Part shown: piece after piece, positions 1 through 64,000 of the stretch
Position numbering within the stretch: the stretch's first letter is position 1
Layout: every line of letters begins with the position of its first letter
Origin: Morinoia aosen
Lineage: Eukaryota > Arthropoda > Malacostraca > Amphipoda > Talitridae
Direction of reading: 5' to 3'
NCBI GenBank assembly: GCA_030386875.1
Contig: CM059559.1
Coordinates: 6,197,177-6,261,176 of the forward strand
Length of the DNA stretch: 64,000 nt
Program-made: the position numbers and the translations under genes
Notes under the pieces: model-generated
Database searches by the model: none
What the model saw: only the letters and a program-made list of their open reading frames with translations
What the model was told of the DNA's origin: nothing

Positions 1-403
1 TTGTTTACACGATTTGTTAAGAAATAACTCGTTAAAGGGCTTGAAAAAACGGTTCCTGATATGAACAAAATATTGGCAATTTAGGATTTGCAGGAAAACA
101 AAAACAATTGAATATTGATATCCCTAACATTACAATCGCATTGTACGATAGTTTTTCATGTTCATATATACAAAGAGATTTTTGGCACATCTCTTTCTGC
201 TCGTCTCTCCGGACTTCTATATCTATCAGAGAAGCTGCTTATGCTTCCGTGAAAACACCGCGGTGGCGAGGGATTCGAACTAGGGTCTTCTTTTTCCGAA
301 GTGTGACACTTAACTTTCGCACCACAGAGGAAACAACAAAGGCACGTCTCGTACTAATATGCAGGTTATTTTTACGATTTGTATTAGTTAAAGGGACTCT
401 CAC
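1..403. other. Intron sequence 3' of the last visible exon
   Basis: Seen: AT-rich DNA after the GTGAGAG donor of the exon at 508-404 on the minus strand. No further exon is recognisable before the window edge. The gene presumably continues beyond position 1. A degenerate tRNA-like patch lies at about 261-325. Confidence 0.5.
261..325 (-). other. Degenerate tRNA-like / SINE-like fragment
   Basis: On the minus strand, GTTCGAATCC at 280-271 matches the RNA polymerase III B box (T-loop) consensus. The CGCCACC that follows could be the 3' side of an acceptor stem, partly matched by TGGTGCG near 325-318. The T stem and anticodon stem do not pair well, so this is not a functional tRNA. A decayed tRNA-derived SINE head is the best reading, but a chance match is possible. 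Confidence 0.3.
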
Positions 404-508
404 TTGAGGTTGTTGGGCAACATCTCTGTCTCGGGATCCATTATCTTCTTTTTCCTCTTCTTTGCCTCGTGTGCGGCCAGCGCTGCAGCAATAGCCAAAG
501 GGTCGCCC
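404..508 (-). CDS. Exon (third visible) of a putative nuclear regulatory protein
   Basis: A 105-bp internal exon. The acceptor is a T-rich tract ending in TTGTTTCAG at 509 and the donor is CAA|GTGAGAG at 404/403. Reading in phase 2 from the upstream exon, it gives 34 full codons starting GDPLAIAAALAAHEAKK, then a basic cluster (KKRKKKIM) and DPETEMLPNNL. The Ala-rich stretch looks helical and the Lys/Arg run could be a nuclear localisation signal. The first base completes a Gly codon with the GG that ends exon 4589-3930, and the exon ends two bases into a codon. It therefore has the same phase as the other two exons and could be skipped without a frameshift. In the next frame the open sequence runs past both splice sites, but that reading ignores them. 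The family is not recognised. Confidence 0.72.
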
Positions 509-1005
509 CTGAAACAATAAAAAAAAATAATGACAAACGAGAATATCAACAGACCCTTCATCTAGCAACAGTTTTTTCTTTCTGCATTGCGATAAAAAAT
601 ACTTTTAGTTAGAATTGAAATGTATGTTCACAAGGAGTTAAAGTATCATACTTTCTTCTTTTGTCTTCTAATTGAGATTCTTGCCCACACTGTAAGAGCT
701 TGTTTTGTAATTATAATAGTTTTCTTGATAATTTAGTCACCGAATATCTTTTAAATTTCAACTCATGTTTATGAGCTGGGAGTTTAGGTATCAAACTGAG
801 GCTCATTGCTGATTTATTTTTAAACGAAATTCTCGCCCATGTATCTGATGATGATATATAATGGAGTAATATAATATATGCAAAAATATGTAATGGAATA
901 TGTTTCAGAAGAGGAGAACGAAATAGGTAAGATAAGGTACAGACTGCACCAAACCTCCTGAATGAAATGGCTTTCTAGTTCGATGACGTCACTTGGGTAT
1001 CCAAA

Positions 1006-1325
1006 AACTTTTTTTGACCATTACGCGAAATTAACTTTTTTGAACATAACGCGAAATTAACTTTTTTGACCATTATGCGAAATTAACTTTTTTTGACCAT
1101 AACGCGAAATTAACTTTTTTGACCATAACGCGAAATTAACTTTTTTTGACCATAACGCAAATTAATTTTTTTGACCATAACGCGAAATTAAATTTTTTAA
1201 CCATTACGCGAAATTAACTCTTTTGATAATTACTCGAAATAAACTTTTTTTTGACTATTACGCGAAATCAACTTTTTTGACCATAACGCGAAATTAACTT
1301 TATTCAATCTCTACGCGCAATTAAG
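1006..1325. repeat. 26-bp minisatellite, about 12 copies
   Basis: Degenerate tandem units with the core acgcgaaattaactttttt followed by gacca. T-run length varies between units. The array is diverged and so probably old. Confidence 0.9.
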
Positions 1326-1670
1326 AATAAGCAAACTATGACAACACAGACAGCGTTAGCCATGCTCGGCAACATAGAGAATAAATTGTGCAGGCGAGAA
1401 ACAGTTCAAGAACATCAGGACGAAAGGAAGCCTGAAATGAATGAAGCGATGTATAAAAATGAGAATTAATGTCGACCAGTAAAGGGAGTAAATAAATGTG
1501 GGTATGAAGTCATTTTTGGTAAGGAACTAGACGCAAGGGTTAAATTCAGGGAAGTTTTAGAGAGTGTGAGTCGTAATGGAAGTAAAAGAAGAGTTTCTTT
1601 CATAATCTGTAGTCGGTTATTTTTCGCAGGTTTCTACAGAGAAGCACACACGCAGAACATCCAATGATCC

Positions 1671-1938
1671 TCACGCTGGAGGAAACAAGGTAGGGTCATT
1701 TCTATGGGAGAAAATGCACCTCTTGTTCGGCTAGCCAATAGGAAGGCTTTATTTCAAACAAACTCTATGACGTCACCAAAACGCCATGTCGTTAGGCCAA
1801 TAGTGGAGCCAGATTTGGGGGTAGCAGTGCTAACAGGTGCAATATGAGAGCTGCCATTGTTTCGTTGCCGTGACGTCAGCAAAACCACACCGTCAATGAA
1901 AAAAAGACTTTGAACCTACCTTGTTTCCTCTACCGTGA
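1671..1938 (+). mobile_element. MITE-like element, copy 1
   Basis: A non-coding element of about 268 bp with terminal inverted repeats. The left end reads ggaggaaacaaggtaggg and the right end ctaccttgtttcctctacc. A second copy in opposite orientation lies at 2019-2292. TGACGTCA occurs at 1768-1775 and 1871-1878. I cannot define a clear target-site duplication, so the superfamily is open. Confidence 0.7.
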
Positions 1939-2018
1939 TCATCCTGACGTGAGAATTAGCTTATTCGATGCAAAATTTGCTTTGGAAAGTCCGGTTTATC
2001 TATTTATTTATATGTATA

Positions 2019-2292
2019 CCACGGAAGAGGAAACAAGGTATGTTCAAACCAGTCTTTTTTTTGTCGATTGTGTGGGTATGCTGACGTCACGGCAACGAAC
2101 CAATAGCAGCGCTCATATTGCATTTGGTAGCACTGCTACCCCCAAATCTGGCTCCACTATTGGCCTAACGGCAAGGCGTTTTGGTGACGTCATAAAGTTT
2201 GTTTGAAATTAAGCCTTTCTATTTTCTAGCCGAACAAGAGGAGGTGTATTTCCGCCCACAGAAATGACCCTACCTTGTTTCCTCTACCGTGA
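2019..2292 (-). mobile_element. MITE-like element, copy 2 (inverted)
   Basis: The reverse complement aligns with 1671-1938 over its whole length with scattered substitutions and small indels. It has the same ends (agaggaaacaaggta and taccttgtttcctctacc). TGACGTCA occurs at 2082-2089 and 2185-2192. About 80 bp separates the copies, so the pair could fold into a hairpin with arms of about 270 bp. Confidence 0.7.
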
Positions 2293-3060
2293 TGTTTACT
2301 TATTAAACTCTTATAGTAATCTAATAATGAATAATCTCGTTGGTTTTCTCGACCGCTTGGTTAGTTGGCTGCTGCCAACATTAATGCTCTTGCTTCAGTG
2401 TCATGATAGGAAAAAATTCAGTATCCTACGTTTGTGATTACTTAAAGCATACTTAAAATTCCGACGAATGGTATTGTGGATACGATTTATTATCCATTTT
2501 CTGAATTAAATTCTCCAGAAATTAGCCATACAAAGAATCAAACCCAATGGGTCACGAGTATTCTATAGCACTAAAATATCAGTTGTAGGTCATCACATTT
2601 AGCCCATTCGGTACGCAATTCTACCATAGCTGGTCGCTGGACACAGTTTCTTCTGACGTTTAACTGTAGCAATCTATGTAAATTTCTTGCAGCAAACAAG
2701 TCATTCCAATCATGAATATTTCAAATCTTAAGTCTATCAAATACGCCATCTTGATCACTATACACTCCCGCATTCTTGTCGAAATCACTCGCACAGAACT
2801 ACTTCAACATTTTACATAACCAACACAGTGCAACGTTTTGTTTCTAATCGGGAATTCTTTTTTTCTGAATAGTGTAAGAAAAGCTCACAGGAACCATAAA
2901 GTTGAGATGAATCTACCGTTGCTTGGCACTGGAAATCAAATCGTCCGTGAGGTAAAAAAGAACTACTATAAATACTCCGGCTGGGTATTTTGTTGGTTTG
3001 AAAGCCAAGTAGAAGGAACAGCGGCAACTGCAGGGTACATAAGCAGAGCGAGCACATGAA
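2293..3060. other. Intronic spacer, nothing recognised
   Basis: AT-rich unique-looking sequence with no exon, repeat array or inverted repeat that I can support. Confidence 0.5.
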
Positions 3061-3065
3061 CGGTG

Positions 3066-3355
3066 GAATGATTGGGGAATGGCGGGAATGGGGAGATGGG
3101 AATGGGGAGGTGGGAATGGGGAGATGGGAATGGGGAGGTGGGAATGGGGAGATGGGAATGGCGGGAATGGGGAGATGGGAATGGCGGGAATGGGGAGATG
3201 GGAATGGCGGGAATGGGGAGATGGGAATGGCGGGAATGGGGAGATGGGAATGGCGGGAATGGGGAGATGGGAATGGGGAGACGGGAATAGAAAATGTTGA
3301 AAATAGGGAATGGTGGGAATGGGAAGGTGAGAATGGGGAGATGGGAATGAAAAAT
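3066..3355. repeat. 14-bp / 9-bp G-rich minisatellite
   Basis: Alternating gggaatggggagat (14 bp) and gggaatggc (9 bp) modules. The + strand is strongly purine-rich. Open frames on both strands follow from the low complexity. Confidence 0.92.
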
Positions 3356-3501
3356 AATGGGAATGTGGAGGAAATGAAAAAAACATAGATGAAACTACAA
3401 ATAAAATAAACAAAACTGCAACGAAAATGAACGGGCACCAAGAAAAAAGGTGAAACCTGGACCACAACCGTATAAAACAGAAACAGCAGCAAGAGACGGC
3501 T

Positions 3502-3935
3502 GCCACTCACCCGTTCTGCACTCACCCGTTCTGCACTCACCCGTTCTGCCACTCAACCGTTCTGCCACTCAACCGTTCTGCCACTCAACCGTTCTGCCAC
3601 TCAACCGTTCTGCCACTCACCCGTTCTGCCACTCACCCGTTCTGCACTCACCCGTTCTGCCACTCACCCGTTCTCTCACTCACCCGTTCTGCACTCACCC
3701 GTTCTGCACTCACCCGTTCTGCCACTCACCCGTTCTGCCACTCACCCGTCCTGCCACTTACCCGTCCTGTCACTCACCCGTTCTCCCACTCACCCGTTCT
3801 CCCACTCACCCGTTCTGCCACTCACACCCGTTCTGCCACTCACACCCGTTCTACCACTCACCCGTTCTCCCACTCACCCGTTCTGCCACTCACAGCCGTT
3901 CTGCCACTCACACCCGTCCTGCCACTCACCCGTTC
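3502..3935 (-). repeat. 16-bp minisatellite built from a 5' splice site
   Basis: About 27 tandem copies of actcacccgttctgcc. On the minus (gene) strand this reads ggcagaacgggtgagt. The real exon-intron border at 3930/3929 reads GAGAACGG|GTGAGTGG and is the edge unit of the array. Most units therefore hold a near-consensus 5' splice site (CGG|GTGAGT). A few, with actcaaccg, have lost the GT. Units with cactcacacccg carry a 2-bp insertion. Confidence 0.93.
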
Positions 3936-4589
3936 TCCATGAGCTTGATGTGCTTTGGCTTGCGTCCTCTTCTCTTCGGTTGCTGTGTCCCCAACACCTC
4001 ATCCACCGGCCGGGGGGAGGGGCCCGTATACTCGTCCACGAAGCTGTACGGGTCCCCTTCCCTCCCCCCGGGGCCGTGGGGCCCCATGCCCTGGGGCCCC
4101 ATATGGCATCCCTGCCCCGCGTACGGCGGCTGGGGCATGGGCATCTGACCGTACTGCTGTGGGTCTCCTGGGTACTGGTACGGCTGCTGCTGGTGGGGAG
4201 GTGGGGGGTTTCTGGCGGACGTTTGGTACCCCGGGGACATGGGGGACATGTTACCCCCCATGCCGGGGTAGTTGGGGTAGTGGGGTTGTTGGGACCCCTG
4301 CATCGACTGGTCGTTCCCACCCGTTGGTTGCTGCGGGGAGTACCCGTGGCATGCGGACCCGTGTTGGGATGTCATGTGGGATTGCTGGCCGGGGTTGAGC
4401 GGGGATGCGTCATGACCCCCCGAGTCAGCACCCCCCATGGGGTGGTGCGGGGGCATCTGGGAGTTACCCTGGTATCCCTGGTAATGATCTGGGTCCGACT
4501 TGTGGGATGAGCTTCTGTCCGACATCAGCGTCTCGGCGTCGCCGCTGCTGTTGAACCAGTCTTTGCCGCCGGCGCCTTTCAATTTGTTG
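3930..4589 (-). CDS. Exon (second visible) of a putative nuclear regulatory protein, with an AT-hook-like motif
   Basis: A 660-bp internal exon. The acceptor is TTTCCGTTGCAG ending at 4590 and the donor is CGG|GTGAGT at 3930/3929. Its first base C joins the AG that ends exon 9252-8017 to make Ser, then NKLKGAGGKDWFNSSGDAE follows. The middle is rich in Met, Gly, Pro, Gln and His (for example PPPPHQQQPYQYPGD and GPQGMGPHGPGG) and is probably disordered. Near the end come DPYSFVDEYTGPSPRPVDEV and the basic motif PKRRGRKPKHIKL. That motif resembles an AT-hook (RGR core) but lacks the canonical RGRP order. The ordered DPYSF segment and the basic motif look like conserved islands. I infer a DNA- or chromatin-associated protein. 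Long N-terminal regions of chromatin remodellers or transcriptional co-regulators look like this, but I do not recognise the family. Confidence 0.82.
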
Positions 4590-4662
4590 CTGCAACGGAA
4601 ATGTGAAGTGAGCGACTGGAGCAGGGTTGAATTCAAGTGCCTTGAGTGATGTTAGCAACTTA

Positions 4663-5073
4663 TTGAATAAGAGGAACGAATTCCTGCATTGAACAAGGGT
4701 AACGAATTCCTGCATTGAACAAGGGTAACGAATTCCTGCATTGAACAAGGGTAACGAATTCCTGCATTGAACAAGGGGAACGAATTCCTGCATTGAACAA
4801 GGGTAACGAATTCCTGCATTGAACAAGGGTAACGAATTCCTGCATTGAACAAGGGTAACGAATTCCTGCATTGAACAAGGGTAACGAATTCCTGCATTGA
4901 ACAAGGGGAACGAATTCCTGCATTGAACAAGGGGAACGAATTCCTGCATTGAACAAGGGGAACGAATTCCTGCATTGAACAAGGGTAACGAATTCCTGCA
5001 TTGAACAAGGGTAACGAATTCCTGCATTGAACAAGGGTAACGAATTCCTGCATTGAACAAGGGTAACGAATTC
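4663..5073. repeat. 26-bp minisatellite with an EcoRI site in each unit, about 15 copies
   Basis: Very uniform units containing aacgaattcctgcattgaac, with one main variable position (gggtaacg versus ggggaacg). On the gene strand each unit has a pyrimidine-leaning stretch ending in AATGCAG|G, which resembles a 3' splice site. The array ends about 75 bp upstream of the real acceptor of exon 4589-3930. Confidence 0.95.
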
Positions 5074-5255
5074 CTAGACCTGAACGTTGCTCATTTTATA
5101 ACAGATACAGTTGGGTGCCATCCCAATCTGTCCTCGACTACAGTTGGAGGATAGAAGTGTTTAGCTAGAAAATGTGTTTGATAAGGCCACACAACCATGG
5201 TCCCAAAGTCAACTTCGATGGGATGAGCTGGGCAGTCGATTAACATAAGAAACAA

Positions 5256-5371
5256 CCCAGTCTAACTTTTCGCCGCCTGCATGCATGTTTTTCGCCGCCT
5301 AAGCGAGTTGATCGCTTAAATCGCTAAGGCGGCGAAGAACATGCATGCAGGCGGCGAAGAAGTTAGACGGG
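5256..5371. mobile_element. Foldback MITE, copy 1
   Basis: A near-palindromic element of about 116 bp. The ends are cccagtctaacttttcgccg and ggcgaagaagttagacggg. Inner arms are gcctgcatgcatg and catgcatgcaggc around an AT-rich centre. A second copy lies at 53649-53755. Confidence 0.78.
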
Positions 5372-5589
5372 AAATGTTTTTTTTTTGCCGTAAAGGACAA
5401 CCCGTAGCTTGAATCTCGCCCATATACTCCAAACATCGGAAGAAATGTCCGTATAATATTACATTTCGCACCCTCGTTTACGCCCCACATAACACAACAG
5501 AATTACGTACAGACAATAATTGTGAAAGACTCGCGTGAATGGAGTCTGAATGTATGACGAACACATGTAGGTTACGCTATACAACGTAA

Positions 5590-5760
5590 TAAACCATTTC
5601 CCATATGACACAAATGCTGACAAGCAAAATGACACAAATACTAACTAGCCAAATGATATGAATACTGAAAAGCAAAACAATATAAATACTGACAAGCAAA
5701 ACGGCACAAATACTGACAAGCAAAATGATATAAATACTGACAAACACACCAAACACACGA
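5590..5760. repeat. Diverged ~23-bp repeat, about 7 copies
   Basis: Units share aaatactgacaagcaaaa. Substitutions are scattered and the edges are poorly defined. Confidence 0.8.
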
Positions 5761-6027
5761 CGTGCACATGCAACACACAAGATGCGGTGAACACAAGTGA
5801 ACGATATGCAAAAGAAAAAGACTACCAATGAATCTAACGACAAAACGATAGGGAACGATGCGGCAATCGTACAATGGTAGTCAACATAACTAGTATCGTA
5901 AACTAGGTATTGCTGGACTTATACTAAGGTCGCTTGTGGAGGAATAGAAATAGGTATTGCTGAACTTATAATAATAATAATTAGGGATAATTAGGATGAT
6001 CGAAATGAGCCAAATGGTTCGATCTGC

Positions 6028-6390
6028 GCATATGCTGTGGAAGCGTTCTAATGTAAAGCGTTCACTAATCTTTTTTAATCCAAAGCGTTCACATTTTCTT
6101 CCTAATCTAAAAGCGTTTATAAATCCTTTCAATTCTAAAGTATTCAAAAATACCTTTTAATCTGAAGCATTAGATATTCCTTCTAATATCAAGCGTTCAA
6201 AATTCCTTTTAATCCAAAGCGTCTAAAATTCATTTTAATCTAAAACGTTCATTTCTTCTCATTTAAGAAGTTCCAAATTCTTTTCAATCTAAACCGTCCA
6301 AAATTCATTTTCAAGCTAAACCGTTCAACATTCCTTCCTAATCTGAATCGTTCAAAATTTCTTTTTAATATAAAGCGTTCAAGATTGGCT
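6028..6390. repeat. Diverged ~28-bp AT-rich repeat, about 12 copies
   Basis: Units share ttttaatctaaagcgttca with variable spacing. This is an old, decayed array. Confidence 0.8.
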
Positions 6391-6867
6391 TCGAGTCGAA
6401 AACATCCCTTTCGGAGTTACGGGAAATATCGGAACAGAGACCAGACCGGGAAGTCGTCATAAGTCTGTCAAAAGACCACAAATGAACTATAATAACTGAA
6501 GAATTTGATAAAAACACCAAAGAGATGGACATGAAGTAAGCAGCACCGTTGTAATGAATGAAAATAATATTAAAGCACCATGCACATATAACTCATTTCG
6601 AGATAAGGGCCGCACACACGGAATGTGAAGGTATTCCTATAAAATGATTCTATTTCTAAAAGGTTAAGCTATACTCTATCCGAGAATGAGCTATTGACAA
6701 AAAATCCTCGGTTTTGTAAATTTTACCGCGGTCTCGTTAGTGAAAAAAGAAAGAAAAAAATTGGAGTGAAATGGGGAAGTTTTGAAGGAAATGTGTGATG
6801 TGAGAAGCAATTATTTCCCCTCACAAGTTGTTCAGTGTGAGGCCTTGTTTATAGTTCGTATCGGAGC

Positions 6868-7025
6868 ATAATATTTATTCTTTCGAGGGGAGTACAAGAT
6901 TTCTTCATTGAAGAAGAGTACAATATTTATTTTTTCAAGAGGAGTACAATATTTATTTTTTCAAGAGGAGGAAAAGATGACTTCTTTCAAAAAGAAAACA
7001 AGATTTCATCTTTCGAAAGGAGGAC
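6868..7025. repeat. ~27-bp repeat, 4-5 copies
   Basis: Units share gaggagtacaatatttattt. The array is partly diverged at its 3' side. Confidence 0.75.
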
Positions 7026-7321
7026 ATCACTAAGCCAATTTAAGTTTGCCACCAGCGCCAATCGCTGCCGCAGCTTCATGAAGAAAGAATGAACGCAGCA
7101 ACAACTTCTATGTGGACGCAATTTGTGAAGCGCGCAATAATAATTGCAGCAAACTTTTGAATGAAGTGCAAAGAGTTGACAAATTGCTAGCTGAAGTTCC
7201 ATGCTCACTTATGCTTCATTTATTGAATTGAGGTCACGTTAGATGAACAAGGGCACTTGCAAGTGTCCAGGGATGCTTCACTAAGTAAGACATGACAAAG
7301 AATTGAAGTGTTAATGCTGCC

Positions 7322-7385
7322 TGACCCACCGGTGGTCACCGAGGGAATTTCCGTACTGTGGAGACCCACCAGTGGTCGCAAATTG
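7322..7385. repeat. Fragment with CCACCGGTGG palindromes
   Basis: It holds tgacccaccggtggtca at 7322-7338 and a second, imperfect form (gacccaccagtggtc) about 40 bp later. Similar paired motifs occur at 43729-43788 and 53505-53563, which suggests fragments of one dispersed element. Confidence 0.45.
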
Positions 7386-7929
7386 TATTCTTATTTACAC
7401 TTAACCTTAGTGAGATGGTGGTGTTTTTCAATTTTTCTTTTCGTTCATTTGAAAAGGAGTTGAGCGTTGACAAAGAGTTTAATAAGAGTTGAGCGTTGAA
7501 TTTCAGTTGAACCCGCGGCAGTTGAAATATTAAAACATTGACGTGCCGACGTCTATGCGGCGTTGCCAAATAAAATGAGATGGAGCAAAACTGGCTGGCT
7601 GTTATTAACAAGTTTCTCTATGTTTATGGGGGCTTTGAACGCATGGTAACACCATCCAAATAAAAAATAAAATACTCAGCGTTTTTTAAACTAAGAATAA
7701 GAATGACATCCTTGCAAACCAATAAACTATTTTACACGCTCACAGCTTTAAAATGAGAACCACGAAGATCTTATTTAGGAACACCAAACCCAAAACCCCA
7801 AAAGTTGGCAACAACCCGCAGAGCAATGAATGGGAAGGCACAAAGAGGTCGGTGCAACATGGGATGACACACTTTGCATCGGGCGAGGATTCTTGCACTG
7901 CTCTACCAAAGGAAAGGGATGATCACACC

Positions 7930-8018
7930 ACGATGAATACTGGATGGAGTGGTCAGTGAGGTAGGTACCTACGACGATGAATACTGGATGGAGTGGTCAG
8001 TGAGGTAGGTAGGTACCT
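7930..8018 (-). repeat. Two-copy 44-bp tandem duplication of a splice-donor region
   Basis: Copy one is at about 7930-7970 and copy two at 7974-8018, with a 4-bp gtag insertion in copy two. On the gene strand the real donor reads AAG|GTACCTACC at 8017/8016. The duplicate inside the intron reads TAG|GTACCTACC. The donor region has therefore been copied once. Confidence 0.85.
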
Positions 8019-9252
8019 TATAGAGTCCATGTGCATACTCCAGTATCCATCGTGACCACCTTGGTGCTGCCCTTTGATCGCTTGCTGCTGGTGGTACTGC
8101 TCCTGCTGGGGATCATGGAGACCATGGTGAGGGGAGTCCTTCATCTGTAGGGTTTCATTGTAGGGGCGGTGGGGAGACGGGGATTGCTGCATCCCGTGGG
8201 GGGGAGGCCGGTGATGCCCGGGGTTGAAGTCGAGTGGGTATCGCCCATCTTGAGCACCCGCAGGTTCTTTCCGCAACGGGGAGCTGTGGTTGTGAGGGGA
8301 GTCGATGGGTCGACCACCGGGGTAGTTCAGAGGGTTGATCGGGAGGTGGGGAGAGTTCTGGTGGTGGTGGTAGTGGGGGGAGTCGTGGTGTAGGTGGGGG
8401 GACCCATGGGGATGCAGGTGTTGGGATGATTCGTTCGATAACGGGGAATCTCGATGCATGAATGGAGAGTTTCTATGTTTCTGCAGCAAAGATGACGAGG
8501 ACGATAAGCTTTGCTCGGAAGGGTTATTGGCTGTCGAGGGTGAATGCTGCATAGTAGGGTTTTGCTGGAGGTACTGTTGGCTCATGGGGTTGGCAGGGTT
8601 AGGGGAACTTTGGTGGTAGTGTCGTAAATCTGAAGGTGGATGTGAGTCGTAATGAGAATACGGTTGACTATCTTGAGCTGAGTACGACGCACTCATGGAT
8701 GAAGGTATCGAACTATGCAAAGGGATACGACCTTTCTCGCTGACGTTAGAAGAACCTTGATAGAAATCTTCTCTGGATGACGGAAGCTCATGCTTACGAA
8801 AACCAGGATTGTACGAGTCTGTTCTGGGGACTCTCTCGTTCGTTACCGGGATTTGCGGACACGACGAAGAATCAGACGCGGGTTGCTCGTTTGTCGATTT
8901 AGAAGCGTTTTCGGTGGGAGGGAAGGCCGGCGAGATGGTTGACGGGGTCGGAGGGGGTACCTGTCTAGTGAAGGATTCTGACGAACAGGAAGGATGGCCC
9001 ATCGTAGGCCTATCGGCCGAGGAAGGGGACACAGACTCCCTCAGCTCAGACTGGGCTGGACTTTGGGCTGACAAGCGAGGGGAAGGACAAGTCTCCAAGG
9101 AAGGGCAAGTCGAGGATGAAGGGAAGGTGCTCGAAGCGGCAGGAAGTTCGGCCGAGTGCAGAGGCGACAAGTTGTTCGGCTTCGACGATGTGATAGGCGA
9201 CGATGGACGAGACAATTTCTCATTGGTTTCTTCTCCGTGATCAACAACTTTT
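8017..9252 (-). CDS. Exon (first visible) of a putative nuclear regulatory protein, Ser/Pro/His-rich
   Basis: A 1236-bp exon. The best acceptor is TTTACTTTACATTCTCAG ending at 9253 and the donor is AAG|GTACCT at 8017/8016. It encodes about 411 full codons beginning KVVDHGEETNEKLSRPSSP. The first half is Ser/Pro-rich. The second half is rich in His, Ser, Pro, Asn and Gln (for example SPHLHHDSPHYHHHQNSPH and EQYHQQQ) and ends GGHDGYWSMHMDSI. No folded domain, membrane segment or signal peptide is visible. The frame stays open upstream to 9476 on the minus strand, and a second possible acceptor (TTATTCCAG near 9421) could extend the exon. The extension lacks the Ser/Pro bias, so I prefer 9252. 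Phase 2 at both ends fits exon 4589-3930, giving ...MDSI-S-NKLKG across the junction. Confidence 0.78.
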
Positions 9253-10180
9253 CTGAGAATGTAAAGTAAAAGATGGACATTAGCGTTTAGAACACGTACG
9301 TCCTGGAAAACTCTCCCTACCATAGAGCAGTGAGGTGTAACATGCAAGAGGTAGTTGGACTCTGTAAGAAAAGTTTCATAGAAGACGCTTTTGGTTAACA
9401 GCAGACTTGAGGCCACCTGGAATAAGAACATTACACGTCTAGCAAAAACGAATAGAAGGACATAATCTACAAACATACATTCAACATACGGGACGTGGAG
9501 AAGGTTCTACAGGTACGAAATTACACTGTAGCCATGCGAGCTAACACGTGCTATGTTATTTTCATGTACAACATGTACTACAGATCAAAAATGCACGAAC
9601 TTTGTGTCAAACAAAATTTAATTAAAGAACTAAGGTATGAGTTATTTAATAGGGCGCTACATCAAATAGTACGGTAGAGAAGCATTCAGCAGAGAGGAGT
9701 GGAAAATAATTCAGAAAAAATGTAGAGACAGTGTTAAAATCTTAAACCAATAACACAAAATAAAAAAAATTATTAGATTAGGAGTTTTAGGAAAAGTTTG
9801 AGGACGTTGGTGGGACACATGTACTGATGACAAAAAGATGACAAATTTTGCTACCATGAAAGAGCAAAAATTTGACCTGAGAAATCTATTGAAGATCAGA
9901 CGAAGAAATCTAATGAAAAATACACGAGGAATAAGGGAAACGAATGGAGGTGTTAGAAAAATGTTCAAAGAAAGCAGTTTTGCTCAAGCGAAAGTTAACA
10001 CGAAAATTAGGACCAAAAAGCAAACTTTGTATATTCCACACCAAATAATGAAGGAAAAGATGAAAATCACAAAAGTCAATTCTGTGAAGTCGAAGATAAA
10101 CGCGGATGGGAGAGAAAAATAAAAATAATAAAAAAGGGCCTCCGGGTCCAATTACTGCGCTGCGTTGATGCTGCTTCCTG
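9253..10180. other. Upstream intron or flanking DNA, nothing recognised
   Basis: AT-rich DNA 5' of the first visible exon. The earlier exons of the gene must lie further upstream on the minus strand (higher coordinates), but I cannot find any in this window. Confidence 0.5.
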
Positions 10181-10197
10181 AAGGGGGGGCAGGAGGG

Positions 10198-11427
10198 AGA
10201 GCTGCAGGAGCAGGAAGGAGGGTTGCAGGAGCAGGAGAGTGCAGGGGGCAGGGCTGCAGGAGCAGGAAGGAGAGCTGCAGGGGCAGGAGGCAGAGATGCA
10301 GGAGCAGGAAGGAGGGCTGCAGGAGCAGGAAGGAAGGCTGCAGGAGCAGGAAGGAGGGCTGCAGGAGCAGGAAGGAGGGCTGCAGGAGCAGGAAAGAGAG
10401 CTGCAGGAGCAGGAAGGAGAGCTGCAGGAGCAGGAAGGAGAGCCGCAGGAGCAGGAAGGAGAGCTGCAGGAGCAGGAAGGAGAGCTGCAAGAGCAGGAAG
10501 GAGCTGCAGGAGCAGGAAGGAGAGCTGCAGGAGCAGGAAGGAGAGCTGCAGGAGCAGGAAGGAGAGCTGCAGGAGCAAGGAAGGAGGGCTGTAGGAGCAG
10601 GAAGGAGAGCTGCAGGAGCAGAAAGGAGACCTGCAGAAGCAGGAAGGAGAGCTGCAGGAGCAAGGAAGGAGGGCTGTAGGAGCAGGAAGGAGAGCTGCAG
10701 GAGCAGGAAGGAGAGCTGCAGGAGCAGGAAGGAGAGCTGTAGGAGCAAGGAAGGAGAGCTGTAGGAGCAGGAAGGAGAGCTGTAGGAGCAGGAAGGAGAG
10801 CTGTAGGAGCAGGAAGGAGAGCTGCAGGAGCAGGAAGGAGAGCTGCAGGTGCAGGAAGGAGAGCTGTAGGTGCAGGAAGGAGAGCTGTAGGAGCAAGGAA
10901 GGAGAGCTGTAGGAGCAGGAAGGAGAGCTGTAGGAGCAGGAAGGAGAGCTGCAGGAGCAGGAAGGAGAGCTGCAGGAGCAGGAAGGAGAGCTGTAGGAGC
11001 AGGAAGGAGAGCTGTAGGAGCAGGAAGGAGAGCTGCAGGAGCAGGAAGGAGAGCTGCAGGAGCAGGAAGAAGAGCTGCAGGTGCAGGAAGGAGAGCTGCA
11101 GGAGCAGGAAGGAGAGCTGCAGGAGCAGGAAGGAGAGCTGCAGGTGCAGGAAGGAGAGCTGTAGGTGCAGGAAGGAGAGCTGTAGGAGCAAGGAAGGAGA
11201 GCTGTAGGAGCAGGAAGGAGAGCTGTAGGAGCAGGAAGGAGAGCTGCAGGAGCAGGAAGGAGAGCTGCAGGAGCAGGAAGGAGAGCTGTAGGAGCAGGAA
11301 GGAGATCTGTAGGAGCAGGAAGGAGAGCTGCAGGAGCAGGAAGGAGAGCTGCAGGAGCAGGAAGGAGAGCTGCAGGTGCAGGAAGGAGAGCTGCAGAAGC
11401 AGGAAGGAGAGCTGCAGAAGCAGGACT
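10198..11427. repeat. 21-bp minisatellite, about 58 copies
   Basis: Units contain ctgcaggagcaggaaggaga, with variants ctgtagg, ctgcaggtg, and gagcaagg in place of gagcagg. The unit is a multiple of three, so long frames (about 500 codons on the minus strand) stay open. Blocks of the same variants recur, which shows block duplication. Confidence 0.96.
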
Positions 11428-11800
11428 GTATATCACACAAAAAAAGTACGAACGAACGTACTATCAACCGATAAAAAGGCTACGTAAGTACTATGAGTAC
11501 ATAAATCGGCCACGTACAGAGGTACTACAAGTCAATGTATCAAAACTGCGTAGCTACCATTAGTCAACAGAACAGGTGTACGTACATAGGTACGCATAAT
11601 ACGATGGGTTAAGATGTACATTTCGTCATACGTAATTAGTACACACACACACGTAATTAGCACGTACACACGCAATTAGTAACGCAAACATGAATTTGGT
11701 ACGTAAAAATGCCTGCATTTCACCCCGATTTTCAATTATCTTTATCGAAATTACTCAAAAAAAATAAATTTGTTCGCTGCAGTTTGAAAGAAATTTGGTA
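11428..11800. other. Spacer with short acgtaattag repeats
   Basis: AT-rich, with a few acgtaattag/tacacacac units near 11630-11700. No gene seen. Confidence 0.5.
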
Positions 11801-12275
11801 CCATTCTAGGGACCTTTTGCAGGTACCACTCACTAGCAATGAGTACCACGCAAGAAGTGAGTTGGCACATAAATAGGTGGTACCCTATGTGATATACTTA
11901 CTGGAATATCAAGTGGTATAATAGGTACTTCGAGGGGTACTGAGTAAAAAAGGTACTTTATTCAGATTCATGTATATCACGATTGGACACATTGAAATGG
12001 TCATTGAAGTAGTTTTGATAGTGACGCTAAAACCGTGAAAACCAGTACCTGAGCTAGTGGTACGTACTTAGATGGTGGTACCATGTAATGGTCTTGGTAT
12101 GAGAGGTGGTAGCCTGATCTATGCAGAGGGTATACATACTATACAGGAGTATCCCATACCTATACAGGCGTACCGTTACAGGTGGTACACACACTTGTAC
12201 AGTTGAGACCCAGTCACACAAGGTACCCATACAGTAATACAGATGGCACCCATACCCAATCAGATGGCACCCAGG
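11801..12275. repeat. Degenerate GGTACC-rich region
   Basis: Many ggtacc/ggtac words at irregular spacing. It leads into the regular 17-bp array next to it and may be its decayed margin. Confidence 0.55.
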
Positions 12276-12572
12276 GCACCTAGGTACCTACAGCACAGAG
12301 GTACCTGTAGCACCTATGGACCAGTAGCACCTAGGTACCAGCAGCACCTAGGTACCAGCAGCACCTAGGCACCACCAGCACCTAGGTACCAGCAGCATCT
12401 AGGTACCAGCAGCACCTAGGCACCACCAGCACCTAGGGACCAGTAGCACCTAGGTACCAGCAGCACCTAGGTACCAGCAGCACCTAGGTAACAGCAGCAC
12501 CTAGGTACCAGCAGCACCTAGGTACCAGCAGCACCTAGGTAACAGCAGCACCTAGGTACCACCAGCACCTAG
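12276..12572. repeat. 17-bp minisatellite, about 17 copies
   Basis: Unit agcacctaggtaccagc, with variants taggcaccacc and taggtaacagc. Most units carry adjoining cctagg and ggtacc palindromes. Confidence 0.93.
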
Positions 12573-12654
12573 AGGTACTCACAGCGGCAGCGCGAGAGGG
12601 GGCGAGGTACCAGTAGGGGGTGCCGGGAGAGGTGCTCGGTCCAGTACCTCCATC

Positions 12655-12722
12655 ACACGGCGGGGGGCGGGCGGGGGTTATTGGGGGGGCATCGGGGCAC
12701 CTGCGGGGGGACGGGGGGTTAG
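12655..12722 (+). repeat. G-run cluster (possible G-quadruplex)
   Basis: Several runs of four or more G within about 65 bp on the + strand, between the 17-bp and 14-bp arrays. Confidence 0.6.
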
Positions 12723-12780
12723 AAAAGTTACATGGGTTATGGTACAGTTAAATTCTATTGGTTACCTTGAAATGAGAGAA

Positions 12781-13395
12781 AGTGGATAAGTTACAGTGGA
12801 TACGTTACAGTGGATACATTACAGTGGATACGTTACAGTGGATACGTTACAGTGGATACGTTTCAGTGGATAAGTTACAGTGGATAAGTTACAGTGGATA
12901 AGTTACAGTGGATACGTTACAGTGGATACGTTTCAGTGGATAAGTTACAGTGGATAAGTTACAGTGGATAAGTTACAGTGGATACGTTACAGTGGATACG
13001 TTTCAGTGGATAAGTTACAGTGGATAAGTTACAGTGGATAAGTTACAGTGGATAAGTTACAGTGGATAAGTTACAGTGGATAAGTTACAGTGGATACGTT
13101 TCAGTGGATAAGTTACAGTGGATAAGTTACAGTGGATAAGTTACAGTGGATACGTTACAGTGGATACGTTACAGTGGATGCGTTACAGTGGATACGTTAC
13201 AGTGGATAAGTTACAGTGGATAAATTACAGTGGATAAGTTACAGTTGAATAGTTACAGTGGATAAGTTACAGTGGCTAAATACAGTAAATGAGCTAAAGT
13301 GGATAAGTTACAGTAAATAGGTTACAGTGCATAAGTTACAGTGGATAAGTTACAGTAAATAAGTTACAGTGGATAAGTTACAATAAATAAGTTCA
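12781..13395. repeat. 14-bp minisatellite, about 44 copies
   Basis: Unit gttacagtggataa or gttacagtggatac, with a gtttcagtggat variant recurring in blocks. It decays toward 13395. Confidence 0.95.
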
Positions 13396-13620
13396 GTAAA
13401 CAAGTTATAGTAAAACAAACTCTCAGCTCGAGACGGAGAAGGAGGGGGGGGTTGGGAGAAAAGAAATAAGCGAAGTAAATAGCATGAAAATTAAAACTAA
13501 AGAGGAGGAAATCAACACACAACGAGAGATGAAGGAACACAGAAATGGAGCGAAATGTACAAAAACATGAGACAACGAGGGTGGAAGATAAAGATGGAGA
13601 AAGAATGATAAATGAAAAAC

Positions 13621-16287
13621 GAACATCCCAGACGTGACAAGAACACAGACGTGACAAGAACACCACAGACGTGACAAGAACACAGACGTGACAAGAACAC
13701 CACAGACGTGACAAGAACATCCCAGACGTGACAAGAACACAGACGTGACAAGAACATCACAGACGTGACAAGAACACAGACGTGACAAGAACACCACAGA
13801 CGTGACAAGAAAACCACAGACGTGACAAGAACACCACAGACGTGACAAGAACACCACAGACGTGACAAGAACATCACAGCCGTGACAAGAACACCACAGA
13901 CGTGACAAGAACACCACAGACGTGACAAGAACATCACAGACGTGACAAGAACACAGACGTGACAAGAACACCACAGACGTGACAAGAACATCCCAGACGT
14001 GACAAGAACACAGACGTGACAAGAACATCACAGACGTGACAAGAACACAGACGTGACAAGAACACCACAGACGTGACAAGAAAACCACAGACGTGACAAG
14101 AACACCACAGACGTGACAAGAACACCACAGACGTGACAAGAACACCACAGACGTGACAAGAACATCACAGCCGTGACAAGAACACCACAGACGTGACAAG
14201 AACACCACAGACGTGACAAGAACACCACAGACGTGACAAGAACACCACAGACGTGACAAGAACACCACATACGTGACAAGAACACCACATACGTGACAAG
14301 AACACCACAGACGTGACAAGAACACCACAGACGTGACAAGAACACCACAGACGTGACAAGAACACCACATACGTGACAAGAACACCACATACGTGACAAG
14401 AACACCACATACGTGACAAGAACACCACAGACGTGACAAGAACACCACAGACGTGACAAGAACACCACAGACGTGACAAGAACACCACATACGTGACAAG
14501 AACACCACATACGTGACAAGAACACCACATACGTGACAAGAACACCACAGACGTGACAAGAACACCACAGACGTGACAAGAACACCACAGACGTAACAAG
14601 AACACCACAGACGTGACAAGAACACCACATACGTGACAAGAACACCGCAGACGTGACAAGAACACCACAGACGTGACAAGAACACCACAGACGTGACAAG
14701 AACACCACAGACGTGACAAGAACACCACAGCCGTGACAAGAACATCACAGCCGTGACAAGAACACCACAGACGTGACAAGAACACCACAGACGTGACAAG
14801 AACACAGCCGTGACAAGAACACCACAGAAGTGACAAGAACATCACAGACGTGACAAGAACATCACAGACGTGACAAGAACACCACAGACGTGACAAGAAC
14901 ACCACAGACGTGACAAGAACACCACAGCCGTGACAAGAACATCACAGCCGTGACAAGAACACCACAGACGTGACAAGAACACCACAGACGTGACAAGAAC
15001 ACCACAGACGTGACAAGAACATCACAGACGTGACAAGAACACCACAGACGTGACAAGAACATCACAGCCATGACAAGAACACCACAGACGTGACAAGAAC
15101 ATCACAGACGTGACAAGTACATCACAGACGTGACAAGTACATCACAGACGTGACAAGAACATCACAGACGTGACAAGAACATCACAGACGTGACAAGAAC
15201 ACCACAGATGGGACAAAAACACCACAGACGTGACAAGAACATCACAGACGTGACAAGAACATCACAGACGTGACAAGAACACCACAGATGGGACAAAAAC
15301 ACCACAGACGTGACAAGAACACCACAGATGGGACAAAAACACCACAGACGTGACAAGAACATCACAGACGTGACAAGTACATCACAGACGTGACAAGTAC
15401 ATCACAGACGTGACAAGAACATCACAGACGTGACAAGAACATCACAGACGTGACAAGAACACCACAGATGGGACAAAAACACCACAGACGTGACAAGTAC
15501 ATCACAGACGTGACAAGTACATCACAGACGTGACAAGAACATCACAGACGTGACAAGAACATCACAGACGTGACAAGAACACCACAGATGGGACAAAAAT
15601 ACCACAGACGTGACAAGAACATCACAGACGTGACAAGAACACCACAGACGTGACAAGAACACCACAGACGTGACAAGAACACCACAGACGTGACAAGAAC
15701 ACCACAGACGTGACAAGAACACCACAGACGTGACAAGAACACCACAGCCGTGACAAGAACACCACAGACGTAACAAGAACACCACAGACGTAACAAGAAC
15801 ATCACAGACGTGACAAGAACACCACAGACGTGACAAGAACACCACAGACGTGACAAGAACACCACAGCCGTGACAAGAACACCACAGACGTAACAAGAAC
15901 ATCACAGACGTGACAAGAACACCACAGACGTGACAAGAACATCACAGACGTGACAAGAACACCACAGCCGTGACAAGAACATCACAGACGTGACAAGAAC
16001 ATCACAGACGTGACAAGAACACCACAGACGTGACAAGAACATCACAGACGTGACAAGAACATCACAGACGTGACAAGAACATCACAGACGTGACAAGAAC
16101 ACCACAGACGTGACAAGAACATCACAGACGTGACAAGAACATCACAGACGTGACAAGAACACCACAGACGTGACAAGAACACCACAGCCGTGACAAGAAC
16201 ATCACAGACGTGACAAGAACACCACAGACGTGACAAGAACATCACAGACGTGACAAGAACACCACAGACGTGACAAGAACACCACAG
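13621..16287. repeat. 20-bp minisatellite, about 133 copies
   Basis: Unit acgtgacaagaacaccacag, with 17-bp short forms (aacacag) near the left end. Variants (cacat, aacatc, gccgtg, gatgggacaaaaac) recur in ordered blocks. There is a 120-bp six-unit pattern around 14221-14640 and a block of about 271 bp duplicated between about 13715 and 13990. The unit gives open frames on the minus strand, which I treat as artefacts. Confidence 0.97.
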
Positions 16288-16329
16288 CGACGCGCTATAG
16301 GCGCAATATGGCCGATGTGCCGCCTGCAA

Positions 16330-16610
16330 AACATCCTAACATCGCAGATGTTGCAGGCGGGCAAGTGCAGGAGGGCCGGCAATTTAAACGCGCGCAGTTT
16401 CCGATACTTCACTGCAGGAGGTCAATTGCAGGAGGTGCAGGAAGTACACGAAATTTGCTAATTGAATGAAAACAGGAATTAAATTGCAGGAGGTGCAGAT
16501 GGCAAGAAAAAAAACCTGAGCTGCACGCAGCTGCAACTTGCAGGTGGTGCGCGCAGCAGCTGCTGAGCGTCGCCATGGCAACGCGTGCAGCTGCTGCGTC
16601 TCGCGTAGTG
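16330..16610. repeat. Irregular tgcaggaggtgcag repeats
   Basis: Several scattered tgcaggaggtgcag and agctgcagctgc words without a fixed period. Confidence 0.5.
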
Positions 16611-16611
16611 A

Positions 16612-16790
16612 AGGTTTGTGTGTGTGGTGTGTGTGTGTGAGTGGTTAATGTGTGTGTGGTGGATGTGTGTGTGTGTGGTGGATGTGTGTGTGTGTGTGTG
16701 GTGGATATGTGTGTGTTGGATGTGTGTGTGTGTGTGTGTGTGGTGGATATGTGTGTGGTGGATGTGTGTGTGTGTGGTGGATGTGTGCGG
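16612..16790. repeat. GT-rich minisatellite
   Basis: Runs of (GT)n broken by gtggatgtg, with variable unit length. Confidence 0.85.
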
Positions 16791-17075
16791 GCTGTCGCGT
16801 ACAGGCCCACACGCGGCTGATATTTCTGAAGAGTACAAACACAATTGTTCAACATTTCCAATTTTAAATGTGATGGAAAAGTATCGTTAAATCGTGTCCA
16901 GTGCGCCTTCATGTTGTGTTGTTTGCTCTGTACAATCGGTGTGCCTTACGTTTATGTGCAACCGGGACATTCACTATCTATTTATTATTTTATTGTCTAT
17001 TGATATATTTGTTTATAAATACGTTCATTCATTTAAATATTTATTTATTTTTATAACTAACACAAACCACCATTA
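16791..17075. other. Spacer, nothing recognised
   Basis: AT-rich sequence between the GT-rich and CA-rich arrays. Confidence 0.5.
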
Positions 17076-17443
17076 CCACACACACACACCACACACCAAC
17101 ACACACACACCACACACCAACACACACACCACACACCAACACACACACACCACACACCAACACACACACTCCACACACCAACACACACACACCAACACAC
17201 ACACACCACACACCAACACACACACACCAACACACACACACCACACACCAACACACACACACCACACGCCAACACACACACCAACACACACACACCACAC
17301 ACCAACACACACACACCACACACCAACACACACACACCACACACCAACACACACACCACACACCAACACACACACCACACGCACACCACACACCAACACA
17401 CACACCACACACCAACACACCACACACCAACACACACACATCA
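17076..17443. repeat. CA-rich 16-20-bp minisatellite
   Basis: Units of caccacacaccaacacac with variable (CA)n length. Confidence 0.92.
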
Positions 17444-17590
17444 CCACAAACCACAGCCCGTCACATCACGGCACCACCCCGATGTGTACAAAGATTCATC
17501 ATGAATATCATGGTTCATTAGGAGCTACACAGATATTTACTATGACATCTCGATCTATGTGAAGAATTATGAAGGTATTATTTGCGAACT

Positions 17591-17834
17591 ATACAATTAT
17601 ATTATACAATTATACAAATATATAATACAGTTATACAATTATGTAATACAATTATACAAATATATAATACAGTTATACAATTATGTAATACAATTATACA
17701 ATTATATAATACAATTATACAAATATATAATACAATTATACAATTATGTAATACAATTATACAATTATATAATACAATTATACAAATATATAATACAATT
17801 ATACAATTATGTAATACAATTATACAATTATACG
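17591..17834. repeat. AT-rich tandem repeat
   Basis: An 11-bp word (caattatacaa) and its variants form longer repeated blocks of about 64 bp containing aatatataatac and aattatgtaatac. Confidence 0.88.
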
Positions 17835-18010
17835 AGAGCTTTGTTAGGATATTATTATTAGGAGGTATGAGATAATTATGACTTAAATCAATATAAGTGA
17901 AGAATTAAGTAAATATTTATAAGTACAGATACTTGTTATGAATTATGAATATTAATTATGTGTTCTTTAGATATTTGTTTTGAGGTAAATGAACACTTGT
18001 TGCGTCTGGA

Positions 18011-19597
18011 TGTGGTGGATTGTGTGGGGGATTGTGTGGGGGATTGTGTGGGGGATTGTGTGGTGGATTGTGTGGTGGATTGTGTGGGGGATTGTGTGGG
18101 GGATTGTGTGGGGGATTGTGTGGGGGATTGTGTGGGGGATTGTGTGGGGGATTGTGTGGGGGATTGTGTGGGGGATTGTGTGGGGGATTGTGTGGGGGAT
18201 TGTGTGGTGGATTGTGTGGGGGATTGTGTGAGGGATTGTGTGAGGGATTGTGTGGGGGATTGTGTGGTGGATTGTGTGGTGGATTGTGTGGTGGATTGTG
18301 TGGGGGATTGTGTGGGGGATTGTGTGGGGGATTGTGTGGGGGATTGTGTGGGGGATTGTGTGGTGGATTGTGTGGTGGATTGTGTGGGGGATTGTGTGGG
18401 GGATTGTGTGGTGGATTGTGTGGTGGATTGTGTGGTGGATTGTGTGGTGGATTGTGTGGTGGATTGTGTGGTGGATTGTGTGGTGGATTGTGTGGTGGAT
18501 TGTGTGGGGGATTGTGTGGGGGATTGTGTGGGGGATTGTGTGGTGGATTGTGTGGTGGATTGTGTGGGGGACTGTGTGGGGGATTGTGTGGTGGGTTGTG
18601 TGGTGGATTGTGTGGTGGATTGTGTGGGGGATTGTGTGGGGGATTGTGTGGTGGATTTCGTGGGGATTGTGTGGTGTATTGTGTGGGGGATTGTGTGGTG
18701 GATTGCGTGGGGGATTGCGTGGGGGATTGCGTGGGGTATTGTGTGGTGGATTGTGTGGGGTATTGTGTGGGGGATTGTGTGGGGGATTGTGTGGGGGATT
18801 GTGTGGTGGATTGTGTGGTGGATTGTGTGGGGGATTGTGTGGGGGATTGTGTGGGGGATTGTGTGGGGGATTGCGTGGGGTTTGTGTGGGGGATTGTGTG
18901 GTGGATTGTGTGGTTGATTGCGTGGGGGATTGCGTGAGGGATTGTGTGGGGGATTGTGTGGGGGATTGTGTGGGGGATTGTGTGGGGGATTGTGTGGTGG
19001 ATTGTGTGGTGGATTGTGTGGTGGATTGTGTGGGGGATTGTGTGATGGATTGTGTGGTGGATTGTGTGTGGGATTGTGTTGGGGGTTTTGTGGGGGATTG
19101 TGTGATGGATTGTGTAGGGGATTGTGTGGGGGATTGTGTGGGGGATTGTGTGGAGGATTGTGTGGTGGATTGTGTGGTCGATTGCGTGGGGGATCGCGTG
19201 GGGGATCGCGTGGGGGATCGCGTGAGGGATTGTGTGGGGGATTGTGTGGGGGATTGTATGGTGGATTGTGTGGTGGATTGTGTGGTGGATTGTGTGGTGG
19301 ATTGTGTGGTGGATTGTGTGGGGGATTGTGTGGGGGATTGTGTGGGGGATTATGTGGGGGATTGTGTGGGGGATTGTGTGGGGGATTGTGTGGGGGATCG
19401 CGTGGGGGATCGCGTGGGGGATCGCGTGAGGGATTGTGTGGGGGATTGTGTGGTGGATTGTATGGTGGATTGTGTGGTGGATTGTGTGGTGGATTGTGTG
19501 GGGGATTGTGTGGGGGATTGTGTGGGGGATTGTGTGGGGGATTGTGTGGTGGATTGCGTGGGGATTGCGTGGGGATTGCGTGGGGGATTGTGTGGTG
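18011..19597 (+). repeat. 12-bp G-rich minisatellite, about 130 copies
   Basis: Unit attgtgtggggg or attgtgtggtgg. Occasional cgtg, gagg and gatgg variants recur in blocks (for example the ggggatcgcgt triplets near 19195 and 19395). A run of G5 every 12 bp makes the + strand a strong G-quadruplex candidate. All three + frames stay open over hundreds of codons, which is an artefact. Confidence 0.97.
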
Positions 19598-19670
19598 TTG
19601 TAGGTACGTGGAGATGTTATATGTTTAGGTGTTAAAAAAATTGATTAGTCTCGAGTGTCCAAGAGATTCT

Positions 19671-21846
19671 CAGTGACTCCAGATGATTCCTAAAGATTCC
19701 AGATGACTCCTAATGACTCCAGATGACTCCTAATGACTTCAGATGATTCCAGATGACTCCTAAAGATTTCAGATGACTCTTAACGACTCCAGATGACTCC
19801 TAACGACTCCAGGTGATTCCTAAAGATTCCAGATGATTCCAGATGACTCCTAACGACTCCAGATGACTCCTAACGACTCCAGATGACTCCTAACGATTCC
19901 AGATGACTCCTAACGACTCCAGATGACTCCTAACGACTCCAGATGACTCCTAACGACTCCAGATGACTCCTAACGACTCCAGATGACTCCTAACGACTCC
20001 AGATGACTCCTAACGACTCCAGATGACTCCTAACGACTCCAGATGACTCCTAACGACTCCAGATGACTCCTAACGACTCAAGATGACTCCTAACGACTCA
20101 AGATGACTCCTAACGACTCAAGATGACTCCTAACGACTCAAGATGACTCCTAACGACTCCAGATGACTCCTAACGACTCCAGATGACTTTTAACGACTCT
20201 AGATAACTCCTAACGACTCCAGGTGACTTCTAACGACTCCAGATGACTCCTAACGACTCCAGATGACTTTTAACGACTCCAGATGACTTCTAACGACTCC
20301 AGATGACTCCTAACGACTCCAGATGACTCCTAACGACTCAAGATGACTCCTAACGACTCAAGATGACTCCTAACGACTCAAGATGACTCCTAACGACTCA
20401 AGATGACTCCTAACGACTCAAGATGACTCCTAACGACTCCAGATGACTCCTAACGACTCCAGATGACTTTTAACGACTCTAGATAACTCCTAACGACTCC
20501 AGATGACTCCTAACGACTCAAGATGACTCCTAACGACTCAAGATGACTCCTAACGACTCCAGATGACTCCTAACGACTCCAGATGACTCCTAACGACTCT
20601 AGATAACTCCTAACGACTCCAGATGACTCCTAACGACTCAAGATGACTCCTAACGACTCAAGATGACTCCTAACGACTCCAGATGACTCCTAACGACTCC
20701 AGATGACTCCTAACGACTCCAGATGACTCCTAACGACTCCAGATGACTCCTAACGACTCAAGATGACTCCTAACGACTCAAGATGACTCCTAACGACTCC
20801 AGATGACTCCTAACGACTCCAGATGACTCCTAACGACTCCAGATGACTCCTAACGACTCCAGATGACTCCTAACGACTCCAGATGACTCCTAACGACTCA
20901 AGATGACTCCTAACGACTCAAGATGACTCCTAACGACTCCAGATGACTCCTAACGACTCCAGATGACTTTTAACGACTCTAGATAACTCCTAACGACTCC
21001 AGATGACTCCTAACGACTCCAGATGACTCCTAACGACTCAAGATGACTCCTAACGACTCAAGATGACTCCTAACGACTCCAGATGACTCCTAACGACTCC
21101 AGATGACTCCTAACGACTCCAGATGACTCCTAACGACTCCAGATGACTCCTAACGACTCCAGATGACTCCTAACGACTCCAGATGACTCCTAACGACTCC
21201 AGATGACTCCTAACGACTCCAGATGACTCCTAACGACTCCAGATGACTCCTAACGACTCAAGATGACTCCTAACGACTCAAGATGACTCCTAACGACTCC
21301 AGATGACTCCTAACGACTCCAGATGACTTTTAACGACTCTAGATAACTCCTAACGACTCCAGATGACTCCTAACGACTCCAGATGACTCCTAACGACTCA
21401 AGATGACTCCTAACGACTCAAGATGACTCCTAACGACTCCAGATGACTCCTAACGACTCCAGATGACTCCTAACGACTCCAGATGACTCCTAACGACTCC
21501 AGATGACTCCTAACGACTCCAGATGACTCCTAACGACTCAAGATGACTCCTAACGACTCAAGATGACTCCTAACGACTCCAGATGACTCCTAACGACTCC
21601 AGATGACTTTTAACGACTCTAGATAACTCCTAACGACTCCAGGTGACTTCTAACGACTCCAGATGACTCCTAACGACTCCAGATGACTTTTAACGACTCC
21701 AGATGACTTCTAACGACTCCAGATGACTTCTTACGACTCCAGATGACTCCTAAAAACTCCAGATGACTCCTAACGACTCCAGATGACTCCTAACGACTCC
21801 AGATGACTCCTAACGACTCCAGATGACTCCTAACGACTCCAGACTC
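19671..21846. repeat. 20-bp minisatellite, about 109 copies, with higher-order repeats
   Basis: Unit agatgactcctaacgactcc. The variant ending actca and the marker pair gacttttaacgactctag/ataactcc recur in order. Blocks at 20941-21120 and 21301-21480 match over their variant pattern (360-bp spacing). The marker block at 20181-20300 recurs at 21601-21720. Confidence 0.97.
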
Positions 21847-22009
21847 CAGCAGCACCAGGGACACACTAGCGACGCGTCGGGCCAATTTGAGTAAGAAAAT
21901 AATGAAGGATTGTACATCAATTTTATTGAGTGTTTGTTGGGTGGTTATGGTGCGCCGACGTGAGCGTGGCAGTTGTACGTGTGTGCATTTTGTGTGGTGT
22001 CCGGCACCA

Positions 22010-22268
22010 TCGTCTCCACACCACCACCATCACCACACACCATCACTACATCACCATCACCACATCACCACCATCACATCACCACCACGTCACGGCGACA
22101 ATACGCCCAGTGTCACCATCACGACCAGTGGACAACACACCGCCCCTCCCCGCCCCTCTTGCCCCCTCCTTGTCCCCTCCCCGCCCCTCTTGCCCCTCCC
22201 TGCCCCTCCCCACCCCCTCTCCGTCCCCGTCCCTCACTGCCCCTCCCCGTCCCTCACTGCCCCTCCCC
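22010..22268. repeat. Low-complexity CA / CCCCT region
   Basis: caccaccatcaccaca-type repeats followed by ccctccccgcccctcttg-type repeats. Confidence 0.8.
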
Positions 22269-22269
22269 T

Positions 22270-22377
22270 TTCAGTAATAACATAGGGCAAAATTCACACC
22301 TCCGCCGTATCGTGGATACGGTCCGTTACAAATACCCATTTTGCGGAGAATATCTCCCTGAATTTTGTTACATTTAA
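22270..22377. mobile_element. Single-unit copy of a dispersed element with a hairpin tail
   Basis: It starts with one copy of the 37-bp unit (ttcagtaataacatagggc...). A tail follows with a perfect 7-bp stem, CCGTATC-GTG-GATACGG, at 22305-22321, then gagaatatctccctgaa. The same tail follows the large array at 50618-52455, so both come from one element. Confidence 0.75.
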
Positions 22378-22399
22378 CTCAACAGGGCATGATTCTTCA

Positions 22400-22885
22400 G
22401 AAAAAATCTCCAGAATGTCTGGAACACTAGTTCAGTTCAAGCAGTGTTGCCATCGACACGTCCAGAAAATTCTGGATATTCTTCAAGAAATCCTGCAGGA
22501 TCACCAGCCAAGCTTCGTTGCAGTCCTTTCCAGCGGTGTTGCCAGATTGGCCTTTTTTCTGGCCAGAATTGTGAAATTTCTCGATGTTTCTAGCTCCAAT
22601 GTTCCTAATTAGTTTTTTTCGAATAAAATTTCTCTATAAATTAGTTTACTGAGAATTTCTCATAGAAATGAAGCAAAATTAAATGTTACATAAAAGGAGG
22701 TTCAAGTTCTGAGTTTTCCCTATGATTTGGTCGTATAACCATTTTGGGACAGTATTTAGGTTTAATTTATTTAGGTTTGTTCGCAAACGACGCAACGGGA
22801 TGCAGGAAATGACGCAAGACCCTTATCAATGGAGGAAGTCGAGGCGTCACCGCATCGTACGCAAGAGAAGCATCTAAGCACAAAA
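22400..22885. other. Spacer, nothing recognised
   Basis: A short open frame near 22415-22612 shows no family features. Confidence 0.5.
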
Positions 22886-22892
22886 CTCAGAA

Positions 22893-22962
22893 TGCGACAG
22901 TCAATCCTGCATTTTCGAGAGGCCGTGTAAGCCTAAATATGCAGGGTTGACTGGCGCACCTT
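22893..22962. repeat. Short inverted repeat
   Basis: gacagtcaatcctgcat pairs imperfectly with atgcagggttgactggc about 30 bp later. Confidence 0.5.
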
Positions 22963-23009
22963 GCAAAAGGAATCAAGCACCAAAACGTGGTCAGTCTTGC
23001 ATGCCCCTA

Positions 23010-23331
23010 GGTTAAGGGGAGCTAATACTTTGGACTACACTTAATTTACACAATTTTACAAATGTCACTGTCCACATTTCTATTGCCTCTAGGGGAACGA
23101 AAATGCATTCAAATATGTAAAATTCAATTCTGGACACATTGGCTTCCATAAAATTTTTCGAATTATGCAATGGAAAAAAGTTATTCGCAAGGGAAAAAGA
23201 GAATGTGCTCAGAATTCAATTTTACATATCTGTATGCATTTTCGTTCCTCTAGAGGCAATAGAAATGTGGACAGTGAAATTTGTAAAATTGTGTAAATTA
23301 AGTAAAGTTTCGGCTGGCAGCTCCCCTTAAG
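23010..23331. mobile_element. Foldback element with ~125-bp arms
   Basis: The left arm starts ttaaggggagct and the right arm ends agctccccttaa. Inside the arms, cactgtccacatttctattg pairs with its complement at 23255-23274. Arm identity is high with small indels. The loop is about 60 bp and non-coding. It is a MITE or a decayed transposon. Confidence 0.72.
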
Positions 23332-23819
23332 TAAATTAAGATAAACATAACTGTACACTTTAAAAATAGCTTTGATGATAGGATGTCCTAGAAGCCACCG
23401 GACTTTCACAAGTAGCTATACTCAAATATGTCCATTGTACTAGACTTGAGATACAATCTATTGCTGTATCACTTGTGGTAAATAAATATTTTAACAGGCA
23501 GACATAGCAATGACGCATCTAAAAAATAAGAAAATCACCAACATTAGCCGAACACTTCTACTACTTGTTAGTTACTAGTAATGCTACTAGTGTTTCTCCT
23601 AGTCGTGCTAGTATGACTAGCGCTTGATGGTTCTGGCTATCCGGCCGCTATTTAGACAAAAAGTCGTCATTTCACGGTGTACTAGTCACACATTTTCCCA
23701 CACAGCTGCGGCACACACTACACAACACAACACACAGCTTCACGGTATACAGCGATATTTACAGTTATTAAAATTTTTCTGATTTGGCGTAAGAACTATA
23801 CGTTTGTTTTTTAGTATTG
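23332..23819. other. Spacer with several ctagt words
   Basis: AT-rich. actagt/ctagt words cluster near 23560-23690. No gene seen. Confidence 0.5.
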
Positions 23820-24866
23820 TAACGCTAGGCGCCCTAACGACTGCCCTGCCATCGCTGGGCGCCCTAACGCCCGCTCTGCCAACGCTAGGCTCCCTAACGC
23901 TCGCCCTGCCAACGCTAGGCTCCCTAACGCTCGCCCTGCCAACGCTAGGCTCCCTAACGCTCGCCCTGCCAACGCTAGGCTCCCTAACGCTCGCCCTGCC
24001 AACGCTAGGCTCCCTAACGCCCTCCCTGCCAACGCTAGGCGCCCTAACGCCCGCTCTGCCAACGCTAGGCTCCCTAACGCTCGCCCTGCCAACGCTAGGC
24101 TCCCTAACGCCCTCCCTGCCAACGCTAGGCTCCCTAACGCTCGCCCTGCCAACGCTAGGCTCCCTAACGCTCGCCCTGCCAACGCTAGGCTCCCTAACGC
24201 CCTCCCTGCCAACGCTAGGCTCCCTAACGCTCGCCCTGCCAACGCTGGGCGCCCTAACGCTCGCCCTGCCAACGCTAGGCTCTCTAACGCCCTCCCTGCC
24301 AACGCTGGGCGCCCTAACGCCCGCCCTGCCAACGCTAGGCTCCCGAACGCCCTCCCTGCCAACGCTGGGCGCCCTAACGCCCTCCCTGCCAACGCTGGGC
24401 GCCCTAACGCCCGCCCTGCCAACGCTAGGCTCTCTAACGCTCGCCCTGCCAACGCTAGGCTCCCTAACGCTCGCCCTGCCAACGCTAGGCTCCCTAACGC
24501 CCTCCCTGCCAACGCTGGGCACCCTAACGCCCGCCCTGCCAACGCTAGTCTCCCGAACGCCCTCCCTGCCAACGCTGGGCGCCCTAACGCCCTCCCTGCC
24601 AACGCTGAGCGCCCTAACGCCCGCCCTGCCAACGCTAGGCTCCCTAACGCCCTCCTTGCCAACGCTGGGCGCCCTAACGCCCGCCCTACCAACGCTAGGC
24701 TCCCTACCGCTCGCCCTGCCAACGCTAGGCGCCCTAACGCCCGCCCTGCCAACGCTGGGCGCCCTAACGCCCGCCCTGCCAACGCTATGCGCACTAACGC
24801 CCGCCCAGCCAACGCTAGGCGCCCTAACGCCCGCCCTGCCAACGCTAGGCGCCCTAACGCTCGTCA
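23820..24866. repeat. 30-bp minisatellite, about 35 copies
   Basis: Units share ccctgccaacgctaggc, with alternating ctccctaacgctcg, ctccctaacgccct and gccctaacgcccg middles. The 30-bp length keeps frames open on both strands. Confidence 0.96.
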
Positions 24867-24868
24867 CA

Positions 24869-25500
24869 GAAGGGCGCCACACCACAAGGAAGGGCGCCAC
24901 GCCACACAAGGAAGGGCGCCACGCCACAAGGAAGGGCGCCACACAAGAAAGCGCAACGCCACAAGAAGGGCGCCACACCACAAGGAAGGGCGCCACGCCC
25001 CAAGGAAGAGTGCAACACCACAAGGAAGGGCGCCACACCACAAGGAAGGGCGCCACACCACAAGGAAGGGCGCCACACCACAAGGAAGGGCGCTACACCA
25101 CAAAGAAGAGCGCCACACCACAAGGAAGGGCGCCACACCACAAGGAAGGGCACCACGCCACAAGGAAGGGCGCCACACCACAAAGAAGAGCGCCACACCA
25201 CAAGGAAGGGCGCCACACCACAAGGAAGGGCGCTACACCACAAAGAAGAGCGCCACACCACAAGGAAGGGCGCCACACCACAAGGAAGGGCACCACGCCA
25301 CAAGGAAGGGCGCTACACCACAAAGAAGAGCGCCACACCACAAGGAAGGGCGCCACACCACAAGGAAGGGCGCTACACCACAAAGAAGAGCGCCACACCA
25401 CAAGGAAGGGCGCCACACCACAAGGAAGGGCGCCATGCAACAAGGAAGGGCGCCACACCACAAGGAAGGGCGCCACACCACAAGGAAGGGCGCCACAAGG
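24869..25500. repeat. 20-bp minisatellite, about 31 copies
   Basis: Unit ggaagggcgccacaccacaa, directly abutting the 30-bp array. Variants aagaagagcgcc and ggcaccacgcc recur in blocks. Confidence 0.96.
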
Positions 25501-25610
25501 GCCTTGGCAGGAACAAAAAGAAGAACGTCTTGTCTAATGAAAAGGTAGCAGATAAGAAAAGGGCGGCAGAGATAAGGGCGCTGGGTGAGAGGGCGCTTAG
25601 ATAACGCTGA

Positions 25611-25660
25611 GGGGGGGGGGGGGGGGGGGGGGGGAGGGGGTGAGAGGGGTGTAAAAGGGG
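25611..25660 (+). repeat. Poly-G tract
   Basis: 24 consecutive G, one A, then more G runs. It could stall polymerases or be an assembly weak point. Confidence 0.85.
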
Positions 25661-26060
25661 AGAGTGGGGGTGAGGGGAGACACAAATAATACGTTTTAAA
25701 GGGAGAGTGTGTGGAGGAATGCAATATCTGTGTGCTGAATTTTATGGATGTGTTGTTTGCTTGTGTGCAGTGTGTGTGTGTGTGTGTGTGTAATTTTTAC
25801 GCATCTTTTTATGTGTAATCTAATTGCACAAGTTTTTAATTATACAATTTTGCATAATTTGCCACACGTACAATTTCTACGAATCTTTCTATGTATAACT
25901 CAACCATACAATTATATATATAATTTATCAAATGCATAATTTCTACGCATCTTTTTACGCCAACGAAGTAAAGAATTTCCGTATGAACTTCAAAAAAAAC
26001 TTCGCTCGACTGGCCAGCACTTGACACGTGCCGTGGGTTTGCTCTCACATTCAGGGGAGA
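25661..26060. other. Spacer, nothing recognised
   Basis: A short (TG)n at about 25765-25790 and AT-rich sequence. Confidence 0.5.
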
Positions 26061-26063
26061 TAG

Positions 26064-26065
<2 letters not shown>

Positions 26066-26109
<44 letters not shown>
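26066..26109. repeat. (AT)n microsatellite
   Basis: About 22 dinucleotide units. Confidence 0.95.
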
Positions 26110-26112
<3 letters not shown>

Positions 26113-26115
26113 TAA

Positions 26116-26260
26116 CAGGTCGACCGCGATGGGTTGAACTCAAGTTCAATATTAAACTCAAATTTAAAGCGAAAAAGTTGTCAGCAATTTCATGCATACC
26201 CAACATAAGCTGGGTCTTTCAAACACTATTAATTTTTAGAAATTGCTAAAAAATTTCTAA
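26116..26260 (+). repeat. Diverged dispersed element, copy 1
   Basis: gcgatgggttgaactcaagt, then ttcaatattaaactcaaatt, resembles 53355-53465 (same strand) and the reverse complement of 43850-43935. Confidence 0.5.
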
Positions 26261-26296
26261 TCACCAATTTCTAATTTTACTTGTGGTAGTGATGTG

Positions 26297-26658
26297 ACCC
26301 ACCACCTGCCCACCACCTGCCCAACACCTGCCCACCACCTGCCCACCACCTGCCCACCACCTGCCCACCACCTGCCCACCACCTGCCCACCACCTGCCAA
26401 CCACCTGCCCACCACCCGCCCACCACCATACACAACCTGCCCACCACCACACACAACCTGCCCACCACCTGCCCACCACCTGCCCACCACCTACCCACCA
26501 CCTGCCCACCACCTGCCAACCACCTACCCACCACCTGCCCACCACCACCCACCACCACCCACCACCTGCCCACCACCTACCCACCACCTACCCACCACCT
26601 ACCCACCACCTGCCCACCACCTACCCACCACCTGCCCACCACCACCCACCACCTTCCC
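26297..26658. repeat. 11-bp minisatellite, about 33 copies
   Basis: Unit acctgcccacc, with variants acctaccc and accatacacaacc. Confidence 0.94.
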
Positions 26659-26778
26659 CATTGTCGGTGGGGATTGTTTGGGGATTGCTGCCTTCCTATT
26701 GGGGAGATTTTTATTATTCCCCAGATGGAAGGATTTATTTTTGTGGAAGCAAAAACAACGAAGTCTTTCTGGTGTATT

Positions 26779-28118
26779 GATACCTACGCGCCATGTGCTC
26801 ATAACTACACACCCAATGCCGATACCTACACACCCAATGCCGATACCTACACGCCATGTGCTCATAACTACACACCCAATGCCGATACCTACACGCCATG
26901 TGCTCAAAACTACACACCCAATGCCGATACCTACACGCCATGTGCTCATAACTACACACCCAATGCCGATACCTACACACCCAATGCCGATACCTACACG
27001 CCATGTGCTCATAACTACACACCCAATGCCGATACCTACACGCCATGTGCTCATAACTACACACCCAATGCCGATACCTACACGCCATGTGCTCATAACT
27101 ACACACCCAATGCCGATACCTACACACCCAATGCCGATACCTACACGCCATGTGCTCATAACTACACACCCAATGCCGATACCTACACGCCATGTGCTCA
27201 TAACTACACACCCAATGCCGATACCTACACGCCATGTGCTCATAACTACACACCCAATGCCGATACCTACACGCCATGTGCTCATAACTACACACCCAAT
27301 GCCGATACCTACACACCCAATGCCGATACCTACACGCCATGTGCTCATAACTACACACCCAATGCCGATACCTACACGCCATGTGCTCATAACTACACAC
27401 CCAATGCCGATACCTACACGCCATGTGCTCATAACTACACACCCAATGCCGATACCTACACGCCATGTGCTCATAACTACACACCCAATGCCGATACCTA
27501 CACACCCAATGCCGATACCTACACGCCATGTGCTCATAACTTCACAACCAATGCCGATACCTACACGCCATGTGCTCATAACTACACACCCAATGCCGAT
27601 ACCTACACGCCATGTGCTCATAACTACACACCCAATGCCGATACCTACACGCCATGTGCTCATAACTACACACCCAATGCCGATACCTACACACCCAATG
27701 CCGATACCTACACGCCATGTGCTCATAACTACACACCCAATGCCGATACCTACACGCCATGTGCTCATAACTACACACCCAATGCCGATACCTACACGCC
27801 ATGTGCTCATAACTACACACCCAATGCCGATACCTACACGCCATGTGCTCATAACTACACACCCAATGCCGATACCTACACGCCATGTGCTCATAACTAC
27901 ACACCCAATGCCGATACCTACACGCCATGTGCTCATAACTACACACCCAATGCCGATACCTACACGCCATGTGCTCATAACTACACACCCAATGCCGATA
28001 CCTACACACCCAATGCCGATACCTACACGCCATGTGCTCATAACTACACACCCAATGCCGATACCTACACACCCAATGCCGATAACCACACACCCAATGC
28101 CGATAACTACACACCAAA
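26779..28118. repeat. 42-bp minisatellite with 21-bp half units (189-bp higher-order repeat)
   Basis: Full units contain ctacacgccatgtgctcata followed by actacacacccaatgcc. The half unit is just acctacacacccaatgccga. Half units recur at exactly 189-bp spacing (near 27121, 27310, 27499, 27688), i.e. four full units plus one half. The spacing differs at the edges (147 and 315 bp). Confidence 0.96.
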
Positions 28119-28204
28119 TACTGCACGTACTGAATAACATTGTCCGTTATTTAAAGCACCACAAAAACCACCACAAACGTCAATAACAAACAAACACACC
28201 CACG

Positions 28205-28340
28205 CAGTTCACTACAGCGCAACAACAACAATAACTACACCACAAAGAGCAACAACAACAGCAATTCAAAGAGCAACAACAGCAGCAGCAACACAAAGAA
28301 GAACAACAACTACAGCACCACCACACGCAACACCTGCACC
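28205..28340. repeat. CAA-rich low-complexity repeat
   Basis: gcaacaacaacagcaa-type units, irregular. Confidence 0.75.
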
Positions 28341-28860
28341 ACCTCCCCCTCATACCCCCATTAGCCAGCCCCCCTCTCCCTTCAATACCCCCTTTACAAG
28401 CCCCCCCTCCTCCTAGTACCCCTTACCGGCCCCCCTCGCCTTAATAGCCCCCCCCCCCCAATATCCTCTCTCTCCCCAGACCCTCCCTCTTTCCTAATGC
28501 CCCCCTTCCCCCAATGCCCTCCCCAGCCCCCCCCCCCCCCCAAGAATGCCCCTTCTTCCCCCAATAACACCACCCCCACCCCCGCCCCCCCAGTCGTGCC
28601 AGCACGCAGCACAGATTGCACGGCGACCGGCACGGAGATAACAGCCCCCCTTGTACCCCCCCCCACCCGCAGCATGGTAGCTGGTGTCTTTGTTCACCTG
28701 CACGGTACTCTGGTGACGGCCATGGTACCGTCCCGGTACTGCTGTGACTTGTTCCGTTACTGTGTTCACAATGCAGGGGTGCGCAATATTGTCTTCCCGT
28801 TGGTGCACAATAAAAGGGCACGTAATATTGTCTCCACAATCCTCCGCCATATTGTTGCCA
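28341..28860. other. C-rich stretch and spacer
   Basis: Poly-C runs at about 28449-28458 and 28529-28541. The part at 28570-28860 is unique-looking sequence, but no gene can be supported. Confidence 0.5.
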
Positions 28861-28867
28861 GGCGCCT

Positions 28868-29447
28868 TAGTGATCCTTATTTGTTGCCTTATTGTACCTT
28901 TATTGAGCCTTATTTCTTGCCCTATTGTGTCCTTATTGAGCCTTATTTCTTGCCCTATTGTGTCCTTATTGAGCCTTATTTCTTGCCCTATTGTGTCCTT
29001 ATTGAGCCTTATTTCTTGCCCTATTGTGTCCTTATTGAGCCTTATTTCTTGCCCTATTGTGTCCTTATTGAGCCTTATTTCTTGCCCTATTGTGTCCTTG
29101 TTGAGCCTTATTTCTTGCCCTATTGTGTCCTTATTGAGCCTTATTTCTTGCCCTATTGTGTCCTTATTGAGCCTTATTTCTTGCCCTATTGTGTCCTTGT
29201 TGAGCCTTATTTCTTGCCCTATTGTGTCCTTATTGAGCCTTATTTCTTGCCCTATTGTGTCCTTGTTGAGCCTTATTTCTTGCCCTATTGTGTCCTTGTT
29301 GAGCCTTATTTCTTGCCCTATTGTGTCCTTGTTGAGCCTTATTTCTTGCCCTATTGTGTCCTTGTTGAGCCTTATTTCTTGCCCTATTGTGTCCTTGTTG
29401 AGCCTTATTTCTTGCCCTATTGTGTCCTTATTGAGCCTTATTTCTTG
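28868..29447. repeat. 33-bp minisatellite, about 17 copies
   Basis: Units contain gccttatttcttgccctatt. The main variant is ccttattgag versus ccttgttgag. It is very uniform, and frames stay open because 33 is a multiple of three. Confidence 0.96.
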
Positions 29448-29669
29448 TGTTGGTGTGCCTTAAATAAACCTTACTGGTCCATTTCTGACCTTCATTCGCC
29501 GCCTTATTGTGCCTTGGTGCGCCCCATACTCGCACTTCTACTGTCCTACGATTCCATGAATGGAAACACGAATAGACAAGAATAAGAACATGAATATGCC
29601 CCTCCGTAAAAACGTACGTAAAAATAATAAAAACAATAAAATAATAAAACGTACGTTAAAGCGTTCAGC

Positions 29670-29762
29670 GCTTTAAATTATTACTATAGCGTTAGGTAAA
29701 TTATTACTATAGCGTTAGGTAAATTATTACTATAGCGTTGGGTAAATTATTACTATAGCGTA
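29670..29762. repeat. 23-bp repeat, about 4 copies
   Basis: Units share attattactatagcgtt. Confidence 0.88.
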
Positions 29763-30031
29763 AGGGGCGAACAAAAATTATACCTGCGTATTATTAATGG
29801 CAGGTCCCGAAATTTGTGTGTGCGTGCGTGTGTGCATTACACATTCGCACGCGTCAAAACCCCTTTTTTGCAAAAAAATTCAGAGCAAAAATGGTCAAGT
29901 TTCATTTAGTTGTGTATAAAAAAGGTTTCAGTATTGAAAACCAGATGACAATGTGGGTGTCATGTGCAGACTGAGTACAGAGGTTCATGAATATGAATGA
30001 CCAATGACTAATACATGACTAAGTACAGAGG
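29763..30031. other. Spacer, nothing recognised
   Basis: Unique-looking AT-rich sequence. Confidence 0.5.
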
Positions 30032-30660
30032 TATAAGTAGACAAGATAGAAATAGACAAGGTAGAAATAGACAGGGTAGAAGTAGACAGGGTAGAAGTAA
30101 ACAGGGTAGAAGTAGACAGGGTAGATGTAGACAAAGCACAAGTAGACAAGGTAGAAGTAGACAAGGTAGAAGTAGGCAAGGTAAAGTAGATAAAGTACAA
30201 GTAGACAAGGTAGAAGTAGACAAGGTAAAGTAGACAAAGTACAAGTAGACAAGGTAGAAGTAGGCAAGGTAAAGTAGAAAAAGTACAAGTAGACAAGGTA
30301 GAAGTAGACAAGGTAGAAGTAGACAAGGTAGAAGTAGACAAAGTACAAGTAGACAAGGTAGAAGTAGACAAGGTAGAAGTAGGCAAGGTAAAGTAGATAA
30401 AGTACAAGTAGACAAGGTAGAAGTAGACAAGGTAAAGTAGACACAGTACAAGTAGACAAGGTAGAAGTAGGCAAGCTAAAGTAGAAAAAGTACAAGTAGA
30501 CAAGGTAGAAGTAGACAAGGTAGAAGTAGACAAAGTACAAGTAGACAAAGTACAAGTACACAAAGCACAAGTAGACAAAGTACAAGTAGAGAAAGTACAA
30601 GTAGGCAGAGTACAAGTAGAGAAGATAGAAGTAGACAAGGTAGATGTAGACGAGGTAGAC
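30032..30660. repeat. 15-bp minisatellite, about 42 copies
   Basis: Unit aagtagacaaggtag, with variants aggcaaggtaaag and acaaagtac recurring in blocks. Confidence 0.95.
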
Positions 30661-30938
30661 CACAACTCACGCGCAGGGCAGACGAGCAGCGGTGACGTCA
30701 CGGCCCTATGCAACATCTGCACAAAAAAAATTATTTTGTTTAAAAAAATAATCTATTTTTACAACATTGTTTTTGAATTGCACTACCGAACGGTAATATC
30801 ATTTACCAGCTTAAAGCAATAATTATTAATTTTTTATATCTTCATTATACTTTGATGTGTTGTTTAGTGGTTAATTTTTTTTATTTATGTGGTTAGTTAA
30901 TGATGAAACTCTGCTGTTGTTTTTGTTGTTTAGGTGTA
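30661..30938. other. Spacer, nothing recognised
   Basis: AT-rich. It contains one gtgacgtcac word near 30693. Confidence 0.5.
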
Positions 30939-31379
30939 ACAACATAGGGCAAAATTCAACACCCTGCTTTCAGTAATAACATAGGGCAAGATTCAACACC
31001 CTGCTTTCAGTAATAACATAGGGCAAAATTCAACACCCTGCTTTCAGTAATAACATAGGGCAAAATTCAACACCCTGCTTTCAGTAATAACATAGGGCAA
31101 GATTCAACACCCTGCTTTCAGTAATAACATAGGGCAAAATTCCACACCCTGCTTTCAGTAATAACATAGGGCAAAATTCAACACCCTGCTTTCAGTAATA
31201 ACATAGGGCAAAATTCAACACCCTGCTTTCAGTAATAACATAGGACAAAATTCAACACCCTGCTTTCAGTAATAACATGGGGCAAAATTCAACACCCTGC
31301 TTTCAGTAATAACATAGGGCAAAATTCAACACCCTACTTTCAGTAATAACATAGGGCAAAATTCAACACCCTGCTTTCA
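30939..31379. repeat. 37-bp minisatellite, about 12 copies (array 2 of the family)
   Basis: Same unit as at 22270 and 50618 (cagtaataacatagggcaaa, then attcaacaccctgcttt). The conserved hairpin tail is absent here. A CA-rich stretch follows instead. Confidence 0.96.
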
Positions 31380-31960
31380 CACACAAGTACACATCACCAC
31401 ACAGACTAGCCCCACACAACACAGCACCACACAAGCACACAGACCAGCTCACACAGCACGCAACGCTCGCCAGCCAAACCTGTTTGCTTGGAGGGCACAG
31501 GGGGCAAGGTTGTCTCTGTCTAACTGTGTGGCGTGTGTGTGTTGTGTGTGTGTGTGTGTGTGTTGTGTGTGTGTTGTGTGTGTGTTGTGTGGTATGTGTG
31601 TGGGTTGTGTGATGTGTGTGTGTGTGGGTTGTGTGTGTGTGTGTTATGTGTGTGTGTGTGTTGTGTGTGTGTGTTGTGTGTGTGAGTGTGTTGTGTGTGT
31701 GTTGTGTGTGTATTGTGTGTGTGTTGTGTGGTATGTGTGTGTGTTGTGTGGTGTGTGTGTGAGTTGTGTGATGTGTGTGTGTGTGGGTTGTGTGATGTGT
31801 GTGTGTGTGTGTGTGTGGGTTGTGTGATATGTGTGTGTGTGTGTGTTGGGTGTGTTGTGTGGTGTGTGTGTTGTGTGCGTGTGTATTGTGTGGTGTGTGT
31901 GTTTGTGTGGTGTGGAGTGCTATGAGTGCGATGAGTACGTGCGATGTATGTGAGCGTGTG
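31380..31960. repeat. CA-rich then GT-rich low complexity
   Basis: cacacaacacagcacc-type sequence, a 60-bp break, then (GT)n broken by tgttgtg and gatgtg units at 31520-31915. Confidence 0.85.
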
Positions 31961-33175
31961 CGCGCGATGTGATGCATGTGTAGTGTGTTGCTGGTGTAGT
32001 GTATGTGCAGTGCTACATCATTTGGAGGCTATGTGTATTTTATTATTTTTCATTAGTTTGTTAATACTCTTTTTTTCTTGTAATATTCTTTCTTTTGATA
32101 AGATTAGGTAGGTTAGTAGAAGTCTCCCAAATAAAAAGGGGTTCCAAAAAAGGGAAAGAGGTAGGCACCATTCAGAACGGATTTAAGGGAATGAAGGATT
32201 TATGCACAAGGTGTGTCCTTACACACGTTCTCTTTCTCACAGAAGTATAGAGTGAGGAAAGAAGTTCATGAAACAAGAAAAAAGTTGAAGAAGAAAACAG
32301 TAGGTGCTGAAAACAGGACAGCAGCGAACCGAAAAAAGATGGTTCTTAACAAAACGAAAAACTCGTTCTCTTTCAACTGAAGGAAAGCCTACCTAACTTT
32401 TAGCTCGGGACCTCACTTCTTTCCCCGGGGGGCGCTAATTCCCATAGGTACAATCCCCCCTGAGGGGGTTCACGCTAATATTAGATGGGATGGAAATGGA
32501 GAAAAACTCATCAGGCACTCAAAATAATGAAGTCAAATATAGAGAAAATATTTTATGACTCGACGAAAATAAATGTAAAGAAAAATTAACTTACTTCGCT
32601 GAAATTACACAAAAAATTACAAGCAAAGTTTCCATGCAAAATTATATGCATAGAAATTATATGCATAAAAATCATATGCAGAGATTTTACGACACACGTG
32701 AGATATGCCCAGTGTATAATTTAAATATAAAATATTCCACACTTTGTATCTCTAGTATTTAGAGCGCAATGTGTTCTGTTGTACACATGTATTATTTACA
32801 CCCCTTTTAATATTTATTATTCCTTCATTTTTGGGGTTTAGAAGTTTTTACACGCGATCTGATACGCGCATCACCTTATCGACCTTCTTGGCGAAAAATT
32901 TTAGGCATCTGTTTTTTTAGAAGCAAATAAGCACTAAAATCGCTCGTCGCAGCTAGATGGAACAATTCTAAATTAGAGAGTTCAGACAGAAAAAAATTTC
33001 AGGGACCAAAATTTACATTAAAAGGGCCAGAAAAAGTGCCAAATTGGAGTGGTTTCTGGCCACAAAATGGCCACGCTGAATCAAATGGCCCCAAAAATTG
33101 CCAAAGTGCCAAAAGTTCGGCTGATAAATGCCAGCCTTGCACCTCTCATGGCACCTCAGCGCTGTCTCCTTGTAG
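31961..33175. other. Unique-looking spacer
   Basis: About 1.2 kb without arrays, apart from three atatgcata-containing units at 32635-32685. C and G runs near 32435-32475. No exon can be supported. Confidence 0.5.
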
Positions 33176-33355
33176 CCTTGAGGCAACCCCAGCTCAACCC
33201 CCGGCCCAACCCCAACACAACCCCGGCCCAACTTAATCCAACACCAGCCTAACCCAACCTCAACCTCAGCCTAACCCTAACCTCAACCCAACCCCAGCCT
33301 TAACCCAACCCCAGCCCTAACCCAATCCCAGCCCCAACCCAACCCAACCCTGCTA
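33176..33355. repeat. Degenerate aaccccagccc repeat
   Basis: Irregular 11-17-bp units of cccaacccaacc and aaccccagccc. Confidence 0.75.
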
Positions 33356-33489
33356 AATGCCCTCCCGACCACCCTTACAACCCGAACAAAACCCCACCGC
33401 GCAACCTTCTGTGCAACCCCGCGTAAGCTGCCGTGTTACCCCAACGCAACCCCAGCAGAGGTTGCGTCACGCAGCTTCTTGCGTCATGC

Positions 33490-33730
33490 GCCCTTGCTTC
33501 AACCCCTTCACTCCCTCACTCCTTACCCCCTTCACCCATCACACTTTCATCTCTTCACTTCTTTTTCACTTCACCCCTTCACCTCTTCAGTCCTTCCTCT
33601 CTTCACTCCCACACCCCTTCACCCCTGGCACTCCACAGGGCCGGTCTTGCCTCACATCAAGTTAAGCCCTCAACCCCTAACCTCACCCCCTGCACCCCTC
33701 ACCCCCTTCTCACCCCACACGTTGGCTTCG
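33490..33730. repeat. C/T-rich low complexity
   Basis: cccttcactccctcac and cacttcaccccttcacc type units. Confidence 0.7.
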
Positions 33731-33784
33731 TCTATTTTTTTTGCAAGACTTTACTTTCATGAACAATGCAAGTATTTAAGGAAG

Positions 33785-36700
33785 GTAAGTACCACGGGCA
33801 CAACACAAAGTACCACAGGCACACGACACAAAGTACCAAGGGCACAACACAAAGTACCACAGGCACACAACACAAAGTACCACAGGAACACAACACAAAG
33901 TACCACAGGAACACAACACGAAGTACCACCAGGAACACAACATAAAGTACCACCAGGAACACAACACAAAGTACCACAGGCACACGACACAAAGTACCAC
34001 AGGAACACAACACAAAGTACCACAGGAACACAACACAAAGTACCACAGGAACACAACACAAAGTACCACAGGAACACAACACAAAGTACCACCAGGAACA
34101 CAACACAAAGTACCACAGGAACACAACACGAAGTACCACCAGGAACACAACACAAAGTACCACCAGGAACACAACGTAAAGTACCACCAGGAACACAACA
34201 CAAAGTACCACAGGAACACAACATAAAGTACCACGCACACGACACAAAGTACCACAGGAAAACAACACAAAGTACCACGCACACGACACAAAGTACCACG
34301 CACACGACACAAAGTACCACAGGAACACAACACAAAGTACCACCAGGAACACAACATAAAGTACCACCAGGAACACAACACAAAGTATCACAGGAACACA
34401 ACACAAAGTACCACAGGAACACAACACGAAGTACCACCAGGAACACAACACAAAGTACCACCAGGAACACAACATAAAGTACCACCAGGAACACAACACA
34501 AAGTACCACAGGAACACAACACGAAGTACCACCAGGAACACAACACAAAGTACCACCAGGAACACAACACAAAGTACCACAGGAACACAACACAAAGTAC
34601 CACAGGAACACAACACAAAGTACCACCAGGAACACAACACAAAGTACCACAGGAACACAACACGAAGTACCACCAGGAACACAACACAAAGTACCACCAG
34701 GAACACAACACAAAGTACCACAGGAACACAACACGAAGTACCACCAGGAACACAACACAAAGTACCACCAGGAACACAACACAAAGTACCACAGGAACAC
34801 AACACAAAGTACCACAGGAACACAACACAAAGTACCACGCACACGACACAAAGTACCACAGGAACACAACACAAAGTACCACGCACACGACACAAAGTAC
34901 CACGCACACGACAAAAAGTACCACAGGAACACAACACAAAGTACCACGCACACGACACAAAGTACCACAGGAACACAACACAAAGTACCACAGGAACACA
35001 ACACAAAGTACCACAGGAACACAACACAAAGTGCCACGCACACAACACAAAGTACCACAGGCACACAACACAAAGTACCACAGGAACACAACACAAAGTA
35101 CCACAGGAACACGACACAAAGTACCACAGGAACACAACACAAAGTGCCACGCACACAACACAAAGTACCACAGGAACACAACACAAAGTGCCACGCACAC
35201 AACACAAAGTACCACAGGAACACAACACAAAGTACCACAGGAACACGACACAAAGTACCACAGGAACACAACACAAAGTGCCACGCACACAACACAAAGT
35301 ACCACAGGAACACAACACAAAGTGCCACGCACACAACACAAAGTACCACAGGAACACAACACAAAGTACCACAGGCACACAACACAAAGTACCACAGGAA
35401 CACAACACAAAGTGCCACGCACACAACACAAAGTACCACAGGAACACAACACAAAGTACCACAGGAACACAACACAAAGTACCACAGGCACACAACACAA
35501 AGTACCACAGGAACACAACACAAAGTGCCACGCACACAACACAAAGTACCACAGGAACACAACACAAAGTGCCACGCACACAACACAAAGTACCACAGGA
35601 ACACAACACAAAGTACCACAGGCACACAACACAAAGTACCACAGGAACACAACACAAAGTGCCACGCACACAACACAAAGTACCACAGGAACACAACACA
35701 AAGTACCACAGGAACACAACACAAAGTACCACAGGCACACAACACAAAGTACCACAGGAACACAACACAAAGTGCCACGCACACAACACAAAGTACGTCA
35801 CAGGAACACAACACAAAGTACCACAGGAACACAACACAAAGTACCACAGGCACACAACACAAAGTACCACAGGAACACAACACAAAGTGCCACGCACACA
35901 ACACAAAGTACCACAGGAACACAACACAAAGTACCACAGGAACACGACACAAAGTACCACAGGAACACAACACAAAGTGCCACGCACACAACACAAAGTA
36001 CCACAGGAACACAACACAAAGTACCACGCACACGACACAAAGTACCACAGGAACACAACACAAAGTGCCACGCACACGACACAAAGTACCCCAGGAACAC
36101 AACACAAAGTACCACGCACACGACACAAAGTACCACAGGAACACAACACAAAGTACCACAGGAACACAACACAAAGTACCACAGGAACACAACACAAAGT
36201 ACCACGCACACAACACAAAGTACCACAGGAACACAACACAAAGTACCACGCACACGACACAAAGTACCACAGGAACACAACACAAAGTGCCACGCACACG
36301 ACACAAAGTACCCCAGGAACACAACACAAAGTACCACGCACACGACACAAAGTACCACAGGAACACAACACAAAGTACCACAGGAACACAACACAAAGTA
36401 CCACAGGAACACAACACAAAGTACCACGCACACGACACAAAGTACCACAGGAACACGACACAAAGTACCACAGGAACACAACACAAAGTACCACAGGAAC
36501 ACAACACAAAGTACCACAGGAACACAACACAAACTACCACAGGAACACAACACAAAGTACCACAGGAACACAACACAAAGTACCACAGGAACACAACACA
36601 AAGTACCACAGGAACACAACACAAAGTACCACAGGAACACAACACAAAGTACCACAGGAACACGACACAAAGTACCACAGGAACACAACACAAAGTACCA

Positions 36701-37849
36701 CAGGAACACAACACAAAGTACCACAGGAACACAACACAAAGTACCACAGGAACACAACACAAAGTACCACAGGAACACAACACAAAGTACCACAGGAACA
36801 CAACACAAAGTACCACAGGAACACGACACAAAGTACCACAGGAACACAACACAAAGTACCACAGGAACACAACACAAAGTACCACAGGAACACAACACAA
36901 AGTACCACAGGAACACAACACAAAGTACCACAGGAACACAACACAAAGTACCACGCACACAACACAAAGTACCACAGGAACACAACACCAAGTACCACGC
37001 ACACGACACAAAGTACCACAGGAACACAACACAAAGTACCACGCACACGACACAAAGTACCACGCACACGACACAAAGTACCACGGGAACACAACACAAA
37101 GTACCACGCACACGACACAAAGTACTACAGGAACACAACACAAAGTACCACAGGAACACAACACAAAGTACCACAGGAACACAACACAAAGTACCACAGG
37201 AACACAACACAAAGTACCACAGGAACACAACACAAAGTACCACGCACACAACACAAAGTACCACAGGAACACAACACCAAGTACCACGCACACGACACAA
37301 AGTACCACAGGAACACAACACAAAGTACCACGCACACGACACAAAGTACCACGCACACGACACAAAGTACCACGGGAACACAACACAAAGTACCACGCAC
37401 ACGACACAAAGTACCACAGGAACACAACACAAAGTACCACAGGAACACAACACAAAGTACCACAGGAACACAACACAAAGTACCACGCACACGACACAAA
37501 GTACCACAGGAACACAACACAAAGTACCACAGGAACACAACACAAAGTACCACAGGAACACAACACAAAGTACCACAGGAACACAACACAAAGTACCACA
37601 GGAACACAACACAAAGTACCACGCACACGACACAAAGTACCACAGGAACACAACACAAAGTACCACAGGAACACAACACAAAGTACCACAGGCACACGAC
37701 ACAAAGTACCACGGGAACACAACACAAAGTACCACAGGAACACAACACAAAGTACCACGCACACGACACAAAGTACCACAGGAACACAACACAAAGTACC
37801 ACAGGAACACAACACAAAGTACCACAGGAACACAACACAAAGTACCACG
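33785..37849. repeat. 23-bp minisatellite, about 180 copies; largest array in the window
   Basis: Units contain gtaccacaggaacacaacac. Variants are gtaccaccagg, gtgccacgcacac, gtaccacgcacacgac and gtaccccagg. Marker units repeat at fixed distances: gtaccccagg at 36086 and 36308 (222 bp), the cacggg marker at 37082 and 37371, and the acaccaag marker about 36988 and 37277 (both 289 bp). Frames of up to 1363 codons on the minus strand and over 1000 on the + strand are open at the same time, which marks them as artefacts. Confidence 0.97.
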
Positions 37850-37864
37850 CTTCATATTTGATAT

Positions 37865-38010
37865 TTTCCCCACATTTTTCACCCCTTTTTCTCCTTCACT
37901 CGCCCTTCTTCCCCACATCCTTCACCCCTTCATCCCTTTCTTCCCCACATTTTTCACCCCTTCACTTGCCCTTCTTCCCCACATCCTTCACCCCTTCACC
38001 CCAGCTCCCC
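37865..38010. repeat. ~40-bp C/T-rich repeat, 3-4 copies
   Basis: Units share cttccccacatccttcaccc. Confidence 0.8.
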
Positions 38011-38074
38011 CCTACAGCCCCCCAGCTCACCGTAGGGCCGTGTTTAAAACGCTATTAAGCTGCATAATGAGCTC

Positions 38075-38330
38075 AGGCGGGGGGAGAGGGGAGAGGGGGG
38101 GGGGGGGGGTGGAGGGAAGAAACGGGGTGAGGAAGGAAGGGGTGATGGGAAATGAAGAAGGTGAGAAGGGAAGAAATTGGTGGGAAAGGAAGGGGGAAAA
38201 GATGGAAAGAGGGAAGAAAATATAAGGGGGTGAGAAGGGAAGAAATTGGTGAGGAAGAAGAGGACTCGGGGAATGAAGGGGATCAGAAGGGGGCAAGGGA
38301 GAAGAAAAGGGGATTGATACCTCGGAGTAG
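38075..38330. repeat. Purine-rich low complexity
   Basis: G runs at about 38096-38109, then ggtgagaagggaagaaattg-type units. Confidence 0.75.
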
Positions 38331-38403
38331 CGGCGTGGGGAATGATAAACAAGCTCCGAGGGGAATGTGAGGGGAAGAAAGATGAAGTTGGTGCCGAGGG
38401 TAG

Positions 38404-38560
38404 GTATACTAAGGGAATGCAAAGGGTGCACAGGCATAGAGAGGGTACAAAAAAAGAGGGTGCATAGGGATAGAGAGGGTATAAAAAAGTATAAAGAGAG
38501 GGTATAAAAAAGGTATAAAGAAAGGGAATAAAAAGGGTACAAAGAAAGGGTACATACACA
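38404..38560. repeat. gggtataaaaa/agagagggt repeats
   Basis: Irregular units of tagagagggtataaaaa. Confidence 0.7.
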
Positions 38561-38736
38561 ACCATACACACGAACACAAACACAAACACACGCACACAAA
38601 GCACACAACCAGTTACGGCCAGCAAGCTGCTCCCTGTGTAGATGTCATCAATCAAAACATGCGACAATTAATGACAAAACAAGATATGAAAGAATTAGGG
38701 TCGACTCAGTGACTTGCTCATTAATTTAATGCAAAG

Positions 38737-38740
<4 letters not shown>

Positions 38741-38788
<48 letters not shown>
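38741..38788. repeat. (TA)n microsatellite
   Basis: About 23 dinucleotide units. Confidence 0.95.
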
Positions 38789-38791
<3 letters not shown>

Positions 38792-38833
38792 GTGTAGAGT
38801 GTAGAGTATATTTATAAATTCCTTGTGTTCGAT

Positions 38834-39180
38834 GTATGCAGCTGTAGCAACACATACAACTGCAGCTGCAGTTGCAGTATCGCACACAGCTGCAGGCGTA
38901 GTGACGTACACAGCTGCAGGTGTAGTGATATACAACTGCAGCAATGCATACAGCTGCAGGTGTAGTGATATACAACTGCAGCAATGCATACAGCTGCAGG
39001 TGTAGTGGCGTACACAGCTGCAGGTGCAGTGATATACAACTGCAGATGTAGTGATATACAACTGCAGCAATGCATACAGCTGCAGGTGTAGTGACGTACA
39101 CAGCTGCAGCAATGCATACAGCTGCAGGTGTAGTAACGTACACAGTTACACCACCGCACACAGCTGCAGCAGGTGCAGAA
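38834..39180. repeat. Composite CAGCTGCAG repeat
   Basis: acagctgcaggtgtagtga and atacaactgcagcaatgc modules in a variable order. It shares the word TACAGCTGC with the 16-bp arrays at 45.3 and 54.8 kb. Confidence 0.9.
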
Positions 39181-39590
39181 AACACCCCCCCTCTATATAA
39201 CAGTTATGTACAGTTAGAACAGTTACCTGCACAGTTGATGTAAGGTAAGGGCACGTGAATACATACAGGCAGATACAGCTAGCTGCGGCGCTAGGCTTTG
39301 TGACGCAACTGCCAGGTGCAGCTATACCTGCACAGCTGTAACTGCTACACCTGAGAGTTACAGCTGCACAGTTACAGCTGCACACTGCCGCAGCAAAATT
39401 CGGCAACAAAAATTAAAAACTCGAAAACCAAAACAAAGACCTGAAACAACACAAAACGCTGCACTGAAACCGACACCTGCAACACAAAACAAACAAATAA
39501 ACAAATAAACATTCCTAGCACGACGCGATGCACAAATATTCAAATAATTAACTTCAGCTCAAATATTGCGGAGTCGCCGAGCACAAAATT
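39181..39590. other. Spacer, nothing recognised
   Basis: Scattered cacagttacagctgcac words, then AT-rich sequence. Confidence 0.5.
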
Positions 39591-39620
39591 GCGACCCGTG
39601 CTCCATGGAGCACAGGTCGC
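39591..39620. repeat. 30-bp near-perfect palindrome
   Basis: The centre is gtgctccatggagcac, flanked by gcgacc and ggtcgc, with one mismatched pair. A second, imperfect form (gtgctccacggagca) follows directly. Confidence 0.8.
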
Positions 39621-39685
39621 GTGCTCCACGGAGCAGGGAGAGCGCACGCTCCACCGCACACCACATCCGACCACGTCCCGGCGTC

Positions 39686-40110
39686 GTCACGCACGTGTGC
39701 GCGCGTGTACGTGCCTGCACGTGTGCGCGTGTGTGTGCGTGTCTGCACGTGTGCGCGTGTGTGTGCGTGTCTGCACGTGTGTCGTGTGTTTGTGTGTGTA
39801 CGTGCCTGCACGTGTGCGTGTGTGTGTACGTGTTTTCACGTGTGCGTGTGTGTGTGTGTACGTGCTGCACCTGTGCGTGTGTGTACGTGCCTGCACGTGT
39901 ACGTGTGAGTACGTGCCTGCACGTGTGCACGTGTCTGCACGTGTGCGCGTGTGTATACATGCCTGCACGTGTGCGCGTGTGTACATGCCTGCACGTGTGC
40001 GTGTGTGTGTGTGTACGTGCCTGCACGTGTGTGTGTGTGTGTGTGTACGTGCCTGCACGTGTGCGTGTGTGTACGTGTTTGCACGTGCCTGCATGTGTGC
40101 GCATGGTACG
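39686..40110. repeat. GT-rich repeat with CACGTG in most units
   Basis: Units of tgcctgcacgtgtgcgtgtg with variable (GT)n. CACGTG is the canonical E-box palindrome, here repeated more than ten times. Confidence 0.9.
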
Positions 40111-40261
40111 CTAACGCACACAGGACACCTACACACACAACGCACATGTGCACAGCAGCACGCACATCACACGTACGTGGGACACACAACCTGAACAAAC
40201 AGTGAGTGCAGCGTGTGTGCGTCCGTACGTATTCAGCTGCTGCGTGCCCTGCTGCTGCTAG

Positions 40262-41358
40262 CCTGCCTGCTCACCTGCCTAGTGGTCACCTGCCTGCCTA
40301 TTTACCTGCCTAGTGGTCACCTGCCTGCCAATTGGTCACCTGCCTGCCTATTTACCTTCCTAGTGGTCACCTGCCTGCCTATTTACCTGCCTGGTGGTCA
40401 CCTGCCTGCCTATTTACCTGCCTAGTGGTCACCTGCCTGCCTATTTACCTGCCTAGTGGTCACCTGCCTGCCTATTTATCTGCCTGGTGGTCACCTGCCT
40501 GCCAATTTACCTGCCTGGTGGTCACCTGCCTGCCTATTTACCTGCCTGGTGGTCACCTGCCTGCCAATTTACCTGCCTGGTGGTCACCTGCCTGCCTATT
40601 TACCTACCTAGTGGTCACCTGCCTGCCTATTTACCTGCCTGGTGGTCACCTGCCTGCCTATTTACTTGCCTAGTGGTCACCTGCCTGCCTATTTACCTGC
40701 CTAGTGGTCACCTGCCTGCCTATTTACCTACCTAGTGGTCACCTGCCTGCCTATTTACCTGCCTGGTGGTCACCTGCCTGCCTATTTACCTACCTAGTGG
40801 TCACCTGCCTGCCTATTTACCTGCCTAGTGGTCACCTGCCTGCCTATTTACCTACCTAGTGGTCACCTGCCTGCCTATTTACCTGCCTGGTGGTCACCTG
40901 CCTGCCTATTTACCTGCCTAGTGGTCACCTGCCTGCCTATTTACCTGCCTAGTGGTCACCTGCCTGCCTATTTACCTACCTAGTGGTCACCTGCCTGCCT
41001 ATTTACCTACCTAGTGGTCACCTGCCAGCCTATTTACCTGCCTTGTGGTCACCTGCCTGCCTATTTACCTGCCTGGTGGTCACCTGTCTGCCAATTTACC
41101 TGCCTGGTGGTCACCTGCCTGCCTATTTACCTACCTAGTGGTCACCTGCCTGCCTATTTACCTGCCTAGTGGTCACCTGCCTGCCTATTTACCTACCTAG
41201 TGGTCACCTGCCTGCCTATTTACCTACCTAGTGGTCACCTGCCAGCCTATTTACCTGCCTTGTGGTCACCTGCCTGCCTATTTACCTGCCTGGTGGTCAC
41301 CTGCCTGCCAATTTACCTGCCTGGTGGTCACCTGCCTGCCTATTTACCCACCTAGTGT
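40262..41358. repeat. 31-bp minisatellite, about 35 copies
   Basis: Units contain cctgcctatttacctgccta and gtggtcac. A marker unit (cctgccagcc) recurs at 41021 and 41238. The 217-bp distance equals seven units, so that block was duplicated. Confidence 0.96.
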
Positions 41359-41734
41359 TACATACCTACCCATATATATACAACCTGCGAATTGCAACAT
41401 ATATTATTTGACTCCGTGTCTCCAATTCACCATTTAAAAATATATCTCACCTACACTATCATATTTTCCAACCACAATGCCCTATTTATTCATCCGTAAC
41501 TCATAACTTATCTACCTATATACTCACCACACATCTCATACAAACTTATATGTCTTCCTAACTACAGGTATCTACCTACACACCTCCATACAATGGCAAG
41601 TATTAATCTACTTAAATGCTTGTAGCTCCCACGTATTGTAAGGTAGATATTTCTACAGGTACTGCACCAACTCTGGTAGATCTCCCCAGCGGTTGTAGAT
41701 GTGAGGTAGACATTCAGTAGGTGTACACTAGATA
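41359..41734. other. Spacer, nothing recognised
   Basis: AT-rich, with short tatctaccta words. Confidence 0.5.
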
Positions 41735-42015
41735 TGGGGTAGATATATGGTAGATATGAGGTAGATCTACAATAGATATGAGGTAGGTCTACAGTAGATA
41801 ATAAGTAGGTCTACAGTAGATATGAGGTAGATATATGGTAGATATGAGGTAAATCTACAGTAGATAAGAGGTAGGTCTACAGTAGATAAGAGGTAGGTCT
41901 ACAGTAGATATGAGGTAGATATATGGTAGATAAGAGGTAGGTCTACAGTAGATAAGAGGTAGGTCTACAGTAGATAAGAGGTAGGTCTACAGTAGATAAG
42001 AGGTAGATACGGGGT
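41735..42015. repeat. 22-bp minisatellite, about 12 copies
   Basis: Units share ggtctacagtagataagagg, with an atatatggtagat variant. Confidence 0.92.
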
Positions 42016-42114
42016 AGATATGAGCTGCTGCTATCCGTAGATACGAGCTGCTGTGCCGGCAGAAGTTCTCAGAAGAGGTCACTGAGTACAGCCAAGTAAT
42101 TTATATATATTGAT

Positions 42115-42300
42115 GGATTAATGGATTGTAAGTTTTGTTAGACTATTGCATTAGATTGTCTTATAGTATTATATTATTTGTGAATAGATAAATTTTGATT
42201 AGATTATTATTCGATTATTGCATTAGATTATGTTATCATATTATTATACTATATGAGAATAGATAAATTTTTATTAGATTATTATTATTCGATTACAAGT
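42115..42300. repeat. ~107-bp AT-rich duplication
   Basis: Two adjoining diverged copies, each with cgattattgcattagatta-like and gaatagataaattttgatta-like parts. Confidence 0.7.
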
Positions 42301-42404
42301 GATTGATTAGATCTGACATACAAACGCGTGACGCATCAAACTCTAGACAAGAGTTTATTTTACTAGAACATGCGTAGCTAGATGTTAATTTCTGCCCCTG
42401 TCCT

Positions 42405-42480
42405 CTTCTGTCCGCTGTCCATCGATATCTTCTGTCCGCTGTCCATCGATATCTTCTGTCCGCTGTCCATCGATCTTTTG
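42405..42480. repeat. 24-bp repeat, 3 copies
   Basis: Units contain cttctgtccgctgtccatcg. Confidence 0.9.
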
Positions 42481-42699
42481 TCCACCGTGAAGCACCGTTA
42501 TTTAACACTGTTATTTATTCACCCCTTTTTCCAAAATCTTATTCCCCTCAATTTGATTCTTTCTCCCATTAGTCACCCCTCTCCTTCCCCTCTTTTCCCC
42601 AAATCTTACTCTCCATTTCCCTCTTCCACCCATTAGCCAACCCTCTCCGTCCCCTCTTTTCCCCAAAATGCGAGGACGGAAAGTTTCTCGTCCCCTCAG

Positions 42700-42825
42700 C
42701 GCCACTCCCCACGCAGCTCCCCCACTCCCCTCGCAGCTCCCCCACTCCCCTCGCAGCTTCCCCACTCCCCTCGCAGCTCCCCCACTCCCCTCGCAGCTTC
42801 CCCACTCCCCTCGCAGCTCCCTCCC
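42700..42825. repeat. 19-20-bp C-rich repeat, 6 copies
   Basis: Units of actcccctcgcagctcccc. Confidence 0.9.
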
Positions 42826-42999
42826 CACGACACGAGGAATCTTCCCATTAGCGGCGTTCCCCTCGGAGCATTTGGCCGTTACGGGGTAGAGGGGAAACGA
42901 GGGAAAAGAGGGGAAAGGCAGGCAAACAGGAGGGAGAGGGAGAAGGAGAGAAAGGGAAGGGTTGAGAAGTGGGAATAAAAACCACTTCTTTGAGGGTTA

Positions 43000-43245
43000 A
43001 ACCCTTCAGGATAGAGGGTCAGACCCCCTCAGGGTAGGAGGTCAGACCCCCTCAAGATAGGGGAGTCAGACCTCTCAGGGTAGGGGGGTCATACCCTTTC
43101 AGGGTAGGGGGGGTCAGACCTTTCAGGGTGAGGGAGCCAGACCCCTCAGGGTAGGGGGGGGGGTCAGACCCCCTCAGGGTAGGGGGGTCAGAACCCCTCA
43201 GAATGGAGGGTCAGACCCCCTTAGGATGGGGGGGTCAGACCCCCC
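43000..43245. repeat. ~25-bp array of GGGGTCAGACCCC hairpins, about 10 copies
   Basis: Units of agggtaggggggtcagaccc. Most contain an inverted repeat (ggggtc-a-gacccc), so each unit can form a short hairpin. Confidence 0.88.
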
Positions 43246-43595
43246 GCAACGGGCGGGCATTTGGCGCGGGACGGGTCACGCGACGTCACTAAACGGTCAC
43301 GCAACGGCCGCTTGCACGCAACGGGCCAGAAACCCGTCCGTCCTGCATGAGAAACGAACGCGCACCTAGAAACCAGCCGTGAAGAAACCATTGAACTAAG
43401 AAACTAGTAAGGATCAACTCAAACACAGAGACGCCATGTCATGAGAAACCCAGGTACATATATTGGTATAGTACATATATGGTATATATATAATATGGTA
43501 TTTGTATGGTATTTATATATATATATGGTATATAGATAATATGGTACATATGTAATAGGCCGGATATTCAAAGGAAAATCTTTTTAGCGCTGGAT

Positions 43596-43638
43596 ATATA
43601 TATATATATATATTTACATATATATATATATATATATA
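43596..43638. repeat. (TA)n microsatellite
   Basis: Two TA runs separated by tttaca. Confidence 0.9.
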
Positions 43639-43728
43639 AACAAACGCTGCACGCTATACCCGAGTCACATCCCAGAGAGAACTTCCTCCCACACATCTCC
43701 TGTTACATTCAACATACGCGTCGCGGTG

Positions 43729-43935
43729 TGACCCACCGGTGGGTCATGCCTAAGTTTTCCCAGCTACAAAACGACTCACCGATGGGTCGTTTGAAGAATT
43801 TTTAACAATTTTTTTAAATTGATGGTATCTATTTCACCCAGTTAATGTTTGCTTTTATGAAACTTTTGACAACTTTCAAGTTTGAACTTGAGTTGGATGT
43901 AGAACTTCAAATTAACCCATCGCAGCGAACGTGAT
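43729..43935 (-). repeat. Diverged dispersed element with a CCACCGGTGG palindrome, copy 2
   Basis: tgacccaccggtgggtca at 43729-43746 is a perfect 18-bp palindrome. An imperfect form lies at 43773-43788. The part at 43850-43935, reverse-complemented, resembles 26116-26200 and 53355-53465. Confidence 0.55.
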
Positions 43936-44049
43936 AAGTTGCATTAGAGCACAGACCTGCCCAGTTACGTCCTCCACTCGTCTGAAGCTGTGGTGTGGGG
44001 CTGGTCTACGTTGCCATCACATCACTCTCTACAACACATCAGCACAGTA

Positions 44050-44283
44050 CAACGCATCACAACACAATAACACACCACATCACCACAATACCACACCACA
44101 TCATCACAATACCACACCACATCATCACAATACCACACCACATCATCACACTACCACACCACATCATCACAATACCACACCACATCACCGCAATACCACA
44201 CCACATCATCACAATACCACATCACATCACGACGATACAAAACACTTCTCACCACACCACATCATCACAATACAACACGTCTA
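44050..44283. repeat. 21-bp CA-rich repeat, about 10 copies
   Basis: Units of caccacatcatcacaatacc. Confidence 0.93.
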
Positions 44284-44284
44284 A

Positions 44285-45244
44285 CACAGCACGTCCATCG
44301 TATCACACAACCCCGCACCACACTCACCCCACACAATTTACAGCACCACACAGCACCACTCACAACACGCCACACAGCACCACACAACACAACACAGCAC
44401 CACACTGCACCATCCACAACACACCATACAGCACCAAACAACACAACACGGCACCACAATGCACACACAGCATCACACAACACAACACAGCACCACCCAC
44501 GACACACCACACAGCACCACCCACACCACATCACACAGCACCACACACTCGCCCCACACAGCACCACACACTCGCCCCACACAGCACCACACACTCGCCC
44601 CACACAGTACCACACTGCACCACCCACACAGCACCACACTGCACCACCCACACCACACCACACAGCACCAAACACTCGCCCCACACAGCACCACACTGCA
44701 CCACCCACACCACACCACACAGCACCAAACACTCGCCCCACACAGCACCACACTGCACCACCTACACCACACCACACAGCACCACACACTCGCCTCACAC
44801 AGCACCACACTGCACCACCCACACCACACCACAAACCACCCACACCACACCACACACTCGCCCCACACAGCACCACACTGCACCACCCACACCACACCAC
44901 ACAACACACAACACCACACAGCACCACACACTCGCCCCACACAGCACCACACTGCACCACCCACACCACACCACACAACACACAACACCACACAGCACCA
45001 CACACTCGCCCCACACAGCACCACACTGCACCACCCACACCACACCACACAACACACAACACCACACAGCACCACACACTCGCCCCACACAGCACCACAC
45101 TGCACCACCCACACCACACCACACAACACACAACACCACACAGCACCACACACTCGCCCCACACAGCACCACACTGCACCACCCACACCACACCACACAA
45201 CACACAACACCACACAGCACCACACACTCGCCCCACACAGCACC
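44285..45244. repeat. cacagcaccacac array with a 74-bp higher-order repeat
   Basis: Irregular cacagcaccacac units on the left. From 44931 the marker actcgcccc recurs every 74 bp (44931, 45005, 45079, 45153, 45227). Confidence 0.93.
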
Positions 45245-45296
45245 TTTCACTTTCCTGCGGAGTTTGGCCTTCTTCTTCGGAGCCTTTCTCAGTCCC

Positions 45297-45606
45297 ACTG
45301 CACCAGCTGTACACTGCACCAGCTGTACACTGCACCAGCTGTACACTGCACCAGCTGTACACTGCACCAGCTGTACACTGCACCAGCTGTACACTGCACC
45401 AGCTGTACACTGCACCAGCTGTACACTGCACCAGCTGTACACTGCACCAGCTGTACACTGCACCAGCTGTACACTGCACCAGCTGTACACTGCACCAGCT
45501 GTACACTGCACCAGCTGTACACTGCACCAGCTGTACACTGCACCAGCTGTACACTGCACCAGCTGTACACTGCACCAGCTGTACACTGCACCAGCTGTAC
45601 ACTGCA
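45297..45606 (+). repeat. 16-bp CAGCTG minisatellite A, about 19 copies
   Basis: Unit tgcaccagctgtacac, essentially invariant. The reverse complement of the array at 54836-55960 differs from it at one position. Confidence 0.97.
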
Positions 45607-46272
45607 TCAGGCCAACTGTCAGTCCAACTGACCGTCCAACTGTCAGTCAAACTGTCAGGCCAACTGACCGTTCAACTGACCATCCAACTGTCAGGCCAAC
45701 TGTCAGAACAACTGTCAGTCCAACTGTCAGTCCAACTGTCAGGTCAACTGTCAGTCCAACTGTCAGTCCAACTGTCAGTCCAACTGTCAGGCCAACTGTC
45801 AGGCCAACTGTCAGTCCAACTGTCAGGCCAACTGTCAGTCCAACTGTCAGGCCAACTGTCAGGCCAACTGTCAGTCCAACTATCAGGCCAACTGTCAGGC
45901 CAACTGTCAGGCCAACTGTCAGTCCAACTGTCAGTCCAACTATCAGGCCAACTGTCAGGCCAACTGTCAGGCCAACTGTCAGGCCAACTGTCAGTCCAAC
46001 TGTCAGTCCAACTGTCAGTCCAACTGTCAGGCCAACTGTCAGTCCAACTGTCAGTCCAACTGTCAGTCCAACTGTCAGGCCAACTGTCAGTCCAACTGTC
46101 AGGCCAACTGTCAGGCCAACTGTCAGGCCAACTGTCAGTACAACTGTCAGAACAACTGTCAGTCCAACTGTCAGGCCAACCGTCAGTCCAACTGTCAGGC
46201 CGACTGTCAGGTCAACTGTCAGTCCAACTGTCAGTCCAACTGTCAGGTCAACTGTCAGGCCAACCGTCAGGC
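45607..46272. repeat. 12-bp minisatellite, about 55 copies
   Basis: Unit caactgtcagtc or caactgtcaggc. It directly follows the 16-bp array. Confidence 0.96.
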
Positions 46273-46710
46273 GACGGAAGATGAAGTGTTTGCTGCTGAC
46301 GTCACAATTCATAACAAAACATTCGCCAGGCGCTCAGAAGCACAGGGGAAAAACTTCCTGCCCTCAAACTAGGTTTCCAAAAATAAAAATAAAAATACTT
46401 CACAACATTTCAAAGGGCAAAAGCACAGCGCTTCAGGTCTAAAAAAATTGTTTATTTTTTGGACCACTTTCTTTTTTAAACCGAGACGGCGTGTGGAGGT
46501 TCATCATTGTTTCCAGGTTGGTTCAACCCCTCCCCAACCCCTCAACCCCACCCCAACCCCCCAGGCTGGGGAGGGGGGCTGTGACCCCCAGGAATGAGGG
46601 GGAAAGTTAAAGTCCCTCCCTCGCTTCTTTCATCTCCCGACATTTTGGATGCTGTGATATACGCATCTCTTCTACTGGTCGTTGCTATACTTGTTGTTCT
46701 GTGTCCACTG
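46273..46710. other. Spacer, nothing recognised
   Basis: AT-rich sequence, then a C-rich patch (about 46525-46570). Confidence 0.5.
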
Positions 46711-46932
46711 TTGTACAATACATTTATTGTTCTACAATATATTTATTCTTCTACAATATATCTATTCTTCTAAAATATATTTATTCTTCTACAATATATT
46801 TATTTTTTTAAAATATTTTTATTCTTCTAAAATATATTTATTCTTCTAAAATAGATTTATTCTTCTACAATATATTTATTGTTCTACAATATAATTATTG
46901 TTCTACAATACTCATATTGTTCTACAATAAAT
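46711..46932. repeat. 20-bp AT-rich repeat, about 11 copies
   Basis: Units of ttctacaatatatttattct. Confidence 0.9.
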
Positions 46933-47470
46933 TAAGGATTATAAATCATTGCTCTGATTATTGCGAAACACGTAGCAATTGTCATTTTCTTGTCATATCG
47001 TTATTACATTTTTTGCTAATATTGTTATCACTACGTAAATTGTTGTGTCGTTCCCCTTTATATTTAAATTTGAAAAAGGTCAGTTCCCGGGGTTCCCCAT
47101 TTCTCGATCTTTTAATTAATTTTCTGGCGTGCAACTAACTACCCAACACTCCCCCATTTCTTCTCCCAATTCACATTCCCAAAGGCACTTCACTCCCCAA
47201 GTTTCCCCACAGCTTCCCCATCCAATTCATCAGAATCCCACAACTGCAGTTCACTATACTAACTATACCTGCATACACCACCTTTTATACACAAAGTTTA
47301 CCTTTCTCCTTCACGTCTTCCCCAAGGTCTTGACCCCATTCCTCCTCCTCCAGTTGCCTCCCCAACTGGAGCAGGAATTCCCCAACCACTCCCCGTGACA
47401 CCTGCATTCCATAGAAATTTTCGTTTTCTTCTTCAAAGCCTTCCCCAACCGTGTCTGTTTTCTCCCCAGC
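46933..47470. other. Spacer, nothing recognised
   Basis: Unique-looking, becoming C/T-rich to the right. A 73-codon frame has no supporting features. Confidence 0.5.
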
Positions 47471-47830
47471 TGCAAATGAGTCCTCCCCAGTAACCAGTGC
47501 CCCTACACTCCTCCCCCTGTTCCCCCTCTCCCCCAGCACTCCTCCCTTTCTTTCGCCCACGCCCCCCAACTCCAACCCCGCCTCGCCCAAAACACTTCTC
47601 CCCTTCTCCCCAACACTCCTCCCCCTTTCCTCTCTTCCCCAACACTCCTTCCCCCCACACTCCCCCACGCCTCCCCATTTTCCAACACGCCTCCCCCTTC
47701 CCCCTACACTCCTTCCCTCTCTTCCCCACCACTCCTTCCCTTCTCCCCCCCTAACGCCTCCCCTTCTTCCAACACGCCTCCCCCACTCCCCCTCGCCTCC
47801 CCCACTCCCCCCTGACCTGACCCCACGCTG
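47471..47830. repeat. C/T-rich low complexity
   Basis: ccccaacactcctccccct-type units, irregular. Confidence 0.75.
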
Positions 47831-47892
47831 ACCTCTGCTGCGTCCACTCCCATACTTTCCCCACACGAGTGGGAGTTGCCCGCACATTCCTT

Positions 47893-49722
47893 TATGCCTG
47901 GCCCACCGTGTGGCATGCCTGGCCCACCGTGTGGCATGCCTGGCTCACCGTGTGGCATGCCTGGCCCACCGTGTGGCATGCCTGGCTCACCGTGTGGCAT
48001 ACCTGGCCCACCGTGTGGCATGCCTGGCTCACCGTGTGGCATGCCTGGCCCACCGTGTGGCATGCCTGGCTCACCGTGTGGCATGCCTGGCCCACCGTGT
48101 GGCATACCTGGCCCACCGTGTGGCATGCCTGGCTCACCGTGTGGCATGCCTGGCCCACCGTGTGGCATACCTGGCTCACCGTGTGGCATGCCTGGCCCAC
48201 CGCGTGGCACGCCTGGCCCACCGCGTGGCACGCCTGGCCCACCGTGTGGCACGCCTGGCCCACCGTGTGGCATGCCTCTCCCACCATGTGGCCTGCCTGG
48301 CCAACCGTGTGGCATGCCTGGCCCACCGTGTGGCACGCCTGGCCCACCGTGTGGCACGCCTGGCCCACCGTGTGGCATGCCTCTCCCACCATGTGGCATG
48401 CCTGGCCAACCGTGTGGCACGCCTGGCTCACCGTGTGGCACGCCTGGCCCACCGTGTGGCATGCCTCTCCCACCATGTGGCATGCCTGGCCAACCGTGTG
48501 GCATGCCTGGCCCACCGTGTCGCCTGCCAGGCCCACCGTGTGGCCTGCCTGGCCCACCGTGTGGCCTGCCTGGCCCACCGTGTGGCATTCCTGGCCCACC
48601 GTGTGGCATGCGTGGCTCACCGTGTGGCATGTGTGGCCCACCGTGTGGCCTGCCTGGCCCACCGTGTGGCATGCCTGGCCCACCGTGTGGCATGCCTGGC
48701 CCACCGTGTGGCAAGCCTGGCCCACCGTGTGGCAAGCCTGGCCCACCGTGTGGCATGCCTGGCCCACCGTGTGGCATGCCTGGCCCACCGTGTGGCATGC
48801 CTGGCCCACCGTGTGGCATGCCTGGCCCACCGTGTGGCATGCCTGGCCCACCGTGTGGCATGCCTGGCCCACCGTGTGGCATGCCTGGCCAACCGTGTGG
48901 CAAGCCTGGCCCACCGTGTGGCATGCCTGGCCCACCGTGTGGCATGCCTGGCCCACCGTGTGGCAAGCCTGGCCCACCGTGTGGCAAGCCTGGCCCACCG
49001 TGTGGCATGCCTGGCCCACCGTGTGGCATGCCTTGCTCACCGTGTGGCATGCCTGCCCCACCGTGTGGCATGCCTGGCTCACCGTGTGGCATGCCTGGCC
49101 CACCATGTGGCACGCCTGGCCCACCGTGTGGCATGCCTGGCCCACCGTGTGGTATGCCTCTCCCACCGTGTGGCACGCCTGGCCCACCGTGTGGCACGCC
49201 TGGCCCACCGTGTGGCATGCCTGGCCCAACGTGTCGCCTGCCTGGCTGCCGTGTGGCCTGCCTGGCCCACCGTGTGGCATGCCTGGCCCACCGTGTGGCA
49301 TGCCTGGCCCACCGTGTCGCCTGCCTGGCTACCGTGTGGCCTGCCTGGCTACCGTGTGGCCTGCCTGGCCCACCGTGTGGCATGCCTGGCCCACCGAGTG
49401 GCATGCCTGGCCCACCGTGTGGCATGCCTGGCCCACCGTGTGGCACGTGTGGCCCACCGTGTGGCACGTGTGGCCCACCGTGTGGCATGTGTGGCCCACC
49501 GTGAGTCATGTGTAGCCCACCGTGTGGCCTGCCTGGCCCACCGTGTGGCATGCCTGGCCCACCGCGTGGCATGTGTGGCCCACCGTGTGGCATGCCTGGC
49601 CCACCGTGTGGCATGCCTGGCTCACCGTGTATCATGCCTGGCCCACCGTGTATCATGCCTGGCCCACCGTGTGGCGTGCCTGGCCCACCGTGTGGCATGC
49701 CTGGCCCACCGTGTGGCATGCC
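47893..49722. repeat. 21-bp minisatellite, about 87 copies
   Basis: Units contain ggcatgcctggcccaccgtg. Variants ggctcacc, ctctcccacc and ggcaagcc recur in blocks. On the minus strand one frame reads repeated Gly-Gly-Pro-Gly-Met-Pro-His over about 600 codons. Frames on the + strand are equally open, so this is not taken as a gene. Confidence 0.97.
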
Positions 49723-49744
49723 ACATGCCACTAGTGGGCAACTT

Positions 49745-50135
49745 TCACTACCGCTGCAGCAGCGACACACACACGCACACATGTATTGTACAATGCAGAC
49801 ACACAAACATAACACAGACACAATACACTGAGAGACATACATGACAGACACACACAAACACACAGGCGGACACGTAACACACAACACACAGACACGCAAG
49901 CAATACAGACACACACACAAAGCAGAGAGACACACACACAACACAGTCACAGCCCTCGGCCGTACGCTGTTGCCGTGGCAACACGAATAAGAGAAGGTGG
50001 GGGGAGAGGGGAAAAGGGGGTTTGGGGGTGAGGGTAAGTCTGAGGGGGATAGGAGGGGGGGGGGTGAAGCTGTAACAATAGTGACCACTTTCCTGTTGGA
50101 AACCTGAGCACTGGTGGGGGGGAAGGGGGAGTGAG
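49745..50135. other. CA-rich stretch and spacer
   Basis: acacacacgcacac-type sequence to about 49945, then G-rich sequence. No gene seen. Confidence 0.6.
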
Positions 50136-50445
50136 ACTGTGTGAGGGTAGAAATGAAGGAAGCGTGAGGGTAGAAATGAGGGAAATGTGAAGGAAGAAAT
50201 GAGGGAAATGTGAGGGTAGAAATGAGGGAAAGGTGAGGATAGAAATGAGGGGAATTAGAGGGTATAAATAGGGGAAATGGAGGGTAGAAATAGGGGAAAC
50301 GTGAAGGGAAACAAAGAAATTAGAGAAAATGAAGATTTAGAACAAAAATGGGTAAAATGTGAGGGTAGAGATTGATGAAGTGAGAGAAGAAATGAGAAAA
50401 ATCTGAGAGTAGAATTGAGGGAAAAGTGAGGGGAAGAATAAAAAG
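50136..50445. repeat. ~23-bp purine-rich repeat, about 12 copies
   Basis: Units of agggtagaaatgagggaaa, partly diverged. Confidence 0.85.
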
Positions 50446-50617
50446 GGGAACAAACAATCACTGCACTGTAAAAAGGAACTAATGGACTTTAGCGAAAGAA
50501 ATACACAGCTCACACATGTGTGAAGTTTATAGAAATTTGACCTGTGTATTTATTTTGTAACTCTGATACGCTCGGTTGTGTGATATTATTTTTCATTATA
50601 ATAATATTATAATGAAT

Positions 50618-52455
50618 TTTCAGTAATAACATAGGGCAAAATTCAACACCCTGCTTCCAGTAATAACATAGGGCAAAATTCAACACCCTGCTTTCAGTAA
50701 TAACATAGGACAAAATTCAACACCCTGCTTTCAGTAATAACATAGGGCAAAATTCAACACCCTGCTTTCAGTAATAACATAGGGCAAAATTCAACACCCT
50801 GCTTTCAGTAATAACATAGGGCAAAATTCAACACCCTGCTTTCAGTAATAACATAGGGCAAAATTCAACACCCTGCTTTCAGTAATAACATAGGGCAAGA
50901 TTCAACACCCTGCTTTCAGTAATAACATAGGGCAAAATTCAACACCCTGCTTTCAGTAATAACATAGGGCAAAATTCAACACCCTGCTTTCAGTAATAAC
51001 ATAGGACAAAATTCAACACCCTGCTTTCAGTAATAACATAGGGCAAAATTCAACACCCTGCTTTCAGTAATAACATAGGGCAAAATTCAACACCCTGCTT
51101 TCAGTAATACCATAGGGCAAAATTCAACACCCTGCTTTCAGTAATAACATAGGGCAAAATTCAACATCCTGCTTTCAGTAATAACATAGGACAAAATCAA
51201 CACCCTGCTTTCAGTAATAACATAGGACAAAATTCAACACCCTGCTTTCAGTAATAACATAGGACAAAATCAACACCCTGCTTTCAGTAATAACATAGGG
51301 CAAAATTCAACACCCTGCTTTCAGTAATAACATAGGGCAAAATTCAACACCCAGCTTTCAGTAATAACATAGGGCAAAATTCAACACCCAGCTTTCAGTA
51401 ATAACATAGGACAAAATTCAACACCCTGCTTTCAGTAATAACATAGGGCAAAATTCAACACCCTGCTTTCAGTAATGACATAGGGCAAAATTCAACACCC
51501 TGCTTTCAGTAATAACATAGGGCAAGATTCAACACCCTGCTTTCAGTAATAACATAGGGCAAAATTCAACACCCTGCTTTCAGTAATAACATAGGGCAAG
51601 ATTCAACACCCTGCTTTCAGTAATAACATAGGGCAAAATTCAACACCCTGCTTTCAGTAATAACATAGGGCAAAATTCAACACCCTGCTTTCAGTAATAA
51701 CATAGGGCAAAATTCAACACCCTGCTTTCAGTAATAACATAGGGCAAAATTCAACACCCTGCTTTCAGTAATAACATAGCGCAAAATTCAACACCCTGCT
51801 TTCAGTAATAACATAGGGCAAAATTCAACACCCTGCTTTCAGTAATAACATAGGGCAAGATTCAACACCCTGCTTTCAGTAATAACATAGGGCAAGATTC
51901 AACACCCTGCTTTCAGTAATAACATAGGGCAAAATTCAACACCCTGCTTTCAGTAATAACATAGGGCAAAATTCAACACCCTGCTTTCAGTAATAACATA
52001 GGGCAAAATTCAACACCCTGCTTTCAGTAATAACATAGGGCAAAATTCAACACCCTGCTTTCAGTAATAACATAGGGCAAAATTCAACACCCTGCTTTCA
52101 GTAATAACATAGGGCAAAATTCAACACCCTGCTTTCAGTAATAACATAGGGCAAAATTCAACACCCTGCTTTCAGTAATAACATAGGGCAAAATTCAACA
52201 CCCTGCTTTCAGTAATAACATAGGGCAAAATTCAACACCCTGCTTTCAGTAATAACATAGGGCAAAATTCAACATCCTGCTTTCAGTAATAACATAGGGC
52301 AAAATTCAACACCCTGCTTTCAGTAATAACATAGGGCAAAATTCAACACCCTGCTTTCAGTAATAACATAGGGCAAAATTCAACACCCTGCTTTCAGTAA
52401 TAACATAGGGCAAAATTCAACACCCTGCTTTCAGTAATAACATAGGGCAAAATTC
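50618..52455. repeat. 37-bp minisatellite, about 50 copies (array 3 of the family)
   Basis: Unit as at 30939 (cagtaataacatagggcaaa, then attcaacaccctgcttt). Sparse variants (aggacaaaa, gcaagattc, cccagc) recur in runs. Confidence 0.97.
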
Positions 52456-52538
52456 ACATATCACACACGCCGTATCGTGGATACGGTCTGTCACAAATAC
52501 TTATTTTGCAGAGAATATCTCCCTGAAATTTGTTGCAT
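52456..52538. mobile_element. Conserved tail of the 37-bp element
   Basis: Contains CCGTATC-GTG-GATACGG at 52470-52486 and gagaatatctccctgaa. It matches 22290-22377 closely. Confidence 0.75.
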
Positions 52539-52599
52539 AAACAACCTAACAAAATCATTGATAAAATTTCCAATAACAGCACCACCGAGAGTAAAAAGG

Positions 52600-53180
52600 G
52601 AATGAACAAAAGGCATAGTACGCTGTATGAAATTAAAGAATAAAGAACATGTTAAATGTATTGAGGATGTTTCAGAGGATACGCAGGATACAATAATGGA
52701 TGTGTAGACTACAATAAATGAAGCGTAGGATAGGATGAATGATGTGTGGGATACAATAATAGATGTGTAGACAACAATAAATTAAGCATAGGAAATGATA
52801 CTGGACACAATAATAGATGTGTATTCTACAACAAATGAAAAAGAAAAAAAGAAAAACAATTTATTTTCAATAGAGTATAACATGAAGTGTTGAAACATTG
52901 GTTTTCAAAACAAGCGTAGATGAAGGATGCTAGTACTTGACACAGCACGCCTAGGATACGTTTAAGGATGAATAGGATATGATGAAAATCGTGGATTTAT
53001 GAAATGCTAATGAAGGACACATGGGCAACGGTAAAAGATGAGCAGAACGTGATGAAGGAAACGTAGAATGCGAATAATTGAATAAGATTAGACAACGGAT
53101 GTTGATGACAAAAGTGTAGAATTTGAATAAATGAAGAAAATATATTAGATAACGGATGCGAAGGATTAGATAACGGGTTC
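52600..53180. repeat. Degenerate ~36-bp repeats
   Basis: Diverged units with aatagatgtgtagactacaa and aatgaagcgtaggat, fading to the right. No gene. Confidence 0.55.
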
Positions 53181-53354
53181 CTTTTTTATGCCCTAAGCTA
53201 CACCGACTGATAAATGTTGTACAAACATATCGTACACCAGGAACTTTACCTTTTTTTGTAAAGTACTTCTTAAGAATTATTAAATACCCCTTACTAATTT
53301 AAAAAGTAGTTCAGTTTAAAGTAGTTAAGTAGTTTAAAAGTTGCAAGTAGTTCT

Positions 53355-53575
53355 TACCACGTCAACTGCGACAGGTTAAACTTAAGTTCAATATTCAACT
53401 CAAACTTAAAGACAATTGCGGCAATAAACATTGTAAATAGCAAACATTAACTGGACCGGGCCTTCATTTAGCTGTCATTAAGTATTAATAAAAAAGTGAG
53501 TTAGTGACAGCAGGTGGGTCAGCAGCACTATGAAAATCACCTAAGTGACCACCGGTGGGTCACTCCGCAGGAAAT
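53355..53575 (+). repeat. Diverged dispersed element with a CCACCGGTGG palindrome, copy 3
   Basis: taaacttaagttcaatattc and related words match 26116-26200. gtgaccaccggtgggtcac lies at 53545-53563, preceded by a half form (aggtgggtca) about 40 bp upstream. Confidence 0.55.
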
Positions 53576-53648
53576 GTGTTAGGAACGATCGAATACCCCT
53601 CACCAATTGGAACTAATTACGCAGACGTAAAGAATTTAATACGAACTG

Positions 53649-53755
53649 CCCAGTCTAAATTTTTCGCCGCCTGCATGCATTTTTTCGCCGCTCAAGTAAT
53701 TAAATCGCTTCGGCGGCGAAAAACAAGCATGCTCCGGCGAAAAAGTTGGACTGGG
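53649..53755. mobile_element. Foldback MITE, copy 2
   Basis: The ends are cccagtctaaatttttcgcc and ggcgaaaaagttggactggg. It has the same inner gcatgca arms as 5256-5371, with a shorter, diverged right arm. Confidence 0.78.
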
Positions 53756-53916
53756 TGTACACGACGAAAACCTCTTTGACATAATTGGGTTTCACACTAT
53801 TTTTATTTTCAATTAAAGTTAAAGTAATTAATGTTGGAGATGGTAAAATGATACAAAGCGTAGGCTTCATATGAATTGTACGGCGATGAAAGGGTAAACA
53901 TTGTATATGATGGCGA

Positions 53917-54752
53917 GTGTACTGTGTTGTGTGTGTGTGTGTGTGTGGTGCACCGTGTTGTGTGTGTGGTGCACCGTGTTGTGTGTGAGTGGTGCACCGT
54001 GTTTTGTGTGTGTGTGTGGTGCACCGTGTTGTGTGTGTGTGGTGCACCGTGTTGTGTGTGTGGTGCACCGTGTTTTGTGTGTGGTGCACCGTGTTGTGTG
54101 TGTGTGGTGCACCGTGTTTTGTGTGTGTGTGTGGTGCACCGTGTTGTGTGTGTGTGTGGTGCACCGTGTTGTGTGTGTGGTGCACCGTGTTTTGTGTGTG
54201 GTGCACCGTGTTGTGTGTGTGTGGTGCACCGTGTTGTGTGTGTGGTGCACCGTGTTGTGTGTGTGTGTGGTGCACCGTGTTGTGTGTGGTGCACCGTGTT
54301 GTGTGTGTGTGGTGCACCGTGTTGTGTGTGGTGCACCGTGTTGTGTGTGGTGCACCGTGTTGTGTGTGATGCACCGTGTTGTGTGTGGTGCACCGTGTTG
54401 TGTGTGGTGCACCGTGTTGTGTGTGTGGTGCACCGTGTTGTGTGTGATGCACCGTGTTGTGTGTGGTGCACCGTGTTGTGTGTGGTGCACCGTGTTGTGT
54501 GTGGTGCACCGTGTTGTATGTGATGCACCGTGTTGTGTGTGGTGCACCGTGTTGTGTGTGGTGCACCGTGTTGTGTGTGTGGTGCACCGTGTTGTGTGTG
54601 TGGTGCACCGTGTTGTGTGTGTGTGTGGTGCACCGTGTTGTGTGTGGTGCACCGTGTTGTGTGTGTGGTGCACCGTGTTGTGTGTGGTGCACCGTGTTGT
54701 GTGTGTGGTGCACCGTGTTGCGTGTGTGGTGCACCGTGTTGTGGTGTGCACC
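53917..54752. repeat. GT-rich minisatellite with gtgcaccgtgttgt, about 38 copies
   Basis: Units of tggtgcaccgtgttgtgtg with a variable (GT)n tail. Occasional gatgcacc variants. Confidence 0.95.
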
Positions 54753-54835
54753 ACACCCTCTGCACTGCGCAGAGCTGCAATTTAGCGAGCAATAATTACA
54801 GCTTCTCCGTCACGCTCTCGGCGCCAACCGCTGCG

Positions 54836-55960
54836 GCTACAGCTGCTGCAGTGTACAGCTGCTGCAGTGTACAGCTGCTGCAGTGTACAGCTGCTGCAGT
54901 GTACAGCTGCTGCAGTGTACAGCTGCTGCAGGGTACAGCTGCTGCAGTGTACAGCTGCTGCAGTGTACAGCTGCTGCAGTGTACAGCTGCTGCAGTGTAC
55001 AGCTGCTGCAGGGTACAGCTGCTGCAGGGTACAGCTGCTGTAGGGTACAGCTGCTGCGGTGTACAGCTGCTGCGGTGTACAGCTGCTGCAGTGTACAGCT
55101 GCTGCAGGGTACAGCTGCTGCAGTGTACAGCTGCTGCAGGGTACAGCTGCTGCAGTGTACAGCTGCTGCAGTGTACAGCTGCTGCAGGGTACAGCTGCTG
55201 CAGGGTACAGCTGCTGCAGGGTACAGCTGCTGCAGGGTACAGCTGCTGCAGGGTACAGCTGCTGCAGGGTACAGCTGCTGCAGTGTACAGCTGCTGCAGG
55301 GTACAGCTGCTGCAGGGTACAGCTGCTGCAGGGTACAGCTGCTGCAGGGTACAGCTGCTGCAGGGTACAGCTGCTGCAGTGTACAGCTGCTGCAGGGTAC
55401 AGCTGCTGCAGTGTACAGCTGCTGCAGTGTACAGCTGCTGCAGGGTACAGCTGCTGCAGGGTACAGCTGCTGCAGGGTACAGCTGCTGCAGTGTACAGCT
55501 GCTGCAGGGTACAGCTGCTGCAGTGTACAGCTGCTGCAGGGTACAGCTGCTGCAGGGTACAGCTGCTGCAGGGTACAGCTGCTGCAGGGTACAGCTGCTG
55601 CAGGGTACAGCTGCTGCAGGGTACAGCTGCTGCAGGGTACAGCTGCTGCAGGGTACAGCTGCTGCAGTGTACAGCTGCTGCAGTGTACAGCTGCTGCAGT
55701 GTACAGCAGCTGCAGGGTACAGCTGCTGCAGGGTACAGCTGCTGCAGGGTACAGCTGCTGCAGGGTACAGCTGCTGCAGGGTACAGCTGCTGCAGGGTAC
55801 AGCTGCTGCAGGGTACAGCTGCTGCAGGGTACAGCTGCTGCAGGGTACAGCTGCTGCAGTGTACAGCTGCTGCAGTGTACAGCTGCTGCAGTGTACAGCT
55901 GCTGCAGGGTACAGCTGCTGCAGGGTACAGCTGCTGCAGGGTACAGCTGCTACAGCTGCA
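54836..55960 (-). repeat. 16-bp CAGCTG minisatellite B, about 69 copies
   Basis: Unit gtgtacagctgctgca or gggtacagctgctgca. The reverse complement, tgcagcagctgtacac, differs from array A (45297-45606) at one position. Confidence 0.97.
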
Positions 55961-56400
55961 GCAACAACACAAACAACAGCACAAAGAGCAGCTGTAATGA
56001 CAACAGCAATGAGGAAGTAACAGCAACAGTATTTATAGCAATTACGAGAGCAATGACAAGTTTATCAGAAAGAGCAATAACAACAAGAATAGCAATAACG
56101 TAGGTTACATTTCCCTTCTGTTATTGCTATTTTTATTGCTGTTGTCACAGTGAGGCACTCAAACAAAATTCAGAATCTTACTACAACGCCCAAAGTAAAA
56201 TTAAAACCAACCTACTGAAAGTCTTGGAGGAACGACGCAGCGTTGTTGTACCGTGTAACGCAACATAAGTGTGTAACTTGTGTATTTCTGGCGTTATTGT
56301 GTGCGCAAAAATGATTTTCCGTGTGTTTTTACCTAAGAAAACGTGATAATCTTACTGTAGCGCAAACATATGTGATTCTATATCTCGGAAGTCAAGTGTA
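55961..56400. other. CAA-rich patch and spacer
   Basis: acaacagcacaaagagcagc-type words to about 56100, then unique-looking sequence. No gene. Confidence 0.5.
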
Positions 56401-56403
56401 ATA

Positions 56404-56550
56404 CATCAAAATCCTTTTCAACATCAAAATCCAATACATCAAAACCCTTAATAACATCAAAATCTAATATATTAAAACCCAATACATCAAAACCCTTAAT
56501 AATATCAAAATCTAATATATTAAAATTCAATACATCAAAACCCAATAAAC
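56404..56550. repeat. ~18-bp AT-rich repeat
   Basis: Units of aatacatcaaaaccctt. Confidence 0.82.
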
Positions 56551-56674
56551 CCTGGTTTTATAGAAGTCCAAGTCTTCAGTGAATACGGAGGGGCGTGTGG
56601 CGACTGGACACTTACATGTCACACGTACACGTCACACGTACACACACACACACACAGTGACATCGTAGATGTAG

Positions 56675-58395
56675 AGGAAGAATGGTGAAGAATAGGTGAG
56701 AAGGGGAACAATGGGTAGAAGGGGAAGAATAGGTGAGAAGGGGAAGAATAGGTGAGAAGGGGAACAATGGGTAGAAGGGGAAGAATAGGTGAGAATGGGA
56801 AGAATAGGTGAGAAGGGGAACAATGGGTAGAAGGAGAAGAATAGGTGAGAAGGGGAAGAATAGGTGAGAAGGGGAACAATGGGTAGAAGGAGAAGAATAG
56901 GTGAGAAGGGGAAGAATAGGTGAGAAGGGGAACAATGGGTAGAAGGGGAAGAATAGGTGAGAAGGGGAACAATGGGTAGAAGGGGAAGAATAGGTGAGAA
57001 GGGGAACAATGGGTAGAAGGGGAAGAATAGGTGAGAAGGGGAAGAATAGGTGAGAAGGGGAACAATGGGTAGAAGGGGAAGAATAGGTGAGAAGGGGAAC
57101 AATGGGTAGAAGGGGAACAATGGGTACAAGGGGAACAATGGGTAGAAGGGGAAGAATAGGTGAGAAGGGGAAGAATAGGTGAGAAGGGGAACAATGGGTA
57201 GAAGGGTAACAATGGGTAGAAGGGGAAGAATAGGTGAGAAGGGGAAGAATAGGTGAGAAGGGGAACAATGGGTAGAAGGGTAACAATGGGTAGAAGGGTA
57301 ACAATGGGTAGAAGGGTAACAATGGGTAGAAGGGGAACAATGGGTAGAAGGGTAACAATGGGTAGAAGGGGAACAATGGGTAGAAGGGTAACAATGGGTA
57401 GAAGGGGAAGAATAGGTGAGAAGGGGAAGAATAGGTGAGAAGGGGAACAATGGGTAGAAGGGGAAGAATAGGTGAGAAGGGGAAGAATAGGTGAGAAGGG
57501 GAACAATGGGTAGAAGGGTAACAATGGGTAGAAGGGTAACAATGGGTAGAAGGGTAACAATGGGTACAAGGGGAACAATGGGTAGAAGGGGAAGAATAGG
57601 TGAGAAGGGGAAGAATAGGTGAGAAGGGGAACAATGGGTAGAAGGGTAACAATGGGTAGAAGGGGAACAATGGGTAGAAGGGTAACAATGGGTAGAAGGG
57701 GAAGAATAGGTGAGAAGGGGAAGAATAGGTGAGAAGGGGAACAATGGGTAGAAGGGTAACAATGGGTAGAAGGGTAACAATGGGTACAAGGGGAAGAATA
57801 GGTGAGAAGGGGAACAATGGGTAGAAGGGTAACAATGGGTAGAAGGGTAACAATGGGTACAAGGGGAAGAATAGGTGAGAAGGGGAAGAATAGGTGAGAA
57901 GGGGAACAATGGGTAGAAGGGTAACAATGGGTAGAAGGGTAACAATGGGTACAAGGGGAAGAATAGGTGAGAAGGGGAACAATGGGTAGAAGGGTAACAA
58001 TGGGTAGAAGGGTAACAATGGGTACAAGGGGAAGAATAGGTGAGAAGGGGAACAATGGGTAGAAGGGTAACAATGGGTAGAAGGGTAACAATGGGTACAA
58101 GGGGAAGAATAGGTGAGAAGGGGAACAATGGGTAGAAGGGTAACAATGGGTAGAAGGGTAACAATGGGTACAAGGGGAAGAATAGGTGAGAAGGGGAACA
58201 ATGGGTAGAAGGGTAACAATGGGTAGAAGGGTAACAATGGGTAGAAGGGTAACAATGGGTACAAGGGGAAGAATAGGTGAGAAGGGGAAGAATAGGTGAG
58301 AAGGGTAACAATGGGTAGAAGGGGAAGAATAGGTGAGAAGGGGAAGAATAGGTGAGAAGGGGAACAATGGGTAGAAGGGTAACAATGGGTAGAAG
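56675..58395. repeat. Modular 17-19-bp array, about 95 modules
   Basis: Mixed modules ggggaagaataggtgagaa, ggggaacaatgggtagaa and gggtaacaatgggtagaa. They recur in ordered combinations. Frames on the minus strand stay open for over 500 codons, an artefact. Confidence 0.95.
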
Positions 58396-59884
58396 GGTAA
58401 CAATGGGTACAAGGGGAACAATGGGTACAAGGGGAACAAGGGGAACAATGGGTACAAGGGGAACAATGGGAACAATGGGTACAAGGGGAACAATGGGTAC
58501 AAGGGGAACAATGGGTACAAGGGGAACAAGGGGAACAATGGGTACAAGGGGAACAATGGGAACAATGGGTACAAGGGGAACAATGGGTACAAGGGGAACA
58601 ATGGGTACAATGGGAACAATGGGTACAAGGGGAACAATGGGTACAAGGGGAACAATGGGTACAAGGGGAACAATGGGTACAATGGGAACAATGGGTACAA
58701 GGGGAACAATGGGTACAAGGGGAACAATGGGTACAAGGGGAACAATGGGTACAAGGGGAACAAGGGGAACAATGGGTACAAGGGGAACAATGGGAACAAT
58801 GGGTACAAGGGGAACAATGGGAACAATGGGTACAAGGGGAACAATGGGTACAATGGGAACAATGGGTACAATGGGTACAAGGGGAACAATGGGTACAATG
58901 GGTACAAGGGGAACAATGGGAACAATGGGTACAAGGGGAACAATGGGTACAATGGGAACAATGGGTACAATGGGTACAAGGGGAACAATGGGTACAATGG
59001 GTACAAGGGGAACAATGGGTACAATGGGTACAAGGGGAACAATGGGTACAATGGGTACAATGGGAACAATGGGTACAATGGGTACATGGGGAACAATGGG
59101 TACAATGGGTACAAGGGGAACAATGGGTACAAGGGGAACATTGGGTACAATGGGAACAATGGGTACAAGGGGAACAATGGGAACAATGGGTACAAGGGGA
59201 ACAATGGGTACAAGGGGAACAATGGGAACAATGAGTACAAGGGGAACAATGGGTACAAGGGGAACAAAGGGAACAATGGGTACAAGGGGAACAATGGGAA
59301 CAATGGGTACAAGGGGAACACTGGGTACAAGGGGAACAAAGGGAACAATGGGTACAAGGGGAACAATGGGAACAATGGGTACAATGGGTACAATGGGAAC
59401 AAGGGGAACAATGGGTACAAGGGGAACAATGGGAACAATGAGTACAAGGGGAACAATGGGTACAAGGGGAACAATGGGTACAAGGGGAACAATGGGTACA
59501 AGGGGAACAATGGGAACAATGGGTACAAGGGGAACAATGGGTACAAGGGGAACAAGGGGAACAATGGGTACAAGGGGAACAATGGGAACAATGGGTACAA
59601 GGGGAACAATGGGTACAAGGGGAACAATGGGTACAAGGGGAACAATGGGTACAAGGGGAACAATGGGAACAATGAGTACAAGGGGAACAATGGGTACAAG
59701 GGGAACAATGGGAACAATGGGTACAAGGGGAACAATGGGTACAAGGGGAACAAAGGGAACAATGGGTACAAGGGGAACAATGGGAACAATGGGTACAAGG
59801 GGAACAATGGGTACAAGGGGAACAAAGGGAACAATGGGTACAAGGGGAACAATGGGAACAATGGGTACAAGGGGAACACTGGGG
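58396..59884. repeat. 9-bp-modular array (18-bp and 9-bp units)
   Basis: Built from the 9-mers aatgggtac, aaggggaac and aatgggaac in varying order. It continues the array on its left through the shared word gaacaatgggta. Confidence 0.95.
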
Positions 59885-60130
59885 AAGTCATAGCGCTGCC
59901 ATTGAGACGCAAATGCCTGCCATTGGAGAGCCGGTGACACCCAAATTGCCACGAGTTGCCAGTGGCACCGTCATTAGTGGCACCCAAATTGCCATAAGTT
60001 GCCAGTTGCCCCACCCGTCCCCCTCTAATGAGTGGGTGTAAATGTCGCCAGGTCTGCGCCCTCCCCCACCACTCGCCCCCAGGGACATCTTCTCTTTTTT
60101 GGTATCCAAGCAATTTATGCATTTCTTGTT
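59885..60130. other. Spacer with a two-copy ~40-bp repeat
   Basis: gacacccaaattgccacgag at 59935 and gcacccaaattgccataag at 59979 start two similar units. Confidence 0.6.
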
Positions 60131-60132
60131 TC

Positions 60133-60570
60133 CCATACTCTTCTTGTATATATGTGGCATTTTGTATATTTTTCTTGTATATTTGTGGCATTTTGTATTT
60201 TTCTATTGTATATATGTGGCATTTTGTATATTTTTCTTGTATATTTGTGGCATTTTTTATTTTTTTATTGTATAATTTTGGCATTTTGTATTTATTTATT
60301 GTATATTTTTGGCATTTTGTATTTTTTCTTGTATATTTTTGGCCTTTTGTATTTTCATTTTTTTCTTGTATATTTGTGGCATTTTGTATTTTTTTCTTGT
60401 ATATTTTTGGCATTTTGTATTTATTTATTGTATACTTTTGGCATTTTGTATTTATTTATTGTATACTTTTGGCATTTTGTATTTAAATTTTTTTCTTGCA
60501 TATTTGTGGCCTTTTGTATTTTTTCCTGTATATTTTTTGCATTTTGTATTTTACATTTTGCATTTTTCGT
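60133..60570. repeat. ~30-bp AT-rich repeat, about 14 copies
   Basis: Units of tgtatatttgtggcattttg with variable T runs. Confidence 0.92.
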
Positions 60571-61145
60571 GTATATTTGTGTAATTTTGTATTTTTTGTA
60601 CTTTTCGAAGATTATATTTCTGTGCTAGATTTCTTGAATTTTCCCGAACTCCCGTGTACTTGTATCATTTTAATTTTTTTAGACTTCCGTACATTTTCGT
60701 ATTTTTGGTAAATTACGTACTTGTGCGAGACTTCTCGTATTTCCCGTACATTTCTCAAGTGCACTTGCAGCTTTATATTTTGCAGACTTTCTTACGTCTA
60801 TGTATTTTTTGTTGACTTAGTAGCTTATTCCGTATTTGAGTAGAATCAAAGCACTGCGTTTTTGTACTTTCCGTAGATTCCGTGTAATTTCTGTGCATCT
60901 CGTCTATCGTCGAAGATTGCCGGATATTTTCATTTTAATAATATTATATTAATAATTTAATGATCCCTAACTCCAAACGTGTTCCCAAGAGAGGAAGGCA
61001 GCAATACTACACAATAAGGGAGCGGTGGATCACAGAGACTCCAAAATTTTTCAAGGAATCCAAATCCATAAAATTTTTCGCTTTTCAAAGATTCTGACAT
61101 TTTTCCGCACACGGCCGCATTTTTCCACATACTCTATTTTTTATG
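60571..61145. other. Spacer, nothing recognised
   Basis: T-rich sequence with short cgtatttt words. Confidence 0.5.
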
Positions 61146-61229
61146 TTGCCATTTTTTGCATGAACACAACACGCACACATACACACACACACAACGTATC
61201 ACAATTTTTTATACCGACACAACACACAC

Positions 61230-61405
61230 GTACACCACCATTGCACACGTTCACACATGTACGTGTACACGATTGCACACGTACACACATGTACGAGTAC
61301 ACGATTGCACGTACACACATGTACGTGTACACCCTTGCACACGTACACACATGTACGTGTACACCCTCGCACACGTACACACATGTACGTGTACACCCTT
61401 GCACA
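61230..61405. repeat. ~32-bp repeat of alternating purine-pyrimidine words, about 5 copies
   Basis: Units of cacacgtacacacatgtacg. They contain tacgtgta-type palindromes. Confidence 0.9.
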
Positions 61406-61724
61406 CAAGAAGCACCCTTTTCTCACGACGTCCTCACAGGCATCCAATCTCAGCCCCACTCCCCCTCCCCCCACTCCCCCTCGCCGCCCCCACTCCCCCA
61501 ATGCACCCATAATCAAGGGGGTCATAAACCATGCAGGCTTTATCATTACCCACCCCCAGCCTGCCAATGGGGGGTCATTAGGACGCTCCCCCTCCTCCCC
61601 CCGCTCCCCCATTAAGGGTACAGTGAGGTCCCAATATGGCGGCTCCCACACCGTCCCCTGGGACGGTCCCATAATGCCTTTAGGGACCCGGGACCCTTGT
61701 GTGCTCTTTGGGTTCTTTTTTTGG
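61406..61724. other. Spacer, nothing recognised
   Basis: C-rich, unique-looking sequence. Confidence 0.5.
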
Positions 61725-62070
61725 TTCTGACATGTTGAGTTCTTATGTATTGAGTTCTTGTGTGTTGAATTTTGACGTGTTGAGTTCTTTTTGTTGAATT
61801 CTGACATGTTGAGTTCTGACATGTTGAGTTCTTTCTGTTGAATTCTGACACGTTGAGTTCTGACATGTTGAGTTCTGACATGTTGAGTTCTTTTTGTTGA
61901 ATTCTGACATGTTGAGTTCTTATATGTTGAGTTCTTATATGTTGAGTTCTGACATGTTGAGTTTTGACATGTTGAGTTCTGACATGTTGAGTTCTGACAT
62001 GTTGAGTTCTGACATGTTGAGTTCTGACATGTTGAGTTCTTTTTGTTGAATTCTGACATGTTGAGTTCTT
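61725..62070. repeat. 15-bp minisatellite, about 22 copies
   Basis: Unit gacatgttgagttct, with inserted ttttgttgaattct modules. Confidence 0.94.
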
Positions 62071-62413
62071 AACTCATGACAATATATTTGATTCTTATTC
62101 ATTCGATTCTTGTCACCTGAATTCTTCCTTCATACCTAACTACCGCTGGGACCTCACATCGTTAACTAGCGCTGGAAAAAGATGCTCACTTCATCAACTA
62201 GCGCCTAGGCACCTCATTTAGACTAGCTCTCTGACTAGTGACGAGAGAGACAAGTAGTCGCAGTTACCTCACTACCACATCTTGTTTTATATACCTACAG
62301 TAATACCTCTTATACTACTATACCTTCACCAATATCTCTGCTGATACTGTAACTACAGTAATACCTCTGCTAATTCTGTAAATGCTCACTTAAACATAAT
62401 TCCTTCTCACTTT
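62071..62413. other. Spacer, nothing recognised
   Basis: AT-rich, with several actagcgc words. Confidence 0.5.
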
Positions 62414-63080
62414 CTGTGGACCCCACAACCCCACACCGGACCCCACAACCCCACACCGGACCCCACAACCCCACACCGGACCCCACAACCCCACACCGGA
62501 CCCCACAACCCCACACCGGACCCCACAACCCCACACCGGACCCCACAACCCCACACCGGACCCCACAACCCCACACCGGACCCCACAACCCTACACCGGA
62601 CCCCACAACCCCACACCGGACCCCACAACCCCACACCGGACCCCACAACCCCACACCGGACCCCACAACCCTACACCGGACCCCACAAGCCAACACCGGA
62701 CCCCACAACCCCACACCGGACCCCACAACCCCACACCGGACCCCACAACCCCACACCGCACCCCAAAACCCTACACCGGACCCCACAACCCCACACCGGA
62801 CCCCAAAACCCTACACCGGACCCCACAAGCCAACACCGGACCCCACAACCCCACACCGGACCCCACAAACCCACACTGGACCCCACAACCCCACACCGGA
62901 CCCCACAAACCCACATCGGACCCCACAACCCCACACCGGACCCCACAACCCCACACCGCACCCCAAAACCCTACACCGGACCCCACAACCCCACACCGGA
63001 CCCCAAAACCCTACACCGGACCCCACAAGCCAACACCGGACCCCACAACCCCACACCGGACCCCACAACCCCACACCACT
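62414..63080. repeat. 20-bp C-rich minisatellite, about 33 copies
   Basis: Unit ccccacaaccccacaccgga. Variants ccctacacc, agccaacacc and cccaaaaccc recur in blocks. Confidence 0.96.
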
Positions 63081-63278
63081 ACGCACCGCTCACTCCGATG
63101 AAAAAAAATATTGGAGAAGAAAAAGAAAAAAAAAATAAGAAGACAAAAATATGGAAAAAGAAAGTAGACGAGAACCCAAAAAGAAATAGGTGAAAGGGAG
63201 AGAGGGACATGAAGGAGAGTAAGTTTTATAGGTGGCACAGAAGGATATATACACATATAAATTACATACACAAGTATT

Positions 63279-63322
63279 ACACTATATATATATATATATG
63301 TATGTATATATATATATAGTGT
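63279..63322. repeat. AT-rich palindrome
   Basis: acactatatatatata pairs with tatatatatatagtgt around a tgtatgta centre. Confidence 0.8.
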
Positions 63323-63509
63323 TAGAATACATACATGTATAGGCATGTATTTACATTTGATCTTGGAGACATTTCCGACGTCCGTACACGGGCAGTGTGG
63401 GGCCTACACTCATTTTAGAGCGACATACAAGCACTGCAGAAGATGATTGTGTTCCCACTGCAGAAAATTATGCACCTTCAACACAAATTACTAAAATAAC
63501 CAATAGATC

Positions 63510-63510
<1 letters not shown>

Positions 63511-63548
<38 letters not shown>

Positions 63549-63561
63549 ATAATAATAATAA
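63511..63561. repeat. (TAC)n-(AAT)n microsatellite
   Basis: About 12 TAC units, then five AAT units. Confidence 0.95.
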
Positions 63562-63698
63562 AATTACCATCTTACCATAGAGAGGCTTGAATTCCTAAAG
63601 CAACGTCCAAAATTTCCAGGGAAGCTGTGACTGGGAATGAGAAATTCCAACTCCGGCATATTAGAAATGTCTCAACTTAGCATCTGCACCTACCTGGC

Positions 63699-64000
63699 GT
63701 GCTAGTGCACACACTAGCTGCGTGCTAGTACACACACACTAGCAGCGTGCTAGTACACGCACACTAGCAGCGTGCTGATACACGCACACTAGCAGCGTGC
63801 TAGTACACCCACACTAGCAGCGTGCTAGTACACCCACACTAGCAGCGTGTTAGTACACGCACACTAGCAGCGTGCTGGTACACGCACACTAGCAGCGTGC
63901 TAGTACACGCACACTAGCAGCGTGTTAGTACACGCACACTAGCAGCGTGCTAGTACACCCACACTAGCAGCGTGCTAGTACACCCACACTAGCAGCGTGA
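63699..64000. repeat. 25-bp minisatellite, about 12 copies, cut by the window end
   Basis: Units contain cacactagcagcgtgctagt, with variants tgttag, tgctgg and caccca. The array continues past 64000. Confidence 0.95.

Follow-up and report, generated by a model that had tools for sequence, protein, structure and literature searches.

A minisatellite at the 5′ splice site of a thymine DNA glycosylase-like gene in the amphipod Morinoia aosen and comparable repeats at other exon borders

Tandem repeats that span exon–intron boundaries have been described in lancelets under the name mirages, where they occur in Adh3, globins, troponin C and PGBD5 (PMC3087553, PMC3902484). Mirage units in Adh3 are reported to measure 10 to 72 bp, two haplotypes of BflGb6 carry six and three units, and RT-PCR of lancelet globins together with earlier Adh3 data suggests that regular splicing is undisturbed; the authors suggest that new introns can arise from mirages (PMC3087553, PMC3902484). 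Rogers is cited in PMC3087553 for the idea that introns are gained when an AG/GT proto-splice site is duplicated in tandem. In human IFI6, a minisatellite is reported to supply alternative donors, with two downstream repeat units serving as donors (PMC4526556). The available excerpts on earthworm intronic minisatellites describe no exon-border repeats (PMC12783039). In the open-licence literature, no report of a genome-wide rate of such border repeats was found.

The array described here lies in a window of 64,000 nucleotides (contig CM059559.1, here C4, positions 6,197,177 to 6,261,176), in a gene that was taken to be thymine DNA glycosylase (TDG) from the translation of neighbouring minus-strand stretches. 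It resembles the lancelet mirages in that its units are composed of exon bases, the border and intron bases, that many units keep splice signals and that multiple genes are affected within one genome. Unlike the mirages, which are found at 5′ and 3′ borders, the repeats were found here at donors only (6 of 48, versus 0 of 18 acceptors), and the 27 units in TDG and about 65 in an inositol-trisphosphate 3-kinase (IP3K) gene stand against the six and three of the BflGb6 haplotypes. The likeness to IFI6 is that a donor-bearing minisatellite begins at the exon end with units that match the donor, which is also the case in the TDG array; the inner donors of IFI6, however, are said to yield isoforms, whereas the inner GTRAGT sites of TDG give an immediate stop in a frame test (22 of 22). 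As in intron gain of the Rogers type, a splice-signal sequence is duplicated, but it is the donor of an existing intron that is multiplied and no new intron was seen. The kind of repeat is already known from the mirages, and its apparent frequency in this genome is worth a proper survey. The features of the gene are as follows, with a slash marking exon–intron borders.

8017..9252, minus strand: preceding exon, 1236 nt, donor AAG/GTACCT, acceptor placed by eye
7927..8014, minus strand: 44-bp tandem duplication, two copies, just inside the intron after exon 8017–9252
4662..5075, minus strand: 26-bp x 16 array (TRF) in the upstream intron of exon 3930–4589, which stops about 70 bp before the acceptor and does not include the exon border
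3930..4589, minus strand: coding exon of the TDG-like gene, 660 nt, acceptor ttgcag/CAACAA, end AAGCTCATGGAGAACGG (K L M E N G), from the open frame 3926–4651 and in-frame splicing with the flanking exons
3924..3936, minus strand: true 5′ splice site AGAACGG/GTGAGT, the edge unit of the array
3926..3928, minus strand: TGA stop in the open frame, reached immediately when the first donor is unused
3500..3936, minus strand: minisatellite of 27 units, gene-strand consensus AGAACGGGTGAGTGGC, from TRF and unit parsing
404..508, minus strand: next exon, 105 nt, symmetric, begins GDPLAIAAALAAHEAKKRKKK, from the in-frame join

Judged from the reading frame, position 3930 is an exon end, because the spliced frame stays open across four exons and heads to the TDG catalytic domain. 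Exons 8017–9252, 3930–4589 and 404–508 and the next exon to the left of the window form a single open frame of 734 codons, which is consistent with a normal mRNA still being made. When joined, the downstream exons are similar to solved TDG structures (best E 1.3e-49) and also hit the Pfam UDG family (E 4e-7). Exon 3930–4589 alone gave no match at E thresholds of 1 in Pfam and 10 in the PDB, a Pfam search with the preceding open frame gave no match, and a DNA search of the genome (1.99 Gb, 29 contigs) placed the exon at a single location, itself. An Rfam search of the window and a tRNA scan were without result. The frame also stays open when the 105-nt exon 404–508 is omitted, and this symmetric exon could be skippable or an exon duplicate. 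Two consecutive TDG exons start alike, with GDPLAIAAALAAHEAKKRKKK at window 404–508 and NDPLLVAAAQAAHEAKKRKMK at about −951 to −1152, left of the window. In the 44-bp duplication, AG/GTACCTACC recurs in the second copy at a distance of 48 nt, without a stop and in frame; the duplication was left out of the exon-tail copies because it shares just two exon bases. An inverted repeat (TTCGCCGCCTGCATGCATG...) that appears by eye to be capable of forming a hairpin is located at window 5261–5370, in the intron upstream of exon 3930–4589.

A minisatellite of 16-bp units at the exon's own 5′ splice site, spanning 3502–3935, had been proposed in a preliminary description of this DNA. The array itself is confirmed by TRF on the window (3500–3936, period 16, 27.1 copies, 91% matches) and by unit parsing, which yields 27 units counting the exon-edge one, while the limits were off by one to two bases. 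The length of 16 bp applies to most units but not as a constant step, as five units measure 15 bp, 18 measure 16 bp and four measure 18 bp when cut at AGAACGG or AGGACGG, with the last 16-bp unit clipped at 16 by the script. Over the border, the gene (minus) strand reads AAGCTCATGGAGAACGG/GTGAGTGGCAGGACGGGTGTGAGTGGCAGAACGG, and the exon-edge unit AGAACGG/GTGAGTGGC is identical to the consensus of the array, AGAACGGGTGAGTGGC, which bears out that the donor at 3930/3929 is the edge unit of the array. All this places both exon and intron bases within the units. The array contains GGGTGAGT 18 times (the true donor counted), GGTGTGAGT three times, GGGTAAGT and GCTGTGAGT once each, and GGTTGAGT four times in four neighbouring units. 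The border alignment at the TDG donor, which takes in nine exon and 14 intron bases, scores 21, where 300 dinucleotide shuffles reach 17.5 at most, so the register of the array with the exon end is beyond chance. A direct repeat of about 173 bp inside the array points to block duplication besides unit slippage.

The duplex energy with U1 is −12.6 kcal/mol for the true donor, compared with −14 kcal/mol for a perfect consensus and −9.6 kcal/mol for the strongest among 27 GT sites within the exon. Most units had been said to keep a strong donor, and the per-unit score agrees as far as pairing strength is concerned, since 18 inner units (−12.3 to −12.6 kcal/mol) are about equal to the true donor. 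The two units adjoining the true donor are altered (GTGTGAGT and GCTGTGAGT) and weak (−6.4 to −7.6 kcal/mol), so that the nearest rival of equal strength lies 52 nt away from it. Exon 3930–4589 ends in phase 2, and read-through therefore gives AAC GGG TGA. In the frame test, all 22 inner GTRAGT sites lead to a protein that ends at KLMENG, before the catalytic domain, with the stop 14 to 415 nt ahead of the new junction and more than 50 nt ahead of it for 19 of the sites. The expectation that inner donors would simply add multiples of 16 bp to the mRNA is contradicted by this result: such multiples would be no harmless insertions, and a functional gene would have to use the first donor often enough. 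With inserted bases left out, substitutions in the TDG array affect 5 of 162 donor-hexamer sites (3.1%) versus 10 of 267 other sites (3.7%), and those in the IP3K array 20 of 394 (5.1%) versus 29 of 868 (3.3%). The donor hexamers are not specially kept in either array, so nothing shows selection for a U1 platform, and the pattern argues against selection for it or for inner donors. In array L030, which has no recognised exon and served for comparison, substitutions affect 23 of 440 donor-hexamer sites versus 2 of 588 others, which indicates that such substitution patterns differ between arrays.

Introner elements are single sequences that form introns at many places of a genome. The TDG unit does not show such a distribution, as a genome search with it gave 10 matches at two places among the best-scored candidates, namely the TDG array and a weaker 14-bp array on the same chromosome. 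An IP3K exon (E 3.5e-28 against solved IP3K B) is located about 12 kb from the weaker match, and two arrays are found in its vicinity.

C4:17025610-17026852 (locus L035): IP3K array, about 65 units TACGTGGGGCTG/GTGAGTG, from the exon end
C4:17037993-17039020 (locus L030): donor-like array, GGCAGAGGGTAAGT x73, downstream of IP3K

The IP3K exon ends GCGTACATGGGGCTG/GTGAGTG, an ending also given as TACATGGGGCTG/GTGAGTG, and its final 12 nt are repeated about 65 times together with GTGAGTG. The exon end encodes part of VPAYMGL, a stretch aligned to VPAYHGD of solved IP3K B, which makes the exon the source and the array the copy. The origin by border duplication that had been suggested for TDG is well supported by the exon-edge match and by this second gene with its kinase-aligned exon end. 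On the acceptor side of the same IP3K exon, repeats with CTAAC and a T run look by eye like a branch point and pyrimidine tract. L030 was considered as another exon-border array and was dropped, as the recognised genes, IP3K and a nearby one presumed to be inositol-monophosphatase-like (IMP), are on the opposite strand. Having no recognised gene on its own strand, L030 indicates that donor-like units can arise without an exon.

The frequency of border copies was surveyed at 48 donors, of which 38 belong to kinase exons, five to TDG, two to IP3K and three to the inositol-monophosphatase-like gene; TDG had prompted the search, and the IP3K and IMP exons were by-catch near a TDG-unit match. The kinase sample was drawn from the 135 matches listed, with 130 of 746 candidates scored. 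It consisted of 40 exons ending short of the domain end, taken roughly in listing order with apparent near-duplicates and some others skipped without a fixed rule, and L065 and L075 were dropped from it because they had no credible donor. Donor positions were assigned by eye on the basis of the protein frame and the donor consensus; L056 has an alternative donor within the same repeat. The kinase exon of L054 has an apparent GC donor end by eye (CAG/GCAAGT). A 30-nt window across each donor was aligned to the intron that follows it, and the score was judged against those of 300 dinucleotide shuffles. A copy was counted as positive when it held at least five exon bases and reached across the border, and overlap between query and target was barred.

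Six of the 48 donors were positive (TDG 3930, IP3K, L037, L049, L053 and L056), compared with none of the 18 acceptors, none of the 46 exon-internal windows and 7 of the 46 windows within introns, with targets of unequal length (296 nt for full donor targets, 164 to 184 nt for the ten kinase acceptors, which were picked to include the four donor-positive exons and L051, and up to 200 nt for intron windows). Kinase exons alone account for four positives among 38 donors (L037, L049, L053 and L056), and IMP_b, a partial seventh donor with four exon bases, was not counted. By Fisher's test, donors differ modestly from exon-internal windows, with P 0.027, or 0.056 when the TDG exon that prompted the search is left out; P is 0.18 against acceptors, which is not significant, and 0.77 against introns. 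The unit of L037 is 38 bp long and is present in at least 8.7 copies, with inner units that read, by eye, GTGTGG or GTGCGG for GTGAGT. L049, L053 and L056 appear by eye to be older, diverged arrays with units of roughly 80–115 bp, in which the second unit of L049 keeps GTGTGT and the donor GT is lost in some inner units of L053 and L056.

Other versions of the test gave different counts, with fewer hits in stricter or earlier ones. In an exploratory run with 22-nt windows, 6 of 40 kinase loci were flagged (L037, L049, L051, L053, L054 and L056), and L051 and L054 did not pass the donor test with 300 dinucleotide shuffles. Strict ungapped windows passed 2 of 38 called donors and 0 of 38 exon-internal controls. 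The gapped test with block shuffles was positive for 5 of 48 donors, for none of the 46 exon-internal windows and for 9 of the 46 windows within introns; L037 was missed here because 1 of 200 shuffles scored above it. When an overlap of eight bases between query and target was allowed, the acceptor test weakly flagged L081 (10 vs 9), and without overlap it flagged 0 of 18. There is about an even chance that roughly one donor in 8 to 10 in this genome bears a minisatellite or a diverged tandem repeat derived from the tail of its exon, which would be near the rate in plain introns, and that neither acceptors nor exon interiors are affected.

Tandem arrays make up 61% of the window and 60% of the 264 kb around it, with more than one merged array per kb. 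Among 358 non-redundant minisatellites of period 8–60, collected from 304 kb (the 264 kb around the window and 40 kb elsewhere on the chromosome), the TDG unit pairs most strongly with U1 (−12.6 kcal/mol). Donor-like units (−11 kcal/mol or below) are not enriched in this set, with 4 of 358 versus 0.84% of shuffled units. Genome-wide, triples of the perfect donor CAGGTAAGT number 171 versus 300 for its reversed control, and triples of GGGTGAGT 8551 versus 5732, where the counts are matches and many come out of the same long array. The idea that donors are preferred seeds of minisatellites was dropped, since donor-like units are not enriched and the CAGGTAAGT triple is rarer than its control, although the GGGTGAGT triple is commoner. 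The TDG array is no special construction but one of several in a genome rich in tandem repeats.

The array most probably originated in a duplication of the border by slippage or microhomology, followed by neutral growth as a minisatellite that is tolerated since splicing takes place at the donor nearest the exon. About 16 bp spanning the TDG exon–intron border would have been duplicated, which placed a copy of the exon tail and the 5′ splice site in the intron; TGG stands at 15-nt spacing in the border TGGAGAACGGGTGAG/TGG, which would suit slippage. Further slippage and block duplication would then have led to the 27 units. Use of the first donor, which is presumed along with neutrality, would leave the mRNA unchanged. 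The array may survive because an intact exon and donor remain at the upstream edge when a 5′ splice site is duplicated in tandem, whereas a duplication across an acceptor would put a second AG ahead of the exon. As the former would be invisible with the exon-proximal donor in use and the latter would add an AG, more donor than acceptor arrays are predicted, and the survey counts allow such an excess without proving it. Under ordinary splicing, the effect of the array is probably nil and the array harmless for the TDG gene.

It is unlikely that the inner donors are instead used at some rate as a poison switch, in which the KLMENG end and transcript decay would tune the TDG level. The strength of the 18 inner units, which is about that of the true donor, and the stop shared by all 22 inner GTRAGT sites, which for 19 of them precedes the junction by more than 50 nt, speak for such a switch. 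But the donor hexamers are without special conservation, the two units beside the true donor pair poorly with U1 (−6.4 to −7.6 kcal/mol) with the nearest full-strength rival 52 nt off, and mirages are reported as not disturbing splicing in lancelets (PMC3087553, PMC3902484). A selected platform for U1 snRNP, acting for example against early polyadenylation or for exon definition, would agree with the highest U1 pairing among the 358 minisatellites and with 18 full-strength inner sites in about 420 bp. Such a role is nevertheless very improbable, as donor positions are not specially kept in TDG or IP3K, four neighbouring TDG units carry GGTTGAGT, and inner units are seen by eye without the donor GT in L053 and L056 and with GTGTGG or GTGCGG in L037.

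The dense arrays of this region would often put one near an exon, and a related 14-bp array is present elsewhere on the same chromosome, both of which would fit an array that was born elsewhere or within the intron, abuts the exon by chance and later passed its sequence to the exon end. This order of events is hardly credible, however, since the unit search gives, among the best candidates scored, the TDG locus and that weaker array, the IP3K exon end aligns with known kinases and so is not array-derived there, and intron copies are found at 6 of 48 borders versus 0 of 46 exon-internal windows.

Arrays formed by border duplication and neutral growth would, if confirmed with RNA, be ready-made tests of how the spliceosome chooses among many equal 5′ splice sites, because their sequence is near constant and distance alone varies. 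If the rate holds genome-wide, thousands of natural tests would be available in which near-identical donors compete with position as the sole difference. How numerous such arrays are would also matter for the proposed contribution of border duplications to intron gain.

Elsewhere in the window, the arrays at 30936–31379 and 50618–52456 have an identical 37-bp unit (GTAATAACATAGGGCAAAATTCAACACCCTGCTTTCA), so some minisatellites here are present in more than one location. Window 1640–2290 contains an inverted pair around TACCTTGTTTCCTCTACCGTGAT-like ends. Translated pieces that resemble it are located at window-scale 93947 and at C4:17055635, and by eye it looks like a dispersed mobile element.
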